Part shown: in pieces, positions 1 through 64,000 of the stretch | Numbering within the stretch: position 1 is the first letter of the stretch | How the letters are laid out: the number at the start of each line of letters is the position of its first letter | Source: Okeania sp. SIO2C9 | GTDB lineage: Bacteria > Cyanobacteriota > Cyanobacteriia > Cyanobacteriales > Microcoleaceae | Direction: 5' to 3' | DNA length: 64,000 nucleotides | NCBI RefSeq assembly: GCF_010672455.1 | Contig: NZ_JAAHGO010000012.1 | Coordinates: 198,361 to 262,360, forward strand | Notes under the pieces: model-generated | Database searches by the model: none | Seen by the model: the letters and a program-made list of their open reading frames with translations, nothing else | What the model was told of the DNA's origin: nothing | Position numbers and translations under genes: made by a program

Positions 1-629
1 AATTAAATTTTTACTCTCAAGTGCCAAAAAGTAATATCTGGACTTCCTTTTCTGATTTTTTTTAGTTCCCCATACAGACCCTAATGATTTAATTTACTTA
101 ACCTATTCAATTTTTTTATAAAGGTAAGCATCAGCAAATTTTTGAAACTCACCACCACTTAATTCTTTTAGTTTATTTTGAATTTCATTAATTTTTTCAA
201 TAGTAATTTTGTAGAGATAAAAATAATATCTTATTCACAGACTTGAAACTAGCGATCGCCTTTCTGTGCTATCTCTATTTTAGCAATTAAATTTTTACTC
301 TCAAGTGCCAAAAAGTAATATCTGGACTTCCTTTTCTGATTTTTTTTAGTTCCCCATACAGACCCTAATGATTTAATTTACTTAACCTATTCAATTTTTT
401 TATAAAGGTAAGCATCAGCAAATTTTTGAAACTCACCACCACTTAATTCTTTTAGTTTATTTTGAATTTCATTAATTTTTTCAATAGTAATTTTGTAGAG
501 ATAAAAATAATATCTTATTCACAGACTTAAAACTAGCGATCGCCTTTCTGTGCTATCTCTATTTTAGCAATTAAATTTTTACTCTCAAGTGCCAAAAAGT
601 AATATCTGAACTTCCTTTTCTGATTTTTT
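1..629. repeat. 284-bp direct tandem repeat, two full copies plus partial third
   Basis: Copy 1 runs 1-284, copy 2 285-568, and a third copy starts at 569 and diverges near 629. Copies 1 and 2 differ by very few bases (for example g244 versus a528). Each unit holds one GCGATCGC octamer and, on the minus strand, a short reading-frame fragment (separate entry). The array may continue left of the window. Confidence 0.95.
103..234 (-). pseudogene. Gene fragment inside the tandem repeat (also at 387..518)
   Basis: Read on the minus strand, each repeat unit keeps an open stretch of about 44 codons ending at a TAG. It contains the segment IEKINEIQNKLKELSGGEFQ followed by a KFADAYLYKK-like stretch, then stops. 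This looks like the extreme N-terminus of large cyanobacterial/bacterial accessory proteins that begin with a (L)SGGEFQ.F...YL segment and continue into nuclease or NTPase domains; that family link is from memory and tentative. There is no in-frame ATG, and the stop follows at once, so it is a relic that was duplicated with the repeat rather than a working gene. Confidence 0.45.
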
Positions 630-966
630 TACCAAATCCGGTTATACAATTATCGCATTCTCTACTTCCATTCAACACATACAAAAAATGTCGGTATATC
701 CCCAGATAATTCCCACTCTTATTCTTCCTTTCTTCTTTACTCCTTTCTCCTGAATAATACGATAACTAACTATCCAGAATATTTTGTAAAAGTTTGCCCC
801 TATAAATGTAGCTGAAAACTATAGAAGTCGAAGGAAAAGGCGCGGAAATATCAAAAGCTTAAAACTCAGACAACACAAAATTTTTTCTTCTGTCCTAGAT
901 AACTAAAACCTTCTATCCTAGATAACTAAAGCCTTCTTCCCTCGTCTTTCTACTAACTTCAGACAA
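630..966. other. Non-coding stretch with a dispersed repeat
   Basis: No convincing gene. Positions about 825-905 match a dispersed repeat also seen near 12,727-12,837 and 59,558-59,656, recognisable by TCGAAGGAAA, AAACTCAGACAAC and a TATAG end. The rest is AT-rich. Confidence 0.5.
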
Positions 967-1022
967 TAAAAAAGAGCTAGAGATACTTACACAAATAAAA
1001 CATCTCTAACTCTTAGTTTTTT
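967..1022 (-). terminator. Rho-independent terminator downstream of the TPM-domain gene
   Basis: On the minus strand an AGAGTTAGAGAT arm pairs with ATCTCTAGCTCT and is followed directly by a run of six T. It lies about 180 bases after the stop of the TPM-domain gene. A-runs on the other side make it potentially bidirectional. Confidence 0.7.
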
Positions 1023-1204
1023 CCACTGATATTTTATAAATTTATCCTTTTCTTTTGGGTTTAATAACCCATCATCACTAGCGGTTTTTACAATTAGTTG
1101 GGGTTTGTAGACGTGGAGCGACTTGTCGAAGACTATCCCCTCCACTTTTTCCAATTTCAGTCTTTTTTTCTTCTTCCTTCTTCCTTCTTCTTTCTTCCTT
1201 CTTC

Positions 1205-2011
1205 TTATGTTTCAGAAGCAGAAGATTGACTGAGAAAAGGAGTCAAATAAGCAACCAAAGCACCAATCAGAAAAGCTGCAACATTACGAGTCAATGGCAA
1301 CCAATCTGAAGTTCTCGTCACTACTGGACCAATCCCAAAAGCAATAAACAAAATTCCCCACAATGGAGAAAATATTAACGCCCACTGCCAAGAAAAAGCT
1401 TGGTCCGGTTTCCGGGGTTGAGCTGCAAAACCACAAATTACTCCACCAAGCGCTGATGTAATTAAAGTTAAAATCCATTGCTCTCTTGGTAAACCAGGGA
1501 CAACGTTACAACCACCTTGACGTAAACAAGTTTTGATAGACTCTAATGATTGGATAATAGATTGGTCCTCACCTTGGTCTCGCACAAAAAATTGATTACC
1601 GTAGCGAGTCTGTAACTCCACCCAAAATGTCCGAGGTAGAAATTCATACAGAGCGCGACCCACATTAAAGTTCAAAATATTACCACCACGGGAGTCCGCT
1701 ACTAATAAGACACTTCTATTATCAAGTTCCCAAAAATCTTTAACTGCTCTACCAGGAGTACGGTCAAATTGAGTCAAAACCCTCAGTTTCCAACCAGTTT
1801 CAGTTTCAAATTGCTCTAAATCTTTAGCTAATATATCTTCTTGAATGTCCGTTAAAGTTCTTGCTAAGTCAATAATTGGTGTTTGCTCTTCCGGGAGTAA
1901 CTGAGGATTATCATAAGCATTGGCAACTCCAGGAGTTAGAGCAAAAATTGATAATGTCGCGAAAACTCCTACAATTAATACAGAAATTTTTTTTAAAAAG
2001 TTTTTTTTCAT
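1205..2011 (-). CDS. TPM-domain membrane protein, conserved in cyanobacteria
   Basis: 268 residues. The N-terminus (MKKNFLKKISVLIVGVFATL...ANA) is a Sec signal peptide with an AxA-like cleavage site near residue 32. Residues about 40-165 form a TPM (DUF477) domain with IIDLARTLTDIQEDILAKDL and VLLVADSRGGNILNFNVG. Three hydrophobic segments follow (about 180-198, 210-230, 243-262), so the soluble domain should face the lumen or periplasm, anchored by its C-terminal part. TPM proteins of this group include the photosystem II repair factor Psb32/TLP18.3, which has only one C-terminal helix; this three-helix version is a related but different cyanobacterial family, so I give no symbol. Single gene with its own terminator. 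Confidence 0.88.
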   Translation of the reverse strand: MKKNFLKKISVLIVGVFATLSIFALTPGVANAYDNPQLLPEEQTPIIDLARTLTDIQEDILAKDLEQFETETGWKLRVLTQFDRTPGRAVKDFWELDNRSVLLVADSRGGNILNFNVGRALYEFLPRTFWVELQTRYGNQFFVRDQGEDQSIIQSLESIKTCLRQGGCNVVPGLPREQWILTLITSALGGVICGFAAQPRKPDQAFSWQWALIFSPLWGILFIAFGIGPVVTRTSDWLPLTRNVAAFLIGALVAYLTPFLSQSSASET

Positions 2012-2555
<544 letters not shown>

Positions 2556-3125
2556 CTAGATTTCACTCAACCAACTTGCCGCTAAAGCAATTGCTAAAGC
2601 ATCAGCAGCATCATCTGGTTTGGGAATGTAGTCTAAATCTAATTCTCTTGCTACTGCTTGTTGCACATCAGATTTATTTGCATTGCCATAACTTGTTAGT
2701 GCTTTTTTAATTTGTGCAGGTGTAAACTCTATTAATGGAATTCCATGTTGGGCTAATACTAACATTAAAATTCCTCTAGCTTGGGCAAGTAAAATTGTAT
2801 TGCCCATACGATAAAAAAATAGTTTCTCTGTAGCTGCTAAGTCTGGTTTAAAAGTATTAAATATCGTATGTAAATCTTCATAAATTGTGATTAAACGCTC
2901 GCCCATTTCTTGTTTTTTTGTAGTTTTAATCACGCCAAAATCAACCAGAGAAGTAGAGTCTATCTTGTATGTTTTTGAATTATAAACACATTTAATTACT
3001 CCAAATCCTAATATTGCAAGACCTGGATCTAATCCAATAATTAACTTTTCCAATTTTAGACTTTTGATTCTTATAGTAAATTTGCTGGTTGTAGGGAATC
3101 GGATAAAATTATAAGCTCTTATCAA
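2556..3125 (-). CDS. ruvC: Holliday junction endonuclease RuvC
   Basis: Resolves Holliday junctions with RuvAB during recombination repair. The acidic catalytic set is visible: Asp in [16 protein letters not shown], Glu in ATEKLFF, and the Asp pair in [16 protein letters not shown] near the C-terminus. The reading frame can begin at ATG 3125 (189 residues), but family members usually start a few residues before [12 protein letters not shown] at 3053 (LEKLIIG) gives 165 residues, the normal RuvC length, so the first 24 residues may not be translated. Single gene, not linked to ruvA or ruvB here. Confidence 0.93.
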
Positions 3126-3297
3126 ATATTACATTTTGTCAGTTTTTCTACTGTATAAGGAACGCCAAAATTCCGAACATGAGAGTAGCTCTAATTTTTC
3201 TATGGTGTATCTGCTATTATTTAATAAAGTACCTGGTTGCCAGTTGTTCATCATTGTTAAATTCATAACTTAACTTAAGTGAAAAAAATCATAAAGT

Positions 3298-3536
3298 GGT
3301 GCATCTCAATATTTGTAAATTGAGGACTCAGGTAAAGAGATAATAAAAGTTTCAGGGGTGCATCTCAATGCGTGAATAAAGCCAAAAAATTATCGCTTTT
3401 AGGCAACAGCTCCCGAAGGCAACAGGCAACAGCGGTGCGACCCCGCGATGACGTCAGTCGCAAGGGAATGCGCACTCCTGTGAGGCAACAGGAAATATAT
3501 AGGAAAAAAGTATTGTTGTAAATATGAGATGCACCC
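3298..3536. mobile_element. Miniature inverted-repeat element, about 239 bp
   Basis: GGTGCATCTCAATATTTGTA at the left end matches in inverse orientation TGTAAATATGAGATGCACC at the right end. A second inward copy of GGGTGCATCTCA lies at 3356-3367. The interior contains a GC-richer dispersed repeat (GCGGTGCGACCCCGCG..., 3432-3490) that recurs at 24,215-24,275 and, inverted, at 50,828-50,872. No protein is encoded. Confidence 0.65.
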
Positions 3537-4215
3537 AGTTTTAGCCTTAGATAAAACCTGTTTTTATAAATTAGTATTAGTCGCTTTGTAGGTGTTTTGA
3601 CTATAACTATTTTTTTTAATTTGGTATCAATAATTTTTAATCTCTCAATCTTGAGAATGCAATAGGAGTAATTGTGACTAATACTGTCACGAATAAAAGT
3701 GCTATTTTTTGTTCAAAAGTTGTCCTTTCGCAAACTTATCCAAAACCTATAGTTATAAAAGCTGTGCGACTATCCTTCTTGCGCCACATGAGATTGCTTC
3801 TTTCCACTCCGTTCCAGTCGCAATGACGAATACAGTGACTAATTACCCTGATTCTATATAATAATATCATGTCAGCTGGTATCGTTTGTGTAAAACCAAG
3901 GGTGAATATCTACAGGAAATTTAGGTTTTTTCAAGCTTTTAAGCCTTCTTCCCTCTTCCTTCTTCCTTCTTCCTTACCTTCACTATACAATACCGATGTT
4001 ACCGGACATGATATAACTGCTAATTACTCTATTAAAAGATTTAAGATTTTTAATTCTCTGAAAAACCACCCATAATTTAATCAAATTAGGAGAAGCACTG
4101 ATACAAGTTTTTCACAATTGTTAAATAGCTAATTTTTCACCTCAAAAAAATCGCTTTTATCAATCTGCTTCTCCCTAAAAAATTCAACTACAATGAACGA
4201 AGATTAATTCTTAAA
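3537..4215. other. Intergenic region without a supported gene
   Basis: AT-rich, with a CTTCTTCC-type microsatellite at 3948-3977. A 68-codon frame at 3869-4075 runs through that microsatellite and has no family resemblance; I do not count it as a gene. Confidence 0.5.
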
Positions 4216-5322
4216 TTATCCTTCTACCTCTGCCAATCCAAAAACTCTATTAAAAACTTTCTTTACCTTATCACCAGAATCAATACTTTCCAATGGATCT
4301 TTTCGTAGTCGATGTCGTAAACACATTGTAATAACACGACCAATATCTTCCACCGTCACTTCTGTCTTACCCTCAAAAGCAGCTAGAGCTTTTGCCGCAC
4401 GGTTAGTAACAATATCTCCCCGTAAACCATCCACATCTAACTCAGAACAAACTTGAGAAATTTTCACTCGTAAATCATAATCAACTTCCACTGATTTTAG
4501 CTTTTGTTGAGCACCTACAAGCTTATCCTGTAATTCTTCCTGTTGTATTTGGTAATTTAATAAAAATTCTTGAGAATTTTGGTCAAAAGCTGAACGTTGT
4601 TCAACAATTTGAACTCGTAATGAAGGGTCCTTAACAGTCCTAATTTCGGCGTGCATTCCAAATCTGTCCAGTAATTGAGGCCGTAATTCCCCTTCTTCTG
4701 GATTTCCCGAACCCACAAGCACAAAACGAGCAGGATGACGAATAGAAATACCCTCCCTTTCTACAGTATTCCACCCACTGGCTGCTGAGTCAAGCAAAAC
4801 ATCAACCAAATGGTCATCTAAAAGATTAACCTCATCAACATATAAAATGCCACGATTTGCCTTAGCTAATAATCCAGGTTCAAAAGCTTTGACCCCTTCT
4901 GATAAAGCTTTTTCAATATCAATAGTACCACAAACCCGGTCCTCAGTAGCCCCTAATGGTAAATCCACCATTTGGACTTTTCTTTTAACTACAGCAATTT
5001 CTTGCTGTTGTGCCAATCTATCTTGCACAGAATCGCTCATTAGATCGGGGTCTTGAGGATCGCTGTTGAAAGGATCGTCTAAAACAATGTCAATTTCTGG
5101 GAGCAGATCAGCTAAAGCACGGATAGTAGTAGATTTACCAGTGCCACGATCGCCCATAATCATCACACCCCCTATTTTGGGGTCAATTACATTTAATAAC
5201 AGGGCCAGTTTCATTTCTTCCTGGCCGACAATTGCAGTGAAGGGAAAAACAGCCCGAATTCTGGGGACGGCTGGTTTAACTGATGTATTTACCGTATTGT
5301 TGGCTTGAGCGATTGGACTCAC
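4216..5322 (-). CDS. chlI: Magnesium chelatase ATPase subunit I
   Basis: AAA+ subunit that, with ChlD and ChlH, inserts Mg2+ into protoporphyrin IX in chlorophyll synthesis. The Walker A motif GDRGTGKST, the preceding [20 protein letters not shown] segment and Walker [21 protein letters not shown] are clear, and the C-terminal part has the usual [14 protein letters not shown] segment. The frame stays open up to an ATG at 5460, but residues there ([16 protein letters not shown]) are translated from a GGGAACAGGGAACAGG microsatellite, so I chose the GTG at 5322 (SPIAQANN...), which fits family starts. The usual start is uncertain by some codons. Cytoplasmic, single gene. Confidence 0.95.
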
Positions 5323-5586
5323 AGTAGACTCTAAATTCTGATTACTAATTTTTATTTTTGCACATTGACGGACAATTAGAATTTCTTTATTTAAGGGAAT
5401 AGGGAACAGGGAACAGGGAAAATAGAGAAGACAAATGTCTGTGCCGTGTTTGCGTAGCACTATAAATAAAATAGTAGTATATCAATTTAGAGGAAACCTT
5501 TGAAGAAGGTATCAGGTATTAGGTGCTAGGTATTAGGTGTTAAGACTAGATTTTAGAAACCCTGGCAATTTACTGCAAATAGTGCA

Positions 5587-7188
5587 ATGGTAGAAGATGA
5601 AAACATCAACTTGCAGGAAATAGTAAAAAACTATGTCATGCCAGGGGAAAAGATTTGTAGCGTCAATGTGAATATCTCCAATCCCAATACCCTGAAAGAG
5701 AGCTTATCAAAGAAACCGGAGTCGGACTCAATAAATAACGAAAAAAAATGCTTACCATATTGGAACGGGTCATGTCAGGAAATGTCCAATCTATTGTGGT
5801 CACATACAAAGATAGGTTCCTTTGATTTGGCTTCGATTTGCTCCAATGGTTATGTACCCTACACTCTGGCCAAATCGTGGTTCACGGCAGAGTTGAAGAA
5901 TCTCCCTAACCGGAAATGGTTGAAGACATCTTTTCAATCCTCCACTGTTTCTGAGCAAGATTGTATGGACTTTGAAAGTATTCATCTCAAATCTCTGCGT
6001 ATCAGAGTTTACCCAGAAAAAAATCTCCATCAAATTTGGAAAAAGTGGCTAGCAGCAAGTAGATATTGCTTCAATCAAGCCATAGCTTATCAACGTAAAC
6101 ACGGGTTGATTTCTAAATACGATTTGCGTAAAGTTGTTTTGAAGAATGAAAGTTTACCAGATTGGATAAAAGAATCACCATATCATCTTAAAGTCAACGC
6201 AATTTATGATGCTAATGCTGCATTTAAAGCTAGTAGTAAAAGTGGGATTAAACAGCCAAGTTGCGGAAACTTTCGTTCCATTAGAGACCGAATACAATCA
6301 ATTAAATTTAGAGTCGAAGACTTTAAAAAAGGTACTTGGTTGCCATCATTAACGAAAGGATTAAAGTTCCAAGTATCAGAAGTAATTCCTACTAATAATA
6401 TTGAATACCAACAAAAGCAAAAAGATGGCACATACAAGAGTTTTGTGAGAGAACAGTCTTGGGATGCAGAAACCCAATTAGTTTATGATAAAAAACGTTG
6501 GTTTGCTATATTTCCAAAAGAGTTTAAACCAGAAAACTCTAAAAGTCAATCCATCATAGCTTTAGATCCTGGTGTCCGCAGTTTTTTAACGGGATTTGAT
6601 GGAGAAAAATTTGTTGATATAGGTAAGGGAGACATTACCAGAATATTTAGATTGGCACAGCATATTGATCGACTAATATCCAACAAAACTGTGTTAAAAG
6701 GTCGCCAAAATAAGTACAAAAGACAGGGATTAAACAAAAAAATTAACAGCTTATTTATTAGGATAAGAAATCTCATAGATGAAGTCCATAAAAAAGTAGC
6801 AAAATGGTTAACGAGTGAGTATCGCGTCATCTTTCTCCCTACTTTTGAGTCATCCCAAATGGTTGCCAAATCAGGAAATAAAAAACGCCAACTTAACTCA
6901 AAAACAGTTCGCCAAATGCTAAATTGGGCACATTATCGTTTCAAACAAATCCTTAAGTTTCACGGTTTAAAACGAGGGGCAACCGTAATAGATGTAACTG
7001 AGGAATATACTTCCAAAACTTGTACTCATTGCGGTCATGTTCATCAAAACTTAGGAGGTTCAAAGCATTTTAAATGTCCACATTGCGGTCATTCAATGCC
7101 GAGAGATTGGAATGGCGCTTTGGGAATTTTTCTCAAAGCATTGCGAGATACCGCCTGCGTGGATGGTTCTGCCGTCACGTTGCTATGA
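5587..7188 (+). CDS. tnpB: TnpB-type RNA-guided endonuclease of an IS605/IS607-like element
   Basis: 533 residues. The core begins around residue 130 (IHLKSLRIRVYPEKNLHQIW). The RuvC-like site has Asp in IALDPGVRSFLTG (about 327), Glu in FLPTFESSQM (about 420) and Asp in MPRDWNGALGIF (about 506), with a zinc ribbon CTHCG...CPHCG between the last two. All catalytic positions look intact. The first 130 residues are an extension unlike a minimal TnpB; I do not recognise them. Known family members are programmed by an RNA from the element's 3' end and help transposon retention. There is no tnpA beside it, so mobility would depend on a transposase elsewhere. Confidence 0.9.
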   Translation: MVEDENINLQEIVKNYVMPGEKICSVNVNISNPNTLKESLSKKPESDSINNEKKCLPYWNGSCQEMSNLLWSHTKIGSFDLASICSNGYVPYTLAKSWFTAELKNLPNRKWLKTSFQSSTVSEQDCMDFESIHLKSLRIRVYPEKNLHQIWKKWLAASRYCFNQAIAYQRKHGLISKYDLRKVVLKNESLPDWIKESPYHLKVNAIYDANAAFKASSKSGIKQPSCGNFRSIRDRIQSIKFRVEDFKKGTWLPSLTKGLKFQVSEVIPTNNIEYQQKQKDGTYKSFVREQSWDAETQLVYDKKRWFAIFPKEFKPENSKSQSIIALDPGVRSFLTGFDGEKFVDIGKGDITRIFRLAQHIDRLISNKTVLKGRQNKYKRQGLNKKINSLFIRIRNLIDEVHKKVAKWLTSEYRVIFLPTFESSQMVAKSGNKKRQLNSKTVRQMLNWAHYRFKQILKFHGLKRGATVIDVTEEYTSKTCTHCGHVHQNLGGSKHFKCPHCGHSMPRDWNGALGIFLKALRDTACVDGSAVTLL

Positions 7189-7189
7189 A

Positions 7190-7222
7190 CGCTTTTCCCG
7201 ACTTTTGCCGGGAATTGCCGGG
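7190..7222 (+). repeat. Stem-loop just after tnpB, candidate right end / guide-RNA 3' region
   Basis: CCCGACTTTTGCCGGG forms a short GC stem followed by a second GCCGGG. It begins within a few bases of the tnpB stop, where IS605-type elements carry their right-end hairpin and where the guide RNA scaffold is usually located. The exact element end is not visible. Confidence 0.4.
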
Positions 7223-7339
7223 CTTGATGTATCTGCTAGGAGAAATAATTAATTTATTGGAAGGTCTCGAAGTGTTTAGTTAAATAAAATGCTCTAAAAT
7301 GCCTATGTTGACTCCTAGTATCTAATATTGATAGAAATT

Positions 7340-8167
7340 ATGACAAATCAAACTTCCACTCCAGTAATTGTTAATGGTGCTGCGGGCAAGATGGGCCGTG
7401 AAGTAATAAAAGCTGTAGCAAATGCTAGTGACATGACTCTTTTTGGTGCCATAGACCGCCAACCTGAATATCTTGGTAAAGATGCTGGCGAATTGTGTGG
7501 TTGTGGAGAACTAGAAGTGCCAGTGATTGATGATTTACAGGGAATGTTAGTCATGGCCACCCAGGAAAAGCAAGCACCAGTAATGGTTGATTTTACTCAC
7601 CCAGATAGTGTTTATGAAAATGTTCGTTCCGCTATTGCTTATGGTGTCAGACCAGTGGTAGGAACTACAGGTCTCAGTCCAGAACAAATTCAGGACTTAG
7701 CAGAATTTGCAGAAAAAGCCAGTATTGGTACACTAATAATTCCTAATTTCTCCATTGGTATGGTTTTGCTCCAACAAGCAGCGATCACCGCTTCCCAGCA
7801 TTTCGATCATGTAGAAATTATTGAGTTACATCACAATCAAAAAGCTGATGCTCCTAGTGGTACTGCAATTAAAACTGCAGAAATGTTATCAGAGCTAGGA
7901 AAAACTTACAATGTACCTAATGTTGAAGAAACAGAAAAAATAGAAGGGGCCAGAGGTTGTTTAGCAGAGGAAGGAATTCGGATTCATAGTGTACGTTTAC
8001 CTGGTTTAATTGCTCATCAAGAAGTAATATTCGGTGGGCCTGGTCAAATTTATACCTTACGACATGACACAACAGATAGGTCTTGCTATATGCCTGGAGT
8101 TTTATTGGCCATTCGTAAAATCCAATCTTTAACCAAACTAATCTATGGTTTAGAAAAGCTACTTTAG
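7340..8167 (+). CDS. dapB: 4-hydroxy-tetrahydrodipicolinate reductase
   Basis: 275 residues from ATG 7340; an in-frame TTG lies 12 bases upstream but gives a non-family N-terminus. Reduces HTPA with NAD(P)H in the lysine/diaminopimelate pathway. The N-terminal nucleotide-binding motif is [12 protein letters not shown]; the catalytic/substrate signature [15 protein letters not shown] lies around residue 160. Full length for the family. The gene converges with the membrane-protein gene on the other strand, with only one base between stop codons. Confidence 0.97.
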
Positions 8168-8168
8168 A

Positions 8169-9170
8169 CTAAGAACTACTGCGTCTACTACGTCTACTTT
8201 GGCGAGAACGAGTGGAGATATCGTATTCTAAAACTGCACCTATGCCAAACAAAATTGCAGTAAATACAAAAAATACCTCTAATAAACCCCCACTTTCATA
8301 ATCTCCTTCAATGCGGGAATCTGACCACTTAAAATACATATCAGCAATGTAAAGTGAAAATGTAGCAGCAGCAATCATCCGCCAAGACTGAGAAAAACGT
8401 CCACCCCAAAAAGCTAGAAGTAAAGCAGTAGCAATAATTAGTAAAAATACATCGGCAATGATATAAAACAAGTTTATGCTATAAGCAAATGGTTCTAACT
8501 TCTGATCTATACTTAGTACCCAAGACGGAGCCAAATTTGCCGATACTTCTTCTATATCTACCTCTTCTAAGACTGAAGTATCTGGACTAGATAATATACC
8601 AAAAAATGAAGGTTCAGCGACCCAAATAGCCAAAGCAACTCCTGCAACTGCTACTCCAGCTAAAACTCCCCACTGCCAAAATTCTAGATTTAGCCGTTTA
8701 GAAGTGACAGCCAATGTCATGCCCCAACCAATGAACAAGTAAGAAAAAGTGTAGAAAATATCTGCTAGTGAAACATCGGGGTCTAGTTCCCAAAGTAGTT
8801 CCCAACAACCAAAAACCACACCAGCAATAAAGTAGAATAATAATCCTAAACCAATGCCCATCCATACATTACGCCCACTAACCATTTGAGGGCTTTGCCA
8901 ATTTCTAAAGCAAACTATAGAAGCTAATAAGTAAGCTCCCAGTTCAAATATGTAAGTACCAACAGAGTACCAAAAAGGTAATTCTTCCCCTGGTAAAGGT
9001 ACACTAAACAGGAGAAAAAATAATAGGGCAAGTACACCCCAAATAAGACCAGTAATTACAATAGTCTGGGCTGAGAATAAAGACTTAGTAAGGGTAGATG
9101 ATTTTTCTGAAGTGCTGCTCATAGGAATATTCTCATCAAGCTTAACTTTGGACACATATTTTATCTCCAT
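8169..9170 (-). CDS. Multi-pass membrane protein of unknown function
   Basis: 333 residues. A hydrophilic N-terminus of about 35 residues precedes roughly nine hydrophobic segments (for example VITGLIWGVLALLFFLLF, MGIGLGLLFYFIAGVVFG, WQWGVLAGVAVAGVALAI, LFYIIADVFLLIIATALLLA). An acidic loop (VLEEVDIEEVSANLAPS) sits between the sixth and seventh. It ends in an Arg/Ser tail (SRQSRRSRRSSS). I recognise no catalytic motif or family; the layout suggests an integral inner- or thylakoid-membrane protein. Tail-to-tail with dapB. Confidence 0.75.
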   Translation of the reverse strand: MEIKYVSKVKLDENIPMSSTSEKSSTLTKSLFSAQTIVITGLIWGVLALLFFLLFSVPLPGEELPFWYSVGTYIFELGAYLLASIVCFRNWQSPQMVSGRNVWMGIGLGLLFYFIAGVVFGCWELLWELDPDVSLADIFYTFSYLFIGWGMTLAVTSKRLNLEFWQWGVLAGVAVAGVALAIWVAEPSFFGILSSPDTSVLEEVDIEEVSANLAPSWVLSIDQKLEPFAYSINLFYIIADVFLLIIATALLLAFWGGRFSQSWRMIAAATFSLYIADMYFKWSDSRIEGDYESGGLLEVFFVFTAILFGIGAVLEYDISTRSRQSRRSRRSSS

Positions 9171-9491
9171 TTTTCACCATTTTTAGTCTTGTTTTGAGAT
9201 TTATCAAAGGTATTAAGGAGATAAAAATAGACTTACTTTTTTTTTGACCAATCAATATTCAAGAAATAGATTTTTTTTCATCAATCAAATTAATATTAAT
9301 GAATTGAACCTACTACTAATCAAGATTGGACAAAATAAAATATTGATAGACTATTTGATTTTAAATGTTTTTTAAACATATAAATACAATCTGATGCCAA
9401 ACTTATTATGTAGCAACATTTTATTTAATTTAGAACGACCAATATCAATTTTTAACCTAACTCCAGAAGTGATACTAGCAAACTTTTTCAA
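9171..9491. other. AT-rich intergenic region
   Basis: No gene seen. It separates two minus-strand genes and probably holds the promoter of the membrane-protein gene. Confidence 0.5.
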
Positions 9492-10163
9492 TTACTTTAT
9501 TGCCCATTGTTTACCTTCAGGAAATTGATTCAGCCAAGCCATAAACTGAGTTTTATCAGAACTAGACATAGATTCTAAGATTTCATCAATACCTTCAGCA
9601 AAATTGGAATTACCAAAATATTCTTCACCTAAATGATGGACTTCTTGCAGTAAAGTATATAGATGAACTTCCCGCCAGGAAGGTAGTGGTAATTTTTTCA
9701 CAGGATCGACAGTTAACAAAGCTTTAGTTGCATCAGAGGAATCAGTATTAGGAAAGTTTCTTTTCTGAAGAAGTTTGGTAAAATCCTTGTGAAAGGACTT
9801 GGCCTGTCGATTACCTAATAAATCTTCTACATCAAAGTAAACAGCTTGTACTAGCAGTAAACAACCCTGAATAAAGGAAGGAGTAATGGTGTCCTCATCT
9901 TTTGAGTCTTCATTACTAAGTTGCTCTAAGCGGATTTTTCCCCAAACACTATATCGATCAGCTTCCTCAAGTAAAACACAAGCTTTACCACGATTATCTG
10001 TTAAATCTCGCCAGAAGGATCTAGCTTCTTCAGCTTGCTCGGCCTTAAAAAGACTGATTAAGCGAAAAGTTTGCCCTTGATAACTAAGAATAGGGATCTG
10101 TTGATCCTTTTTTGGGTGTTGAATACTTGTAATTTCAACATCTTGCCTTTTCAGAATAAACAT
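9492..10163 (-). CDS. Conserved cyanobacterial protein, Npun_F0813-like
   Basis: 223 residues starting MFILKRQDVEITSIQHPKKD. Soluble, mostly alpha-helical by composition, no signal peptide or membrane segment. The phrases LTDNRGKACVLLEEADRYSVW and WGKIRLEQL, and a C-terminal FMAWLNQFPEGKQWAIK, match from memory a cyanobacteria-restricted family without known function (annotated after Nostoc punctiforme F0813). No catalytic motif is evident. Monocistronic. Confidence 0.75.
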   Translation of the reverse strand: MFILKRQDVEITSIQHPKKDQQIPILSYQGQTFRLISLFKAEQAEEARSFWRDLTDNRGKACVLLEEADRYSVWGKIRLEQLSNEDSKDEDTITPSFIQGCLLLVQAVYFDVEDLLGNRQAKSFHKDFTKLLQKRNFPNTDSSDATKALLTVDPVKKLPLPSWREVHLYTLLQEVHHLGEEYFGNSNFAEGIDEILESMSSSDKTQFMAWLNQFPEGKQWAIK

Positions 10164-11386
10164 GACACTTTAGATTAGACTCCCATAATCACCTGGGGTA
10201 CTATTGGTGTAATTGTAATCTGTTTTATATTTGCTAACATTTGTTTACAAATACTTCCTGTTTCTAGCTAGAAGTGTCGGCACCACCTAGTCCACAGGGT
10301 TTAACTGTCACACCTGACCACCAATAAAAAACACGATCTGACAAAGATAGAAATTTTTTTCCCTAGTTAGAATAAGTTTTATCAGCTTTCAAAGAATTTA
10401 GTAGATTCTTACCAATAATTTAATTAATGAATCCTCTCACATAGATTTAATTTTATATATATAATAACTATGATTTTCTATAAAAATACTACAGGTATTT
10501 TAGTAAGCACAGCTTTAAGCTATACTTCGCACGGATACAACTTGTGATTTTTCAATCTATAAATGGTAGTGGTAAATAAGTAATAATTTTTACAGCTTAC
10601 CTCCTGACCATGGAAAGGATGTACTAATAAATATCCTTACATATTTATCACTATCCTATAAATAATATAACTCCCTCAAGCAAAAGCTAAAATTGTGGAC
10701 TTATAAAGTATAGATATATTAAGTTAGTATGAGAGACTTACCATACTTTATCGGTAGTGTAATATTTAAGAATTATCTCACCCCTTCCCTGATTACCGTG
10801 TGTGAAATTTTTCCATCACCAGACATTGTATATTTTTACAGATTTTCTCTTATATAGCGCTGTGCGCAGCTCATCTGGCAACAGCTCCGGAAGGCAACAG
10901 GGGGAATAAATTGCTGATAATATAAGACTTTTAGCTATTTTGCCCCTCCTGCAATTTGTAAATATACCAGCGCTCATTGCTATACAATTACAATACTGGA
11001 TTTACAAGTTTTCAAGTATCTTGCTCCTAAATATATTAATAACTGTCTAGATCAAATTTCTTAGAGGAAATAAGGCCATAATTCATCTGAAACTGCTCTA
11101 CTGAAATTTTTGTGTGGGCTTCTTCGAGAACAAGCTATAAGTATTTTTACCTCAATGGAACATACATAATAAATTCTACTCTCAGCACGAGTGTATTCTG
11201 CCCGATCCTCATAATCAAAATAATAGCGATCGCCGGATTTAGTATTTCTAGTCCATTTACTCTCAACACACTTGTACTTAATTAATCTAAATATCAAATA
11301 ATCTAAATATCAAAGATCGACTTGCCTATTTGGAGATTTGCCAAGTAGAATAATAAAGAGTAATCTCAATCTCATAGTTTAAAATT
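10164..11386. other. 1.2-kb intergenic region
   Basis: AT-rich with many stops in all frames. A 78-codon frame at 11,061-11,297 (minus) has plausible composition (NTKSGDRYYFDYEDRAEYTR) but no recognised family, and could be a gene remnant. A short copy of a CAACAGCTCCGGAAGGCAACAG repeat, also at 3407-3430, is at 10,879-10,900. Nothing else is supported. Confidence 0.45.
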
Positions 11387-11460
11387 GGGTGCGTAACTCA
11401 GTTGGATAGAGTAGCGACCTTCTAAGTCGCGAGCCGCAGGTTCGAATCCTGCCGCACCCG
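11387..11460 (+). tRNA. trnR: tRNA-Arg (anticodon UCU)
   Basis: 74 bases fold as a cloverleaf. Acceptor GGGTGCG pairs with CGCACCC, with discriminator G at 11,460. The anticodon arm GCGAC/GTCGC encloses loop CTTCTAA (anticodon TCT), and the T arm GCAGG TTCGAAT CCTGC is canonical. CCA is not encoded. It reads AGA/AGG codons. Confidence 0.96.
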
Positions 11461-11561
11461 TAGATACTAAATTTAAAAAGTTCCTAGATACAGCAAGTGT
11501 TTGAGGCTTTCTCTAAAAATGATCAAACATAATTTTCATCCTACATTCCGCGGAAGGTAGT

Positions 11562-11696
11562 GGCGTGACACACCTTAAATGGTGGATTAGATGGGGGGTG
11601 TGGGGAGTGTGGGGAGTGTGGGGGGTGTGGGGAGTGTGGGGAGATCAAGACACCTAGAAACAAAAATCTATTACACAGTTTTAGGCGTGTCACGCC
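11562..11696. repeat. Inverted repeat enclosing a G-rich minisatellite
   Basis: GGCGTGACACACC (11,562-11,574) is nearly the reverse complement of GGCGTGTCACGCC (11,684-11,696). Between them, 11,593-11,642 is a run of about five GGGGAGTGT/GGGGGGTGT units. At least four G4 runs on the plus strand could support a G-quadruplex. Confidence 0.7.
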
Positions 11697-11974
11697 AGTA
11701 GTAGGGAATAGGGAATTGGGAATAACTGCTGTTTAACCCCTTGAATATTGGGTTTAATACTTCACACTTCACCTGGAGTACGCCAATTGTCATAGATATT
11801 TAATGGCCATGATAATTACCCAGATTTCTATGATTAGTTTCACGATAATTTTTGCTCGTCAAAACTCTCGGAGAAGCTCTAAATATTGAGATGACACAAA
11901 TTATGTAGATATGAGAATTTAAGCAGCAGTGCTATATTGCAGTTCAAAGTTTGCTGAGGACATTTTCAAATTCT

Positions 11975-12376
11975 TATACCAAGCGTGAAAAAAGAATGTT
12001 ACGAATAATAAGTGCGATAGAATTCAGTTCCGCTGAGGCGAACAAAAGATTTTACCGAAAAATTGTGGGTATGCGCCTCCCCCTTTAAGGGGATAATAAA
12101 GAAAAATTTTCATCTCTTTGTCAATCCTCTTCTTTTCAAGGAGAGGTAATTATTCATTATTCATTGTTGAAAGGAGATGTCCCTTTGACGAAAAAGATAA
12201 TTTATATCATGTCCGGATAATTAGTGATCAAAAAACTTTCTCCTCTTTCTCCTCTTCCTTCTTCTTCCCTGCTGACTCGGTCCTCCTGTTCGTCCCCAAT
12301 CTGACGGTTTTCCCACCTGACTTCTAATAAATAGCCTAGTTATTTGTAGCAAACATTTATCAGATTAGTATTATAC
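11975..12376. mobile_element. TATACCAA-family MITE, copy 1
   Basis: The left end TATACCAAGCGTGAAAAAAG and the right end AGATTAGTATTATA are inverted versions of each other. Copies at about 44,124-44,344, 50,695-50,948 and 56,747-56,945 share the ends and the internal AATGTTACGAATAAT and GTAGCAAACATTTAT motifs. This copy is longer, with a TTAAGGGGATAA-type repeat inside. Non-coding. Confidence 0.6.
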
Positions 12377-12511
12377 CTCAATCATAGAAATAATTTGGCT
12401 TTTGACCTTTAATATTAGACTTTTGGTTTGTACTATAAAACTGTGCTCAAGCACTAATTTCATATAAACTGTGGATTGATTAATACCACTAGGAGAACAT
12501 CGTAAATAAAA

Positions 12512-12718
12512 ATGGAAATAGGTCAGAAAGTAAAAGTAAAAGGTATTAGACAAAAGCCTATACCACCCGCAGCTATAGTTAACCAACTGAAGAAAAATCC
12601 AATTGGTACAATAAAAGAATTCAAAATGGTAGATGGTAGTGGAATTGGCTTTTGGGTAGAATTTGAAGAAAACATAGGTACTTGGTTTTTTGAAGAGGAA
12701 CTAATACCTGTCTCTTAA
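12512..12718 (+). CDS. petP: Cytochrome b6f complex subunit PetP (DUF2862)
   Basis: 68 residues, MEIGQKVKVKGIRQKPIPPA... with an SH3-like DUF2862 core and the conserved segments GTIKEFKMVDGSGIGFWVEF and TWFFEEELIPV. PetP is a small soluble subunit that binds the stromal/cytoplasmic face of cytochrome b6f in cyanobacteria and red algae and affects linear electron flow. Length and both ends fit the family. An AGGAG at 12,491 is 16 bases from the ATG, further than usual, so the ribosome-binding site is uncertain. Confidence 0.82.
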   Translation: MEIGQKVKVKGIRQKPIPPAAIVNQLKKNPIGTIKEFKMVDGSGIGFWVEFEENIGTWFFEEELIPVS

Positions 12719-12726
12719 GAGATTCT

Positions 12727-12837
12727 ATAGCAGAAGACAGAAGGCAAAAGGCAGAAGGCAGAAGGCAGAAGAAAAAATCTGGCGTTGTCTGAGTTTTCAG
12801 CTTTTGATATGTCTTCTCCTTTCCTTCGACTGCTATA
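12727..12837. repeat. TATAGCAG...CTGCTATA inverted-repeat element
   Basis: The ends TATAGCAGAAG and TTCGACTGCTATA are imperfect inverted repeats, with a GGCAGAA microsatellite and a CTGGCGTTGTCTGAG core inside. Similar sequence lies at 59,558-59,656 and, partly, at about 825-905. It sits right after petP. Confidence 0.6.
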
Positions 12838-12931
12838 AAAGTAGAGCATTAGGGATAATACTGATAGAGGATAAAAAAAGTATTATTTTTAGTATAAGTT
12901 CCTATCATAAGTTACTTATCCCTATGAAAAC

Positions 12932-12997
12932 GGGAGCAAGATGCTCCCACTGGCTATACCTTGGCCAAAATAATTAGAATGGGAGCAAGATGCTCCC
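12932..12997 (-). terminator. Tandem stem-loops downstream of nrdJ
   Basis: Two identical hairpins, GGGAGCAAGATGCTCCC, lie at 12,932-12,948 and 12,981-12,997, within 80 bases of the nrdJ stop. On the minus strand the nearer one is followed by an AT-rich ATTCTAATTATTTT stretch. They may end nrdJ transcription or protect its 3' end. A related GGGAGCA...TGCTCCC hairpin occurs at about 31,560. Confidence 0.5.
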
Positions 12998-13010
12998 ACT
13001 GGTTATACCA

Positions 13011-15326
13011 TTACAATGCATCGGTAGAACCTTTCAACTCACAAACCATTCCAGAACAAGCGGGGTCTTGAGGTCCCATCTCTGGTAATTCACTCGCTAA
13101 CACATAAGCATTCATCAACTCTGAAAAATTATCGGACTTGCGACGACGCAATACATCTTCTTGCATTTTTTCATATTCCTCCTCAGATATATGTTCAAAT
13201 GGCAACCGGGGAAATGGTGCATCAAACCGCGCCAACAATGCTGAGGAAATATAACCTTCATCATCGCGAATTGCTTCATAAATGCGTTTGCCCAAAGGTT
13301 CGATTTCTGCCTCCGTTAATAAAATGGTACTGCTGCTGTTGTGAGTTGTCCAATGTTGTTGTACTCCCATGTAAAAGTCAAACATCGCAGTAGCGCTGAA
13401 CTTCTCAATGGCAATTTCTTCAACTCCAGGTAAATCTATCCAAGATACCTGTACTGGAATTTCTACTAACCATTCTTTAGCGCGATCGTCAAAAGGATCG
13501 TTCAGTAAATTTCCATTTTCATCTTTGCTTGACTGTCCTGGAATCACGGAATAACCATAGTCAAGACAAGCTAATGCTACGGGGTCGTTTTTGGCAAAAG
13601 TAATTCGTCGTACCCAGCGCAACCCAAAAGGTGGGTGCCAACCGGGAGCTGCATTTGTTAATAGAGATTTGGTATTATGTGACTTCAAAGCACCTTGCCA
13701 ATACCAGGAGTCGTTATCATCTATACCCTCAATGGCAAAATCGTAAGAGTAGTCACACACTGCTCCAATATTAACAGACTCAATTTTGTATGGTGAAAAA
13801 CTGAATATGCGCTTAGGTGGAAGTAGGGGTTGTTCCTGACATTTGATACTCTGTTGATTGAGATCATCTAAAGCGTCAGCATTAGACAACATTGGACTCA
13901 GACATAATCCCCACATATCCTTCTGTTGTGATTGCAAGTTCTCACCTTTAGTATTCTGATATATGCTGAAACAGAGTCCGATCGCTTCTCCTATTTGTTG
14001 TAGGTTGCTAATAAAATCAGAGCTAGCTGAATCTATGGATAGTTTTCCATCCTTACGCACACATCCATCAGTATCTATCAGACCACAGAAAAATGATAGC
14101 AAGGTAGCTCGTGAGGAACGACGTAAACTCACAGGTATCCGGTCTAAGTCTTTACTTTTCTCAGTTTTTGCAAGTTGGTTTAGGTGTAACCAGTCAAATA
14201 ACTGTCGAGAAGCAAAGGACAATTCAAAACGACCGTTACCAAGGTCATTTATATTGCCTGCGATGCCAAATAATTTTTTGCCCTTTTCTTGGAGGCGATG
14301 CAAAATATCAAGTCTACTATGAGAAAAATGAATTCGATATTTATTCTCAGGACTTACGCAAATTGACTTTTCAACCACCATTTGTAGGGGCGAATGGCAT
14401 TCGCCCTCCCTATATGTAGAGTCTCTGCGTAAGTCCTGATTCTGAGAAATGCAACCATTCCCAAACAAACAACCTAAAAAGTAAGCTAGGTCTGAAGTCA
14501 TAGTTGCAGGAGTCACGATTTCTTTGGTTAATACACCACGGTTATGACCTAATGTTTGAGAATGTTTTACCCTGGTATAATTTTCTAACTGCAAGGGTAT
14601 TAGTAAGGCATTTTCTTGTTTTTGATATTCACCAATACTGTAGTCAAGCAACATTCCTGGTTGAAGATCGCAAGCATATACCCACTTACCTTCGACGCTC
14701 ATCCGATGGTTGGGAGTCATGCGTAATGTCCGACCATTAGCTAGTTTGATTTCTACAAGTTCCAGTGGTTGATTAGCGATCGCTGTGGATGCTCCTATTC
14801 CATTGCGAACGGTTAATTCTAATCCTACTGTTTCTCCACTACCAGGTGCTACTATTTCATCTGCATAGAGTAAACCTTGGTTAAATATTCTCAATGCTGT
14901 TTTGTCAAGACAACCGGAAGGTTGAACTGTTGTACAACGGTTTGGACGTTTGAGGTTGTGGCGATCGCAATATTCCCACACTACCTGATGGACTATTTCG
15001 CGCCAACGACTTAAATATTCTGCTTCCTGTTGTTTAAACTCTAGACCTTGAGCGGTTGTTGGACGACCTGCTTGCCACCAACGCAACCATTCAATGCCAA
15101 AAGCTTTTACACAAAAGTCAAATAAACCTGTAAAAGATACTCCCACAATTGGGTCTAATTCTCGACTATAACGATAGCGAGGTTCGACGAATTTATGGTT
15201 AAGTAAGGTTGCCACAGAAAGGGCGCCAGCAGTAAAAGCTTCCTCCTGTTCTTTATGATTATTTGGGTCAATTTGATTCAGATGAATTTCTGACAAATTG
15301 CAGTGGAAGTTTGAGCCAATAATTTC
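13011..15326 (-). CDS. nrdJ: Class II ribonucleotide reductase, exon 2 (C-terminal part, with intein 2)
   Basis: Second exon of the adenosylcobalamin-dependent ribonucleoside-triphosphate reductase. It resumes as EIIGSNFHCNLSEIHLNQ directly after the intron, continues to TTVQPSG, is interrupted by intein 2, and resumes TKSLLTNAAPGWHPPFG. It ends with the redox pair CSGMVC close to the C-terminus, which in this family re-reduces the active-site disulphide. Without inteins and intron the protein would be about 765 residues (407 + 358), close to Lactobacillus RTPR. The frame taken alone appears to start at a TTG (15,329) that is really the last intron bases. It turns over ribonucleotides in the cytoplasm. 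Confidence 0.9.
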   Translation of the reverse strand, partial: EIIGSNFHCNLSEIHLNQIDPNNHKEQEEAFTAGALSVATLLNHKFVEPRYRYSRELDPIVGVSFTGLFDFCVKAFGIEWLRWWQAGRPTTAQGLEFKQQEAEYLSRWREIVHQVVWEYCDRHNLKRPNRCTTVQPSGCLDKTALRIFNQGLLYADEIVAPGSGETVGLELTVRNGIGASTAIANQPLELVEIKLANGRTLRMTPNHRMSVEGKWVYACDLQPGMLLDYSIGEYQKQENALLIPLQLENYTRVKHSQTLGHNRGVLTKEIVTPATMTSDLAYFLGCLFGNGCISQNQDLRRDSTYREGECHSPLQMVVEKSICVSPENKYRIHFSHSRLDILHRLQEKGKKLFGIAGNINDLGNGRFELSFASRQLFDWLHLNQLAKTEKSKDLDRIPVSLRRSSRATLLSFFCGLIDTDGCVRKDGKLSIDSASSDFISNLQQIGEAIGLCFSIYQNTKGENLQSQQKDMWGLCLSPMLSNADALDDLNQQSIKCQEQPLLPPKRIFSFSPYKIESVNIGAVCDYSYDFAIEGIDDNDSWYWQGALKSHNTKSLLTNAAPGWHPPFGLRWVRRITFAKNDPVALACLDYGYSVIPGQSSKDENGNLLNDPFDDRAKEWLVEIPVQVSWIDLPGVEEIAIEKFSATAMFDFYMGVQQHWTTHNSSSTILLTEAEIEPLGKRIYEAIRDDEGYISSALLARFDAPFPRLPFEHISEEEYEKMQEDVLRRRKSDNFSELMNAYVLASELPEMGPQDPACSGMVCELKGSTDAL
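13674..14912 (-). other. Intein 2 of NrdJ (413 residues, LAGLIDADG type, disrupted by a MITE)
   Basis: Inserted between QPSG and TKSLLT. It starts with Cys (CLDKTALRIF), has a block B-like TPNHRMSVEGKWVYACDLQPG, two dodecapeptide motifs, LAYFLGCLFGNGCI (degenerate: Asn replaces Asp) and LSFFCGLIDTDGCV, and ends with ALKSHN before Thr+1. Terminal residues C1, H-N and T+1 suit protein splicing. A 91-bp repeat plus a 5-bp duplication adds 32 residues just after the first, degenerate endonuclease motif. I infer that splicing persists while the endonuclease is probably dead. Confidence 0.85.
14348..14438. mobile_element. CAGGACTTACGCA MITE, 91 bp, inside intein 2
   Basis: 13-bp perfect terminal inverted repeats CAGGACTTACGCA / TGCGTAAGTCCTG enclose a CGAATGGCATTCGCC palindrome. 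A 5-bp target duplication ATTCT flanks it (14,343-14,347 and 14,439-14,443). Element plus duplication is 96 bp, exactly 32 codons, and no stop is introduced in the intein frame. Confidence 0.92.
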
Positions 15327-16584
15327 CAATTTTTTTGTTATCCTAAAGGCTTTTTATCCTCTAGTTCTACAGATTCATTTCCCTGTAGTTCCGAGTACAT
15401 TTTCTACAAGTGAATGAAAGTAAAAAAGAATTTCTTTGCGATTAGTTTGATATCCAAGAAGAGCTTTACTTACTGTTCTTTCATCTTTAATGCCAAATTC
15501 TTTTTCAATTTGGTCATAAAATGGTCTAAGAACTGATATGATTTTATTGACTTTACAACTTAGGATAGATTGAGCATGGTTTTTAGCAAAATCTAAAGCT
15601 AACTTTTGGATTAGGAAAGATTTATCGCCAGAGATTTTCGAGAACTTAGCAGTATTTGAGCAACTATAAGAGCAATATTTTTGAGGTTTATTCTTTCTAA
15701 ACAGAACCTCAAACTCTTTTCCACAATGGTGACAGGTAACAAAAACTTGATACTGTCTAAGCAAGTTATAAGCTTTCAACCGTTCATTTTGTTTCTGTAC
15801 CTTTGCACTGTTTCTTCTACCCTCCAACCATTTACTTTTATACTCTGAATCTTTCATCCTAGATTTTGCTTTAGCAGAAATTTTAGCTCTAGTGATATTG
15901 GAAACCTTGGCTCCATAACGTGAGTTATTTTTACCTGAAGTATCCATACCCAAACCTTTCGCTATTTGTTTCCACTCTTGTTTTAGATGCTCATAAACCA
16001 TTGGTGTAGAAGCAATTAACTGTCTCAAGTCTTTTTCTTGAATTATTTTAACTGTAACCCCGTAGTCTTTTTCAAAACACTTTATTCGGGGTAAATCAGT
16101 TTGATAATTAAAACCACCTTTTACCTCAACATAAGAGCCATCAGAAAGCATGAAATCAGGTTTGTATGATCCACCTGTAGATAGGTCGAAAATTTTGACT
16201 TCGTATTCCCAGTGGATTTCTTTGTAATCAAGGTATCTGGCATAAATATACTCTAAAGTTGACTTGAGATAGTGTCCTCTATAATGACCGCAATAGGTTC
16301 TTCCATTCATATCTTGTAGCCCGACACTCTTGGGGAATTTATATTCTCTATAATATCCTAAAATTTCAAAATAAAGTAACTATAAATATTACTTTTTTCT
16401 GAGTTATTACTAACATCAAAATAATCAATGTAATGATTTTTTGATTAATTTTAAGGATATGTTGTAGAGTTTCATTCCCTACTCTGTACGGTGCTAGAAG
16501 GTGTTATCCTCTCTAGTTACCACGGGATTGGCATCGCAGCTTTCCCCGTTTTTGCCGGGTGATTAACGTGAGGCAAAATCAACT
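15327..16584 (-). ncRNA. Group I-type self-splicing intron in nrdJ (1,258 nt)
   Basis: Exon 1 ends ...AACCCGTGTGGT and exon 2 starts GAAATTATTGGC, so splicing restores the catalytic loop NPCGEIIG. The exon ends in U and the intron ends in G, as in group I introns. An internal guide GCCTCACG, ten bases into the intron, pairs with exon CGTGTGGT and gives the diagnostic U.G pair at the splice site (P1, 7 of 8 pairs). A P4-like pairing ACGGG/CCCGT surrounds AAAGCTGCGATGCC. The unspliced frame meets TGA two codons into the intron. I did not resolve P7, so the subgroup is open. Confidence 0.85.
15375..16310 (-). CDS. Intron-encoded PD-(D/E)XK homing endonuclease with NUMOD3 and zinc finger
   Basis: 311 residues inside the nrdJ intron. 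Residues about 25-70 contain a PD-(D/E)XK nuclease core, YKPDFMLSDGSYVEVKG, preceded by Glu in LEYIYARYLDYKEIHWEYEV, as in the I-Ssp6803I group of cyanobacterial intron endonucleases. Residues about 128-150 (NNSRYGAKVSNITRAKISAK) resemble a NUMOD3 DNA-binding repeat, and CHHCGKEF...KYCSYSC near 194-220 is a zinc-binding pair. It would cut intronless nrdJ alleles and drive intron homing. The core looks complete, so it may be active. Its stop is 48 bases from the 3' splice site. Confidence 0.82.
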   Translation of the reverse strand: MNGRTYCGHYRGHYLKSTLEYIYARYLDYKEIHWEYEVKIFDLSTGGSYKPDFMLSDGSYVEVKGGFNYQTDLPRIKCFEKDYGVTVKIIQEKDLRQLIASTPMVYEHLKQEWKQIAKGLGMDTSGKNNSRYGAKVSNITRAKISAKAKSRMKDSEYKSKWLEGRRNSAKVQKQNERLKAYNLLRQYQVFVTCHHCGKEFEVLFRKNKPQKYCSYSCSNTAKFSKISGDKSFLIQKLALDFAKNHAQSILSCKVNKIISVLRPFYDQIEKEFGIKDERTVSKALLGYQTNRKEILFYFHSLVENVLGTTGK

Positions 16585-18987
16585 ACCACACGGGTTTAAC
16601 CCTAATCTTGCTAACCGATGTTCGAGTTCATCATTACTAATATTTGGATAGTGTTCTTGAAACCATTTTTTGGCATTATCTTCTCCATAAGCTTTCAGGA
16701 AATCTCTCTTTATTTCTGGGGTTGAAACTAGATCGCGATTAGCACGAGCAACTGCTTCACCTGCCCACTGAATCGCACCTTCACCAGAATAAAACTGTTT
16801 TCTCACCGCCTCAACAGATTCTTCTAATGTTGGTTTGTGATGGAAAACATGGGTATGATTTGCCATTCGCAGAGCATCTCTTTCTGGATCAATTCCCCAG
16901 TTACCGTTTTCATCTTGTCGCCAGAGATTATCCTTCGCTACAGCAAAGAGGCGATCGCTACTATTTCCTTGCCTCATACCCGCACTGTTGGCCACTAAAA
17001 CTCCTTCACAAACAAATTCATGGATACTGGCAACTTCAATATCATAAGTTGATGCTTCTCTCACATCCATCTCAACTTTTTTCACTTTTACTGGAATCAA
17101 ATCTGTAGCATCAGCGACAAATTTCTTCACAGTAGGAGCAATCATTTGCTTTTGAGAGTTGTTCCAGTGATATTGATAAGTATTTACCAAAGGTCTAACC
17201 ATTTCCTTTGGAAATCCATGATCTTTGAAACATTTAGGGCGATTTCGTTTTTGTACTGGAAACTGAGTAGAGTAACTCATCATTAGTTTTTCTACTGCTT
17301 CAAAAGCACTCTCACCTACAGTTACTAACTCACCTTCCGACTTTCCAGTTCGCTTGCGCACCGAACCACACAATCTCGTGGTAATTCCTAAAGATGCGTA
17401 TAATGCTTGCACCTGTCGCAGAAAGTCTTGGTAAACTGAAGCTACCAGTACACCCTGAGAATGACAACCATCTGCGTCTGCTAAACCTGCTAAATAAGCT
17501 TGACGAATTTCTTTTGTTCCCATCAAAATACAGTCAGGAATCGTAATAGAAGTAAATGACTGTTTAAACTGTGAGAGATATTTATTCAGAATGCTGCTAT
17601 TTAACTGAAGTTCATAAGCTGTGGTTTTACATTGTTCTGGGGTTCTCAGTGTATGTGTTTCCAAACCAAATTCTTGAGCAACATTAATCAGTCGTTCCAG
17701 AATTTCCGGACTATCCTGGTGGACTCGAAATATGACTCGCGTTCCATCTGAGGCAATCGATCCATCTCCATGCAAATATCCCAGAAAATAAGCAACTTCA
17801 CTGGTAAGAGCGGGTACTGTTATTGATTTTGCACCATGGGAAGTGACGCCTTTCAACTCAGGGAGTTCGGTGGGAGTACCGGGTATTGCTTGAGGCACAA
17901 AAATCAGGCGATCACCCTCTTGCAAGTCTTTAGCTTTTATCATTTTATAGTTACCATACAAATCTTGCAGCACGGCAACTTTATGATCGGCAGTACATTC
18001 AAAATATCCGTCTTCTGTTTGAATTCGAGATAAAGACTGAGTACCCTGATCAAAGAAATTTGTTACAGGATAAAATCCTTTGCTGGTTAATACGCGATCG
18101 CCTATCCGAATTTTTTCAATAGATACTAACCCCGATGTTGTATGTACTAAGGAACCTTCTGGTAAACAGCGGCGAATATTTCCGGCGACAATTGTCACTG
18201 CTGCTTCATCAATTAACAAACAACACTCCACAGAATTTAATTGTCGCCCAACTGCTTGATTTAAAATATTCCCACAACGTTGATACAATTCTGGCAATTT
18301 TACCGGGTTCGCAACACCACCAAATCCTTTTAACTGTTCTCCCGCAGGTCTAACATCGCTCAAATCAATAATGACTTTGACTTCACCGGAAAATCGTTCA
18401 TCGGTTGACAATTCTAACAAAGCTTGATACGAACCTACCCAACCTTGACGACTGTCTCCAACATAAATTTCTACCTGGTCTCCATCGAATTTTAGTTCTG
18501 TGAACTCCCGACGTAATTCAGCAGGAGTAGAACCAATTTCACCCCGCAATGTCAGATTTAATTGATTTCTAATTGGTGGCAGTTGATTTATATAATCTCC
18601 TTCCAATACTGCTCCGGTACCGCAACCCATCATTGCTAAGTCCATTAATAGACCAAAGGCACGCCAGTCCATTATATTTGTGGACGAACAATTATAGGCC
18701 CCTGAAAAATTTTGTGGTTGTGTAATCCATTCTGTGCCACCGACCCACAACCAACGGCCAGAGGACATGGCCTTTAGTTGACTTTGCATCCGATAGAGTA
18801 AGTCTGTTTCTTCGGGGGTCAGTTGGCCTAACTTTCTCAGGCCATTAATCGTGCGATCGCATACTTCTACCCAAGTCTCACGGCCATTTTCTGTTTTACG
18901 GCTATAAGTTCGATAGAATACTGGATTTGCTGTAGGTGCTGTTTCGGGAAATTCACCCTGATTTACTCTCTCTAGTTCTCGTACCAT
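16585..18987 (-). CDS. nrdJ: Class II ribonucleotide reductase, exon 1 (N-terminal part, with intein 1)
   Basis: First exon of the B12-dependent reductase that makes deoxynucleotides. It starts MVRELERVNQGEFPETAPTA, and contains WVEVCDRTINGLRKLGQL, the GRWLWVGGTEWI segment, NFSGAYNCSSTNIMDWRAFG and MGCGTGAVLE typical of the monomeric RTPR type, then GNIRR, intein 1, and SAGMRQGNSSDR. It ends at the active-site loop LGLNPCG, where the catalytic Cys lies, and is joined to exon 2 by intron splicing. Without splicing, translation would stop after NPCGS. No cobalamin riboswitch is apparent in the upstream 200 bases. Confidence 0.92.
16987..18168 (-). other. Intein 1 of NrdJ (394 residues, LAGLIDADG type, apparently intact)
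   Basis: Inserted between GNIRR and SAGMRQGN. It begins CLPEGSLVHTTSGLVSIEKI (block A), has TADHKVAVL (block B), two endonuclease motifs VAYFLGYLHGDGSI and QAYLAGLADADGCH with both acidic residues, and ends VASIHEFVCEGVLVAN with Ser+1 (blocks F and G). The penultimate residue before the terminal Asn is Ala instead of the usual His, a known variation. Splicing and homing functions both look plausible. Confidence 0.9.
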
Positions 18988-19201
18988 TTATAAAATAGAA
19001 TTTTTGGGAAATTAAGTGACAGACTATGAGTGTAACCCGATTTTTTATATTTATATATAGTGTCAAATTTCACTTCAGCCTCTATATCTTGTGCTAGCTA
19101 TATGTATATCCGATATACATCCAAAAAAGACTGTAGGTAAATTCTATGGAATATCCCTATTAGTCTTGCCTGGGAAGGCATCTAAAATATTTCAACTTTT
19201 T
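18988..19201. other. nrdJ upstream region
   Basis: Contains a small palindrome ATGTATATCCGATATACAT at 19,100-19,118, placed 110 bases upstream of the nrdJ start; a regulator site is possible but unproven. No other gene seen. Confidence 0.3.
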
Positions 19202-19486
19202 TTAACTAATTATCAGAAATTCTATACTGGGCAACAATGGGTCTTGAATGACTCCTACTCCTTGGAAGTCCCACCTTTTTAATATTGTTTTTAACTGAGT
19301 AGTTGGAATAGATTCAATGGCGAAGCGATCGCTCAAGTCTGGAGCGTGGGTATTGAGGTAGCTGTGGGCGTCAAAGTCTTCTTGAAATAGTAATAAAAAT
19401 TTTACGGCCTCATCTGGATTTGGATTGGCACTAATATAACTACCATCAACTTTAGAACGAAGTAGATAATAAATTTGGGATAGCAT
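19202..19486 (-). CDS. Small conserved cyanobacterial protein, function unknown
   Basis: 94 residues, MLSQIYYLLRSKVDGSYISANPNPDEAVKFLLLFQEDFDAHSYLNTHAPD... A well-formed soluble protein with no motif I can assign. Composition and regular alternation argue for a true gene, and similar short proteins occur in other cyanobacteria as far as I recall. It lies upstream of nrdJ on the same strand with a 214-base gap, so co-transcription is uncertain. Confidence 0.65.
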   Translation of the reverse strand: MLSQIYYLLRSKVDGSYISANPNPDEAVKFLLLFQEDFDAHSYLNTHAPDLSDRFAIESIPTTQLKTILKRWDFQGVGVIQDPLLPSIEFLIIS

Positions 19487-19628
19487 GGTAAATTTGTGAT
19501 TTGAGATACTAAAATACTAAAATTTTTATAGCACTACGCAAATAGAGCAAGGATATTCATAGATACTCAAACTCAGTTAGGGATTACTTATAACTTATCG
19601 CTATATAACTAATTTTTGGAGATAGCAA

Positions 19629-20246
19629 ATGAAAGAAGAGTCGCAAACTGAGTTTTCTGTAATCAAACTGAAAAATACAAAGCAAAAATCTATTTATGGG
19701 TTAATTTATGCAGTGATTTGGGGGCTGATTTGGGGGCTGGTTTTAGGGGATATTATTGGGGTGTTATATATAACGTCTTTATTGGATCTATACCAAAATG
19801 ATCAAGAGATATCTGTGTTGCTAATCAAGGGGCTATGGGGAGGACTGATTTATGGCTGTGTTTATGGGAGCATTTTTGGTTTGATCGCGGGGTTAATTTT
19901 TGGATTGATTCGTGGAGTAGATAGTGCCTTAAGTAAATCAGAAATTAAGACAAAAATAACTACAAATAAAACCATGAGTTTTGCAAAAAAAATAGCTATT
20001 TTTAGTGTATTTATATTTTTTTTAGGTATTTTTATGATAGCTCCCTTAAATGGTGTTTTGATGATATCTCCTAAGTTCAATAATGTAATTACTACGATTT
20101 ACTATGTAATGATGATTTATAGTGGAGTTACACTAATTTTAATTATATTAGTATTTTCAAACTTGAAAAAAGACTTGATAAAACGCTTCAGTATACAGAC
20201 GGCACTATATTTAACTCGTGGCATTGTCAGAAAAGAAAATGATTGA
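19629..20246 (+). CDS. Glycine-rich multi-pass membrane protein, unknown function
   Basis: 205 residues. Helices near 22-48 and 66-95 are full of small residues (IYGLIYAVIWGLIWGLVLGD; GLWGGLIYGCVYGSIFGLIAGLIFGLIRG), suggesting tight helix packing. Two further helices lie near 118-142 and 152-176, and the tail is basic. No family recognised. A Shine-Dalgarno GGAG precedes the ATG by 9 bases. A truncated tandem copy follows at 20,306. Confidence 0.65.
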   Translation: MKEESQTEFSVIKLKNTKQKSIYGLIYAVIWGLIWGLVLGDIIGVLYITSLLDLYQNDQEISVLLIKGLWGGLIYGCVYGSIFGLIAGLIFGLIRGVDSALSKSEIKTKITTNKTMSFAKKIAIFSVFIFFLGIFMIAPLNGVLMISPKFNNVITTIYYVMMIYSGVTLILIILVFSNLKKDLIKRFSIQTALYLTRGIVRKEND

Positions 20247-20305
20247 AAGAATGATAAGCACATACAGTTCAAGTTACCTATACAACTAATTTGCGGAGGT
20301 AGCAA

Positions 20306-20422
20306 ATGCAAGAAAAGTTGCAAACTGAATTTTATGTAATCAAACTAGAAAATAAAAAGCAAAAATTTGTTTATGGGTTAATTTATGCAGTGATTTGGAC
20401 ACTCATTTGGGTACTGGTTTAG
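20306..20422 (+). pseudogene. Truncated tandem copy of the glycine-rich membrane protein
   Basis: 38 codons, MQEKLQTEFYVIKLENKKQK then FVYGLIYAVIWTLIWVLV and TAG. It matches the first 38 residues of the preceding gene with scattered substitutions, and even the leader (ACAACTAATTTGCGGAGGTAGCAA) is duplicated. The stop falls in the first membrane helix and no homology remains after it. Confidence 0.8.
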
Positions 20423-20441
20423 GGTATGTTAAAGGTCAACC

Positions 20442-20642
20442 TGTCGCGGGCAAGATGCCAACGCTACAAACAAAAACGAGTTGTGGAATTACTTCAGCAA
20501 AGTCTAAATTATTATTCGGTAATTTCTAGAAATACAGCAGATTTCTAGCATTAAAAAGTACAGATATTAACAATTAAATCTTCTCAGTGCGGGCATCTTG
20601 CCCGCGATAATTGTACTTCACCCTTGGTGGAATCCGCTGTAT
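20442..20642. repeat. Inverted repeat with GCGGGCAAGATGCC ends
   Basis: GCGGGCAAGATGCC (about 20,443) is inverted at GCGGGCATCTTGCCCGC (about 20,589-20,605); the second is itself a perfect hairpin. A related hairpin pair lies at about 57,017-57,085, also followed by a CTGCTGTAT tail, so this is a dispersed element. Confidence 0.55.
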
Positions 20643-21674
20643 CTACTTCAGATTTTCCAACTTAATCCTTGGGTCTACAGTTTTCAACAATAAATCTGCC
20701 AATAAATTACCAATAATTAACATCAAAGCACCCATCATTAAACTTGCCATAACTAAATATAAATCCTGATTTCTTACCGCCTCTAAAATCAAAGTTCCTA
20801 AACCAGGCCAATTAAAGAAATATTCAGCAATAAACGAACCACCTAATAAACTGGCAAATTCAAATCCTAATAATGTGATTAAAGGGTTAATGGCATTTCT
20901 CAAGGCATGAACATAAATGACTCGATTCTCCGGAAGACCTTTAGCTCTTGCAGTTTGAATATAATTTTGTCGCAAAACATCTAATAATTGCCCCCGCATT
21001 AACCTCTGTAAACCAGCAAAACTGGTAATGCTTAAAGCAACAGTTGGCAAAATTATATGCCAACCCATATCTAAAATTTTACCTACAAAAGATAGTTCAT
21101 CATAATCAATACTTTGCATTCCTCCCACTGGTAATAAAGGAGAAAGATTTTGAGCTAAAAATAATAATAATAGAGCAGTAATAAAACTAGGAAAACCTTG
21201 ACCAGTGTAACTAATTAATTGAAGAAAACGGTCTAAAAAACGATTTTGATTAACTCCAGCAATAATACCAAGAGGAATAGCGATCGCCCAGGTCATTATT
21301 AAGGAAGAAATTGACAAAACTAAGGTTGCAGGTATTCGTTCCCATAATAGATCGGCCACTGGTTGTTGAAAGACAAAACTCCTACCAAAATTGCCACTGG
21401 TAATAATTTGTGTTAGCCAACGTAAATATTGTTCTAAGGGCGACTTATCCAAACCAAATTGTTGCTCAAGTTGTTTAATAGTATCTTGAGAAATTTGAGG
21501 ATTTTGACTTAAAGTATCTATATAACTGCCTGGAGCTAACTGAATTATGGCAAAACACAGAGCAGATGCGAGAAATAAAGTCAAAATTGCTTGTAATAAT
21601 CTCTTTAAAACATAAGCAAAAGTTTCACTGGCAATTAATTGTTTTAGTTTACTATACTTCAATTTTTTATCCAT
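20643..21674 (-). CDS. ABC transporter permease, DppB/OppB family
   Basis: 343 residues. The membrane subunit of a peptide- or nickel-type importer: N-terminal helix LLQAILTLFLASALCFAIIQ followed by the periplasmic LAPGSYIDTLSQNP region, four or five further helices, and the EAA loop QTARAKGLPENRVIYVHALRNAINPL that contacts the ATPase. Residues 70-100 (QFGLDKSPLEQYLRWLTQII) are typical of DppB. No partner DppC, ATPase or binding protein lies next to it, which is common in cyanobacteria, so the substrate cannot be told. It ends in a basic tail (KTVDPRIKLENLK). Confidence 0.9.
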   Translation of the reverse strand: MDKKLKYSKLKQLIASETFAYVLKRLLQAILTLFLASALCFAIIQLAPGSYIDTLSQNPQISQDTIKQLEQQFGLDKSPLEQYLRWLTQIITSGNFGRSFVFQQPVADLLWERIPATLVLSISSLIMTWAIAIPLGIIAGVNQNRFLDRFLQLISYTGQGFPSFITALLLLFLAQNLSPLLPVGGMQSIDYDELSFVGKILDMGWHIILPTVALSITSFAGLQRLMRGQLLDVLRQNYIQTARAKGLPENRVIYVHALRNAINPLITLLGFEFASLLGGSFIAEYFFNWPGLGTLILEAVRNQDLYLVMASLMMGALMLIIGNLLADLLLKTVDPRIKLENLK

Positions 21675-21889
21675 TAACTTGCAGAAGGAAGAAGGAAGAA
21701 AGCTTTAGTTATCTATGGAAAAAGCCATTTATATTCGGATAATTACTGATCATCAAGTTTTTGTTTGTAGTTTTGCTTTAGCCCTTAAAATACTTATTTT
21801 TATCCACTAACTTAATGCAATTTATAGCATAAGGAAGAAAGCTTTAGTTATCTATGGAAAAAGCCATTTATATTCGGATAATTACCGAT

Positions 21890-22004
21890 CGGGACTTACA
21901 CAAATTCACTTTGAAAATGCCATATGTAGGGGCGAATGCCATTCGCCCTCCGCAAAGCTCCGAATTCCACCCTCACTTGATTTAGTGTCCGTGCGTAAGT
22001 CCTG
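21890..22004. mobile_element. CAGGACTTACGCA-family MITE, copy 2
   Basis: Left CGGGACTTACACA and right TGCGTAAGTCCTG termini surround a CGAATGCCATTCG palindrome. It is longer than the intein copy because of an extra 20-odd bases on the right arm. Confidence 0.75.
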
Positions 22005-22145
22005 TGATAATAAAGTTTTTGTTTGTAGTTTTGCTCTAGCCCTTACAATCATTATAGTAGACTCCACTAAGCGTGAGGTACACTCCTAAGTGTGCAAGAT
22101 GCCTACTCTACTGTTAAAGGAAAAATCTAAGGTTGTCTAAGTTTT

Positions 22146-22375
22146 ACCGAATAATTAATAATTAATAATTAATAATTAAATAATTCGCGCCTTGAAGCCT
22201 CCCCTTGGATAGGGGAAAAAGCGGTCGTTAGCGTAGCTTCCCGTAGGGTGGGATGGCGAGGTCTCGGAGCCATATCCAATCGACTCCTGTGAAGAAATAA
22301 TATTTCCTTATATTCAATCAAGAGCGGTTAAAACCCGAGGTAATTATCAATTATCCATTATCAATTATCAATTAA
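22146..22375. mobile_element. ACCGAATAATTAATAATT repeat family, copy 1
   Basis: One end is a run of AATTAATAATT; the core has CCCTTGGATAGGGGAAAAAG and GGTGGGATGGCGAGG...CCATATCCAATCGA; the other end is a run of AATTATCAATTAT. Other copies are at 31,798-31,995, 44,487-44,697, 50,181-50,452 and, weaker, 28,640-28,850. Non-coding. Confidence 0.6.
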
Positions 22376-22520
22376 TGAAAGCGCTTTTGCTAAATAACCA
22401 AAACCTCGTAGGGGGCGAATGCCATTGTAGGGGGCGAATGGCATTCGCCCCTACTATATTGCTCTTATTCTATAGTCAATTAACGGAAATTATACTTAGC
22501 TTCTGACTCCTAATTTTCAA

Positions 22521-23033
22521 TTAATATTCAATCAAACTAACAATTGGCACTTCAGACAACTTCTGACGGCCACCCAAATCTTTTAACTCAATAACAAAGC
22601 CAAAACCCACTAATTCACAGTTAGCTTTTTCAATTAATTGAGCTGTAGCTGCTGCCGTACCACCTGTAGCTAATAAATCATCAATTACTAAAACTCTACT
22701 ACCTGACACCATGGCATCTTTGTGCATTTCCAGCGTATCTTGGCCATACTCTAAATCGTAAGTGACTGAATATACTGCTGCTGGTAATTTTCCCGGTTTG
22801 CGCACTGGTACAAAACCTACATTCAACTTATAGGCCAAAGGGGTACCAAAAATAAAACCCCGGGATTCCATACCCACTATATAGTTTGGTTTAAATTCTG
22901 TACATTTTTCTGCCAAAATGTCAATAGTATAACGTAGACCTTCTGGGTCACTGAGAAGGGTAGTAATATCTCGAAATAAAATTCCTGGTTTGGGAAAGTT
23001 GGGAATTTCGCGAATTAAATTTTTTAGATCCAT
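22521..23033 (-). CDS. apt: Adenine phosphoribosyltransferase
   Basis: 170 residues, full family length. Converts adenine and PRPP to AMP (purine salvage, cytoplasm). The PRPP-binding loop [16 protein letters not shown] lies near residue 120. [20 protein letters not shown] at the start, [15 protein letters not shown] and the [11 protein letters not shown] hood segment are all typical. Single gene. Confidence 0.97.
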
Positions 23034-23591
23034 AGATTTTAGTTAAAAGTTAAAAATAGCAAGTCAAAAGTCAAAAGTTATAAGACTTAGATAAATTCAA
23101 AAAAATTCCTCAGTAGGAAAAGTCTGGTGTAGGGGCGTTAACGATAGTATATGATTTTATATTTTGCGTAAGTCTTGATTAATGATTCTAATTTAGACTT
23201 ACTATAAAATTTATAGTTGGGTGTTATTCTTTCATCATAATTAATATTATTTAGGGCTTGCTGATTAAATCTAAAAGTATTTACAGATAAAGGTTTTAGC
23301 CTTTTTAAGTATCAAAAAGTGGGAGGTTTTAGGTGGTAATGGTTCAATTAGGAGCGGATTTTGGTCAAGAGTTGAGCAGAAAAATCAAGGGACGATTCTT
23401 CCTACTATCTCCTCTATAATTCCCCGTTCCTCCTGACTCCTGACTCCTAACTTCCCCTCCTGGGAGGGGCTAGAGGTGGGTTGACTCCTCCCCTTACCAA
23501 AAGACTTCCATAAGCAAACCCTATTTAGTTGTATTGACATTTTTACCAAAATAGTATAACGAAATATTGAATATTGGCAATAAATAAAGTA
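23034..23591. other. Intergenic region carrying a TA-flanked MITE
   Basis: A TCAAAAGT microsatellite at about 23,062-23,080, then the GGGTTTGCTGA-family element at 23,252-23,523. No gene. Confidence 0.6.
23252..23523. mobile_element. GGGTTTGCTGA-family MITE with TA flanks, copy 1
   Basis: Left end TAGGGCTTGCTGATT, right end AAGCAAACCCTA. TA on both sides fits insertion by an IS630/Tc1-type transposase. The internal GGTTTTAGCCTTTTTAAGTA segment recurs in copies at 31,207-31,441, 50,088-50,597 and 56,466-56,735. Confidence 0.7.
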
Positions 23592-24197
23592 ATGGAATTG
23601 AAAACTGCCCCCAGTCCATCCACACCATTAATATTGAATAATTTACCAGATATACCTCTCCCTGATAATGGGTGTCCTCGTAGAACTAAAACGCAAATTG
23701 ATTTAATTCTTTTGGCAGTTGAAGCTTTGCAACTTGGAGGAGCTGAAGTGATGTTAAAAGTTGTCAAAGACCTAGAGCTACAAGGGATTATTCCAAATCG
23801 GGTTTCTTTGTGGCGACTGCGTAGTACAAATCCCCTACGTCTGAATAGTCAGCGCCGTCCCTTGACATTGAATGAGGCCAAAGCTTTAGTGATTATTACT
23901 GGTCATTTGGCCAAACGTTTAACTGTTCCGATTCGGAAACTTTTGTTTGACTATCAGCAGTTACATCAAAAACAGTTACCTATAGAAAATCATTTACAAT
24001 TATCTTTTTATTTAGAACAGTTTAGAGCGCACTTTCGCAGTCGTATGAACCCCAGGCGGTCTGGTGTAATGGCCTACAATTCAGAGGAAAAGTTAAATCA
24101 ACTAGGATTAGAGTTATTGGGTAAGTTATTATTCTGTACTGGTACAACGGGTATGCAAAGGTTTTGGATTAGTCTGTTTGATGGAGAAGTTAGTTAA
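23592..24197 (+). CDS. DUF3038-type conserved cyanobacterial protein
   Basis: 201 residues from ATG 23,592; a TTG 18 bases upstream is an alternative start. The segments PRRTKTQIDLILLAVEALQL and GIIPNRVSLWRLRSTNPLR, then RRPLTLNEAKALVIITGHLA, recall the DUF3038 family, which sits next to DUF4335 genes in many cyanobacteria, as here. Soluble and helical; function unknown. A 359-base gap with a stem-loop separates it from the DUF4335 gene on the same strand. Confidence 0.75.
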   Translation: MELKTAPSPSTPLILNNLPDIPLPDNGCPRRTKTQIDLILLAVEALQLGGAEVMLKVVKDLELQGIIPNRVSLWRLRSTNPLRLNSQRRPLTLNEAKALVIITGHLAKRLTVPIRKLLFDYQQLHQKQLPIENHLQLSFYLEQFRAHFRSRMNPRRSGVMAYNSEEKLNQLGLELLGKLLFCTGTTGMQRFWISLFDGEVS

Positions 24198-24556
24198 AAG
24201 GGGGAACAGGGAACAGCGGTGTGACCCCGCGTTAGCCATAGACTCAAGGGAACGCGCACTCCTGAGAGGGAAAAGAGAACAGGGAACATGGAGAAAGATG
24301 AGAATTGATTTGATTTTTGATTTTTGGAGATGTTTATTCAATTGAGAATATGCAGTTGAAAATGAGAAAACAATGACACAAGTAATCAATGATTTCATTG
24401 ATTCACTTAAGTTGAAAAACAAAAATTCAGTTGAAAAATCTGAAAATTAAACTTAAGAGGAAAATAGTTTATAAGCTGGCTGTTTTCCTCTCACCGTTAA
24501 ATCAAAGATTATAACGGGAGTCCCCAACAGCTATTTTAAGATGGAGCAGGAGTCCA
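24198..24556. other. Spacer between DUF3038 and DUF4335 genes
   Basis: Contains the GCGGTGTGACCCCGCG repeat (24,215-24,275) and a 9-bp stem-loop AGAGGAAAA...TTTTCCTCT at 24,456-24,491. It has no T-run, so it is not a standard terminator. Confidence 0.55.
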
Positions 24557-25645
24557 ATGACGATTCAACGTCAGTACAGTTTGCCTAACTGTAAATTGGT
24601 TTTACAAGGTTTGAGTGAAACTGGAAGTCCTAATTTAAGTCAAGGACAGGTATTATCTATTTTGACCAATGCTGAATGTCATATTCAAGGCCAAGAGCCA
24701 TCATTAACTGGGGGACGAGATTTTTTTGAAAGCTTGGTAAGACAGGTGAGTAGTTATGCCCAAGAATTTCTCAGTGGAATATCTTTGCCTAGACACCAAA
24801 GTGAAAGTCAAGAGTTGGTTCATTTACAGAAAATAGATACTAATCTACACAGATTGACGGTTTTTGACGGCAATTTTCAAGAGCAAAAACCTGGAAGAGT
24901 TGTTGATTTAAACACAGTCCAACTATTTGATTTGGTAGAGGCGGTGGACCAGTTTTTTGCTGATTCTTTGACTTTACCTGGTTTCTCTCTGGCAGTAAGA
25001 CCTGTGTCTCGAAAAGATGCAAAATTAGGAGAACCTGTAGCTCAGAAGGTTATACCTGCTGCTGTGGGAATGTCTGGTTTGGCATTAGCTAGCTTGGCCT
25101 TATTCTTTGTCCCTATTCCAGAAGTACAACGTCCTAAAGATCCTCAACCACAGTCAAATGAAAGTATCGATAATTTAGAGGCATCTCCTAACAGTACTTC
25201 AGAACCTGGTTTTAATCCTACCCCCAGACCTGAAGGTTTGGACTCATCACCGGATGCCACTATTAATTCATCAGATGAAGTGGATGGGGTAGATACTTCT
25301 GAGGAGACGCTGACTGAAGAAAATTCAGAGACATCTTTGACTACCAGTTCCAAAATTACTGACCAAGCAGAGATTGAACGATTAGAGAATTTACTTTTGG
25401 AAAAAATTAATAACGCTTGGACAATAGGAATTAATGAAGCTTTGGTTTATCGTGTGACAGTAGCTTCAGATGGTTCTATAATTGGGTATAAACCCATAAA
25501 TCCAGCAGCTGCTGATGAGGTAGATAAAATTCCTCTGCCAGATTTGCTAAATAAGCAAGCATTAGGTGAGGAGAATAATCAATCTATAGTTGAGTTTAAG
25601 GTATTGTTTCAAGAAAATGGTTTATTGGAAGTAGAGCCTTGGTAG
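24557..25645 (+). CDS. DUF4335-type membrane-anchored cyanobacterial protein
   Basis: 362 residues. The N-terminal 160 residues (MTIQRQYSLPNCKLVLQGLS...) match the DUF4335 pattern from memory. One membrane helix at about 171-190 (VIPAAVGMSGLALASLALFF), then a Ser/Thr/Pro/Glu-rich linker (about 195-275) and a C-terminal domain ending QENGLLEVEPW. The layout suggests a cytoplasmic N-domain tethered to the membrane with an exported linker and tail. It precedes an OmpA-like gene on the same strand; the three may form one conserved row. Function unknown. Confidence 0.75.
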   Translation: MTIQRQYSLPNCKLVLQGLSETGSPNLSQGQVLSILTNAECHIQGQEPSLTGGRDFFESLVRQVSSYAQEFLSGISLPRHQSESQELVHLQKIDTNLHRLTVFDGNFQEQKPGRVVDLNTVQLFDLVEAVDQFFADSLTLPGFSLAVRPVSRKDAKLGEPVAQKVIPAAVGMSGLALASLALFFVPIPEVQRPKDPQPQSNESIDNLEASPNSTSEPGFNPTPRPEGLDSSPDATINSSDEVDGVDTSEETLTEENSETSLTTSSKITDQAEIERLENLLLEKINNAWTIGINEALVYRVTVASDGSIIGYKPINPAAADEVDKIPLPDLLNKQALGEENNQSIVEFKVLFQENGLLEVEPW

Positions 25646-25677
25646 ATAAAAGTTAGGTGGTGGTGCATAGTAATGGT

Positions 25678-25749
25678 AGAGAGAGTGTGGGGAGTGTGGA
25701 GAGTGTTGGAAGTGTTGGAAGTGTTGGAAGTGTTGGAAGTGTTGGAAGA
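25678..25749 (+). repeat. 9-bp minisatellite (GTGTTGGAA)
   Basis: Five to six units of AGTGTTGGA preceded by GAGTGTGG variants. It yields an artificial Leu/Glu/Val repeat in one frame, which I do not treat as coding. Confidence 0.85.
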
Positions 25750-25893
25750 AATTAAAAAATATATATCTTTGCCATTACCCGAGCAGGACAACCCAAAGTT
25801 ATTCTTCAAACTCCGTCCGGTATATTATCTTAATTTATCAAATTCAATTTTTGAGATAGTATCAAATCAGAATAATCATCTAATGGAAAAACC

Positions 25894-26760
25894 GTGAGTA
25901 AATCTTCTCCCGACCGGACTCCTAATACGAGGTCTCCGGGAATGGGTTTGTTAATACTATCCTTAATATTTCGATTTTTGCTGCTGATGGTAACTAGCGG
26001 TTTTTCCTGGGTTTTGGGAATGGCGATCGCTTTTCAATATCCTTCTACTTCCCAAGATATACCCATCTCAGAAAAATTACTCCGTGGTGCTAGAAGTATA
26101 GTATCTCAGAAGAAGTTACCTCCATCCTCAAGGTATACTCCCCCATCTACCCCAGAAATTATTACGCCTCAAGTTGAACTGACTGAGGCACAAAGAAAGG
26201 AATTACAAACAGAGCTTCAACAGTTACAAACACAGTTAAATAGTTTAATTAGTCGTACCAGGAATTTAGAAAATCAACTGGGTGTGAGAAAATCGGATGG
26301 AAATTTAGAGGCAAGATTGGACCTAATAGCTCAACAGTTAGCTTTGCCTATATCTGCTCGTAAGAATAAACAAGTAATAAATAAGCCTTCTCCGCCAGTT
26401 TTTAGTGAAAATACAATGATGGTTACTCTTCCTAGTGATGTTTTGTTTGAGTCTGGTAGTAATACAATTCGTTCTGAGGGAAGGTCAATTTTAGATAATT
26501 TAATTGGTGAATTGAAAAATTATCCAGAAATGACAATTAGTGTTTCTGGTCATACTGATAATCGAGGTAAAGTTAAGGTCAATCAGGAAAAATCATTTTT
26601 GCAGGCAGAAAAAGTGACAGAATATTTCTCAAAAAATATGGGCGATCGCTACCGTTTTTTGGTTATTGGTTATGGAGAATCTAGTCCTATAGTTGAAAAT
26701 AATTCTAAAACTAATCGGCAACGTAATCGTCGAATTGAGGTGAAAATTCATCAAAAATAA
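25894..26760 (+). CDS. OmpA-family membrane-anchored peptidoglycan-binding protein
   Basis: 288 residues with a GTG start. One N-terminal membrane helix (about 18-45, GLLILSLIFRFLLLMVTSGF), a Pro-rich and then coiled-coil segment (about 90-135, QRKELQTELQQLQTQLNSLI), and a C-terminal OmpA domain (about 175-288) with VLFESGSNTI, VSGHTDNRGK and NRQRNRRIEVKI. MotB/OmpA-like domains bind diaminopimelate in peptidoglycan, so this probably links the inner membrane to the wall. It follows the DUF4335 gene by 248 bases. Confidence 0.88.
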   Translation: MSKSSPDRTPNTRSPGMGLLILSLIFRFLLLMVTSGFSWVLGMAIAFQYPSTSQDIPISEKLLRGARSIVSQKKLPPSSRYTPPSTPEIITPQVELTEAQRKELQTELQQLQTQLNSLISRTRNLENQLGVRKSDGNLEARLDLIAQQLALPISARKNKQVINKPSPPVFSENTMMVTLPSDVLFESGSNTIRSEGRSILDNLIGELKNYPEMTISVSGHTDNRGKVKVNQEKSFLQAEKVTEYFSKNMGDRYRFLVIGYGESSPIVENNSKTNRQRNRRIEVKIHQK

Positions 26761-27227
26761 GGAAGAAGGAAGAAGGAAGAAGGGAGATGGAAGAAGGAAG
26801 AAGGAAGAAGGAAGAAGGAAGAAGGAAGAAGGAAGAAGGAAGAAGGGAGATGGAAGAGGGAAGAGGGAAAAATCTGGAGAGTGTCTGAGTTTTACAGCGC
26901 TTTTCAAATTGATCGGGACTTACGCAGATTCATCTTAAAAACGCCATATGTAGTGGCGAATGGGATTCGCCCACTGGATTTAGTGTCTGTGGGTAAGTCC
27001 TGTGTATCTTGTTTATACCCCCTTATATAGAATCCGGGTAATTAGTTATCGTATTACTGAGGAGTAAGGAGTAACGAGTAAGGAGTAAGGAGTAACGAGT
27101 AAGGAGTAAGGAGTAACGAGTAATATCAAATTCAGTTGAATACTTAATTGTATTGTTGGGGGAGATGGGGAGATGGGGAGATGGGGAGATTGAATAATGA
27201 ACATATACTATATAACCGGATTCTATA
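26761..27227. other. Microsatellites and a MITE
   Basis: (GGAAGAA)n at 26,761-26,855, a CAGGACTTACGCA-family MITE at 26,914-27,002, AAGGAGTAACGAGT repeats at 27,060-27,122 and GGGGAGAT repeats at 27,160-27,190. No gene. Confidence 0.7.
26914..27002. mobile_element. CAGGACTTACGCA-family MITE, copy 3
   Basis: CGGGACTTACGCA at the left, GGGTAAGTCCTG at the right, CGAATGGGATTCG palindrome inside; about 89 bp. Confidence 0.75.
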
Positions 27228-28484
27228 TTATTGCTGGTCTGAGAGTTTCTTATTTTGAGCCACTACAACTAACTTCTGAGGAAGAAATTTCCTGCTATTT
27301 AAGGATGGAGTATTTGTCAAAGTTGCAAACTGACCGCCACTGTCGAAACCTACTTCGCTACCATTGGGATTATAAAACAAATTACCATTGTTACTATTGT
27401 AGACGATCGCTGCATCAGACGTTGCTGCTTCTCCATCGTTAATAACTGTAGCAAACTCATTAGCAATACTGAACCCAGTTCCTGAGTCACTATTAATAGC
27501 AGTAAAAGTGCTGAGGTCTAGGAGAATAATGTCTCCCTGTGTTTGGGAAAAATCTGTAATTTGGTCTATACCAACATCCTCTGACTGAAATTCCTGATTA
27601 GTATTAAAGATAAAACGGTCGATACTGCCACCGCCTAATAGTGTATCATTGCCAGGACCACCGTTGAGGCGATTTGCTACGCAACGCTTACGCGAACGCG
27701 ACCAATACCTCCTTCTAAAGTATCATCACCAGATCCTCCTAATAAAATATCATTACCAGGGCGACCTATCAACAAGTCGTTACCAGATTTTCCGAAAAGC
27801 TTGTCGTTACCACGAGCTCAATTAATAGTATCGTTACCAGCAGCACCCACTAAAGTATTATCATTTCTATCTCCTCTAATAGTTTCACCGGGTGTTGAGG
27901 AACTATTTATAATTTCATCAATGAAGCTAGCATAAGCTGAAACCCTTGTATCAACACTGTATTCTCCGAAGTTGGAATTACCATCAATCTGATCCACATC
28001 TATACCATCGGTAGATGAAGAAAAACCATAGGATGTGATGCCAGCTATTTGGCCATTAATAAAGGCCGGACCCCCAGAATCTCCTTGTGTAGAATTAGCC
28101 TCTAGATCCACTCCCAACTGATTCAATCCGTATTGAAGCCCAAAAACATCCCTCCCTGGTTCCCCATTATCAAAGTCGAAGGCAAGCTGTGTACCTTCTA
28201 TGATTGTTGACCTCTGTTCGGGAGGATGTCAATTGTTGACGAGTGCCATCAACTAATTCAAAGGAGACTATATAATCATTGGGGTTAGGATTTAAGTTAG
28301 CTGAATCATCCTGATTATTAAAGCAGTGGGCAGCGGTCAGAATATGAAAACCATCACCAGCTAGTAGAGACCCCGTACAAGTCTCTCCAGTAACGGTATT
28401 TTCAAATTCAACAACTCCAGTAAATTGATCCGAGGGGGCTATAAATCTCGTATCGTTGGGGTCATTGCTAGAAACTGCTACCAT
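27228..28484 (-). pseudogene. Decayed trypsin-like serine protease with RTX repeats
   Basis: The N-terminal part keeps FTGVVEFENTVTGETCTGSL and the catalytic His in ILTAAHCFN. The frame then shifts near 28,200, and the region that should carry the catalytic Asp is missing. The Ser motif TQGDSGGPAF is in the next frame. RTX calcium-binding repeats ([21 protein letters not shown]) follow a premature TGA (27,818) where Gly is expected. A 32-bp GCGTTCGCG...GCAAATCGC repeat then interrupts the RTX region with a stop, after which a typical RTX C-terminal domain (DRFIFNTNQEFQSEDVGIDQ) continues. It was probably a secreted protease; now dead. Start at 28,484. Confidence 0.85.
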
Positions 28485-28886
28485 TATTTTCTCCTAAAAT
28501 ATTACAAAGATGAAACTTTGTGGACTATCTGCCTATTTATAGATGCGTAGTGCGATATATTGTTCCTTTGATCGTTATACAATGTTTAAGGGCAAATGGC
28601 CATTTGCCCCACAATACTGATGCTAGAGGATATAAAAAAAAGAGAGGGTTGTTCAGCAATTAACAATGAACAATTAATAATTAATAATTATCCCTTCTTA
28701 AAAGAAAGGGATTGACTAAAAGGAAAATTTTTGATTTATCCCCTTAAAAGGGGAGGCTTCAAACCTGAATTGTTGAATGAATAATTAATTGACTATCAAC
28801 TCTTAATTATTAATTATTCATTATTCATTATTAATTATTCGGTAAAGCCTCTTGCTTCAGAACTGATAACTGAAATGACCTTAATA
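28485..28886. other. Repeat-rich spacer
   Basis: A GGGCAAATGGCCATTTGCCC palindrome at 28,590-28,609 and a degenerate copy of the AATAATTAATAATT family at 28,640-28,850, ending in a CTGATAACTGAAATGACC repeat tail. No gene. Confidence 0.55.
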
Positions 28887-30227
28887 CTACTGCATCAACA
28901 CAGTTTGCTCAGTATTATCAGATTCAGTATTATCAATTTCAAAGCGATCAGCATTAGGTAGCTCTCTCTCTACCCTCCGTAACTCTGGAGTACGATAGGC
29001 AACTAATACTGCCCCAATATTCAATAGACCCATTAATACAAATAATAAAGCCATTCCCCGGCCATCTCCAACTCCAATAATTCTTCCTACGCTACTTGCT
29101 AACATTCCATTTTCACTCATCAACGGCTTAAACATAAACTCCACTAAAGGCGCTGCGCTTAAATGAGTAATTACTAATAAAGACTTTTCCATCATATTTT
29201 GCAAAGCAAAAACTCGTCCTTGTAAATCTTGAGGTACTTTCTGTTGCCAAATAGTATGATTCAAACTAACAATAACTGCCCTAGAAAATAAATAGCCAAA
29301 ACCACCAATTGCAGCTAATACTACCGCAGTTTTAAATCCTCCTAAACATAGACATAACCCCTGGAGAAATGTAAAAATTAAAATTCCCTCTATTCGACGC
29401 TTAGTACCTCCCCATAAACTTACTGCGACACTACCTAGCAACATTCCAATGCCACTAACAGACATTACTATTCCTAATTCTTTTTCAGAGGCAAAACTTA
29501 ATACCATTGGCAAGAATAAAACTTGCAATATTCCTGCACTTAGGTAAATAACACCAAAGAATATAGTCAACTTCCGTAAACCAGAACGTATCACTACATA
29601 ATTCCAACCTGAAATAACTTCCTGCCATAACTCTTCGATACTTACTCTACGTCTGGTAATTTTCTTTTCTCTTCTAGGGAATTTTATACTCAACAGAGTC
29701 AGCAACCCAAACAGATAAGTACCAAAGTCTACTAATAATACTCCGTGAAGATGGATTTTAAGAATCAACAATCCAGCTATACTTGGACCTAGTATTCTTG
29801 CTGTTGCTATTGCACCTTGTACCATGCCATTTGCGCGACTCAGGTGTTGCACTGGTACAAGTTGAGGGATGGCAGAGGTATAAGCTGGCCATTGAAAAGC
29901 GTTACAGACGGAACTAATACCTACTGCTATATAGATATGCCAAACTTGCAGTTGCCCCGAGAAGACCAATAACATTATTGCAAATGCTGTTACTCCGGTG
30001 ATTGAGTCACTGACAATCATTACCCTACGGCGACTCCAGCGGTCTACCATTGCACCAGCAAATGGTGAAATGAAGAGACTAGGTAGATGAATGAATAAGG
30101 ATAACAGAGCATAATGGGTAATTGAACCTGTTGTTTGATAAACCCATACTGCTAGAGCGAATTCACTCAGACTAGAACCGAATAGGGAAACAATTTGTCC
30201 CAACCAGATAAATAAGAATGTTTGCAT
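28887..30227 (-). CDS. Major facilitator superfamily exporter
   Basis: 446 residues, about 12 membrane helices. The first half has the MFS loop AGAMVDRWSRRRVMIVSDS between helices 2 and 3 (residues about 58-76) and a QWPAYTSAIPQLVPVQHLSR segment typical of EntS/macrolide-efflux-like transporters; the central loop IKFPRREKKITRRRVSIEEL is basic. The C-terminal 25 residues are hydrophilic (ERELPNADRFEIDNTESDNT). Probably a proton-driven exporter; substrate unknown. The start (MQTFLFIWLGQIVSLFGSSL) is typical. Single gene. Confidence 0.88.
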   Translation of the reverse strand: MQTFLFIWLGQIVSLFGSSLSEFALAVWVYQTTGSITHYALLSLFIHLPSLFISPFAGAMVDRWSRRRVMIVSDSITGVTAFAIMLLVFSGQLQVWHIYIAVGISSVCNAFQWPAYTSAIPQLVPVQHLSRANGMVQGAIATARILGPSIAGLLILKIHLHGVLLVDFGTYLFGLLTLLSIKFPRREKKITRRRVSIEELWQEVISGWNYVVIRSGLRKLTIFFGVIYLSAGILQVLFLPMVLSFASEKELGIVMSVSGIGMLLGSVAVSLWGGTKRRIEGILIFTFLQGLCLCLGGFKTAVVLAAIGGFGYLFSRAVIVSLNHTIWQQKVPQDLQGRVFALQNMMEKSLLVITHLSAAPLVEFMFKPLMSENGMLASSVGRIIGVGDGRGMALLFVLMGLLNIGAVLVAYRTPELRRVERELPNADRFEIDNTESDNTEQTVLMQ

Positions 30228-31206
30228 AACCTTGAGTTGCTAGAGGAATGAAAATAGAATGGAATAGCATTGATTCAGTAGACTTTTTAATACTTAATTA
30301 TATAACTTTAAGAGACTAAAGCGATCGGATTAAGTATGTATTAATCTATGGATTTTTTTTGATGACTGCTACAGCTATTAAAAGTTTCGTTTTTACGCGA
30401 TAAATTAATTTTATGCTAGCTATTCAAGTAGATTTACCTAATTAAGTTAATAACTAAAATTCTTTGGTTTATTAGGCTTTTTAATTAATAGCATCTCTTA
30501 GTATCTCTATTTACTTTAACTGGATATTTTTTGACTAGCTTAAAGATTATATTGTCTTAATCTTTTTATTAGTAAGTTCGATGGAATATTTTCTGTAATA
30601 CTATTATTCAAAGGAATCCAAGAATTATTGTTGCAAAAGGCACAAAAAAATATAGAAAATTCCATAGAGCTTTCAGGATATAATTTTGAGAAAAACAATC
30701 AGAATGTTATTTAAGTTAATTCATATATACAAAGTTAACTTTTGGGAAAAACTGGGGAAATTTTTCAAGTAAATTTAGATTAGGTTGGGGTTGAAGAAAA
30801 TTATCTGTAGTTCAGATCAAATTTTAAGTAGTTTATCCTTGATATTTTTCTCGATTCCATATGTATATAATTAGGGTATTTATACCAATTTTGTAAGTGT
30901 TCACTAAAAATATAGTGTCGATTTGGTTAGTGATATATACCTGTTTTTCTTATTTTTCAGTATGAGAATTGCTATAAGTAGTAAAAGCAAATTAATTGTA
31001 TATTTGATCGTCAACTTAAATAAGTAGGAAAAACTATTTTTAGTTCCACTGGTCAGGTATACAAGTATATTTTTTTCCATACGTTGCCAATCCAACAGCT
31101 CCCTTATACAGCTCCCCTACTAGATTTACAAATGTTAAATTAATTTTTCACAGGTAGTTATTTTTTTTGATCTGAGATGTTTTTTAGCTAAAAAAACCAA
31201 CTTAAC
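30228..31206. other. AT-rich region without supported genes
   Basis: About 1 kb of AT-rich DNA with stops in all frames. Short frames (for example 30,904-31,095) look like chance. Confidence 0.5.
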
Positions 31207-31441
31207 TAGAGTTTGCTGAAAAAGTTTTTTAGTAGGGGGTAGGAGACAGGAAGAACGGGGAATGAGCGAAGAGGTAGGAGTAAGAATTTTCAATTTGGGA
31301 TTTTTGTGCCCAACTATGCGCCTAAAATACGCTCCTTTTTGAGCATGAAGAGCTGAAAACCAGGCACTTTTTTCGACTTCAAAAAGGCTAAAGTCTTTAT
31401 TTGTCAATGCTTTTAGATTTAATCAGCAACCCCTAACTAGA
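31207..31441. mobile_element. GGGTTTGCTGA-family MITE, copy 2
   Basis: Left TAGAGTTTGCTGAAAAAG, right TTAATCAGCAACCCCTA, TA flanks. Internal GGTAGGAGACAGG and GCTAAAGTCTTTATTTGTCA as in other copies. The 90-codon frame at 31,135-31,407 is repeat sequence. Confidence 0.7.
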
Positions 31442-32011
31442 GTTTATGGAGTTTTTCATCTTAAATTGAACCAGATTAGGCGCTCTTAAGATTAGGATAA
31501 AGTTAAACGGTAGTCCTGCGGAACGTAATGGTAGATGTGGATGAACAACGGCGCTTCATGGGAGCATTTTGCTCCCACTACTTTTATCCTTGACTAAAAT
31601 AATTACAATAGACCACCATTACAATGCACCACCACCAAATTAAAGAAGTAAAAGTTGATAGCTGATATGCTTTGTTACTAATTTTTATCTTTTTCTTTTA
31701 GGTTTAATATTCTGCACCTCATAAGTGATGTTTACAATTAGTCGGGGTTTTATTCTCCATCCACTTTTTCCTTTTTTCTTCTTCCTTCTTCCTCCTTACC
31801 GAAAAATTGCGGTTGAAAGACTCCTCTTTTAAGAAGATAAAAAGCGGTCGATCTTCCCAGCTTCCCGAAGGGTGGGATGGATGGGTTTTCTAACCATATC
31901 CAATCGACCAAGGGAAGAAAAATTTTCATGATTAGTCAATCCTCTCCTTTAAAAGAAGAGGTAATTCTAAATTCTAAATTCTAAATTCTAAATTCTTGAA
32001 TTTTTCCTTCC
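31442..32011. other. Spacer with a repeat-family copy
   Basis: A GGGAGCATTTTGCTCCC hairpin (31,560-31,576), a CTTCTTCC microsatellite, and an ACCGAA.../GGTCGAT...CCAATCGACC family copy at 31,798-31,995 ending in AATTCTAAATTCTA repeats. No gene. Confidence 0.55.
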
Positions 32012-33235
32012 TCAATAGACTTGAGTAATTTGCTCTTGCCAAATTTTCACTAGGTTAGCGACTGCATTATCCCAACTATATTTAGCAATAGATTCTTTGG
32101 CATTAATACCAATTTGAATTCTTAAATTACTATCTTCTATTAATAGCTTCAATCTCTCACAAAAACTTTCCTGATTTTTTGGTGTAAATAATAAACCATT
32201 CCATCCATCTTGAATATTTTCCACGACTCCTCCTGCTTGAGGAGCAACTACTGGAATTCCTGCGGCAAAAGCTTCTAATACTGTTAAACCTCTGGTTTCT
32301 TTTTCTGAGGAAGTGACATGAAAATCGCTATTTTTCAAAATATTAGGTATATTTTCTGGAGGTACTCTACCTAATAAATATACATTTTTTGTCAGTTTAG
32401 TTAATTTATTTGATATTTCATCACGCATCGGACCGTCACCAACAATTATTATGGCAATATTTTCTAGATTTACTAATTGCTGAAGTCTGACAAAAGCATC
32501 TAAGGTAAATTGCCAACCTTTATCTTCGGTTAATCTGCCTAAAAAAACTATTTTTACTTTGTTGGTTAAATTAGGAATTTGATAATTTGATTCCCAAAAA
32601 TTAGCTGTTTTTCTCGCTGACTGAAATTTTTCCACATCAAAACCATGAAAATTGGTATATTTAACATTCTCAATACCCATATTCACAATTTTTTGATAGG
32701 TGACACTGCTAGAAACCAAAGTTAAATCATATTGATTGTAAATAGAGATAAAACTTTTTTCAAAGATTAATTTCAACATCAAGTTAATCCCTTTTGGCAA
32801 AGGCAAAAAATCTTCAAAATAGTCTAAAAAGTTAGTTCTGAAAGTACAAACACAGGGAATATTATTTTGTCGAGCAAATTCGATGCCAGCTAAACGGAAA
32901 AAAGCAAAAAATAATCTTTCTGGTTCATCTACATGAATAATTTCCGGCTGGAATTTTTCTAATTCTCGGCGGACTATTTTATAAGTATTAAATCCCACGT
33001 TTCTTTCAAAATCTAGGAATGGCGTACTCGGTAAATTAATAACTTGAACTCCAGGAAAAATATTACCCGTATAATCTTTCCAATTAGGATACAAATGAGC
33101 AAGGGGACTATAGTCAGGACAAAATAATAAAACTTGATGTCCGAATTGACTTAATTTTTGGACTCGGTAAAAACCACTGACAGTTACTCCGTCTAATACA
33201 GGTAAAAATCCAGAGGCAATAATAGCAATTTTCAT
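32012..33235 (-). CDS. Glycosyltransferase, GT-B fold, GT4-type
   Basis: 407 residues. The N-terminal Rossmann domain starts MKIAIIASGFLPVLDGVTVS, and the C-terminal domain has KIVFLGRLTEDKGWQ (about 231-245) and the donor-binding EX7E motif in SSEKETRGLTVLEAFAAGIP. Transfers a sugar from a nucleotide donor to an unknown acceptor, probably at the cytoplasmic membrane face. It resembles the sulfolipid synthase SqdX in layout, but its N-terminus differs, so I assign only the family. Single gene preceded by a GAAGGAA microsatellite. Confidence 0.9.
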   Translation of the reverse strand: MKIAIIASGFLPVLDGVTVSGFYRVQKLSQFGHQVLLFCPDYSPLAHLYPNWKDYTGNIFPGVQVINLPSTPFLDFERNVGFNTYKIVRRELEKFQPEIIHVDEPERLFFAFFRLAGIEFARQNNIPCVCTFRTNFLDYFEDFLPLPKGINLMLKLIFEKSFISIYNQYDLTLVSSSVTYQKIVNMGIENVKYTNFHGFDVEKFQSARKTANFWESNYQIPNLTNKVKIVFLGRLTEDKGWQFTLDAFVRLQQLVNLENIAIIIVGDGPMRDEISNKLTKLTKNVYLLGRVPPENIPNILKNSDFHVTSSEKETRGLTVLEAFAAGIPVVAPQAGGVVENIQDGWNGLLFTPKNQESFCERLKLLIEDSNLRIQIGINAKESIAKYSWDNAVANLVKIWQEQITQVY

Positions 33236-33332
33236 AAATTAAGGAAGAAGAAAGAAGTAAGAAGGAAGAAGGAAGAAGGAAAAAGGAAGAAGTAAGAAGT
33301 AAGAAGTAAGCTAAATCTTAAGTTTCTGCTAA

Positions 33333-33470
33333 TTATTGTTCAAAAAGAGATTCTAAATTACGATATCCACTAACTACTCTCACAATTTGAACACCATTAT
33401 CTATTAAACGATAGTTTAGGTTTGTTAAAGTCAAAAGACCTCGATTACTATGAAGATCAAAAAGAACTTT
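33333..33470 (-). pseudogene. C-terminal fragment of a RelE/ParE-type toxin
   Basis: The minus-strand frame reads NYRLIDNGVQIVRVVSGYRN then LESLFEQ and TAA, the typical last strand and tail of RelE/ParE toxins. Upstream it becomes LHSNRGLLTLTNL and then meets a stop, and no start or N-terminal half is present. A toxin relic without a neighbouring antitoxin. Confidence 0.65.
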
Positions 33471-33834
33471 TCAGGGAACATTGTTTAAGCTGCCTGAAAT
33501 CCTTAGATATTGATAATTCAGATACCTACAGGCTAGAAAATAAACTTCTATAATTTTTAGCCCCTATCCCATATATAAAAAAAATTGAGGCTATTTACAG
33601 ATAATATTAAACTTACACACAAAGTTATTAAAAATGATTATAAAATCAAAAGTACAGAATAATCACAGTTTGTTTTTTTTACTTTTACTTTAGTTAAAAA
33701 AAGTAGGGTGTGTTAGGAAGTTGAGTTGCAAAAAATAGAGAATTTAGTAATATTTTCAGCCGTAATTAACCGCACTTATAAATTGATAAAGTTTGGTTTT
33801 TTTTATCATATTATTGTTTCTGATTTAATTTGGC
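33471..33834. other. AT-rich spacer
   Basis: Nothing coding. The 33,703-33,810 segment (GTAGGGTGTGTTAGGAAGTT...) is repeated with changes at 35,342-35,450. Confidence 0.45.
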
Positions 33835-34014
33835 TTAAAAAATTGCCTCAATTTCTTCTCTGTCAATTTCTGATGGTTGAGGATACTTAAAATTTTCCGT
33901 TTTGCGACTCATTAACAGTTTCAATCCTTGGCTAAATTTTTCTTCATCATTGCAATTTTCTGAAAGATATTGACGAAGTTCTTTATTATTTATTTGCGAA
34001 AGTGATTTGTTCAT
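33835..34014 (-). CDS. Small protein resembling the DUF6887 family
   Basis: 59 residues, MNKSLSQINNKELRQYLSEN then CNDEEKFSQGLKLLMSRK and ending SEIDREEIEAIF. The N-terminal pattern (MNxxLSxxNxxELRxYLxxNxxDEE) matches small cyanobacterial proteins of the DUF6887 type, often found beside a DUF6888 partner and suspected to be toxin-antitoxin-like; that link is from memory. Here the partner position holds only the toxin-like fragment at 33,333. Length and clean ATG support a real gene. Confidence 0.6.
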   Translation of the reverse strand: MNKSLSQINNKELRQYLSENCNDEEKFSQGLKLLMSRKTENFKYPQPSEIDREEIEAIF

Positions 34015-34141
34015 ATTTCACAATCCTAATTTCTATTTTGGTTGATTACAATTTCTAAACCATCATTCATTCAGGCTAAAATGTAAATTATTTTTAGTTT
34101 TTAGTCATAACGAAATAAATTTATGGATTGATAAAGATTAG

Positions 34142-34322
34142 GTAAGCATTCAGCCGTCAGCTATCAGAAGAGTGCTTTTAGTCAGTGATAAAAGCAATAT
34201 TTAATTGAGAAACGAAAAATATGACTACAAAAGTCAGCTCCAAAGTCTATATTTATTTAAACTCCATCCTTAAACACAAAATGTTATTGCTGAGAGCTGA
34301 TGGCTAATAGCTGAATGCTTAC
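34142..34322. mobile_element. GTAAGCATTCAGC inverted-repeat element, 181 bp
   Basis: GTAAGCATTCAGC at the left is perfectly inverted as GCTGAATGCTTAC at the right, and the inner arms GTCAGCTATCAG/CTGATGGCTAATAGC continue the symmetry. A partial copy, sharing AAAGTCTATATT.ATTTAAACT and AATGCTTAC, lies at 48,012-48,115. Confidence 0.75.
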
Positions 34323-34492
34323 AATATTAGATAGTAACTGACAAATAAAAATTGCAGTTTCTTTTTGTTTATCTGTGGGCAATAATTAACTCCTTATTAT
34401 TAAAGCAGGGTGTTACCTTTGATTAACAAACTCTACTTGACTGACACTTTAGCTAACCTAGTAAACCCTTAAGCTTTATTAGCAGTTTGGTT

Positions 34493-34642
34493 TTAAATAG
34501 ATAGTAAATTATCGCGGACTTCTTCGATTAGCCTTTCTGTTGCTTCTCGATCTTCGGCTAACTTCCAATAAAACCGATGCTTTTTGTTTAACATCATCTT
34601 GATTTGTCCAAATGGGACACCTAGCCCTATGCTGAATGTCAT
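34493..34642 (-). CDS. Short hypothetical frame, 49 codons
   Basis: Minus-strand frame MTFSIGLGVPFGQIKMMLNK then KHRFYWKLAEDREATERLIE. Charged, helical, gene-like composition, but no family recognised. Its first bases adjoin a TTTCAGTTATCAG repeat, so the start and perhaps a longer N-terminus may have been cut off. Could be a remnant. Confidence 0.3.
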   Translation of the reverse strand: MTFSIGLGVPFGQIKMMLNKKHRFYWKLAEDREATERLIEEVRDNLLSI

Positions 34643-34757
34643 TTCAGTTATCAGTTATCAGTTATCAGTTATCAGTACCTCCGACTAAAGCCGGAGGCTT
34701 GAAATACTGAACTGAATATTTTTTCATCCCCTTAAAAGGGGAGGCTTTATACCTCAC
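34640..34757. repeat. TCAGTTATCAG / GGAGGCTTGAAATA repeat family, copy 1
   Basis: TTATCAG tandem units, a CTCCGACTAAAGCCGGAG hairpin, then CCCCTTAAAAGGGGAGGCTT. Other copies at 36,403-36,518 and, inverted, 39,412-39,538. It overlaps the 3' end of the 167-residue gene next to it. Confidence 0.65.
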
Positions 34758-35257
34758 TTTTTGGTAATAAAGAGGAATATAGGAAATGTTATGGGCATCA
34801 TCTTTCCCAGACGATAATATGCGTGTGGAGCTCCTGGGTAACCTTTGAAAGCCTGTATAGCCCAATGTATTTTTTCCTCAATGATTTTTCTATCATCATT
34901 CATATACCTGTGACATAAAGCTATCAGCAAACAGATGTATATATCTTTATATTGCCATTCAATGTATTGTCCTATATTAAATGTTATAGAAAATCCATTG
35001 AAACTGTCCATAACAGAAATCGCAGAACGCTTAAACAATTCATGTGCACTTTCGAGATGCACTAATGCACGATTAAGAGCTTTTCCCTTATCGGCAGATG
35101 AATCTAAATTATTAAAAATATGTGACGCTGCAATTAACTCAGCATCCCCAACTTCTGAGAGAACTTTGCCTAACACATCACCTTCAATAAATTGTTTCAG
35201 TGCTGGTAAAGTTCTAGATACTGTCAGGAGATTTCCAAAAGACAAGAAGTCAGACAT
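34754..35257 (-). CDS. Hypothetical helical protein, C-terminus altered by a repeat
   Basis: 167 residues, MSDFLSFGNLLTVSRTLPAL... with the segment VGDAELIAASHIFNNLDSSA and LVHLESAHELF. The pattern is shared with the 76-plus-residue frame at 40,995 (HAQVMAAFEALK...NNLYSAHKCCY), so both belong to one unnamed paralogous family of alpha-helical proteins. The last residues (FLFITKK) and the stop come from the border of the GGAGGCTT repeat, so the natural C-terminus was probably longer. Function unknown. Confidence 0.6.
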   Translation of the reverse strand: MSDFLSFGNLLTVSRTLPALKQFIEGDVLGKVLSEVGDAELIAASHIFNNLDSSADKGKALNRALVHLESAHELFKRSAISVMDSFNGFSITFNIGQYIEWQYKDIYICLLIALCHRYMNDDRKIIEEKIHWAIQAFKGYPGAPHAYYRLGKMMPITFPIFLFITKK

Positions 35258-35814
35258 AAGCTTTTTTCTGAACCTATAGATTTGAATTATTTTGTATAGA
35301 AATATGTGTACTCTAGCTTGTAATTATATCCTACTTTGAAAGTAGGGTTATTTAGGGAATTTAGTTGAAAAAAATAGATAATTTAGAAATATTTTGAGTC
35401 GTCACACACCTGATATATTTAAAATAGTTTTTTTTCTTTTTATCGAGAGTTTTGGTTAATAATGGTTTAGTTTTTTTTGTAGATATATAGTAGGTTGAAT
35501 TTCATTAACGCACTAGACTAAACTACCTAATAAAAAAAATCAGCAAATAATTTCCTGCATCAGTTGTTCGTCAGTAAAAACTTGAGACTTGGCTTTTTTA
35601 AACTCTTTTTATGCTTCTTAAATATCTCTAATTTTTTCTGTTCTATGTCGTTATCGCAGACTATTTATTGACATCTCAATTCAATTTTATTGATATTCTG
35701 GATGAATTTCATCTACCACTTCTAAGATTTTCAGAAAAGTTATTATTGTCATTATCTTTTTTCCCTTTTCCATCATCTTATTATGTCTCTTATGATAATT
35801 TCAGATTTATCAAA
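35258..35814. other. AT-rich spacer
   Basis: No gene. 35,342-35,450 repeats the 33,703-33,810 segment. Confidence 0.45.
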
Positions 35815-36400
35815 AGTTTTACTTATTAATCTAAGCTTTTTTTATAGAACATTTTAAAGATTGTCATCAACCTCTGACAAAAATCTGACAAAAAATCGCC
35901 AAAAATCCTGAAACTCCTAAACATAGTTTCAATGGTTTCAGCCTTATTTTCCAAATTATGTGATATAGTATACTTAGTGTATAATCTATAGCACTTTTAT
36001 TACCTAATCAAAATTTAACGCCCGAAACACCTATAATTCCGTTGTTTAAACCAGCGATCACCTCATTTTCGTTTGAGGATAGCGATCTAATTTTTCCAAC
36101 TTCCTCTAATAGTGATTTGACATATTTACAACTATGTGGTGGGTATTAAAAACTTATCAATACAATTGAAAAAATCCTCAAATGGCTAAATACTCAACAA
36201 TACTAGATATCCTAAACGCTCGCTCACAAAATCTACCGAATCAAATTGCTTATAAATTTTTGCCAGATGGAGAAACCAAATCTGGAAGCTTAACTTATCA
36301 ACAATTAAACACACAAGTACGAGCGATCGCTGCCCACCTCTAATCATTCATCAGTCCAGGAGAGCAAATATTAGTTGAGTTGTTTATCCCTACACTGCTA
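35815..36400 (+). pseudogene. Decayed tandem duplicate of the fatty acyl-AMP ligase 5' part
   Basis: The leader and first about 57 codons of the gene at 37,023 are repeated 840 bases upstream. The frame starts at 36,183 with MAKYSTILDILNARSQNLPN and runs to RAIAAHL, where TAA replaces the Gln codon. After about 16 more recognisable codons (ISPGEQILVE), it is cut by a TCAGTTATCAG repeat at 36,400. The leader copy keeps a CAATGGTTTCAGCCTTATTTT block and a TATAAT box. Confidence 0.9.
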
Positions 36401-36402
36401 GG

Positions 36403-36518
36403 TCATTTCAGTTATCAGTTATCAGTACCTCTACCCGAAGTCAGGGGCTTGAAATATTGAACTTGATTTTTTTTCATCCCCTTGAAAGGGGAGCCTTGAG
36501 ACCCTATTTTTTGGTCAA
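36403..36518. repeat. TCAGTTATCAG / GGAGGCTTGAAATA repeat family, copy 2
   Basis: Same order of motifs as the copy at 34,640: TTATCAG units, CCCGAAGTCAGGGG hairpin, CCCCTTGAAAGGGGAG. It truncates the acyl-AMP ligase duplicate. Confidence 0.65.
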
Positions 36519-36812
36519 GAATGGTTTGGTTTCTTCTTGTCGGTGGGTGGTACTTTACATTTCATTTACACACCCTACAAGATCGGCGATCGTACTCCAA
36601 CTTATCCAACTTAATTGTTGAATCAAAAATGATGTAATCGTTATTTTTTGAAGATAAAGTTTTAATTATCAATCTGAGCTTTTTTGAAAGAAAATTTAAA
36701 AGATTGTCACCAACCTCTGACAAAAAAATCCTAAAAATCCCTAAAAATCCCTAAACTCGTCAACATAGTTTCAATGGTTTCAGCCTTATTTTTAAATTAT
36801 GTGATATTCTAT

Positions 36813-36836
36813 ACTTACTGTATAATCTATAGCCCC
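36813..36836 (+). promoter_or_regulatory. Candidate promoter of the fatty acyl-AMP ligase
   Basis: A TATAAT at 36,831-36,836 is preceded by TGTGAT-like sequence about 15 bases upstream; spacing is short for sigma-70. The box and its surroundings are preserved in the duplicate leader (TATAAT at 35,980), which supports function but may only reflect the duplication. The leader to the ATG would be about 185 bases. Confidence 0.3.
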
Positions 36837-37022
36837 TTTACTACCTAATAAGATTTTAAAGCCTGAAATACCTATAAATTCGTTGTTTAAACCAGCGATC
36901 GCCTCATGTTCATTTTAGGATGGCGATCTAATTTTTCCAACTTCCTCTAATAGTGATTTGACCTATTTACAACTATATGGTAAGCATGAAAAACTCACCA
37001 ATACAATTGAAAAAATCCTCAA

Positions 37023-38807
37023 ATGGCTAAATACTCAACAATACTAGATATCCTGAACCATCGCTCCCAAAATCTACCTAACCAAATTGCTTATACATTT
37101 TTGCCAGATGGAGAAACCAAGTCTGGAAGCTTAACTTATCAACAATTAAATACCCAAGTAAGAGCGATCGCTGCTCACCTCCAATCAATCATCATCCCAG
37201 GAGACCGAATATTAGTTCTTTATCCCTACACCGCCGGACTAGAATTTATCGCCAGTTTCTTTGGTTGTATCTGTGCAGGAGCGATCGCTGTTACCAGTAA
37301 CCCTCCCCTCAACAACGACGCTATAGCCAAACTCCAAGAAAGAGTAGAATCTTCCGAACCAAAAGCCATTCTCACCACAGAATCTTTTTTACGGGAAATT
37401 CAAGAAAAATTAGCCAAAAATCCAGACTTAGCTCCTAAACTCAACCAATTACCCTGGATAGCTACAGATAAAATTTATTTTTCTGAAGCACCCCAATGGA
37501 TAGAACCAAAAATAGACCCAGATACCCTTGCCTTTTTCCAATACACCTCCGGTTCCACAGGCAAACCAAAAGGAGTAATGGTCAATCACCGCAACGTATT
37601 GCATAACTCAGAAATTATTTATCAGTCATTTGAACATACCCCAGAAAGTCAGGGCGTAATTTGGCTACCCATGTTCCACGATATGGGATTAATTGGTGGA
37701 GTAATACAACCTTTATATGGTGGTTTTCCCGTCACCCTCATGTCACCCGTAGCTTTAATTCAAAAACCCATACGTTGGTTAAAAGCTATTTCTCAATACA
37801 AAGCAACAACCAGTGGCGGACCCAACTTTGCTTACGACCTAGTTTCTCGGCAAGTAACGCCAAAACAACTGAAAAATTTAGATTTAAGTAGTTGGAGTGT
37901 CGCATTTTCTGGAGCTGAACCAGTGCGAGCTGCAACTTTAGAAAGATTTGCCGAGACTTTTGCCCCTTGTGGGTTTCGCCCAGAAGCTTTTTATCCTTGT
38001 TATGGAATGGCAGAGACTACCTTATTTATCAGTGGCGCAACAAAAACAAAACCTCCAGTTATTAAGTATGTGGATGCCGAAGCTTTAGCAGAAAACCGAG
38101 TTGTGGTTGGCGGTGAAAAAAGTAGAGCTGTGGTTAGTTGTGGTTTTGCTTGGTTGGGCGATGAAATTATGATTGTTGACCCAGAATCATTAGTTCCACG
38201 TCCAGATGGTGAAGTTGGAGAGATTTGGGTATCTGGTGCAGGTGTAGGTAGGGGTTATTGGAATCAGTCAGAGGAGACGGAGCGAACTTTTAATGCTTTT
38301 TTGGCAGATAAAGGACCTTTTTTACGAACGGGAGATTTAGGATTTTTACAAGATGGGGAATTATTTATTACTGGTCGGATTAAAGATGTGATGATTTTGT
38401 GGGGTAGGTACCGTTATCCCCAAGATATTGAGCTGACTGTGGAAAGGTGTCATCCCGCTTTACGGTCTAGTTGTGGAGCAGCTTTTTCTATAGAAGCAGA
38501 AGATGATGAGCGGTTAATAATTGTTCAAGAGGTGGAACGCAGTTATTTACGGAAGTTGAATATTGAGGAAGTAGTTGGAGCTATTCGTCAGGCAGTTGCT
38601 GAGGAACATACGGTAGAAGTTTATGCTATTAATCTGTTGAAGACTGGTAGTATTCCTAAAACTACCAGTGGTAAGATTCAGCGTCGAGTTTGTCGGGGTC
38701 AATTTTTGGAAGGTTCCCTAAATTTAGTAGGTCGATGGCAACTTCAGACTGAAAGAGGTAGTGTATCCGAATTAGCTGGTAATTATATAGATAGCCAAAA
38801 TTCTTAG
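37023..38807 (+). CDS. Fatty acyl-AMP ligase (FAAL)
   Basis: 594 residues. Adenylate-forming enzyme that activates fatty acids as acyl-AMP, usually for an acyl carrier protein. The P-loop is FQYTSGSTGKPKGVMVNHRN (about 177-196); further motifs are WLPMFHDMGLIGGVIQPLYG, FYPCYGMAETTLFI and LRTGDLGFLQDGELFITGRI, and Lys in SIPKTTSGKIQRR near 557. Absence of a carrier domain and PKS/NRPS neighbours makes it stand-alone, so its product is unknown. Immediately preceded by a decayed copy of its own 5' end. Confidence 0.92.
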   Translation: MAKYSTILDILNHRSQNLPNQIAYTFLPDGETKSGSLTYQQLNTQVRAIAAHLQSIIIPGDRILVLYPYTAGLEFIASFFGCICAGAIAVTSNPPLNNDAIAKLQERVESSEPKAILTTESFLREIQEKLAKNPDLAPKLNQLPWIATDKIYFSEAPQWIEPKIDPDTLAFFQYTSGSTGKPKGVMVNHRNVLHNSEIIYQSFEHTPESQGVIWLPMFHDMGLIGGVIQPLYGGFPVTLMSPVALIQKPIRWLKAISQYKATTSGGPNFAYDLVSRQVTPKQLKNLDLSSWSVAFSGAEPVRAATLERFAETFAPCGFRPEAFYPCYGMAETTLFISGATKTKPPVIKYVDAEALAENRVVVGGEKSRAVVSCGFAWLGDEIMIVDPESLVPRPDGEVGEIWVSGAGVGRGYWNQSEETERTFNAFLADKGPFLRTGDLGFLQDGELFITGRIKDVMILWGRYRYPQDIELTVERCHPALRSSCGAAFSIEAEDDERLIIVQEVERSYLRKLNIEEVVGAIRQAVAEEHTVEVYAINLLKTGSIPKTTSGKIQRRVCRGQFLEGSLNLVGRWQLQTERGSVSELAGNYIDSQNS

Positions 38808-39190
38808 GGGGTAATACTAAATCTCAAAAAGTTTGCTATGTATCTTTGTAATGGGAAGATGGAGAGATGGTAATTAAACATAGCATTACTATTCAGAAAA
38901 GGTTTTATTTGACAAACAGTTTGATGATATTGAAGAAGGCAGCTATGCTGTTTGCACAGCATTCCCTAAGAAAGGGGAAATTGCATGGGGTAGGGGCGAA
39001 TGGCCATTCGCCCCTACAGGATTTTGGTTGTGACATGAGGTCAGAGATCGGCAAAAGTGCTATAAACCCGCTACAGAAAAGATAATAGTTGATCGGGACT
39101 TACGCAGAGACTCTACATACAGAGAAGGCGAATACCATTCGCCCCTACAGATGGTGGTTTCAAAGCCAATTTGCGTAAGTCCTGAGCATA
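38808..39190. other. Spacer with palindrome and MITE
   Basis: TAGGGGCGAATGGCCATTCG continues into CCCCTA, a perfect 26-bp palindrome at 38,991-39,016. A CAGGACTTACGCA-family MITE follows at 39,094-39,184. No gene. Confidence 0.6.
39094..39184. mobile_element. CAGGACTTACGCA-family MITE, copy 4 (91 bp)
   Basis: CGGGACTTACGCA / TGCGTAAGTCCTG ends with GCGAATACCATTCGC inside; the same length as the intein copy. Confidence 0.8.
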
Positions 39191-39396
39191 TCAACTTTCT
39201 AAAATTCCCACCATAATTTGTAATAACTCTGTCAAGTCTGCTGGAACTCGATATACATTTGTATCTTGTATAACTTGTTTTTGTTGAGTATCCAAAACAG
39301 CAAATTGCCAAATATTACCCATTCAAACTCCACCATATAGCATAGAATAGTTGGCAAATTCTGCTTTTTCTACAGCAATTAATTCCACTGCCAGTT
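39191..39396 (-). pseudogene. Fragment resembling a cyanobacterial PD-(D/E)XK-like protein C-terminus
   Basis: An upstream minus-strand segment reads AQLAVELIAVEKAEF then ANYSMLYGGV and TGA, which overlaps an ATG (39,322) opening a second frame, MGNIWQFAVLDTQQKQVIQD... ending LLQIMVGILES. Together they look like the C-terminal half of cyanobacterial nuclease-like proteins in which an A-x-E-(L/M)-x-A helix and a G-x-(V/I)-W-x-F strand follow the PD-(D/E)XK core. A frameshift separates the parts, and the N-terminal half is lost at the repeat beginning near 39,400. Family link from memory. Confidence 0.5.
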
Positions 39397-39411
39397 GCGC
39401 GAAACCTCTTT

Positions 39412-39538
39412 TTGACCAAAAAATGAGGGTATGTGCCTCCCCTTTTAAGGGGATGAAAAAAATATTTAGTTCAGTATTTCAAGCCTCCGACTTCAGTCGG
39501 AGGTTCACTGATAACTGATAACTGATAACTGATAACTG
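39412..39538. repeat. TCAGTTATCAG / GGAGGCTTGAAATA repeat family, copy 3 (inverted)
   Basis: CCCCTTTTAAGGGGA, CTCCGACTTCAGTCGGAG hairpin and four TGATAAC units in reverse order relative to copy 1, ending in CTGAAATGACA. Confidence 0.65.
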
Positions 39539-39556
39539 AAATGACACTCCACGCAC

Positions 39557-40437
39557 CTATTGGCGAGTGGATTTTTGGTTCATCGAGACTACTTGCTTTG
39601 ATAGAATCACTTCCATCAAAGTAGAGGCATTCTCTCCCCAAACTTTAGCTCCGGTGTGCCCCACCGTACTTAATCCTTTTTTCAAGATATTGATTGCTGC
39701 ATTTTCGTCTCTATCCAACACACAACCACAGGAACAAGAATGAGTTCTAGTTGATAGAGATTTTGTGACAATTTCACCGCATTGAGAACAGTTTTGAGAT
39801 GTATATTGGGGTCGTACAGCAATAGTGATTTTTCCAAATTTAATCCCAAAATACTCTATCCATTCTCTAAATTGGTACCATGCAGCATCATTAATACTTT
39901 TAGCCAAACAATGATTTTTAACTAAGTTCTTAATTCTTAAATCCTCATAAGCTATCACATCGTTGGAGTGAACTACGCACCTTGCTAATTTCACAGCAAA
40001 GTCTTTACGCTGCCTACTTACTTTAAGGTGAACCTTAGCTAATCTTGCCCGTGCTTTTTTACGGTTAGATGACCCTTTTTTCTTTTTAGAGAATCTTCTT
40101 TGCAGTCTCTTTAACCGCTTTTCAGACTTTCTTAGAAACTTAGGATTATCTATTTTATTTCCGTTTTGGTCTGTATAAAAAGAAGCTAAACCAACATCTA
40201 ACCCTATACACTGACCAGATGGTTTAACTTCCTCTTTTATTTGACAATAAAGAACAAACTGACAATAATATCCATCAGCACACTTAATTAGTCTAACTCG
40301 TTTAATATCAGATTCATTAAAATACCCTAAGTCCCAAATTCCTTTGAGTTTAAGGATTCCAATCCTTTTTTTGTCGCTAAAATTAATCGTTTTAGGATTT
40401 AAAAGTTTCCATCCCGTTGTCTTATATTTGATTGATC
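39557..40437 (-). pseudogene. tnpB: 5'-truncated tnpB of an IS605/IS607-like element
   Basis: An open frame of about 293 codons with no start, because the N-terminal region is missing at 40,437. It begins KYKTTGWKLLNPKTINFSDK and keeps all catalytic positions: Asp in CIGLDVGLASFYTD, Glu in VIAYEDLRIKNL, Asp in LDRDENAAINIL, plus the zinc ribbon CSQCG...CSCGC. A shorter ATG-started frame (39,994) covers only the C-terminal 145 residues. It belongs to a different TnpB subgroup from the two complete copies in this window. The truncation point adjoins a hypothetical frame whose stop codon lies inside this remnant. Confidence 0.85.
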
Positions 40438-40910
40438 AAGTCTAATATACTCCGATTGCCTCTTCTGCCTCTTCTTAGAAAGTATTTTAGATCGCCGTTT
40501 TCTTGATAATTTTTCTTAGATATTCCCCAAAACAATTCGGACAAACTTTTCGCGTCAATCATTGATATATATCTCTCTTCTATTATTATGGGTACATACA
40601 AACGATAATAGTAATCATCACCCATATCAGTGCATTGATCTAATTTAATTGTAATTTTTTGACAGCGAATTTTAATTGAAGAAGTTCCAAGAGCTGCACG
40701 TCTACGCATATTAGATTGATCTAATAAGGAATGCCACGAATTATCTTTTATTTGGTAAATTTTATCGGACTCTTCTGTCTCCAAACAGTTTACCTTACCA
40801 ATTATTGCCTGGCAATATTGAAAAAAACTTTTGCGAGAAGTAGATTTAACTAAATCCGTAGTCTGTCTTGCCACAAGAATAAATTCAGATACAAATCTTA
40901 GATATAACAC
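40422..40910 (-). CDS. Hypothetical protein, 3' end cut by the tnpB remnant
   Basis: 162 residues, MLYLRFVSEFILVARQTTDL... mixed alpha/beta composition (ITIKLDQCTDMGDDYYYRLY, SLSELFWGISKKNY), no recognised family. The last residues DLINQI and the stop are supplied by tnpB-remnant sequence, so the original protein was probably longer. It lies just downstream of the 40,995 frame on the same strand, and the two may once have been co-transcribed. Confidence 0.5.
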   Translation of the reverse strand: MLYLRFVSEFILVARQTTDLVKSTSRKSFFQYCQAIIGKVNCLETEESDKIYQIKDNSWHSLLDQSNMRRRAALGTSSIKIRCQKITIKLDQCTDMGDDYYYRLYVPIIIEERYISMIDAKSLSELFWGISKKNYQENGDLKYFLRRGRRGNRSILDLINQI

Positions 40911-40994
40911 GATCTTTTAATCCTAAATTATTGTCATAAATTACAGTATTTTCTCTAGCACAAAAAGCATGATATAAATATTTTTAAATTAACC

Positions 40995-41360
40995 TTAAAT
41001 CGTATTTTTTTTATAATATATAAATGCTCTTAAACAACAAATATAATAATCAGCTTCACATAACTTACTAGAATTCAAAGGATTAGTATTTTCTACTCTA
41101 GCTATATAGCAACATTTATGGGCAGAATATAAATTATTTAATGTTATAGATAAGCTTTCTTCTCTTGATAAGTATTTTTCTTCTTTGAGAGCTTCAAAAG
41201 CTGCCATAACTTGAGCATGAGCCACTTTTTCTAAAGCTTTAACTACAGGACTACTATCTATTGCTTTATAAATTATATTAATTCCAACAAAATATGGTTT
41301 TCCTTGGGAAATAAGTTCTAAAAAATCACCGATAATGGTTGTTTTATTAGTATTTGAAAA
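40995..41360 (-). CDS. Hypothetical helical protein, paralogue of the 34,754 gene; start unclear
   Basis: From ATG 41,225 it gives 76 residues (MAHAQVMAAFEALKEEKYLS...). The same frame stays open upstream for about 45 codons, reading TIIGDFLELISQGKPYFVGI and VVKALEKV, without an ATG. It aligns by eye with the 34,754 protein (V.K.LE.V..A...AA...LNNL.SAH). The 5' region is duplicated in degraded form at about 41,446-41,590. I infer a decaying gene that lost its start. Confidence 0.5.
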   Translation of the reverse strand, partial: FSNTNKTTIIGDFLELISQGKPYFVGINIIYKAIDSSPVVKALEKVAHAQVMAAFEALKEEKYLSREESLSITLNNLYSAHKCCYIARVENTNPLNSSKLCEADYYICCLRAFIYYKKNTI

Positions 41361-41399
41361 TTACATTAAACTTCTATTCTCACTAACTCCTGAAAGTCA

Positions 41400-41686
41400 G
41401 AATTTAATTTCTGACTTGGTGACTTGGTGACTTGGTGAATAAATTGTATTAATTGCCATAAAATATGGTTTTCCTGTGGAAATACATTCTCAAAATTCAT
41501 CATTGTCTGATTAATATTTGAAAATTACATTAAAGTTCTATCCTAACTAACTCCTGAAAGTAAGAATTTAATTTCTAACTTCCAACTTCTAACGGTAGTG
41601 GTGCATTGTAATTTTTTCGGTAACGGTATAGCAAGCATTTCAGCCACCATTCACCATTACTATACAGGACTACCCTTCTAACTTCC
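41400..41686. repeat. Degraded duplicate of the 41.27-41.42 kb segment
   Basis: TAAAATATGGTTTTCCT..GGAAATA, TTTGAAAATTACATTAAA and CTAACTCCTGAAAGT recur about 175 bases apart (41,275-41,420 and 41,450-41,590). GACTTGGT microsatellite units lie at 41,414-41,438. No gene. Confidence 0.6.
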
Positions 41687-43975
41687 TTACTCACCCACAA
41701 CTTTTTTCATATAATCCCCCCATAACTGAGCTGCTTGTCCGCTACTGCTATAAGTAGGAGAATTATCATCATTTCCTAACCAAATACCTGTAACCATACT
41801 TTTGTTAGGAATATAACCAACAAACCATAAATCTACTCCTCTATTAGTCGTACCCGTTTTACCAGCTTCATCTAATCCTACATAAGCTCCACGACCAGTA
41901 CCATATTGCACTACTCCTTGGAGCATTTGAGTCATGGTATCCGCTATTTGTGGTTTTAATATCTGACGGTTAGCTTGAATATCCCCTTGAGGGTTTTCAC
42001 AGTTTGGATCTGAATTATAGGAATAAATACAACGACAAGTGTAGATATTATCGCGATCGCTACAGTCGCTACTATCAATAATCTTTCTAATGGTATGAGG
42101 GCGATTTCCTACTCCACGATTAGCGATCGCTCCATAAGCGCCAGTCATTTCTAAGACGTTAACTTCATTTTGACCCAAAATTAATCCTGGTACAGCATCT
42201 AACTTAGATTTAATTCCTAAACGCTGTGCCATTCTGACTACATTACCTAAACCCACTTGTTGAGCAACCCTCAAAGCTACCACATTTTCAGAAAGTGCTA
42301 TTCCAGTGTACATATTTGTATTGCGGCCACTGCGTTGACAACCTCCGTAAGTCTGACCCATCCATCTCATGGAACTACAAGAATATATTTTTGTTGGTGG
42401 TATCCCTCTTTCCAAAGCAGCAGCATAGGCAAATACTTTAAAAGTAGATCCTGGTTGACGTTGTGCTTGAGTTGCCCGGTTAAACTGACTCTGTTGATAA
42501 TCTTCACCTCCGGTCAAGGCGATGACTTCTCCATTTTTAGAGTCTATTGTGACTATAGCGCCTTGGGAAAAATTAGCATAAGATCCAGCATTGTTAATTG
42601 CATCTTTTAAACTTGTTTCTGCTTTAGTTTGAATTTCAGGATTTAAAGCTGTTTGAACAACAAAATTTCCTTCTCTAGCTAAGTCTTCTCCCAATAATTC
42701 TTCCAGTTCACTAAATACATAACTATAATAATAAGGTGCTATTGTACTTTGGAGAATTTCTATAGCTTTAGGATTAATTTCTACCCGTGATCGCCTCGCT
42801 CTATCTGCTTCTTGTTGGTCGATCATGCCCAAAGTGAGCATTCGATAAATTACTCCATCTCTTTTTTCTATAGCTAATTGATAATTTTCTACAGGATTAA
42901 AAGTATTAGGTGCTGGTAAAATCCCTACTAATGTTGCTGCTTCTGATAAAGTTAAATCTTGAGCGCTTTTGCCAAAATAAAATCTAGAGGCATCTTCAAA
43001 TCCGTATAAATCTAACCCTAAATAAACCTTATTCAGATAATTTAATAATACATCGTTTTTACTATAAAAAGCCTCTATTTTAAAAGATACTATTGCCTCT
43101 CGTACTTTCCTACCCAAAGAATCTTCTGTACCTACATAGTCACGAAAGACGCTTCTTGCTAATTGTTGAGTTACCGTACTTCCTCCTTGACTTATACCAT
43201 CTGCCCTCAAATTTGTCAATACTGCTCTAGTAATTCCGATGGGGTCTACGCCGAAATGCCAATAAAAGCGACTATCCTCAGAAGCAATAACTGCATCAGG
43301 TAAATATTTAGAGAATTTAGATATGCGCCCTAATTCATAGTGAGCATTTCTGTAGGTGGGACGTAGAGGAGTTTGTCCATCACGAGCATAAACTACTACC
43401 GGGCCAGTAATTGGATTAGGTAAAGGGTCTACCTGAAATTTTGTCCATTCCAGCAAAACAAGTAAACTGATTAAAGCGGTTAATCCAGAAAGACCGAAGA
43501 CAGTATAACGAAATGTTTGAAAATACCAAACAGGAGGGTCTACATATCGAATTTTAACAGTATCAGCTAATACTGGCGGTCCTAAAGTTAGAACATCGCC
43601 ATGACGTAGAGACATACGAGAAACTTGTTTTTTCCCATTGTAGATACCATTAGCAGAATTCTCGTCTTTAACTATGTAAGGAGCTTTAGATTTATTAGTA
43701 TTTTTGGAGACAGACAGATGAATTTTACTAATCAGGGGATTACGAATAACAATATCACAAGCTTGGGAAGAGCGTCCTAGTAAATAGCGATCGCCCAAAA
43801 GAGGATATTTTTTAGGTGGAGTATTCTCTGTTTCCTGTATCCATAGTTCGGGTACTTTAGCATTAGGTCTCAGTGCTAGTCGGGAAAAGTTGACATTGGC
43901 ATGAATAGTTTTAACTACTTGGGTAATATTGCCCAAGAGAGTTTGAGAATTACGAGGAGGCCGTGAATAATTCAT
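41687..43975 (-). CDS. Class A penicillin-binding protein with N-terminal FHA domain
   Basis: 762 residues from ATG 43,975; an ATG 39 bases upstream lies in a GGGAACAG repeat and is unlikely. Residues about 55-130 are an FHA domain (YLLGRSSQACDIVIRNPLIS...DENSANGIY), a phosphothreonine-binding module facing the cytoplasm. A membrane helix (about 150-172) leads to the glycosyltransferase (EDSRFYWHFGVDPIG, GGSTVTQQLARSVFRD) and transpeptidase (QPGSTFKVFAYAAALE active Ser, LSEN, GKTGTTN). It polymerises and cross-links peptidoglycan. The FHA suggests control by Ser/Thr kinases, an inference. Confidence 0.95.
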   Translation of the reverse strand: MNYSRPPRNSQTLLGNITQVVKTIHANVNFSRLALRPNAKVPELWIQETENTPPKKYPLLGDRYLLGRSSQACDIVIRNPLISKIHLSVSKNTNKSKAPYIVKDENSANGIYNGKKQVSRMSLRHGDVLTLGPPVLADTVKIRYVDPPVWYFQTFRYTVFGLSGLTALISLLVLLEWTKFQVDPLPNPITGPVVVYARDGQTPLRPTYRNAHYELGRISKFSKYLPDAVIASEDSRFYWHFGVDPIGITRAVLTNLRADGISQGGSTVTQQLARSVFRDYVGTEDSLGRKVREAIVSFKIEAFYSKNDVLLNYLNKVYLGLDLYGFEDASRFYFGKSAQDLTLSEAATLVGILPAPNTFNPVENYQLAIEKRDGVIYRMLTLGMIDQQEADRARRSRVEINPKAIEILQSTIAPYYYSYVFSELEELLGEDLAREGNFVVQTALNPEIQTKAETSLKDAINNAGSYANFSQGAIVTIDSKNGEVIALTGGEDYQQSQFNRATQAQRQPGSTFKVFAYAAALERGIPPTKIYSCSSMRWMGQTYGGCQRSGRNTNMYTGIALSENVVALRVAQQVGLGNVVRMAQRLGIKSKLDAVPGLILGQNEVNVLEMTGAYGAIANRGVGNRPHTIRKIIDSSDCSDRDNIYTCRCIYSYNSDPNCENPQGDIQANRQILKPQIADTMTQMLQGVVQYGTGRGAYVGLDEAGKTGTTNRGVDLWFVGYIPNKSMVTGIWLGNDDNSPTYSSSGQAAQLWGDYMKKVVGE

Positions 43976-44123
43976 AACTAGAGGGAACAGGGAACAGAGA
44001 GTTAACGAAGTCAAAAGTCAGTAGGGGCGATTCGCGAATCGCCAGTACAGAAGTTAGAAGTTATTTTTGTAACGGGAATGCGTGAGCAACCCTCCAAAAA
44101 TATTTCGCCTTAAAAGGCAGGGT

Positions 44124-44344
44124 ATTATACCAAGCGTGAAAAAAGAATGCTACAAAAAGGTAGACTTCTATCGAATATACTTAAAAATAGCTATTCCAGT
44201 TCATTTTAGATAGCTATTTATATTGTTTTCCCCTTTTTTTCAAGATTTCAACCTTCTTCCTTCTTTCCTCTTCCTTTTTTCGTAGGGACGTTGCATAAGG
44301 GAGTCTCTACTATTTGTAACAAACATTTATCAAATTGGTATTAT
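44124..44344. mobile_element. TATACCAA-family MITE, copy 2
   Basis: TATACCAAGCGTGAAAAAAG at the left and AAACATTTATCAAATTGGTA at the right; about 220 bp. Confidence 0.65.
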
Positions 44345-44486
44345 GCCCAATTATTTTGATAAAAAAGCGTTTACTGGCGGAATGCTGCGCAAACAGAAGT
44401 TCAGCAGTCAGCTTTGCGCGTATGCGGAGCATTCTGGAACGGAAAGGGTATAAGCAACCCAAACTTTTTTTGACAGACTGCTCCTT

Positions 44487-44697
44487 CATTAATTGATAAT
44501 GGATCATGGATAATTGATAATTACCTCGGGTTTTAACCGCTACGGAATTGAACATAAGGAAATATTATTTCTTTTCTTGGTCGATTGGATATGGCGAGGT
44601 ATCCTCGCCATCCCTCGACCGCTTTTTTCCCCTTAAAAGGGTAGACTTCAAGGCGCGAATTATTTAATTATTAATTATTAATAATCCGGTAAACAGA
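44487..44697. mobile_element. ACCGAATAATTAATAATT repeat family, copy 2 (inverted)
   Basis: TTAATTGATAATGGATCATG end, core GGTCGATTGGATATGGCGAG...CCTCGACCGC, and TTAATTATTAATAATCCGGT end. Confidence 0.6.
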
Positions 44698-44909
44698 TAC
44701 CATTATCTATAGCACTACATTTTTAGGCTGAAGCGCTGAAGCGCGCTCTAACTAATAGCTAGTTAACCCAATTTTTCAGTAATTTGCTTGAGAATTCATT
44801 GACATCCTAAGCTACAAAATAATAGAAACTGTAACTTAAGGATGTCTACAATATGCTTATTTAATTTTACTGGCGAATATCACAAATTGATGTTAATCAT
44901 ACCACACTT

Positions 44910-46595
44910 TTAATCTAATCCAGCATCAGTTACTGCCCCTAAACTGCTAGAAGATACTAACTTTGCATACTTTGCTAATACACCTCTGGTATACCGGGGT
45001 GCTGGAGGTTGCCATGCTTGACGACGTTGTTGTAGTTCCTCATCAGAAATATTTAACTGTAGCAAACGCTGGTGAGCATCAATAGTAATCATATCTCCTT
45101 CCTTTATCAGAGCGATCGCGCCACCTACTGCTGCTTCTGGAGCTACATGACCAACTACCATACCGTAAGTACCACCAGAAAACCTACCATCAGTAATCAA
45201 CCCTACTTTATCTCCTAAACCAGCACCAATAATAGCCGAAGTTGGTGCCAACATTTCTCGCATTCCTGGCCCTCCTTTCGGTCCTTCATAACGGACTACA
45301 ATAATATCTCCTGCTTGAATTTTTCCTGCTAATATTGCCTCTAAGCAAGCTTCTTCTGACTCAAATACTCTTGCTGGACCTGTTATTTCTGGGTTTTTGA
45401 CTCCGGTAATTTTAGCAACTGCTCCCTCAATTGCCAGATTTCCTTTTAAAATAGCTAAATGTCCTTGAGCATACATAGGATTATCCCAAGGGCGAATTAC
45501 ATCTTGATTGGAGGGTGGTTCCGAAGGTACGTCTGCTAACTGCTCTCCAATAGTCTTACCTGTAATAGTTAGAGCATCTGGGTGGAGTAGGTCATGTTCG
45601 AGGAGCATTTTCATTACTAAAGGAATGCCACCCGCTTGATGTAAATTTGTTGTAACGTATCTACCGCTTGGTTTCAGGTCGCACAATACAGGAACTCTTG
45701 CTCGAATAGTTTCAAAATCATCAATAGATAATTCTACATTAGCAGCATGAGCAATGGCTAAGAAATGTAGAACTGCATTAGTGGAACCCCCAACTGCAGT
45801 AATTACCGAAATTGCGTTTTCTATAGCCTTGCGGGTAATTATTTGACGAGGTAAAATTTGTTTGCGGATAGCCTCTACTAGAACTTTGGCAGACTCCTCG
45901 GTACTATCAGCTTTTTCTGCATCTTCCGCCGCCATAGTTGATGAATACATCAGACTCATACCCATTGCTTCAAAAGCTGAAGACATAGTATTTGCGGTGA
46001 ACATTCCTCCACAAGACCCAGCACCTGGACAAGCTCTACGTTCAATTTCTTTCAGCTCTGTTTCATCAATTTTTCCAGCACTGTATTTTCCTACTGCTTC
46101 AAAAGCACTAACTACGGTTAAATCTTCACCATTATAGTGACCTGGTTTGATAGTACCACCATAGACAAATATCGCCGGAATATTCATTCGAGCGATCGCT
46201 ATCATTGCTCCTGGCATATTTTTATCACACCCCCCAATGGCTAAAAGTCCGTCCATGGCCTGGCCATTACAAACTGTTTCGATGGAGTCGGCAATAACAT
46301 CCCTAGAAACGAGAGAATATTTCATTCCCTCAGTACCCATAGAAATACCATCACTAATGGTAATTGTGCCAAATATCTGTGGCATTGCCCCTGCTTGTTT
46401 GGTTCCTGCCACAGCTCGCATGGCCAAATCATTGATGCCCATATTGCAGGGGGTAATAGTGCTATAAGCATTAGCTACTGCGACGATCGGCTTAGTAAAG
46501 TCTGAATCTTCAAAACCTACAGCTCTGAGCATAGCTCGGTTAGGAGCACGTTGTACTCCTTTTGTGATTAATTGGCTTCTGACATTCTCTGGCAT
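44910..46595 (-). CDS. ilvD: Dihydroxy-acid dehydratase
   Basis: 561 residues, full length. Dehydrates dihydroxy acids in valine/isoleucine synthesis using an Fe-S cluster; the cysteines are visible in [15 protein letters not shown] and [36 protein letters not shown] lies near the C-terminus. It starts [20 protein letters not shown], as in other cyanobacteria. Cytoplasmic, single gene; an imperfect stem-loop follows its stop. Confidence 0.97.
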
Positions 46596-46976
46596 AGTAT
46601 TTTTTTGTTGTACTTATGTTCTGATTTTCTCAGAAGATAAGCGTGGTTTTTGAGATATTTACAATAAGATTACTAAATTTAAGCCCTTAATTTGGTGTCT
46701 GTAATTTGATCTTTTCCCTTATGAGTTTAATACCCCACTGTCTACACGGTGCAAATGCGGTTGCTGAGGGACCAATCCCCAGAGACCACATTCTCCTGAC
46801 TCCCGACTCCTGACTACTTCTTCCACGGAATATATAGGAAAGCGAAAAGTTTCACAGAAAAAGCTGGTTAATAAGTTAATTAGGTATATGTAGGGGTTCT
46901 CTTTTGCTTTTGTAAATTAGTAATGTCCTAGTTTAAATATAAAATGTAAAATAGAAAATAGTTTGAGGCGGTGCAA
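46596..46976. other. Intergenic region
   Basis: Divergent spacer between ilvD and the pentapeptide gene, so it should hold both promoters; no box is convincing. It contains a TCCTGACTCCCGACTCCTGAC repeat near 46,793-46,813. Confidence 0.4.
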
Positions 46977-47816
46977 ATGGAGGCGGAAGAACTTCTAAAA
47001 CAGTATGCAGCAGGGGAAAGAAATTTTAAAGGTATTACCCTAGTAGGGGTCGATTTAAGAGGAGCTGATTTAAGTAATAGTAATTTTACTAGGGCAAACT
47101 TCCGTAATATAAAACTTATGGGTGCTAACCTATGTGGAGTTAATCTCAGAGAAGTGGATTTAGGGGATGCTGATCTTAATGGGACTAATTTGAGTGAAGC
47201 TAATTTGATTGGAGCGAGTCTGGTGAAAACTGATTTAACTAATGCTAATTTGAGTGAGGCTAATCTTAGGGGTTCTAATTCTAGGGAAGTTAATTTAAGT
47301 CAAGCTAATTTAAGTCAGGCTAACCTGACGGAAGCTAATTTAAGTCAGGCTAATTTGACGGCAGCTAATTTAACTGCAGCTACAATGATTCGCGTTAATT
47401 TGATTAGAGCTATTTTAAATGCTTCAAATTTAGAGTCTGCGAATTTAACAAATGCTTTGATGAATGAGTCAATCTTGGAAGAGGCCAATCTAACTAATGG
47501 TATTCTCAGTGGGGCAATGTTAAGTGGGGCTAATCTCAGTGAAGCTGAATTGAGCAAATCTACTACTATTGGAGCTACTTTGAGTGAAGCTAACTTAAGT
47601 GGAGCGAAATTACGAACTGCTAATGTTAGTTGGACTACTTTTCGAGGAGCTAATATGAGTGGAGCTAATTTATTTCGGGCTAATTTAAGTTGGTCAAATC
47701 TCACAGGAGCAATATTAATTAAGGCTGTATTGATTGATGCGAAGCTAAATAAAACTAATTTACGAGATGCAGATATGAGGGGAGCAATTATGCCTGATGG
47801 TACAACTTTTCCTTAA
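46977..47816 (+). CDS. Pentapeptide-repeat protein
   Basis: 279 residues from ATG 46,977 (a GTG six bases upstream is possible). After a short N-terminal helix (MEAEELLKQYAAGERNFKGI) nearly the whole protein is made of about 48 A(N/D)LxX pentapeptides (ANLSE, ANLTN, ANLSQ, ADLNG), which fold into a right-handed quadrilateral beta-helix. No signal peptide or catalytic domain, so cytosolic. The function of such cyanobacterial proteins is mostly unknown. Confidence 0.93.
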   Translation: MEAEELLKQYAAGERNFKGITLVGVDLRGADLSNSNFTRANFRNIKLMGANLCGVNLREVDLGDADLNGTNLSEANLIGASLVKTDLTNANLSEANLRGSNSREVNLSQANLSQANLTEANLSQANLTAANLTAATMIRVNLIRAILNASNLESANLTNALMNESILEEANLTNGILSGAMLSGANLSEAELSKSTTIGATLSEANLSGAKLRTANVSWTTFRGANMSGANLFRANLSWSNLTGAILIKAVLIDAKLNKTNLRDADMRGAIMPDGTTFP

Positions 47817-48199
47817 AAGAGATTATTTCTGCTGATACTGTTTCACGGAAGTTATAAGTGATAATTCAAAAGTCAAAAGTCAAAAGTCAAAAGTAAGATT
47901 TTATAGAGCTGCAACACTTTGATGCTACATTAATAATTAATAATTAATAATTAACAATTACCTCTTCTTGAAAAGAAGAGGATTGATTCAGTATAATTTA
48001 TACTTAATTACCAAAGTCAGCTATAAAGTCTATATTCATTTAAACTTCCTTATCAGAGCTGATAGCTGACAGCTAATAGCTGTTTGCGCAGCATTCCGTA
48101 GGAAATGCTTACTTTAAATGTGCGAAACTATTTGTGATAGACCTAAAGTGAATTGGTATTAATATTATAATTTTAAGATTTTTTTATTAAATTATATAT
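47817..48199. other. Spacer with repeats
   Basis: AAAGTCAAAAGTC microsatellite (47,866-47,893), AATTAATAATT repeat (47,932-47,960) and a partial copy (48,012-48,115) of the GTAAGCATTCAGC element. No gene. Confidence 0.55.
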
Positions 48200-49111
48200 A
48201 TGTTTTATTTGACAGATAATAATGATATTAAAAAATGTATTCAACAATTAGCTACTGCTAATATACTTTGGATTGATACAGAGGTTGCTGATTATAATAC
48301 TCGTAAACCTAGATTGTCTTTAATTCAAGTATTGGCTGAATCTCAAGATTTGATAGGCGATCGCGTTTATATTTTGGATGTTTTAGATAATCTTGATTTA
48401 ACTAATTTTTTTATCGATAAAATTATGGTTGAGCCTAACATTGAGAAGGTATTTCATAATGCTAGGTTTGATATTAAATTCTTGGGTAAAAATGAGGCTA
48501 AAAATATTACTTGCACTTGGGAAATAGCAAAAAAATTACCTTATTATATTTTGCCTCTTCCTAATTTAAAACTGAAGACATTAGTTGAAAATTTAACTGG
48601 TTTTAAAAATATAGATAAAGAAATACAAGGTAGTGATTGGGGACAACGACCGCTGACAGAAAAACAGTTAGAATATGCAAAAATGGACTCGGTTTATTTA
48701 GCTCAAGTACATTTAGCTTTGTTCGAATTAATGAAACAAAATAATTCTGAACCTACTGCTGAAAATTTAGATGAACTAGGTCAAAGATATCAAGATATTT
48801 TACATGAATGGAAATTGTTAGATTCAGAAATTACTCATATACTTGAGCGGATAAAATTAGCTATGCAGGCACAGAATATTTCTGAAACTTCAAATTTTAA
48901 ATTATCACCTACAGAACGAGTTACTCAAAAAGTTAATTTTGCTGAGTTGGCAGCGATCGTACAAAATCAGGAAATAGATTTAGATTTTCCGATTACTGTT
49001 ACTCAAAAACTACAAAAAGATTTTGGAGATATTATGAATAAAATTTCGGTAAATAAAGAGAAAAATTCTAGCTGGAAATTGACTGTTAAAAATTTGTCCG
49101 ATATTAACTAG
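48200..49111 (+). CDS. Ribonuclease D-like 3'-5' exonuclease (DEDDy)
   Basis: 303 residues. The exonuclease fold carries the motifs WIDTEVADYNTRKPRLSLIQ (Exo I, D-x-E), EKVFHNARFDIKFLGKN (Exo II, N-x-x-F-D) and YAKMDSVYLAQVH (Exo III, Y-x-x-x-D) within the first 170 residues. The C-terminal 130 residues are helical, without a clear HRDC domain, so it is shorter than E. coli RNase D. Likely trims RNA 3' ends. Single gene; the ATG directly follows an ATATATAT stretch without a clear ribosome-binding site. Confidence 0.88.
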   Translation: MFYLTDNNDIKKCIQQLATANILWIDTEVADYNTRKPRLSLIQVLAESQDLIGDRVYILDVLDNLDLTNFFIDKIMVEPNIEKVFHNARFDIKFLGKNEAKNITCTWEIAKKLPYYILPLPNLKLKTLVENLTGFKNIDKEIQGSDWGQRPLTEKQLEYAKMDSVYLAQVHLALFELMKQNNSEPTAENLDELGQRYQDILHEWKLLDSEITHILERIKLAMQAQNISETSNFKLSPTERVTQKVNFAELAAIVQNQEIDLDFPITVTQKLQKDFGDIMNKISVNKEKNSSWKLTVKNLSDIN

Positions 49112-49475
49112 CCTATCAGCTTAAGTTAAAATTCCCATTTAAATTGCATTTCTATGTTGCTGATTATGGGTATGATTTAATAATTTTGTATTTGGGATTT
49201 TTTATTTTGGATAGTTTGAATCACTTGTTAATATTAACTATTCCCTATTTCCTATTCCCTATAAATCTAAGCTGACTGCTGAGTGCTGATTGCTGATTGC
49301 TTTTTAATCAGCCATATTAGTCAGAAAAATTAAAATAATTAAAAATAATTTGATTTGATAAATCTTGTAGACTAAATAACTTTTTTATTCTACTCTTAAA
49401 TTAATAGCTAAAGCTGCTACTTATTAGTAGCTTAAATATCAATAACTAAATACATATTATTGAGGAAAAGTCAAG
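49112..49475. other. AT-rich spacer upstream of CBS-CP12
   Basis: GCTGACTGCTGAGTGCTGAT repeat at about 49,270 and AT-rich DNA that probably includes the CBS-CP12 promoter. A purine-rich GAGGAAAAG lies 9 bases before the ATG as its ribosome-binding site. Confidence 0.45.
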
Positions 49476-50087
49476 ATGATGAAAGCTAAAGATATTATGA
49501 CCACAGAGGTTGAAACAATTCGCGGTTCAGCAACAGTAGCTGATGCTGTGAAGAAAATGAACGACCTCTGTCTGCGCGCTCTAATTGTAGAACGCCGTCA
49601 CGACCAAGATGCTTATGGTATTATCACAGAGACAGATATTGTTTATCAGGTTGCTGCTTACGGCAAAGACCCTAAACAAGTGCGAGTTTATGAAATTATG
49701 ACTAAGCCTTGCATTGTTATCAACCCTGATTTAGGTGTAGAGTATGTAGCGAGATTATTTGCTAATACAGGTATACATCGAGCTCCTGTAATTAAGGATA
49801 CGTTACTTGGTATTATTTCAATTACAGATATTTTAAGCAAGAGTGATTTTGTGGAGAAACCAAAATCTGTATTACTCGAAAGGAGAATAGAAGCAGCTAT
49901 TGAGGAAGCAAGGAGTATTTGCGATCAAAAAGGTGTTACTTCTAAAGAATGTGCAGCAGCTTGGGATATTGTAGAAGAGTTACAAGCTGAAGCTGCTCAT
50001 CAAAAGGCAGAAAGGATGGAAAAAAGTGCTTTTGACCTCTATTGCGAGGATAACCCAGAAGCTGCTGAAGCACGAAATTACGATGTT

Positions 50088-50090
<3 letters not shown>
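49476..50090 (+). CDS. CBS-CP12 fusion protein
   Basis: 204 residues. Residues 1-130 are two CBS domains (KAKDIMTTEVETIRGSATVA..., EIMTKPCIVINPDLGVEYVA), which bind adenine nucleotides. Residues about 135-204 are CP12, with the signature AAWDIVEELQAEAAHQKAE and YCEDNPEAAEARNY. Stand-alone CP12 links GAPDH and phosphoribulokinase under oxidising conditions via two Cys pairs. Here the first pair is present (SICDQKGVTSKECAAAW), but the C-terminal pair has lost its second Cys (Ala in PEAAEAR), as in known CBS-CP12 fusions. The stop TAG is formed at the edge of a MITE. Confidence 0.92.
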
Positions 50091-51059
<969 letters not shown>

Positions 51060-51768
51060 TCAAGATGATAATTTCTCCACAAAATTTTGATGTTCTGCTG
51101 TTGCTAACCCCAGTTGTACAACTTCAATTACTTTGATTAATTTTCCTGTTAATAAAGCTGTTTTATCTAACCATAAACCAGGAAAAATTTCACTACAAAT
51201 TATTCCCTCGGAATTAGGTTGAAGCTGAACATATTCCCCTTTTTGTAAGCTATACCAATCAATTTCTCCATCTTCGACGCGCCAAACGAGATATTCTTGA
51301 ACTTGATTACGACGATAGATTTTCTTTTTTTTCATGTACATCAATAGAAACAGTACTAGCAGCAATTTCTACTATTAATTCTGGCGCTCCTTCCACATAA
51401 CCATCCTCACTAATAATTGACTTTCCACCATTTTCAATTCGCAGTAAAGCATCGGGTTGAGGTTCATTATCTCCATCCAAACGAATAGTCGAATTATCTC
51501 CAAGTTCTATACCTGGAGTTGCTGACCAATAAATACCTAACCAAGTCATAATTCGTGCATGAGGATTACCATGTTGGGTAATTTGTAAAGGAGATGCCAT
51601 ATAAACTGTTCCCTCAATTAATTCTGCTTTTTTAATATTTGACTTAGTGTAACGATTTTCAAATTCAATTCGAGTTAAGCGTTCGCGGAGCGTGGCATCA
51701 GCCATCTCGCCATTTTCTAGGGTAGGAATTGTTGGTTTTAGTACTGTGTTTTTTAATTCACTTTTCAT
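51060..51768 (-). pseudogene. Uma2-family nuclease-like gene, frameshifted
   Basis: Frame 1 (51,768-51,307) begins MKSELKNTVLKPTIPTLENG and keeps the Uma2 core with PD in PQPDALLRIENG and E...E in GAPELIVEIAASTVSID, then VHEKKENLSS and stop. Frame 2 continues KKIYRRNQVQEYLVWRVEDG to 51,060. One extra base in a run of eight A (T at 51,325-51,332) explains the shift; seven A would restore VHEKKKIYRRN. Uma2 proteins have a PD-(D/E)XK fold and unknown cellular role. An in-frame 24-bp repeat also adds eight residues (MADATLRE) near the N-terminus. Confidence 0.85.
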
Positions 51769-51932
51769 GATTATTTTGTCTTAATATGTTAGATTTTTTT
51801 TAGTAAGTATATAATATAAAATATTAATTTTTGAGGTGTGTTTAATTTTTAATAATAGATAAATTTGAGTTATTAATACTATTCTTAAATCTGGTGTAAT
51901 TTTACTATCTGAATTAGATGTGATCGCTAATT

Positions 51933-52223
51933 TCAATTTGATATTCCATGCTTATGTTTGAGCTTGGTTAATGTTTGCTTTGCTGGAAAAGTGCGTCCCT
52001 CTTGCACTGAATTTAAACCTGCCTGAATACGTTCTATTGCTTGTATGCGGTCTACTAATTCTAGTCATTTTTGCTATGATTCGGCATCCTGAACTACGAC
52101 TTCTGCTTTACCATTAACTGTGAGGATTAGTGGGTTTCCGCTTTCCTTAATTCGCTGCAAGTATTGAGTGGTATTACGCTTGAAGTTAGTGAGGGAGTCA
52201 ATGTCTTTGGTTCTGTCTAGCAT
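51933..52223 (-). pseudogene. Phd/YefM-type antitoxin with two nonsense codons
   Basis: The frame begins MLDRTKDIDSLTNFKRNTTQ and continues YLQRIKESGNPLILTVNGKA then EVVVQDAES, the Phd/YefM DNA-binding half. TAG and, two codons later, TGA interrupt it where YQKLLELV is expected. The remainder LVDRIQAIERIQAGLNSVQE... is intact to TGA at 51,933. All 97 codons are in one frame, so only two base changes inactivate it. No toxin gene adjoins. Confidence 0.82.
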
Positions 52224-52267
52224 CTTGTTACTTGGATAGTTTTTTAGTATCATATTGGCATTTTTTT

Positions 52268-53294
52268 AGGCGTTGCTGAGTGGTAATGATTTTTAGATTA
52301 AGTATCAACCCAAAATATAAGTTTTTCCTTAGTTGAATAAAAAGTCATGCGTAGGGTCGAGCAACTCCCAATGATTACATACTATCATAATTTTTTTGGG
52401 GATGCAAGGGCAAATACCTTGCCGTTTTTTTGGAGCTCCACAGGATGACAATTTTCTTTGGTTATGAATCATAGCGATCGCAGAGTAAGTGCGGTAGCTA
52501 CATCACGAATTCTGCATGAGTAAATATATGGATGTGTTGATGGGGTGAAAATTTTTCGGTGTTGCCACTTCTTTATTTGAGTGCTTCACCGGATGATAAC
52601 TTTCTGGTGCTTTGGTGTCTGAGTATCTTTTCTATATGTATTCAGTAAAGAAATGCTGTTTTTGCGTTGAATAAAAAGTCATGATTAGGGGCGAGCGACT
52701 CCCAATAATTACATACTATCATAATTTTTTTGAGGGTGCAAGGGCTAATACCTTGCCGTTTTTTTTGGAGCTCCACAGGATGACAATTTTCTTTGGTTAT
52801 GAATCATAGCGATCGCAGAGTAAGTGCGGTAGCTACATCACGAATTCTGCATGAGTAAATATATGGATGTGTTGATGGGGTGAAAATTTTTCGGTGTTGC
52901 CACTTCTTTATTTAAGTGCTTCACAGGATGATAACTTTCTGGTGCTTTGCTGTCTGAGTATCTTTTCTATATGTATTCAGTAACGAAATGTTGTTTTTGC
53001 GTTGAATAAAAAGTCATATTTAGGGGCGAGCAACTCCCAATAATTACATACTATCATAATTTTTTTGAGGATGCAAGGGCTAATACCTTGCCTTTTTTTT
53101 AGAGCTTCACAAAATGCAGATAAATCATCCGTGTATCCGTGGCGAAATCTTTGTCTAGCAAAAACTTCTGCCACTCTGAAAAAAACTTTTTCGGCGTTGC
53201 TCAAATGTAATAGTAAGTAGCTGAAGGCAAAATGGAAAAACTTATGTTTTGCGTTGATACTTAATCTAAGAATCATTACCACTCAGCAACGCCT
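52268..53294. mobile_element. 1,027-bp non-coding element with 61-bp terminal inverted repeats
   Basis: Left 52,268-52,328 and right 53,234-53,294 are inverted copies differing at 3 of 61 bases; both start AGGCGTTGCTGAGTGGTAAT. A 6-7 base T-run flanks each side and may be the target duplication. The interior is a tandem array: units of about 334 bp begin at 52,332, 52,666 and 53,001 (last one partial). No protein of convincing length is encoded; the 101-codon frame at 52,977-53,282 runs into the right repeat. Confidence 0.88.
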
Positions 53295-53465
53295 TTTTTT
53301 AGATGCTTGCTAAGTAAGCTACGGTCAAAAATTCAGAGGCAAATTTTACTACTGAAGCTGTGTATTGGTATAAATTACAAATGAAAAACAATATTATCGA
53401 TCGCTCTTCAAATAAGAGTATTTGTAATTAATTTTGCATGACTACTTACCAACAATAATAATTTG
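53295..53465. other. Short AT-rich spacer
   Basis: Nothing recognised between the 1,027-bp element and the DUF4926 gene. Confidence 0.4.
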
Positions 53466-53711
53466 TCAATTTTTTTCTACTAAAGAACGAACAGAGAAGA
53501 TTTCGTTCTGTTTTAAAGGTTCAACAGCAGACTTATGCACAATAATTACATTAATAGATTTTCCTATGGCATTAAATACTTCTAAAACATAACCATTTTC
53601 TTCTCTTTCTGGGTGAGTTTCTGTATCAATTAACATGGCAATATCACCTTTTTTTTGGTTATATTCTGGGAAGTCTTTGGTTAGAGAAATACGTTGGTAT
53701 AATTCAAGCAT
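53466..53711 (-). CDS. DUF4926-like small protein
   Basis: 81 residues, MLELYQRISLTKDFPEYNQKKGDIAMLID... The first strand-turn unit (VxLTxDxPEYxxxxGDxAxxxD) matches the DUF4926 family of small beta-barrel proteins, often next to DUF2442/DUF4160-type or toxin-antitoxin genes. Its ATG overlaps the end of the DUF2442 gene by 8 bases, so the two are translationally coupled. Function unknown. Confidence 0.75.
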   Translation of the reverse strand: MLELYQRISLTKDFPEYNQKKGDIAMLIDTETHPEREENGYVLEVFNAIGKSINVIIVHKSAVEPLKQNEIFSVRSLVEKN

Positions 53712-54000
53712 TGATGGTTTTATCTTTTATTGTTCTGGAAATATATTTAGGAATTGGTTCATTGGTGACAATAGAATGCAAAACATCTGGATCTAAATCT
53801 GCGCCATTTTCCCAGTAAATTGTTCCCCATTCAGGATTAAGTTTGACAGTTTGAAAATAATTGATATCTTGTAATTTTGCAAAAATTCCCCTAAATTCTA
53901 TTAGCTGACTAATATCTACAATTCCGTCTTTCCCATCTTCAAATTTCAGACAAAGTAGATAGTTTTCTTGATGATTAACTTCGATAATGTCTTTTAACAT
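53704..54000 (-). CDS. DUF2442-like small protein
   Basis: 98 residues. MLKDIIEVNHQENYLLCLKF... DGKDGIVDISQLIEFRGIFA... LNPEWGTIYWENGADLDPDV contains the DUF2442 features (L.F.DG..G.VDL..L, then W..G.DLDPD.L). DUF2442 usually follows a DUF4160 gene and the pair has been considered toxin-antitoxin-like. Here the upstream DUF4160 is a pseudogene fused to a caspase gene, three bases before this ATG. The gene itself looks complete. Confidence 0.8.
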   Translation of the reverse strand: MLKDIIEVNHQENYLLCLKFEDGKDGIVDISQLIEFRGIFAKLQDINYFQTVKLNPEWGTIYWENGADLDPDVLHSIVTNEPIPKYISRTIKDKTINA

Positions 54001-54003
54001 GAT

Positions 54004-54216
54004 TTACTCCAAAGGTTCAATTTTTTCCAAAGGATTTTCTTCTCTTGCTCGTTGCCAGTTTTCTAGAAGTTCTCTTTAATGAATTGCTGCCTATTCGATT
54101 ACTAAACCAAGAATTCAAGGGGTTAATTTACCTTCAAGAATAGAAAGATTTTCTATATAAATTAAAGCTTTTTGTTGGTTATAACGAACGTGAAAATGAG
54201 GAGGTGGAAAAGCATA
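54004..54216 (-). pseudogene. DUF4160 remnant with three nonsense codons, fused to the caspase gene
   Basis: In one continuous frame after the caspase part: PPPHFHVRYNQQKALIYIEN, LSILEGKLTP, TGA, ILGLVIE, TAG, AAIH, TAA, RELLENWQRAREENPLEKIE, PLE and the original stop. The DUF4160 signature (PPHFH, L.G.L, L.LV.EWA..H..ELLENW..A) is unmistakable. The stops sit where Arg, Trp and Gln would be, each a single transition away. The N-terminal about 20 residues of DUF4160 are gone at the fusion point. Confidence 0.88.
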
Positions 54217-54789
54217 AGTAAAAGCACCTTGTTTTATTCTTTCATCCTCAATTTCATAAGACTTTTCATTAGGACTACAAGAAGCAATTGTAATTACTCC
54301 TTTTTGCTTTTCTTGACCAATACCTAAACCTTTTGAACTTTCCTGACTACGACAAGCATCCAAAAATAAAATCACATTATCTGCTCCACATCGCCTCAAT
54401 CTTTCTATCACAAAATAAAGAGGAATAGCAGTATCTTCTACTCCATCTGGATGAGGATCAGCATCAGCAGGCATTAAATAATCTCGGTCATTAAAACGCA
54501 TTCCATGACCGCTATAAAAGAACCAAAAATTATCACCAGCAGATAAAAATTCGTTGTTAAATCTTACTCGTAAAAATCTTTTTAGTGCTCCATAAGTTGG
54601 TTGAGAATTAAAAGGTTTATCTGCATCATTAATTTGAGGGGAATTATCAGTAAATAAATAAACTTTCTCAAAACCTGCTTCATTGAGAAAATAATCCCGC
54701 ATTAATTCAGCATCTCTCTGAGCGTATTGAAGAGTTGGCATATTATCGTAATGATTAATTCCAACACAAATAGCCCAATTTTTTGCCAT
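54115..54789 (-). CDS. Caspase-like (peptidase C14) protein, C-terminally replaced by DUF4160 sequence
   Basis: 224 residues. MAKNWAICVGINHYDNMPTL opens a caspase/metacaspase fold; the catalytic dyad is His95 in FYSGHGMRF and Cys144 in LFLDACRSQE. The caspase part runs to QGAFTY (about 191), where orthologues normally continue into a small subunit (typically FT..LL.GL). Here it jumps to FPPPHFHVRYNQQK, the middle of a DUF4160 protein, and ends at a nonsense codon. Activity is doubtful because the end of the p10-like part is lost. The start is three bases from the DUF6883 gene stop, so they form an operon. Confidence 0.85.
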   Translation of the reverse strand: MAKNWAICVGINHYDNMPTLQYAQRDAELMRDYFLNEAGFEKVYLFTDNSPQINDADKPFNSQPTYGALKRFLRVRFNNEFLSAGDNFWFFYSGHGMRFNDRDYLMPADADPHPDGVEDTAIPLYFVIERLRRCGADNVILFLDACRSQESSKGLGIGQEKQKGVITIASCSPNEKSYEIEDERIKQGAFTYAFPPPHFHVRYNQQKALIYIENLSILEGKLTP

Positions 54790-54792
54790 ACT

Positions 54793-55122
54793 TTAAGACT
54801 CCTTACGTTCTAGTTTTAGTTTAATTGCCCCCTTACTTCTAGCTTTTCGTTGTAACCAGATGGTAATAACTGCTAGATTTTTATTATTAATTCCAGTTAT
54901 TTCACCTTCAACTCTGTAAAATGTACCGTATTCATTGGTTCTATCTATTATTGCTTCTGTGGTAAAAACTAATTGCAAAATGCTATTTTTTAGTTGTTGG
55001 GAATTTTCTGGAGTAAAACTAGCTTGTAAAAGAAATTTTGATTTGTCACTTTGTTCTCGATATACTAATAAATATTTAGTCAGTTTTTCATCAGGAATAA
55101 TTACAGGTTCGGGTAATTTCAT
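54793..55122 (-). CDS. DUF6883-like protein
   Basis: 109 residues, MKLPEPVIIPDEKLTKYLLVYREQSDKSKF... with RTNEYGTFYRVEGEITGINN and AVITIWLQRKARSKGAIKLK. The arrangement (IP..KL..YLL......KS.FL...GF, then G..Y.V.G...G......VITIW) resembles DUF6883, a small family often next to DUF4926 or toxin-like genes; from memory. Coupled to the caspase gene by a 3-base gap. Function unknown. Confidence 0.65.
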   Translation of the reverse strand: MKLPEPVIIPDEKLTKYLLVYREQSDKSKFLLQASFTPENSQQLKNSILQLVFTTEAIIDRTNEYGTFYRVEGEITGINNKNLAVITIWLQRKARSKGAIKLKLERKES

Positions 55123-55271
55123 TATTTGAGGAGCGGAAATAATAAATTTTTGAGATGAATGCTACAGTTATTTTGTTATTTTTTTCATAAAAATAAACTT
55201 TCAATTTTTTACTAATAACTTAAACAAAGAATACTTTGAGTGTGCTATTAACTGATAACTGAAATTAGTTA

Positions 55272-55808
55272 TTAAAACTTTTTTCTATTGATAGCTGAAA
55301 TGCTTATATGTTTAAGTTTACAAGTCTCTACACGAAAGAAGATATCATTAACAAAAAAATTACCCTGCCAATACCTAGTCACAGGAAAACGTCCCTGCTC
55401 AGGTTGGCTGATATTGAACAACCTTGAATCACTATATGACAACCATTTTCCTGCTTCGCGCCATCCTACTTTTTCTCCAAAGTTTTGCGATAGCTCATCA
55501 TTATACTCTAGCTTCCCAGCCAAACTGTAATAAATTTCACTTTGCACGGAAAAGCCTAATTTATCATCACTGTATTTTTGCCAAAGCAGGTCTATAATAT
55601 GGAGGTGTAAACATGAAAATTTTTTAATCGACTCTGTATCTAGCCCGCCTTCTTTTTCTCGGTTAGTAACTTTTAGCATAATATTGAAAGTTTCCCAATC
55701 TGCTTCTTTCCATTTCTTTTGTTTGAGTAGATTTTCTAAAGTTGAATACTCTATATTTTCGTTTTTTTCCAGTATTGAAACAGTAATTGTGGCCAAAAAT
55801 GTGCCCAT
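55272..55808 (-). CDS. GUN4-domain protein
   Basis: 178 residues from ATG 55,808. Residues about 20-150 form a GUN4 fold: YSTLENLLKQKKWKEADWET, NREKEGGLDTESIKKFSCLH, DLLWQKYSDDKLGFSVQ, VGWREAGKWLSYSD, and PEQGRFPVTRYW. GUN4 proteins bind porphyrins; the best known activates Mg-chelatase, but most cyanobacterial extra copies are domains of signalling-like proteins with unknown roles. The 21 residues upstream in the open frame (SQVKSQKSKVK) come from a TTTTGAC microsatellite, so the N-terminus, perhaps with another domain, may have been lost. First gene of the DUF6883-caspase row. Confidence 0.85.
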   Translation of the reverse strand: MGTFLATITVSILEKNENIEYSTLENLLKQKKWKEADWETFNIMLKVTNREKEGGLDTESIKKFSCLHLHIIDLLWQKYSDDKLGFSVQSEIYYSLAGKLEYNDELSQNFGEKVGWREAGKWLSYSDSRLFNISQPEQGRFPVTRYWQGNFFVNDIFFRVETCKLKHISISAINRKKF

Positions 55809-56077
55809 CCTAATTTTGACTTTTGACTTTTGACTTTTGACTTGACTCGGAGAGCGATCGCTCCATATCAAATCCTAATTTTGACTTTTGACTTTTGACT
55901 TTTTAATTTTGACTTGACTCGGAGAGCGATCGCTCTATTTAGATTCCAAGTTAATAATATCAGGACTTACGCATGGGCACTAAATAAAGCGAGGGCGAAT
56001 TAATTAGCCACTACATATGGCGTTTTTAAGGTGAAGTATGCGTAAGTTTTGTAATATAAAATATTCCCGATAGAATC
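55809..56077. repeat. TTTTGAC microsatellite, duplicated HIP1 segment and MITE
   Basis: GACTTGACTCGGAGAGCGAT with a GCGATCGC octamer is duplicated at 55,840-55,863 and 55,911-55,934, each preceded by TTTTGAC units. A CAGGACTTACGCA-family MITE follows at 55,961-56,051. Confidence 0.75.
55961..56051. mobile_element. CAGGACTTACGCA-family MITE, copy 5
   Basis: CAGGACTTACGCA intact on the left, TGCGTAAGTTTTG mutated on the right. The interior (GAGGGCGAATTAATTAGCC) is shared with the copies at 59,332 and 59,774, defining a sub-family. Confidence 0.75.
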
Positions 56078-56476
56078 CTAGTTTTGACTTTTGACTTCTA
56101 ACTTTTGACTTTCCTCAACTTGACGTTTTGGCATTGGTTGGAGAGGTGCATTAATTGGATTATATTTACAATAACAGATTGCCACTACATCAAATTTACC
56201 TATTGGCAAATCGGGTGTGTAGGTTTCAACTGGCGAAACTTCCCAATCTCCCTGACGATAATGAGTGCTATAACCATGTTCCTCTGTGTTATGCAGTGCA
56301 TCAACTCTAATAAACTCGGTTGGTCTATACCCTGGTTCTGGAATTGGTTTATTCGATGAGTCAAAATGTTCGGTTAGTATACGAGTAAGTTGTTGAGTAT
56401 GTTCTAGTTTTCGAGATTCCCAACCAGGTTCGTCTTTTTCCGCTCGAAAAATAATGTATTTAGGGTTTGCGCTCAT
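56078..56476 (-). CDS. Conserved hypothetical protein, both ends touching repeats
   Basis: 132 residues, MSANPKYIIFRAEKDEPGWE... with KPIPEPGYRPTEFIRVDALH and GDWEVSPVETYTPDLPIGKF then DVVAICYCKYNPINAPL. The composition is gene-like and I recall similar cyanobacterial proteins, but no function. The first codons overlap the end of a GGGTTTGCTGA-family MITE (AGGGTTTGCGCTCAT read inverted gives the ATG), and the last residues (KLEVKSQN) come from a TTTTGAC repeat, so both termini have been remodelled. Confidence 0.6.
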   Translation of the reverse strand: MSANPKYIIFRAEKDEPGWESRKLEHTQQLTRILTEHFDSSNKPIPEPGYRPTEFIRVDALHNTEEHGYSTHYRQGDWEVSPVETYTPDLPIGKFDVVAICYCKYNPINAPLQPMPKRQVEESQKLEVKSQN

Positions 56477-56735
56477 AAAGTCTTTTTGCTGGGGTAGGAG
56501 ACAGGAGACAACCCACCCCTGACCCCTCCCAGGAGGGGAAGACAGGAGACAGGAGAAATGGGAATGAGCGAGGAAGTAGTAGTAAGAATTTTCCCTTGAT
56601 TTTTCTGTAACTATACGCCTCTAAAATACTAACTTTTTGAGCGTTTTAGACGTGATACCAGGTACTTTTTAAATGCCCCAAAAAAGCTAAATTATTTATA
56701 TGTCAATGCTTTTAGATTTAATCAGCAAGCCCTAT
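56466..56735. mobile_element. GGGTTTGCTGA-family MITE, copy 4
   Basis: Left TAGGGTTTGCGCTCATAAAG (altered), right TTAATCAGCAAGCCCTA, TA flanks. GGAGACAGGAGAC units and GCTAAATTATTTATATGTCA inside. Confidence 0.7.
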
Positions 56736-56746
56736 TTATTCATAAG

Positions 56747-56945
<199 letters not shown>

Positions 56946-57137
56946 TTTCTCCTCCCAATCATATTACAAAAGTTTCCGAATTTATAAGGTAAATAGATTA
57001 GCAATTGAATATTTGTAGTGCGGGAATCTTGCCCGCGATCGCTCTACCTTTGAATGTTTGTAGTGCATACATCTTGCCCGCGATGGGTCTACCTCACACT
57101 TAATTTAATCTGCTGTATTTATTAAGTTTATCCTCAC

Positions 57138-57178
57138 AAAAACTCCCAGAATATTCGATTCAAATATCTAGGAGTTTT
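57138..57178 (-). terminator. Rho-independent terminator after the M23 peptidase gene
   Basis: On the minus strand AAAACTCCTAGATATTTGA pairs with ATATTCTGGGAGTTTT and is followed by TTGTG; stem about 15 bp, 27 bases after the stop codon. Confidence 0.7.
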
Positions 57179-57204
57179 GTCAATTTTTCCCTATCCAACT
57201 AACT

Positions 57205-59304
57205 CTATTCCACCACTTTTTTCTCCTCTTCATTCAAACTAATTTTTGTATCTTCATCAGATTTTTCCGCAGCTTTTGTCAATTCAAAAATTGGTGGTTC
57301 TAAGTCAGGAATAGGTACTTCAAAACCAGGTGGTAAAGGTGGCAGTTGTGGTACACCAGAATCTAATTCTTTAGTCTGTTTCACCAACTCATTAATACTT
57401 ATTTCCGGTACAGGTGGTATTTCAGTAATTTTCAACGCTGTCATCAAATTTGCCAAGGCAAACTGAATATGAGTATCTGGGTTTTTCGCAACCCACCCAT
57501 CCTTTGTTAACTGTCGCATCTCAAAATGTAAGTGCGGACCTGTAGACATTCCCGTATTACCAACACGACCGATAACTTCACCTTGCTTGACAACTTCCCC
57601 TGGTTTCACAAAAATCTCTGATAAGTGACCGTAGAGAGTTTCCAATGATTTTTTCTGGTGGTCTAACACCACAGTTACACCATAACCTCCTAACCAGTCA
57701 GCGATCGCTACTTGACCTGCATAAGTTGCAACTACTGGGGTTCCTGTTGGTGCTCCTAAGTCTGTACCTGTGTGAAATTTTTTATAACCTAATATTGGAT
57801 GTGTTCTCCAACCAAAAAATGAAGTGATGGGTGCGGGGATAGATAGAGGAAATATTAATCTAGTGTTACCATTTCCTGGTACTGCTGGGGGTCGCATGGT
57901 GCGGTTGTAATATGCTAAACCTGACTGAGTAATGGGGTTATCAAATAAACCCTGCACTTGAGCGGGTAAAACTGCAGCGACTTCTACTCCTTGTGACGAT
58001 CCTGAGTAATGACTTGGAGTATAGGAAGTGCTGGTGTAATAACTGCTTTGACTGGAGGATGAACCAGAGTAGTAGCTAGTTTGACTATAACTAGAAGTGT
58101 CTGAATAATAATTGTTGTTGGAGGAGTAATAGTTGCTTTTGGAGGATGAGTAATAGTTGTTATTTTGATATGAGTCTTGATAGTTATTTTGAGAATAGTA
58201 ACTTTGTTGAGTTTCCCCACTCCATGAATTGTTGGATGCTGTTTGAGCAGGATCACTCCAGTTATTAGTCTGAGTAGGAGCGCTCCAATTATTTGTTGCA
58301 GTTGTAGAACTCCAGTTATTAGTCTGAGTAGGAGCACTCCAATTGTTATTTTCGGCAACAGCATTCCAATTTTTGTTAGTTGTTGGATATTCGGCGATGT
58401 TATCTGTAGAACGTTCGGAGAAAACTACTGTGTTTGGTGCTTCATAACTTTCTGTTGCGCCAGTTTTGTATTCTGTATTATCTATATAAGCGTTAGTCGA
58501 ACCGTCATAATAATAAAGTTTTTCAGGTTTTGGTAATGTTAGAGGAGGTAACTCCTGATATTTTGGTTGTTTTGATAGGTTGACTCCTGTATTCGTCGGA
58601 GGTGCGACATACAAATTTTTCGGCAGATAAATACCGCTGTCTGGTTCCGGTTCCGGTTCTGGTTCTGGTTCTGGTTGAGAATAATAATAAGGTTCTGGTT
58701 CGTAATAGCTTGGTGCTGGTTGAGAATAATATGGTTCCGGTTCGTAATAACTTGGCGCTGGTTGAGAATAATAATAAGGTTCTGGTTCGTAGTAGCTCGG
58801 TGCTGGTTGAGAATAATATGGTTCTGGTTCTGGTTCGTAATAGTATGGTTCCGAATAGTATGGTTCCGAATAACTTGGTGAAGCAGAATAATAAGGTTCT
58901 GGTTCGTAATATGGTTCCGGTTCGTAATATGGTTGTGAATAATAGGGTTCGGGTTCGTAATATGGTTCAGGTGTATATGAAGGTGTTGGTTCGTAGTAGG
59001 GTTCCGAATAATATGGTTCTGGTGAATAGGATGGTTCCGAATAGGATGTTTGGGGATAATAGTTATCTACTGGAGCAGGTTGATATGATGGCTCATAGTC
59101 ATACACTTCTATTTCTAAAATTGCCTCTGCTAAAACTATACCTCTACTCAGCATTCCTAGACTTGCTAGACAACAACCAAGCTGCATAAGAGACTTATGA
59201 GTTAGAAGTTTGGTCTGAATAATATTTTGGTTTTGCTTTTTAGTTGTTTCCTGTAATTCAGTTTTAGACTCTACTGACAGGTTTTGGTTCTCTGATACCA
59301 TCAT
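57205..59304 (-). CDS. Membrane-anchored M23 (LytM) peptidase with Tyr/Pro/Glu-rich repeats
   Basis: 699 residues. A hydrophobic segment near 43-63 (LMQLGCCLASLGMLSRGIVL) is a signal/anchor. Residues about 75-225 are low-complexity repeats of (S/Y)YYEPEPYYSQPAP, and about 290-440 an Asn/Ser/Trp/Tyr-rich part (NNWSAPTQT). The M23 domain is at about 480-590: HTGTDLGAPTGTPVVATYAG, LYGHLSEIFVKPGE and TGPHLHFEMR, with all zinc ligands. It cleaves peptide cross-links in the wall or, like EnvC/NlpD, activates amidases. The repeat linker may span peptidoglycan or bind it. Single gene with terminator. Confidence 0.93.
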   Translation of the reverse strand: MMVSENQNLSVESKTELQETTKKQNQNIIQTKLLTHKSLMQLGCCLASLGMLSRGIVLAEAILEIEVYDYEPSYQPAPVDNYYPQTSYSEPSYSPEPYYSEPYYEPTPSYTPEPYYEPEPYYSQPYYEPEPYYEPEPYYSASPSYSEPYYSEPYYYEPEPEPYYSQPAPSYYEPEPYYYSQPAPSYYEPEPYYSQPAPSYYEPEPYYYSQPEPEPEPEPEPDSGIYLPKNLYVAPPTNTGVNLSKQPKYQELPPLTLPKPEKLYYYDGSTNAYIDNTEYKTGATESYEAPNTVVFSERSTDNIAEYPTTNKNWNAVAENNNWSAPTQTNNWSSTTATNNWSAPTQTNNWSDPAQTASNNSWSGETQQSYYSQNNYQDSYQNNNYYSSSKSNYYSSNNNYYSDTSSYSQTSYYSGSSSSQSSYYTSTSYTPSHYSGSSQGVEVAAVLPAQVQGLFDNPITQSGLAYYNRTMRPPAVPGNGNTRLIFPLSIPAPITSFFGWRTHPILGYKKFHTGTDLGAPTGTPVVATYAGQVAIADWLGGYGVTVVLDHQKKSLETLYGHLSEIFVKPGEVVKQGEVIGRVGNTGMSTGPHLHFEMRQLTKDGWVAKNPDTHIQFALANLMTALKITEIPPVPEISINELVKQTKELDSGVPQLPPLPPGFEVPIPDLEPPIFELTKAAEKSDEDTKISLNEEEKKVVE

Positions 59305-59895
59305 TTCCTCACACTATACTTATTACTTTGACAGGACTTACCCATGGACACTAAATCAATTGAGGGCGAATTAATTAGCCCCTACATATGCCGTTTTTAA
59401 GGTGAAGCATGCGTAAGTCCTATTTGAATTGACAATTAATGCAGTTTAATAAAAATTAACTTTAACATTGAAGAAGGCATAAGACATAAGGTAGAAGACA
59501 GAAAGCAGAAGGGAAAATTGCCTATGGATAGTCAACGACCGACCATGAGCGTGTCTTATAGCACAAGGAAGAAAGAAGAAAGAATAAGGAAAAATCTGGC
59601 GTTGTCTGAGTTTTAAGATTTTGATATATCCGCGTCCTTGACTTCGACTGCTATATTAATTTCCCTAGTAGAAAAATCTACTTGCTATATTTGACTTCAA
59701 CTACAGCGCTTTTCATTTAACATTTAAGTAGAGTACACAAAATTATTTTGGGTTAGGAAGTAGGCAGTAGGAGCAGGATTTACGCGCAGACACTAAATCC
59801 AATGAGGGCGAATTAATTAGCCCCTACTCCCCCACTCTCCTACTTCTCTACTCCCCCACTCCCCTACTTCTCTACTCCCCTACTCTCTCACTCCC
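59305..59895. other. Repeat-filled spacer
   Basis: MITE at 59,332-59,422, TATAG...CTGCTATA element at 59,558-59,656, partial MITE 59,774-59,827 and a CTCCCCTACT microsatellite at 59,828-59,900 that reaches the end of birA. No gene. Confidence 0.65.
59332..59422. mobile_element. CAGGACTTACGCA-family MITE, copy 6
   Basis: CAGGACTTACCCA / TGCGTAAGTCCTA ends, 91 bp; located just upstream of the M23 gene start, so it may carry or displace promoter elements. A truncated relative is at 59,774-59,827. Confidence 0.75.
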
Positions 59896-60795
59896 TCACT
59901 CCTGACTTCCGGGAAGCGGTTGGCCATAACCCAGATTGGTTGTACCGGGTTTTAGGAAAATTTCTGAGGAAGATATTTGAGGCTGAGTCAGCAGACTAGC
60001 TGAGTCTTGATTGAACTTGACCCGTAATTCCCCATTAGTCGTTACTCCCACAATTGTGCCAATACGATCTTCTACTACTATTTGCTGCCCAATATTTATA
60101 AGTAGTTGCTGATAGGAAGGTAAGATACTTTCTATTCCTGACTCTAAAAGTTGTTTAATGCCAGAATCTAGTCCATGAAAGACTATAGCAGCTAACATTT
60201 CTAAAGAGAATATTTCCGATTTTGACTGTTTCCTATAATAGCTCTGCAAATTAATTCCTGTGTCTGGTACAGAATTAGCCCAATTAATCCCTACCCCAAT
60301 GACTGCTTGAGAAATTTTTTTCTTGTGTATCCTCGTCTCTGTTAAGATGCCACCTAATTTTTTGTGTTCTAAAATTAAGTCATTGGGCCACTTAACTTGA
60401 ACTGGTACACCATAATCCCTCAAACTAGAGGCTATACCCCAAGCACTTGATAAAGTTAGCTGAGAAGTTTGAGATATAGAAATATTAGGAGCGATGGTAT
60501 TGCTCTTAGCGATCGCTATTGACATATATAGGCCACCGACAGTTGACTGCCAATTTCTTCCCCATTGACCACGTCCTGCTGTTTGTTGACTGGCAATAAC
60601 AATGCTTGATGGGTTTCCGGAGTTGATTAACTGCCAAAGAGTTTGATTGGTTGAGGGGAGGCTCAGAAAAATATGGAGATTGGCGAATGTTGAAGCGGTG
60701 AATTTATCTGAAACTCCTTGAATATTTGACAAGCTGTCTATAAATTTTTCTTTGTTAAATTCTGCTACTGACAATTTTTTTAATATCTGGGTCAA
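59896..60795 (-). CDS. birA: Biotin--[acetyl-CoA carboxylase] ligase
   Basis: 299 residues. Attaches biotin to the biotin carboxyl carrier protein via biotinyl-AMP. Motifs: SLPSTNQTLWQLI, GRGQWGRNWQSTVGGLYMSI (biotin/ATP loop), VKWPNDLILEHKKLGGILTE and AVIGVGINWANS. It lacks the N-terminal winged-helix of E. coli BirA, so it is the monofunctional type and should not repress biotin genes. The C-terminal SH3-like part is present (GIESILPSYQQLLINIGQQI). Single gene. Confidence 0.95.
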   Translation of the reverse strand: MTQILKKLSVAEFNKEKFIDSLSNIQGVSDKFTASTFANLHIFLSLPSTNQTLWQLINSGNPSSIVIASQQTAGRGQWGRNWQSTVGGLYMSIAIAKSNTIAPNISISQTSQLTLSSAWGIASSLRDYGVPVQVKWPNDLILEHKKLGGILTETRIHKKKISQAVIGVGINWANSVPDTGINLQSYYRKQSKSEIFSLEMLAAIVFHGLDSGIKQLLESGIESILPSYQQLLINIGQQIVVEDRIGTIVGVTTNGELRVKFNQDSASLLTQPQISSSEIFLKPGTTNLGYGQPLPGSQE

Positions 60796-60937
60796 AGTTG
60801 ATAGATATCAACACTTTATCGCAGAAGGAACAAGGAAGAAGAAAGAAGGAAGAAGGAAAAGTTTTACTTTATCTGAGTTTTAAACTTTTGAACTGTCCTA
60901 ACCTTTCCTTAAGTTGATGACTCAATAATTTGTTCTA

Positions 60938-60971
60938 CTTCTGTTGCGGATGTCGCAATAGTCATTTCATT
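60938..60971 (+). repeat. Left copy of 34-bp direct repeat flanking a TnpB element
   Basis: CTTCTGTTGCGGATGTCGCA continues identically for 34 bases and imperfectly for about 20 more; the right copy is at 62,388-62,421. Confidence 0.85.
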
Positions 60972-61030
60972 CTCTGAAGCACTCGAAGTTGGGGGTAAAG
61001 ACAGAAAGTGAAAACTTCTCTAAAGTTCAT

Positions 61031-61077
61031 CAAACTTACTCATTACTATAGCTATCTAACTAAAATGAGTAAGTTTG
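61031..61077 (+). repeat. Perfect 13-bp hairpin, candidate left end of the TnpB element
   Basis: CAAACTTACTCAT pairs with ATGAGTAAGTTTG around a 21-base loop, 45 bases before tnpB. IS200/IS605-type elements have subterminal hairpins of this kind. A single arm (GAGTAAGTTTAG) recurs after tnpB at about 62,358. Confidence 0.7.
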
Positions 61078-61121
61078 TTCAGTCGTCTATCCATTGAGTC
61101 ACTATCAGCTACAATTAAGAT

Positions 61122-62342
61122 ATGAAGCTAGTTGAACGTCATGTTATTACCAAATCCCATTATTTGTGGTCCGAAATTGACCAGAAGGCTTTTTTGTCAA
61201 AAAATCTGTTCAATTTAGCCAACTATTATTATCGTCAATACTTCTTTGAAAACAAAAAGAAATTAAATTTTAATCAACTGTATCACAAGGTATCTAAAAG
61301 CGACGATTATCAAGGTTTACCTACAAAAGTAAGTAAGCAAATAATCAGGAGACTAGATTCAGCTTGGAGTAGTTATTTTGCAGCCTTAAGAGAGTGGCAA
61401 AAACAGCCAAATAAATTTTTAGGGAAACCAAAAATCCCCAAATATAAACATAAGACAAAAGGCCGAAATCTTCTTCCTTATCCAAATGAGTCAATTTACA
61501 AAAAAACCTTAAAAAAAGGAATTTGTCATCTGTCGATGAGTGAAATAAAAATTCCCACTTCACAGACAGAAATAATAGAAACCAGAATTATCCCCAAAAG
61601 TAGCTGTTACATAATAGAGATAGTCTATGAAAAACAGGAGGAAATAACAAATAATCAACAAATAGCAGGAGTAGACTTAGGAGTAAATAACTTAATAGCT
61701 GTAACGACAAATCAAACAGGAATATCACCTCTATTGATTAAAGGCAGACCATTAAAAGCAATTAACACCTTTTATAATAAACAACGCTCTTATTTACAAT
61801 CTCAACTAAAAACCAACCACAATAAAAATAATTCTCATCGGTTAAAAAAATTAACTCACAAACGAAATAGTCGAGTAGAAAACTATCTCCATACAGCAAG
61901 TAAAAGAGTAATAGATTGGTGTGTAAACCATGAAATAGGAACCTTAATTATGGGGCAGAATCAAAATTGGAAACAAGAAATAAAATTAGGGAAAAAGAAC
62001 AATCAACAATTTGTGAATATCCCTCACTATAAGTTAATAGAGATGTTAAGATATAAAGCCCAACTAAGAGGAATAAAAGTAATAATAACAGAAGAATCCT
62101 ATACATCTCAATCAAGCTGTTTAGATGGGGATGATTTACCAAAATATGGAGATGATTTACCTAATTTCAGTGGAAAAAGAGTAAAAAGAGGGTTGTATCA
62201 AACCAGGGAAAAGAAATTATTAAATGCAGATGTAAATGGCTCGTTGAATATAATTAAAAAAGTAATTCCTGATGTCTTTGACCAGGGAATAAAGGGTTTG
62301 CCGTTTAACCCTGTAGTGGTCGATCCACTTGCGTTTGACTAG
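61122..62342 (+). CDS. tnpB: TnpB of the subgroup without zinc ribbon and with shifted RuvC Glu
   Basis: 406 residues, apparently complete (MKLVERHVITKSHYLWSEID). The first RuvC Asp is in AGVDLGVNNLIAVTTN (about 184) and the third in LLNADVNGSLNIIKK (about 369). At the usual second position the sequence is LIMGQNQNWKQEI, with no Glu; a candidate substitute is in ITEESYTSQSS (about 323), as in the TnpB subgroup related to eukaryotic Fanzor nucleases. The zinc-ribbon cysteines are absent (SSCLDGDDLPKY). Likely an RNA-guided nuclease maintaining an IS605-like element; no tnpA adjacent. Confidence 0.88.
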   Translation: MKLVERHVITKSHYLWSEIDQKAFLSKNLFNLANYYYRQYFFENKKKLNFNQLYHKVSKSDDYQGLPTKVSKQIIRRLDSAWSSYFAALREWQKQPNKFLGKPKIPKYKHKTKGRNLLPYPNESIYKKTLKKGICHLSMSEIKIPTSQTEIIETRIIPKSSCYIIEIVYEKQEEITNNQQIAGVDLGVNNLIAVTTNQTGISPLLIKGRPLKAINTFYNKQRSYLQSQLKTNHNKNNSHRLKKLTHKRNSRVENYLHTASKRVIDWCVNHEIGTLIMGQNQNWKQEIKLGKKNNQQFVNIPHYKLIEMLRYKAQLRGIKVIITEESYTSQSSCLDGDDLPKYGDDLPNFSGKRVKRGLYQTREKKLLNADVNGSLNIIKKVIPDVFDQGIKGLPFNPVVVDPLAFD

Positions 62343-62574
62343 ACTTTCAGACCTTTGAGTAAGTTTAGTTGAGCGGTGTGACTTCTGCTTCTGTTGCGGA
62401 TGTCGCAATAGTCATTTCATTTTGTTAGGCACTCTAGCTTTGGGTAAACTTCCAATTCTGTGCAGTAGAGCGAATAAAAATGTCAAAATAAACGAAGGCA
62501 CTTATATTGAGGTCAGGAGTAAGAATTTCCTTCTGCCTTCTGCCTTCTGCCTTTCCTGATAACTGATAACTGAA
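62343..62574. other. Right flank of TnpB element and pgeF leader
   Basis: Contains the right direct-repeat copy (62,388-62,421), a CTTCTGCCTTCTGCC microsatellite (62,530-62,553) and a CTGATAACTGATAACTGAA repeat end that merges with the pgeF start codon. Confidence 0.6.
62388..62421 (+). repeat. Right copy of 34-bp direct repeat flanking the TnpB element
   Basis: Identical over 34 bases to 60,938-60,971, with weaker similarity continuing through GCACTC. Confidence 0.85.
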
Positions 62575-63435
62575 ATGACTGTCGCTGACTCTGACTCACA
62601 AAAATTAAATAGATACTACGAAATTTTGGGCGAGAATAATACCACTTGGCACTGGCAAAAATGGCAAGGATTATCTTACCTAACTTGTAGCCTCCTAGAA
62701 AATTGGCCTCATGGCTTTTTTACTCACCATTTCTGGCCTCGTACACCAGGAGAATTAGTAGAAGTATTCCCTTCTTCTGCTGAGGTATATCGTGTGAAGC
62801 AAGTACATGGCAATACTGTACTAACGACAGGAAAAGCTACTCAGGTAGAGATGCCTAATTCTAGTCCCGAAAAAACTTATGCTGAAGCTGATGGTTTAAT
62901 AACTCAAACAACAAAACAAGCAGTTTGGGTTTGCAGTGCTGACTGTGTGCCTGTTTTGATTGCTGACAAAAAAACAGGACAAGTGGCAGCAGTTCATGCC
63001 GGATGGCGTGGCACGGCCGCTAAAATTGTTCCGGTAGCATTGGCAAGTTTTCAAGCTCAGGGTAGTCAATTATCCGATTTATTATTTGTTCTTGGCCCTG
63101 CTATTGCTGGAGAGGTTTATCAAGTTTCTGAAGATGTGGCGGCTGAAGTTGGGGCGACTGTTGTTCCACAAAAAGAGAGAGCAACTACTGAGGAGATTTT
63201 GCATTCTCTGGAGCTTTTGCCTAATTCACCAGTTTTATCCGATCCTGAACCGGGAAAAGTACGCTTGGATGTGCGTATAGTTAATGTTTTACAGTTGGAG
63301 CAATTGGGTATTGGTCATTCACAGATGGCGATCGCTCCTTATTGTACTTATCAACAACCGGATTACTTTTTTTCTTATCGGCGTGAAAAACAGAAAAAAG
63401 TGCAGTGGTCAGGGATAGTGAGTGGGTTGAGTTAA
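62575..63435 (+). CDS. pgeF: PgeF/YfiH-family protein (peptidoglycan editing factor, LACC1-like)
   Basis: 286 residues. The copper/zinc-type active-site pattern is present: HFWPRTPGELVEVF and VKQVHGNTVLT early, CSADCVPVLIADKKTGQVAA and VHAGWRGTAAKIV in the centre, and QPDYFFSYRRE at the end. YfiH-type enzymes act on purine nucleosides and in E. coli remove wrongly incorporated L-Ser peptidoglycan precursors; the older name is multicopper polyphenol oxidase. The start codon lies in a CTGATAACTGAAATGAC repeat end, so the true start might be a few codons later. Single gene. Confidence 0.93.
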   Translation: MTVADSDSQKLNRYYEILGENNTTWHWQKWQGLSYLTCSLLENWPHGFFTHHFWPRTPGELVEVFPSSAEVYRVKQVHGNTVLTTGKATQVEMPNSSPEKTYAEADGLITQTTKQAVWVCSADCVPVLIADKKTGQVAAVHAGWRGTAAKIVPVALASFQAQGSQLSDLLFVLGPAIAGEVYQVSEDVAAEVGATVVPQKERATTEEILHSLELLPNSPVLSDPEPGKVRLDVRIVNVLQLEQLGIGHSQMAIAPYCTYQQPDYFFSYRREKQKKVQWSGIVSGLS

Positions 63436-63793
63436 GTCAAAAGTCTAAAATTAAAAGCCAAAAGAGAAACAATATGAATTAATGTGGTAATTTCAATAGT
63501 TTGGCAGAAAATGCTCTAGAGCTAAAATTCCTTTTTTCTCTAACCAATGTTAAATACTTCCCTAAGTAAAGTCGTATTTTTTGCCTGTAGATATCTTTTT
63601 TTGATTTTCCTTCTATTAATCTCAGGGGGTTAAAAGCTATTTTTGATAGTCAGTACTTATGTTAATTTATGAGATTATTCGGTAATTTGTGTAGAAATGT
63701 TTGTATATTTAACTGAGCATATTTCTGGAAAACTAGATAAGATTAAAATACTAGAAACTTTGTCATAGTTTAAAAAATTATTAATAAATTCCA
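63436..63793. other. Spacer before the CPP1-like gene
   Basis: AT-rich, AAAAGTC-type repeats directly after pgeF, and the promoter region of the next gene. No small gene seen. Confidence 0.45.
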
Positions 63794-64000
63794 ATGAGCG
63801 ATTTAAGTCATTATCAACAACTTGGTCTCACTGAAGATGCTTCTTTTGATGAAATTCAAGCAGCAAAGGAACGTTTGAAGCAGCAGCATAGTGGCGATCA
63901 AAAGGTTATAGAAAATATTGAAGCTGCTTATGATTCGATTTTGATGGACCGTTTAAGGTTGCGTCAGGAAGGAAAGATTAAGGTTCCTGAGCGTATTCGG
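63794..64000 (+). CDS. CPP1-like (DUF3353) J-domain-like membrane protein, partial
   Basis: The first 69 codons are in the window: MSDLSHYQQLGLTEDASFDE, IQAAKERLKQQHSGDQKVIE, NIEAAYDSILMDRLRLRQEG, KIKVPERIR. This is the N-terminal J-like domain (without the HPD motif) of the cyanobacterial/plastid CPP1 family; the membrane helices would lie beyond the window edge. Plant CPP1 is a holdase for protochlorophyllide oxidoreductase. Clean ATG, cut only by the window end. Confidence 0.9.
   Translation, partial: MSDLSHYQQLGLTEDASFDEIQAAKERLKQQHSGDQKVIENIEAAYDSILMDRLRLRQEGKIKVPERIR

Follow-up and report, generated by a model that had tools for sequence, protein, structure and literature searches.

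The Rickettsia palindromic elements are protein-coding palindromes that are inserted in frame into genes at high frequency, as outlined in a review (PMC10969869). A MITE of another kind, Correia-like and with TATA ends, has been described inside the group I intron of dsrA in Candidatus Thiomargarita nelsonii (PMC4853749). To judge by its title, a study by Meng, Zhang and Liu (2007; cited in PMC3984707) reports an IS element in a group I intron of a bacterial RNR gene. The locus presented here, a 91-bp MITE within an intein of a B12-dependent RNR gene, resembles each of these systems in part. As in Rickettsia, in the review's account, a short palindromic repeat lies in frame in a gene and is translated; however, the present family is found mainly outside open frames and is mostly closed by stops, and its host intein should remove the peptide (PMC10969869). 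As in the Thiomargarita intron, so far as it is described there, a MITE is nested in a self-removing element of a metabolic gene, but that host is an RNA intron with no frame to keep, whereas here it is an intein, the element is translated and its ends are of the IS701 type (PMC4853749). The title of the 2007 study likewise points to an RNR gene whose self-splicing element harbours a transposable element, there an intron with an IS and here an intein with an in-frame MITE (PMC3984707). In-frame palindromes and a MITE in a self-removing intron are already known; what we describe adds to them a well-supported and recurrent case of a MITE in an intein, rather than a new mechanism. Among the matches listed in the open-access literature (subscription papers being outside its scope), none was recognised as describing an intein with a MITE or IS in it.

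The window, that is, the whole stretch of 64,000 nt of DNA that was analysed from the filamentous cyanobacterium Okeania sp. SIO2C9, carries the RNR gene in two open frames, with the MITE in intein 2 (Table 1). It is very probable, in our judgement, that the MITE is a passenger which the intein tolerates in a surface turn of its endonuclease domain and which protein splicing removes, the latter as judged from the splicing residues. An IS701-family transposase acting in trans would have moved a stop-free, short, non-autonomous copy into the intein gene, with a 5-bp duplication and a total gain of 96 bp. The precursor of RNR would have gained 32 residues in a turn far in sequence from the splicing blocks and, if the intein still splices, the MITE-derived peptide would leave with it and the mature RNR would be unchanged. 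The endonuclease was probably past cleavage, so the insertion would have cost the intein little.

Table 1. Features of the RNR gene and of the inserted element, in window positions
Feature	Position	Strand	Basis or remark
RNR gene, 3' open frame, holds intein 2	13011..15329	-	TIGR02505 match
RNR gene, 5' open frame, holds intein 1	16579..18987	-	PF14890, PF14528
Intein 2 of the B12-dependent RNR gene, inserted at QPSG^T	13674..14912	-	413 codons, 32 of them from the MITE and one duplication copy
C-terminal splicing residues HN, then extein T	13674..13679	-	sequence, alignment
Second LAGLIDADG motif LSFFCGLIDTDG, intact	14064..14099	-	alignment
Target-site duplication, left copy ATTCT	14343..14347	.	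sequence; family boundary
MITE CAGGACTTACGCA...TGCGTAAGTCCTG, 91 bp	14348..14438	.	perfect 13-bp terminal inverted repeats 14348-14360 and 14426-14438; family in own genome
Target-site duplication, right copy ATTCT	14439..14443	.	sequence; family boundary
First LAGLIDADG motif LAYFLGCLFGNG, with N in place of the acidic residue	14454..14489	-	10 bp beyond the duplication
TPNH, presumed splicing block B	14706..14717	-	alignment

The sequence-only reading had proposed a clean insertion with perfect 13-bp terminal repeats and a 5-bp ATTCT duplication, and both are present. Thirteen base pairs is also the boundary throughout the family; the repeat finder extends the arms to 14 bp through a coincidental pairing of one duplication base. 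The element and one duplication copy do add up to 96 bp, or 32 codons, with no stop in the intein frame. That the fit is exact is true, but for this element it is no matter of luck: 91 bp is the length of 30 of the 50 family copies examined, and 91 + 5 is a multiple of three. Removing the insertion restores GCISQNKYRIHF, as had been claimed, the flanks with a single duplication copy giving an intein of 1143 nt; alleles from Okeania, Hydrocoleum and Trichodesmium have the same length. The empty site matches in length and frame, not letter for letter, four of the eight bases at the insertion site (CTCAGAAT) being different in the Okeania/Hydrocoleum alleles (L100-L103; three read CTGAACAC and one reads CTAAACAC). 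Overall, the two nearest alleles differ by about 5%; the four differences here may reflect chance, an earlier event at the site or conversion. The protein varies at this place among alleles (EH, KH, QN, PH and others). In the transcript, the element adds a strong hairpin (-44.9 kcal/mol, z -7.35), which could slow translation.

An intein at the same site was found in seven relatives (G049 among them), and a further scan gave 13 loci, 12 of them covering the site. Altogether, with six records that coincide with others counted once, 13 distinct alleles outside the source genome cover the position (L134, which ends before it, was left out). The sequence-only reading would have fallen had homologous inteins of unrelated taxa carried the same 32 residues here; none of the 13 does. 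The nearest alleles, from Okeania SIO3B5 and SIO1I7, are 95.6% and 95.1% identical at the DNA level with the insert left out.

Inteins splice through a first cysteine (C1), TxxH and a terminal HN, followed here by T. Intein 2 has all of them, with TPNH as what we take to be block B, and its splicing residues are unchanged. The earlier view that the frame was kept and the splicing blocks were left alone is thus borne out. Pfam Intein_splicing gave no match at E 0.001, and the splicing domain was assigned by residues and alignment. Intein 2 sits between QPSG and TKSLL, and its ends are fixed because QPSGTKSLL is unbroken in five relatives (G002, G003, G021, G025, G028), so that the intein is a precise in-frame insertion which some alleles lack. 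A fold search with an uninserted allele was headed by TliVMA inteins, with PI-PfuI in third place (E 8.7e-10 to 1.6e-07; TM-scores low, about 0.3). From these residues, the inserted intein is expected to splice. If it does, it constitutes a natural insertion experiment that marks a position in a LAGLIDADG intein able to take 32 foreign residues, a position useful for intein engineering, and it shows how a transposon can shelter in an important gene while staying out of the mature protein. Close relatives offer alleles with and without the insert, which makes this directly testable.

A degenerate first endonuclease motif, GNG for GDG, had been noted beside the insertion. The degeneracy is real, but the link to the insertion does not stand. 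All five uninserted alleles from Okeania, Hydrocoleum and Trichodesmium have N for D, so GNG is older than the insertion, and a tie between the insertion and loss of the motif is ruled out; D is kept in all seven other full-length named alleles. The D at this position is presumably a catalytic residue. In this clade the two acidic LAGLIDADG motifs are thus reduced to an intact motif 2, with N for D in motif 1. The endonuclease of intein 2 is probably inactive, cleavage having been lost already before the insertion; an intein needs no active endonuclease to be one. Values of dN/dS were 0.11-0.23 for the whole intein against the five nearest alleles and 0.10-0.27 for the endonuclease region against five relatives, each spanning the whole branch and thus more than the time since the insertion. 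For the endonuclease region, GNG alleles compared with one another (15 pairs) gave 0.10-0.31, compared with 0.06-0.20 in the five non-saturated pairs out of 21 from the other clade. A freely decaying endonuclease domain is unsupported by the range in GNG alleles, and the region is still constrained, perhaps slightly less so than in the clade that keeps D.

A model of the uninserted allele places a LAGLIDADG helix at residues 140-149, followed by strands at 155-156 and 161-166, with a confidence of 72-86 in this block. The model was built from a 14-row alignment (13 rows uninserted) and is of medium confidence (mean pLDDT 58.3, the endonuclease half being better); it suggests that the insertion lies in the turn that joins strands one and two, in the N-terminal half of the LAGLIDADG domain. 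Alignment to TliVMA likewise puts the site in a short turn after the motif. On the LAGLIDADG fold, this turn would lie on the DNA-binding face. The model of the inserted form was unusable (mean pLDDT 39.5).

A MITE of the same family was found in a different intein, at site LNP^C, of the RNR gene of relative G002. This copy is also 91 bp long, with an exact TGAAT duplication, so that it again adds 96 bp. It has the other orientation and uses another frame than the copy in intein 2, and is also in frame with its host. Okeania SIO3I5 (G016) has a MITE at the same place in the LNP^C intein, with decayed ends and TGAAT/CGAAT at its borders; among the alleles compared, those of G001, G003, G004, G034, G010, G025 and G028 have none there. 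The frames holding the MITE-bearing intein in these two relatives are open over 1912 and 2547 codons; the open frame of G016 is less than the whole gene, as the gene start is in a separate frame. G002 and G016 belong to two different GTDB genera and share both this intein and a rare intein-1 allele. Windowed identity between the two around the MITE showed no clear recombination block. MITE-bearing inteins can therefore persist long enough for the ends of the element to decay, and this persistence is the best available sign that such inteins still splice.

These two relatives also bear on an alternative that we consider improbable, namely that the insertion crippled splicing or folding and that the RNR gene is being lost while another RNR class supplies dNTPs. 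A further insertion does split the gene, leaving two open frames, as would fit decay. Yet the intein-bearing frame is stop-free with its splicing residues unchanged, and both G002 and G016 retain an open RNR frame whose intein carries a MITE. Nor was a second class II copy found in the genome: both open frames match the model for adenosylcobalamin-dependent (class II, B12-dependent) RNR, TIGR02505, with scores below its cut-off because each is only part of the gene, and all four matches to this model in the genome fall inside the split gene. Of the description of the gene as essential, what stands is that a search of the genome for class II RNR genes turned up no other.

The interruption itself is about 1.25 kb long (15330-16578), begins just after NPCG and contains an ORF of 311 codons that matches Phage_endo_I weakly and below threshold. 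A group I intron carrying a homing endonuclease gene is one possible reading, its 5' part being intron-like by eye; Rfam gave chance-level matches only for 15300-16650, with no intron among them. The RNR frame of G022 starts shortly before EIIG and may share this interruption.

The mobile origin of the element is seen from its family. Exact ends at the MITE spacing occur at 49 places in the genome (10.9 Mb, 317 contigs), and family statistics refer to 50 distinct exact-ended copies, the intein copy included. A chance palindrome is dismissed because the same family occurs dozens of times in the genome. An exact 5-bp direct repeat lies at the CAGG/CCTG boundary in 36 of the 50 copies, the intein copy among them, compared with none for 3 bp, three for 4 bp and two for 6 bp. 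The exact-ended pattern is found in 32 of the 61 genomes of the family that were searched, source genome included. A transposase-fragment query gave nine matches, corresponding to six transposase-bearing places of 1343-1605 bp, all with exact MITE ends (the same 13 bp) on both sides and five with an exact 5-bp duplication. One of these keeps a near-full-length frame of 336 codons that scores 374 bits against the IS701-family model (NCBIfam NF049921; cut-off 250). Unlike these relatives in the same genome, the MITE lacks a transposase, and beyond the ends it matches them only over about 29 bases at one end, its last 29 bases being identical at 26 or 27 positions in five of the six. Terminal inverted repeats, a duplication of fixed length, many short copies and an autonomous relative that shares its ends mark the element as a MITE of an IS701-family IS, whose transposase, if active, would mobilise it in trans. 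A second, diverged copy is present in the window (39092-39189, with the end CGGGACTTACGCA); aligned with the intein copy over 98 bp, it shows 90% identity.

The less usual part of the insertion is not its length of 32 codons but that the copy is stop-free in the frame required. The genome has 42 other copies that share 85% identity or more with the one in the intein, and 30 of them carry a stop (29 TAA, 1 TGA) at one and the same codon of the intein frame, which is GAA in the intein copy and in three others. Twenty-eight copies of this set are full-length and ungapped; 22 of these have a stop in the intein frame and six are open, so a stop-free variant existed as a minority. Over all 50 copies, 20 of 300 readings by strand and phase are open when flank-overlapping codons are counted, and 32 of 300 inside the element only (10 of 180 for 91-bp copies).

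These counts weigh on a further alternative, which we regard as highly improbable: that the element is adapted to coding regions like the Rickettsia palindromic elements and that its peptide is functional. Three of the 50 copies lie in reading frames, taken as frames that exceed the element by 70 codons or more, or joined frames of at least 120 codons. Two of them are in frame and open, which speaks for such an adaptation; these are the intein copy and one in a polyketide synthase gene of the same genome, with an exact ATATT duplication and an exact empty site in G001 and G004. The third interrupts its frame near one end. The frame used in both genes (frame 0) is also the most open (17 of 100 strand readings), and the copy in the LNP^C intein has been kept in two species. 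However, the other 47 copies lie outside reading frames so defined, the proportion of open readings inside the element is lower than in random sequence of the same base composition (17.8%), and the two LNP^C copies are identical at 80 of 91 bases, no better than their surroundings at roughly 90%. A coding palindrome of the Rickettsia type is accordingly rejected as a family trait, the readings being mostly closed. The few in-frame copies are consistent with a pattern left by selection against frame-breaking insertions, although the number is small. One intein among two in-frame open cases out of 50 copies is only suggestive of enrichment in inteins; at the 12 PF14890 loci of the genome, an incomplete set that misses the two RNR inteins, no element ends were seen within 2 mismatches.

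An assembly artefact at a repeat is scarcely credible, since in spite of a draft genome of 317 contigs rich in copies of the element, the target duplication is perfect, the frame is preserved, and the 91-bp element, probably shorter than the reads, sits inside an 855-kb contig.

Returning to the MITE as a tolerated passenger, a broader and rather doubtful extension would be that, in these cyanobacteria, short mobile repeats land time and again, and safely, in turns of the first LAGLIDADG half of inteins, and that passenger-bearing inteins can pass between species. As part of this idea, the same MITE family would have entered two RNR inteins independently, orientations and frames being different and each site lying in the first half of the endonuclease domain. 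Repeat-like insertions directly behind GDG, or replacing it, are found in two further RNR-gene inteins in relatives or in an intein of another gene in this genome.

In the NFH^C intein of the G016 RNR gene (L171 / L103), GDG is replaced by repeat-like sequence, SVISYQLSVIS... NVGWVERSETQHAPYC, and the DNA core of its second part occurs at 24 places in G016 with at most one mismatch, the NFH^C site included. The LNP^C intein carries repeat-like residues directly behind GDG in L169, L163, L170 and L171 (G001, G002, G004 and G016, respectively). They read EVRSQPTPNPSQEG in G001 and G002, EVRSK in G004 and a shorter EVRNQ form in G016, and are absent from the alleles compared in G003, G034, G010, G025 and G028. 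In the source genome, EVRSQKSEVRS stands directly behind the GDG-type motif of an intein at about C24:484356 (L175 / L182), in a gene that is dnaE-like by eye.

Copies of the MITE were also seen in other genes of relatives. In G016 (L107, C168:1588-3054) one is read in frame close to the N-terminal end of a protein resembling glycosyl hydrolases (GHL10), before a hydrophobic segment. Another, in G031 (L108, C212), lies in a gene that is TPR/CHAT-like by eye, its frame being split by a stop inside the element.
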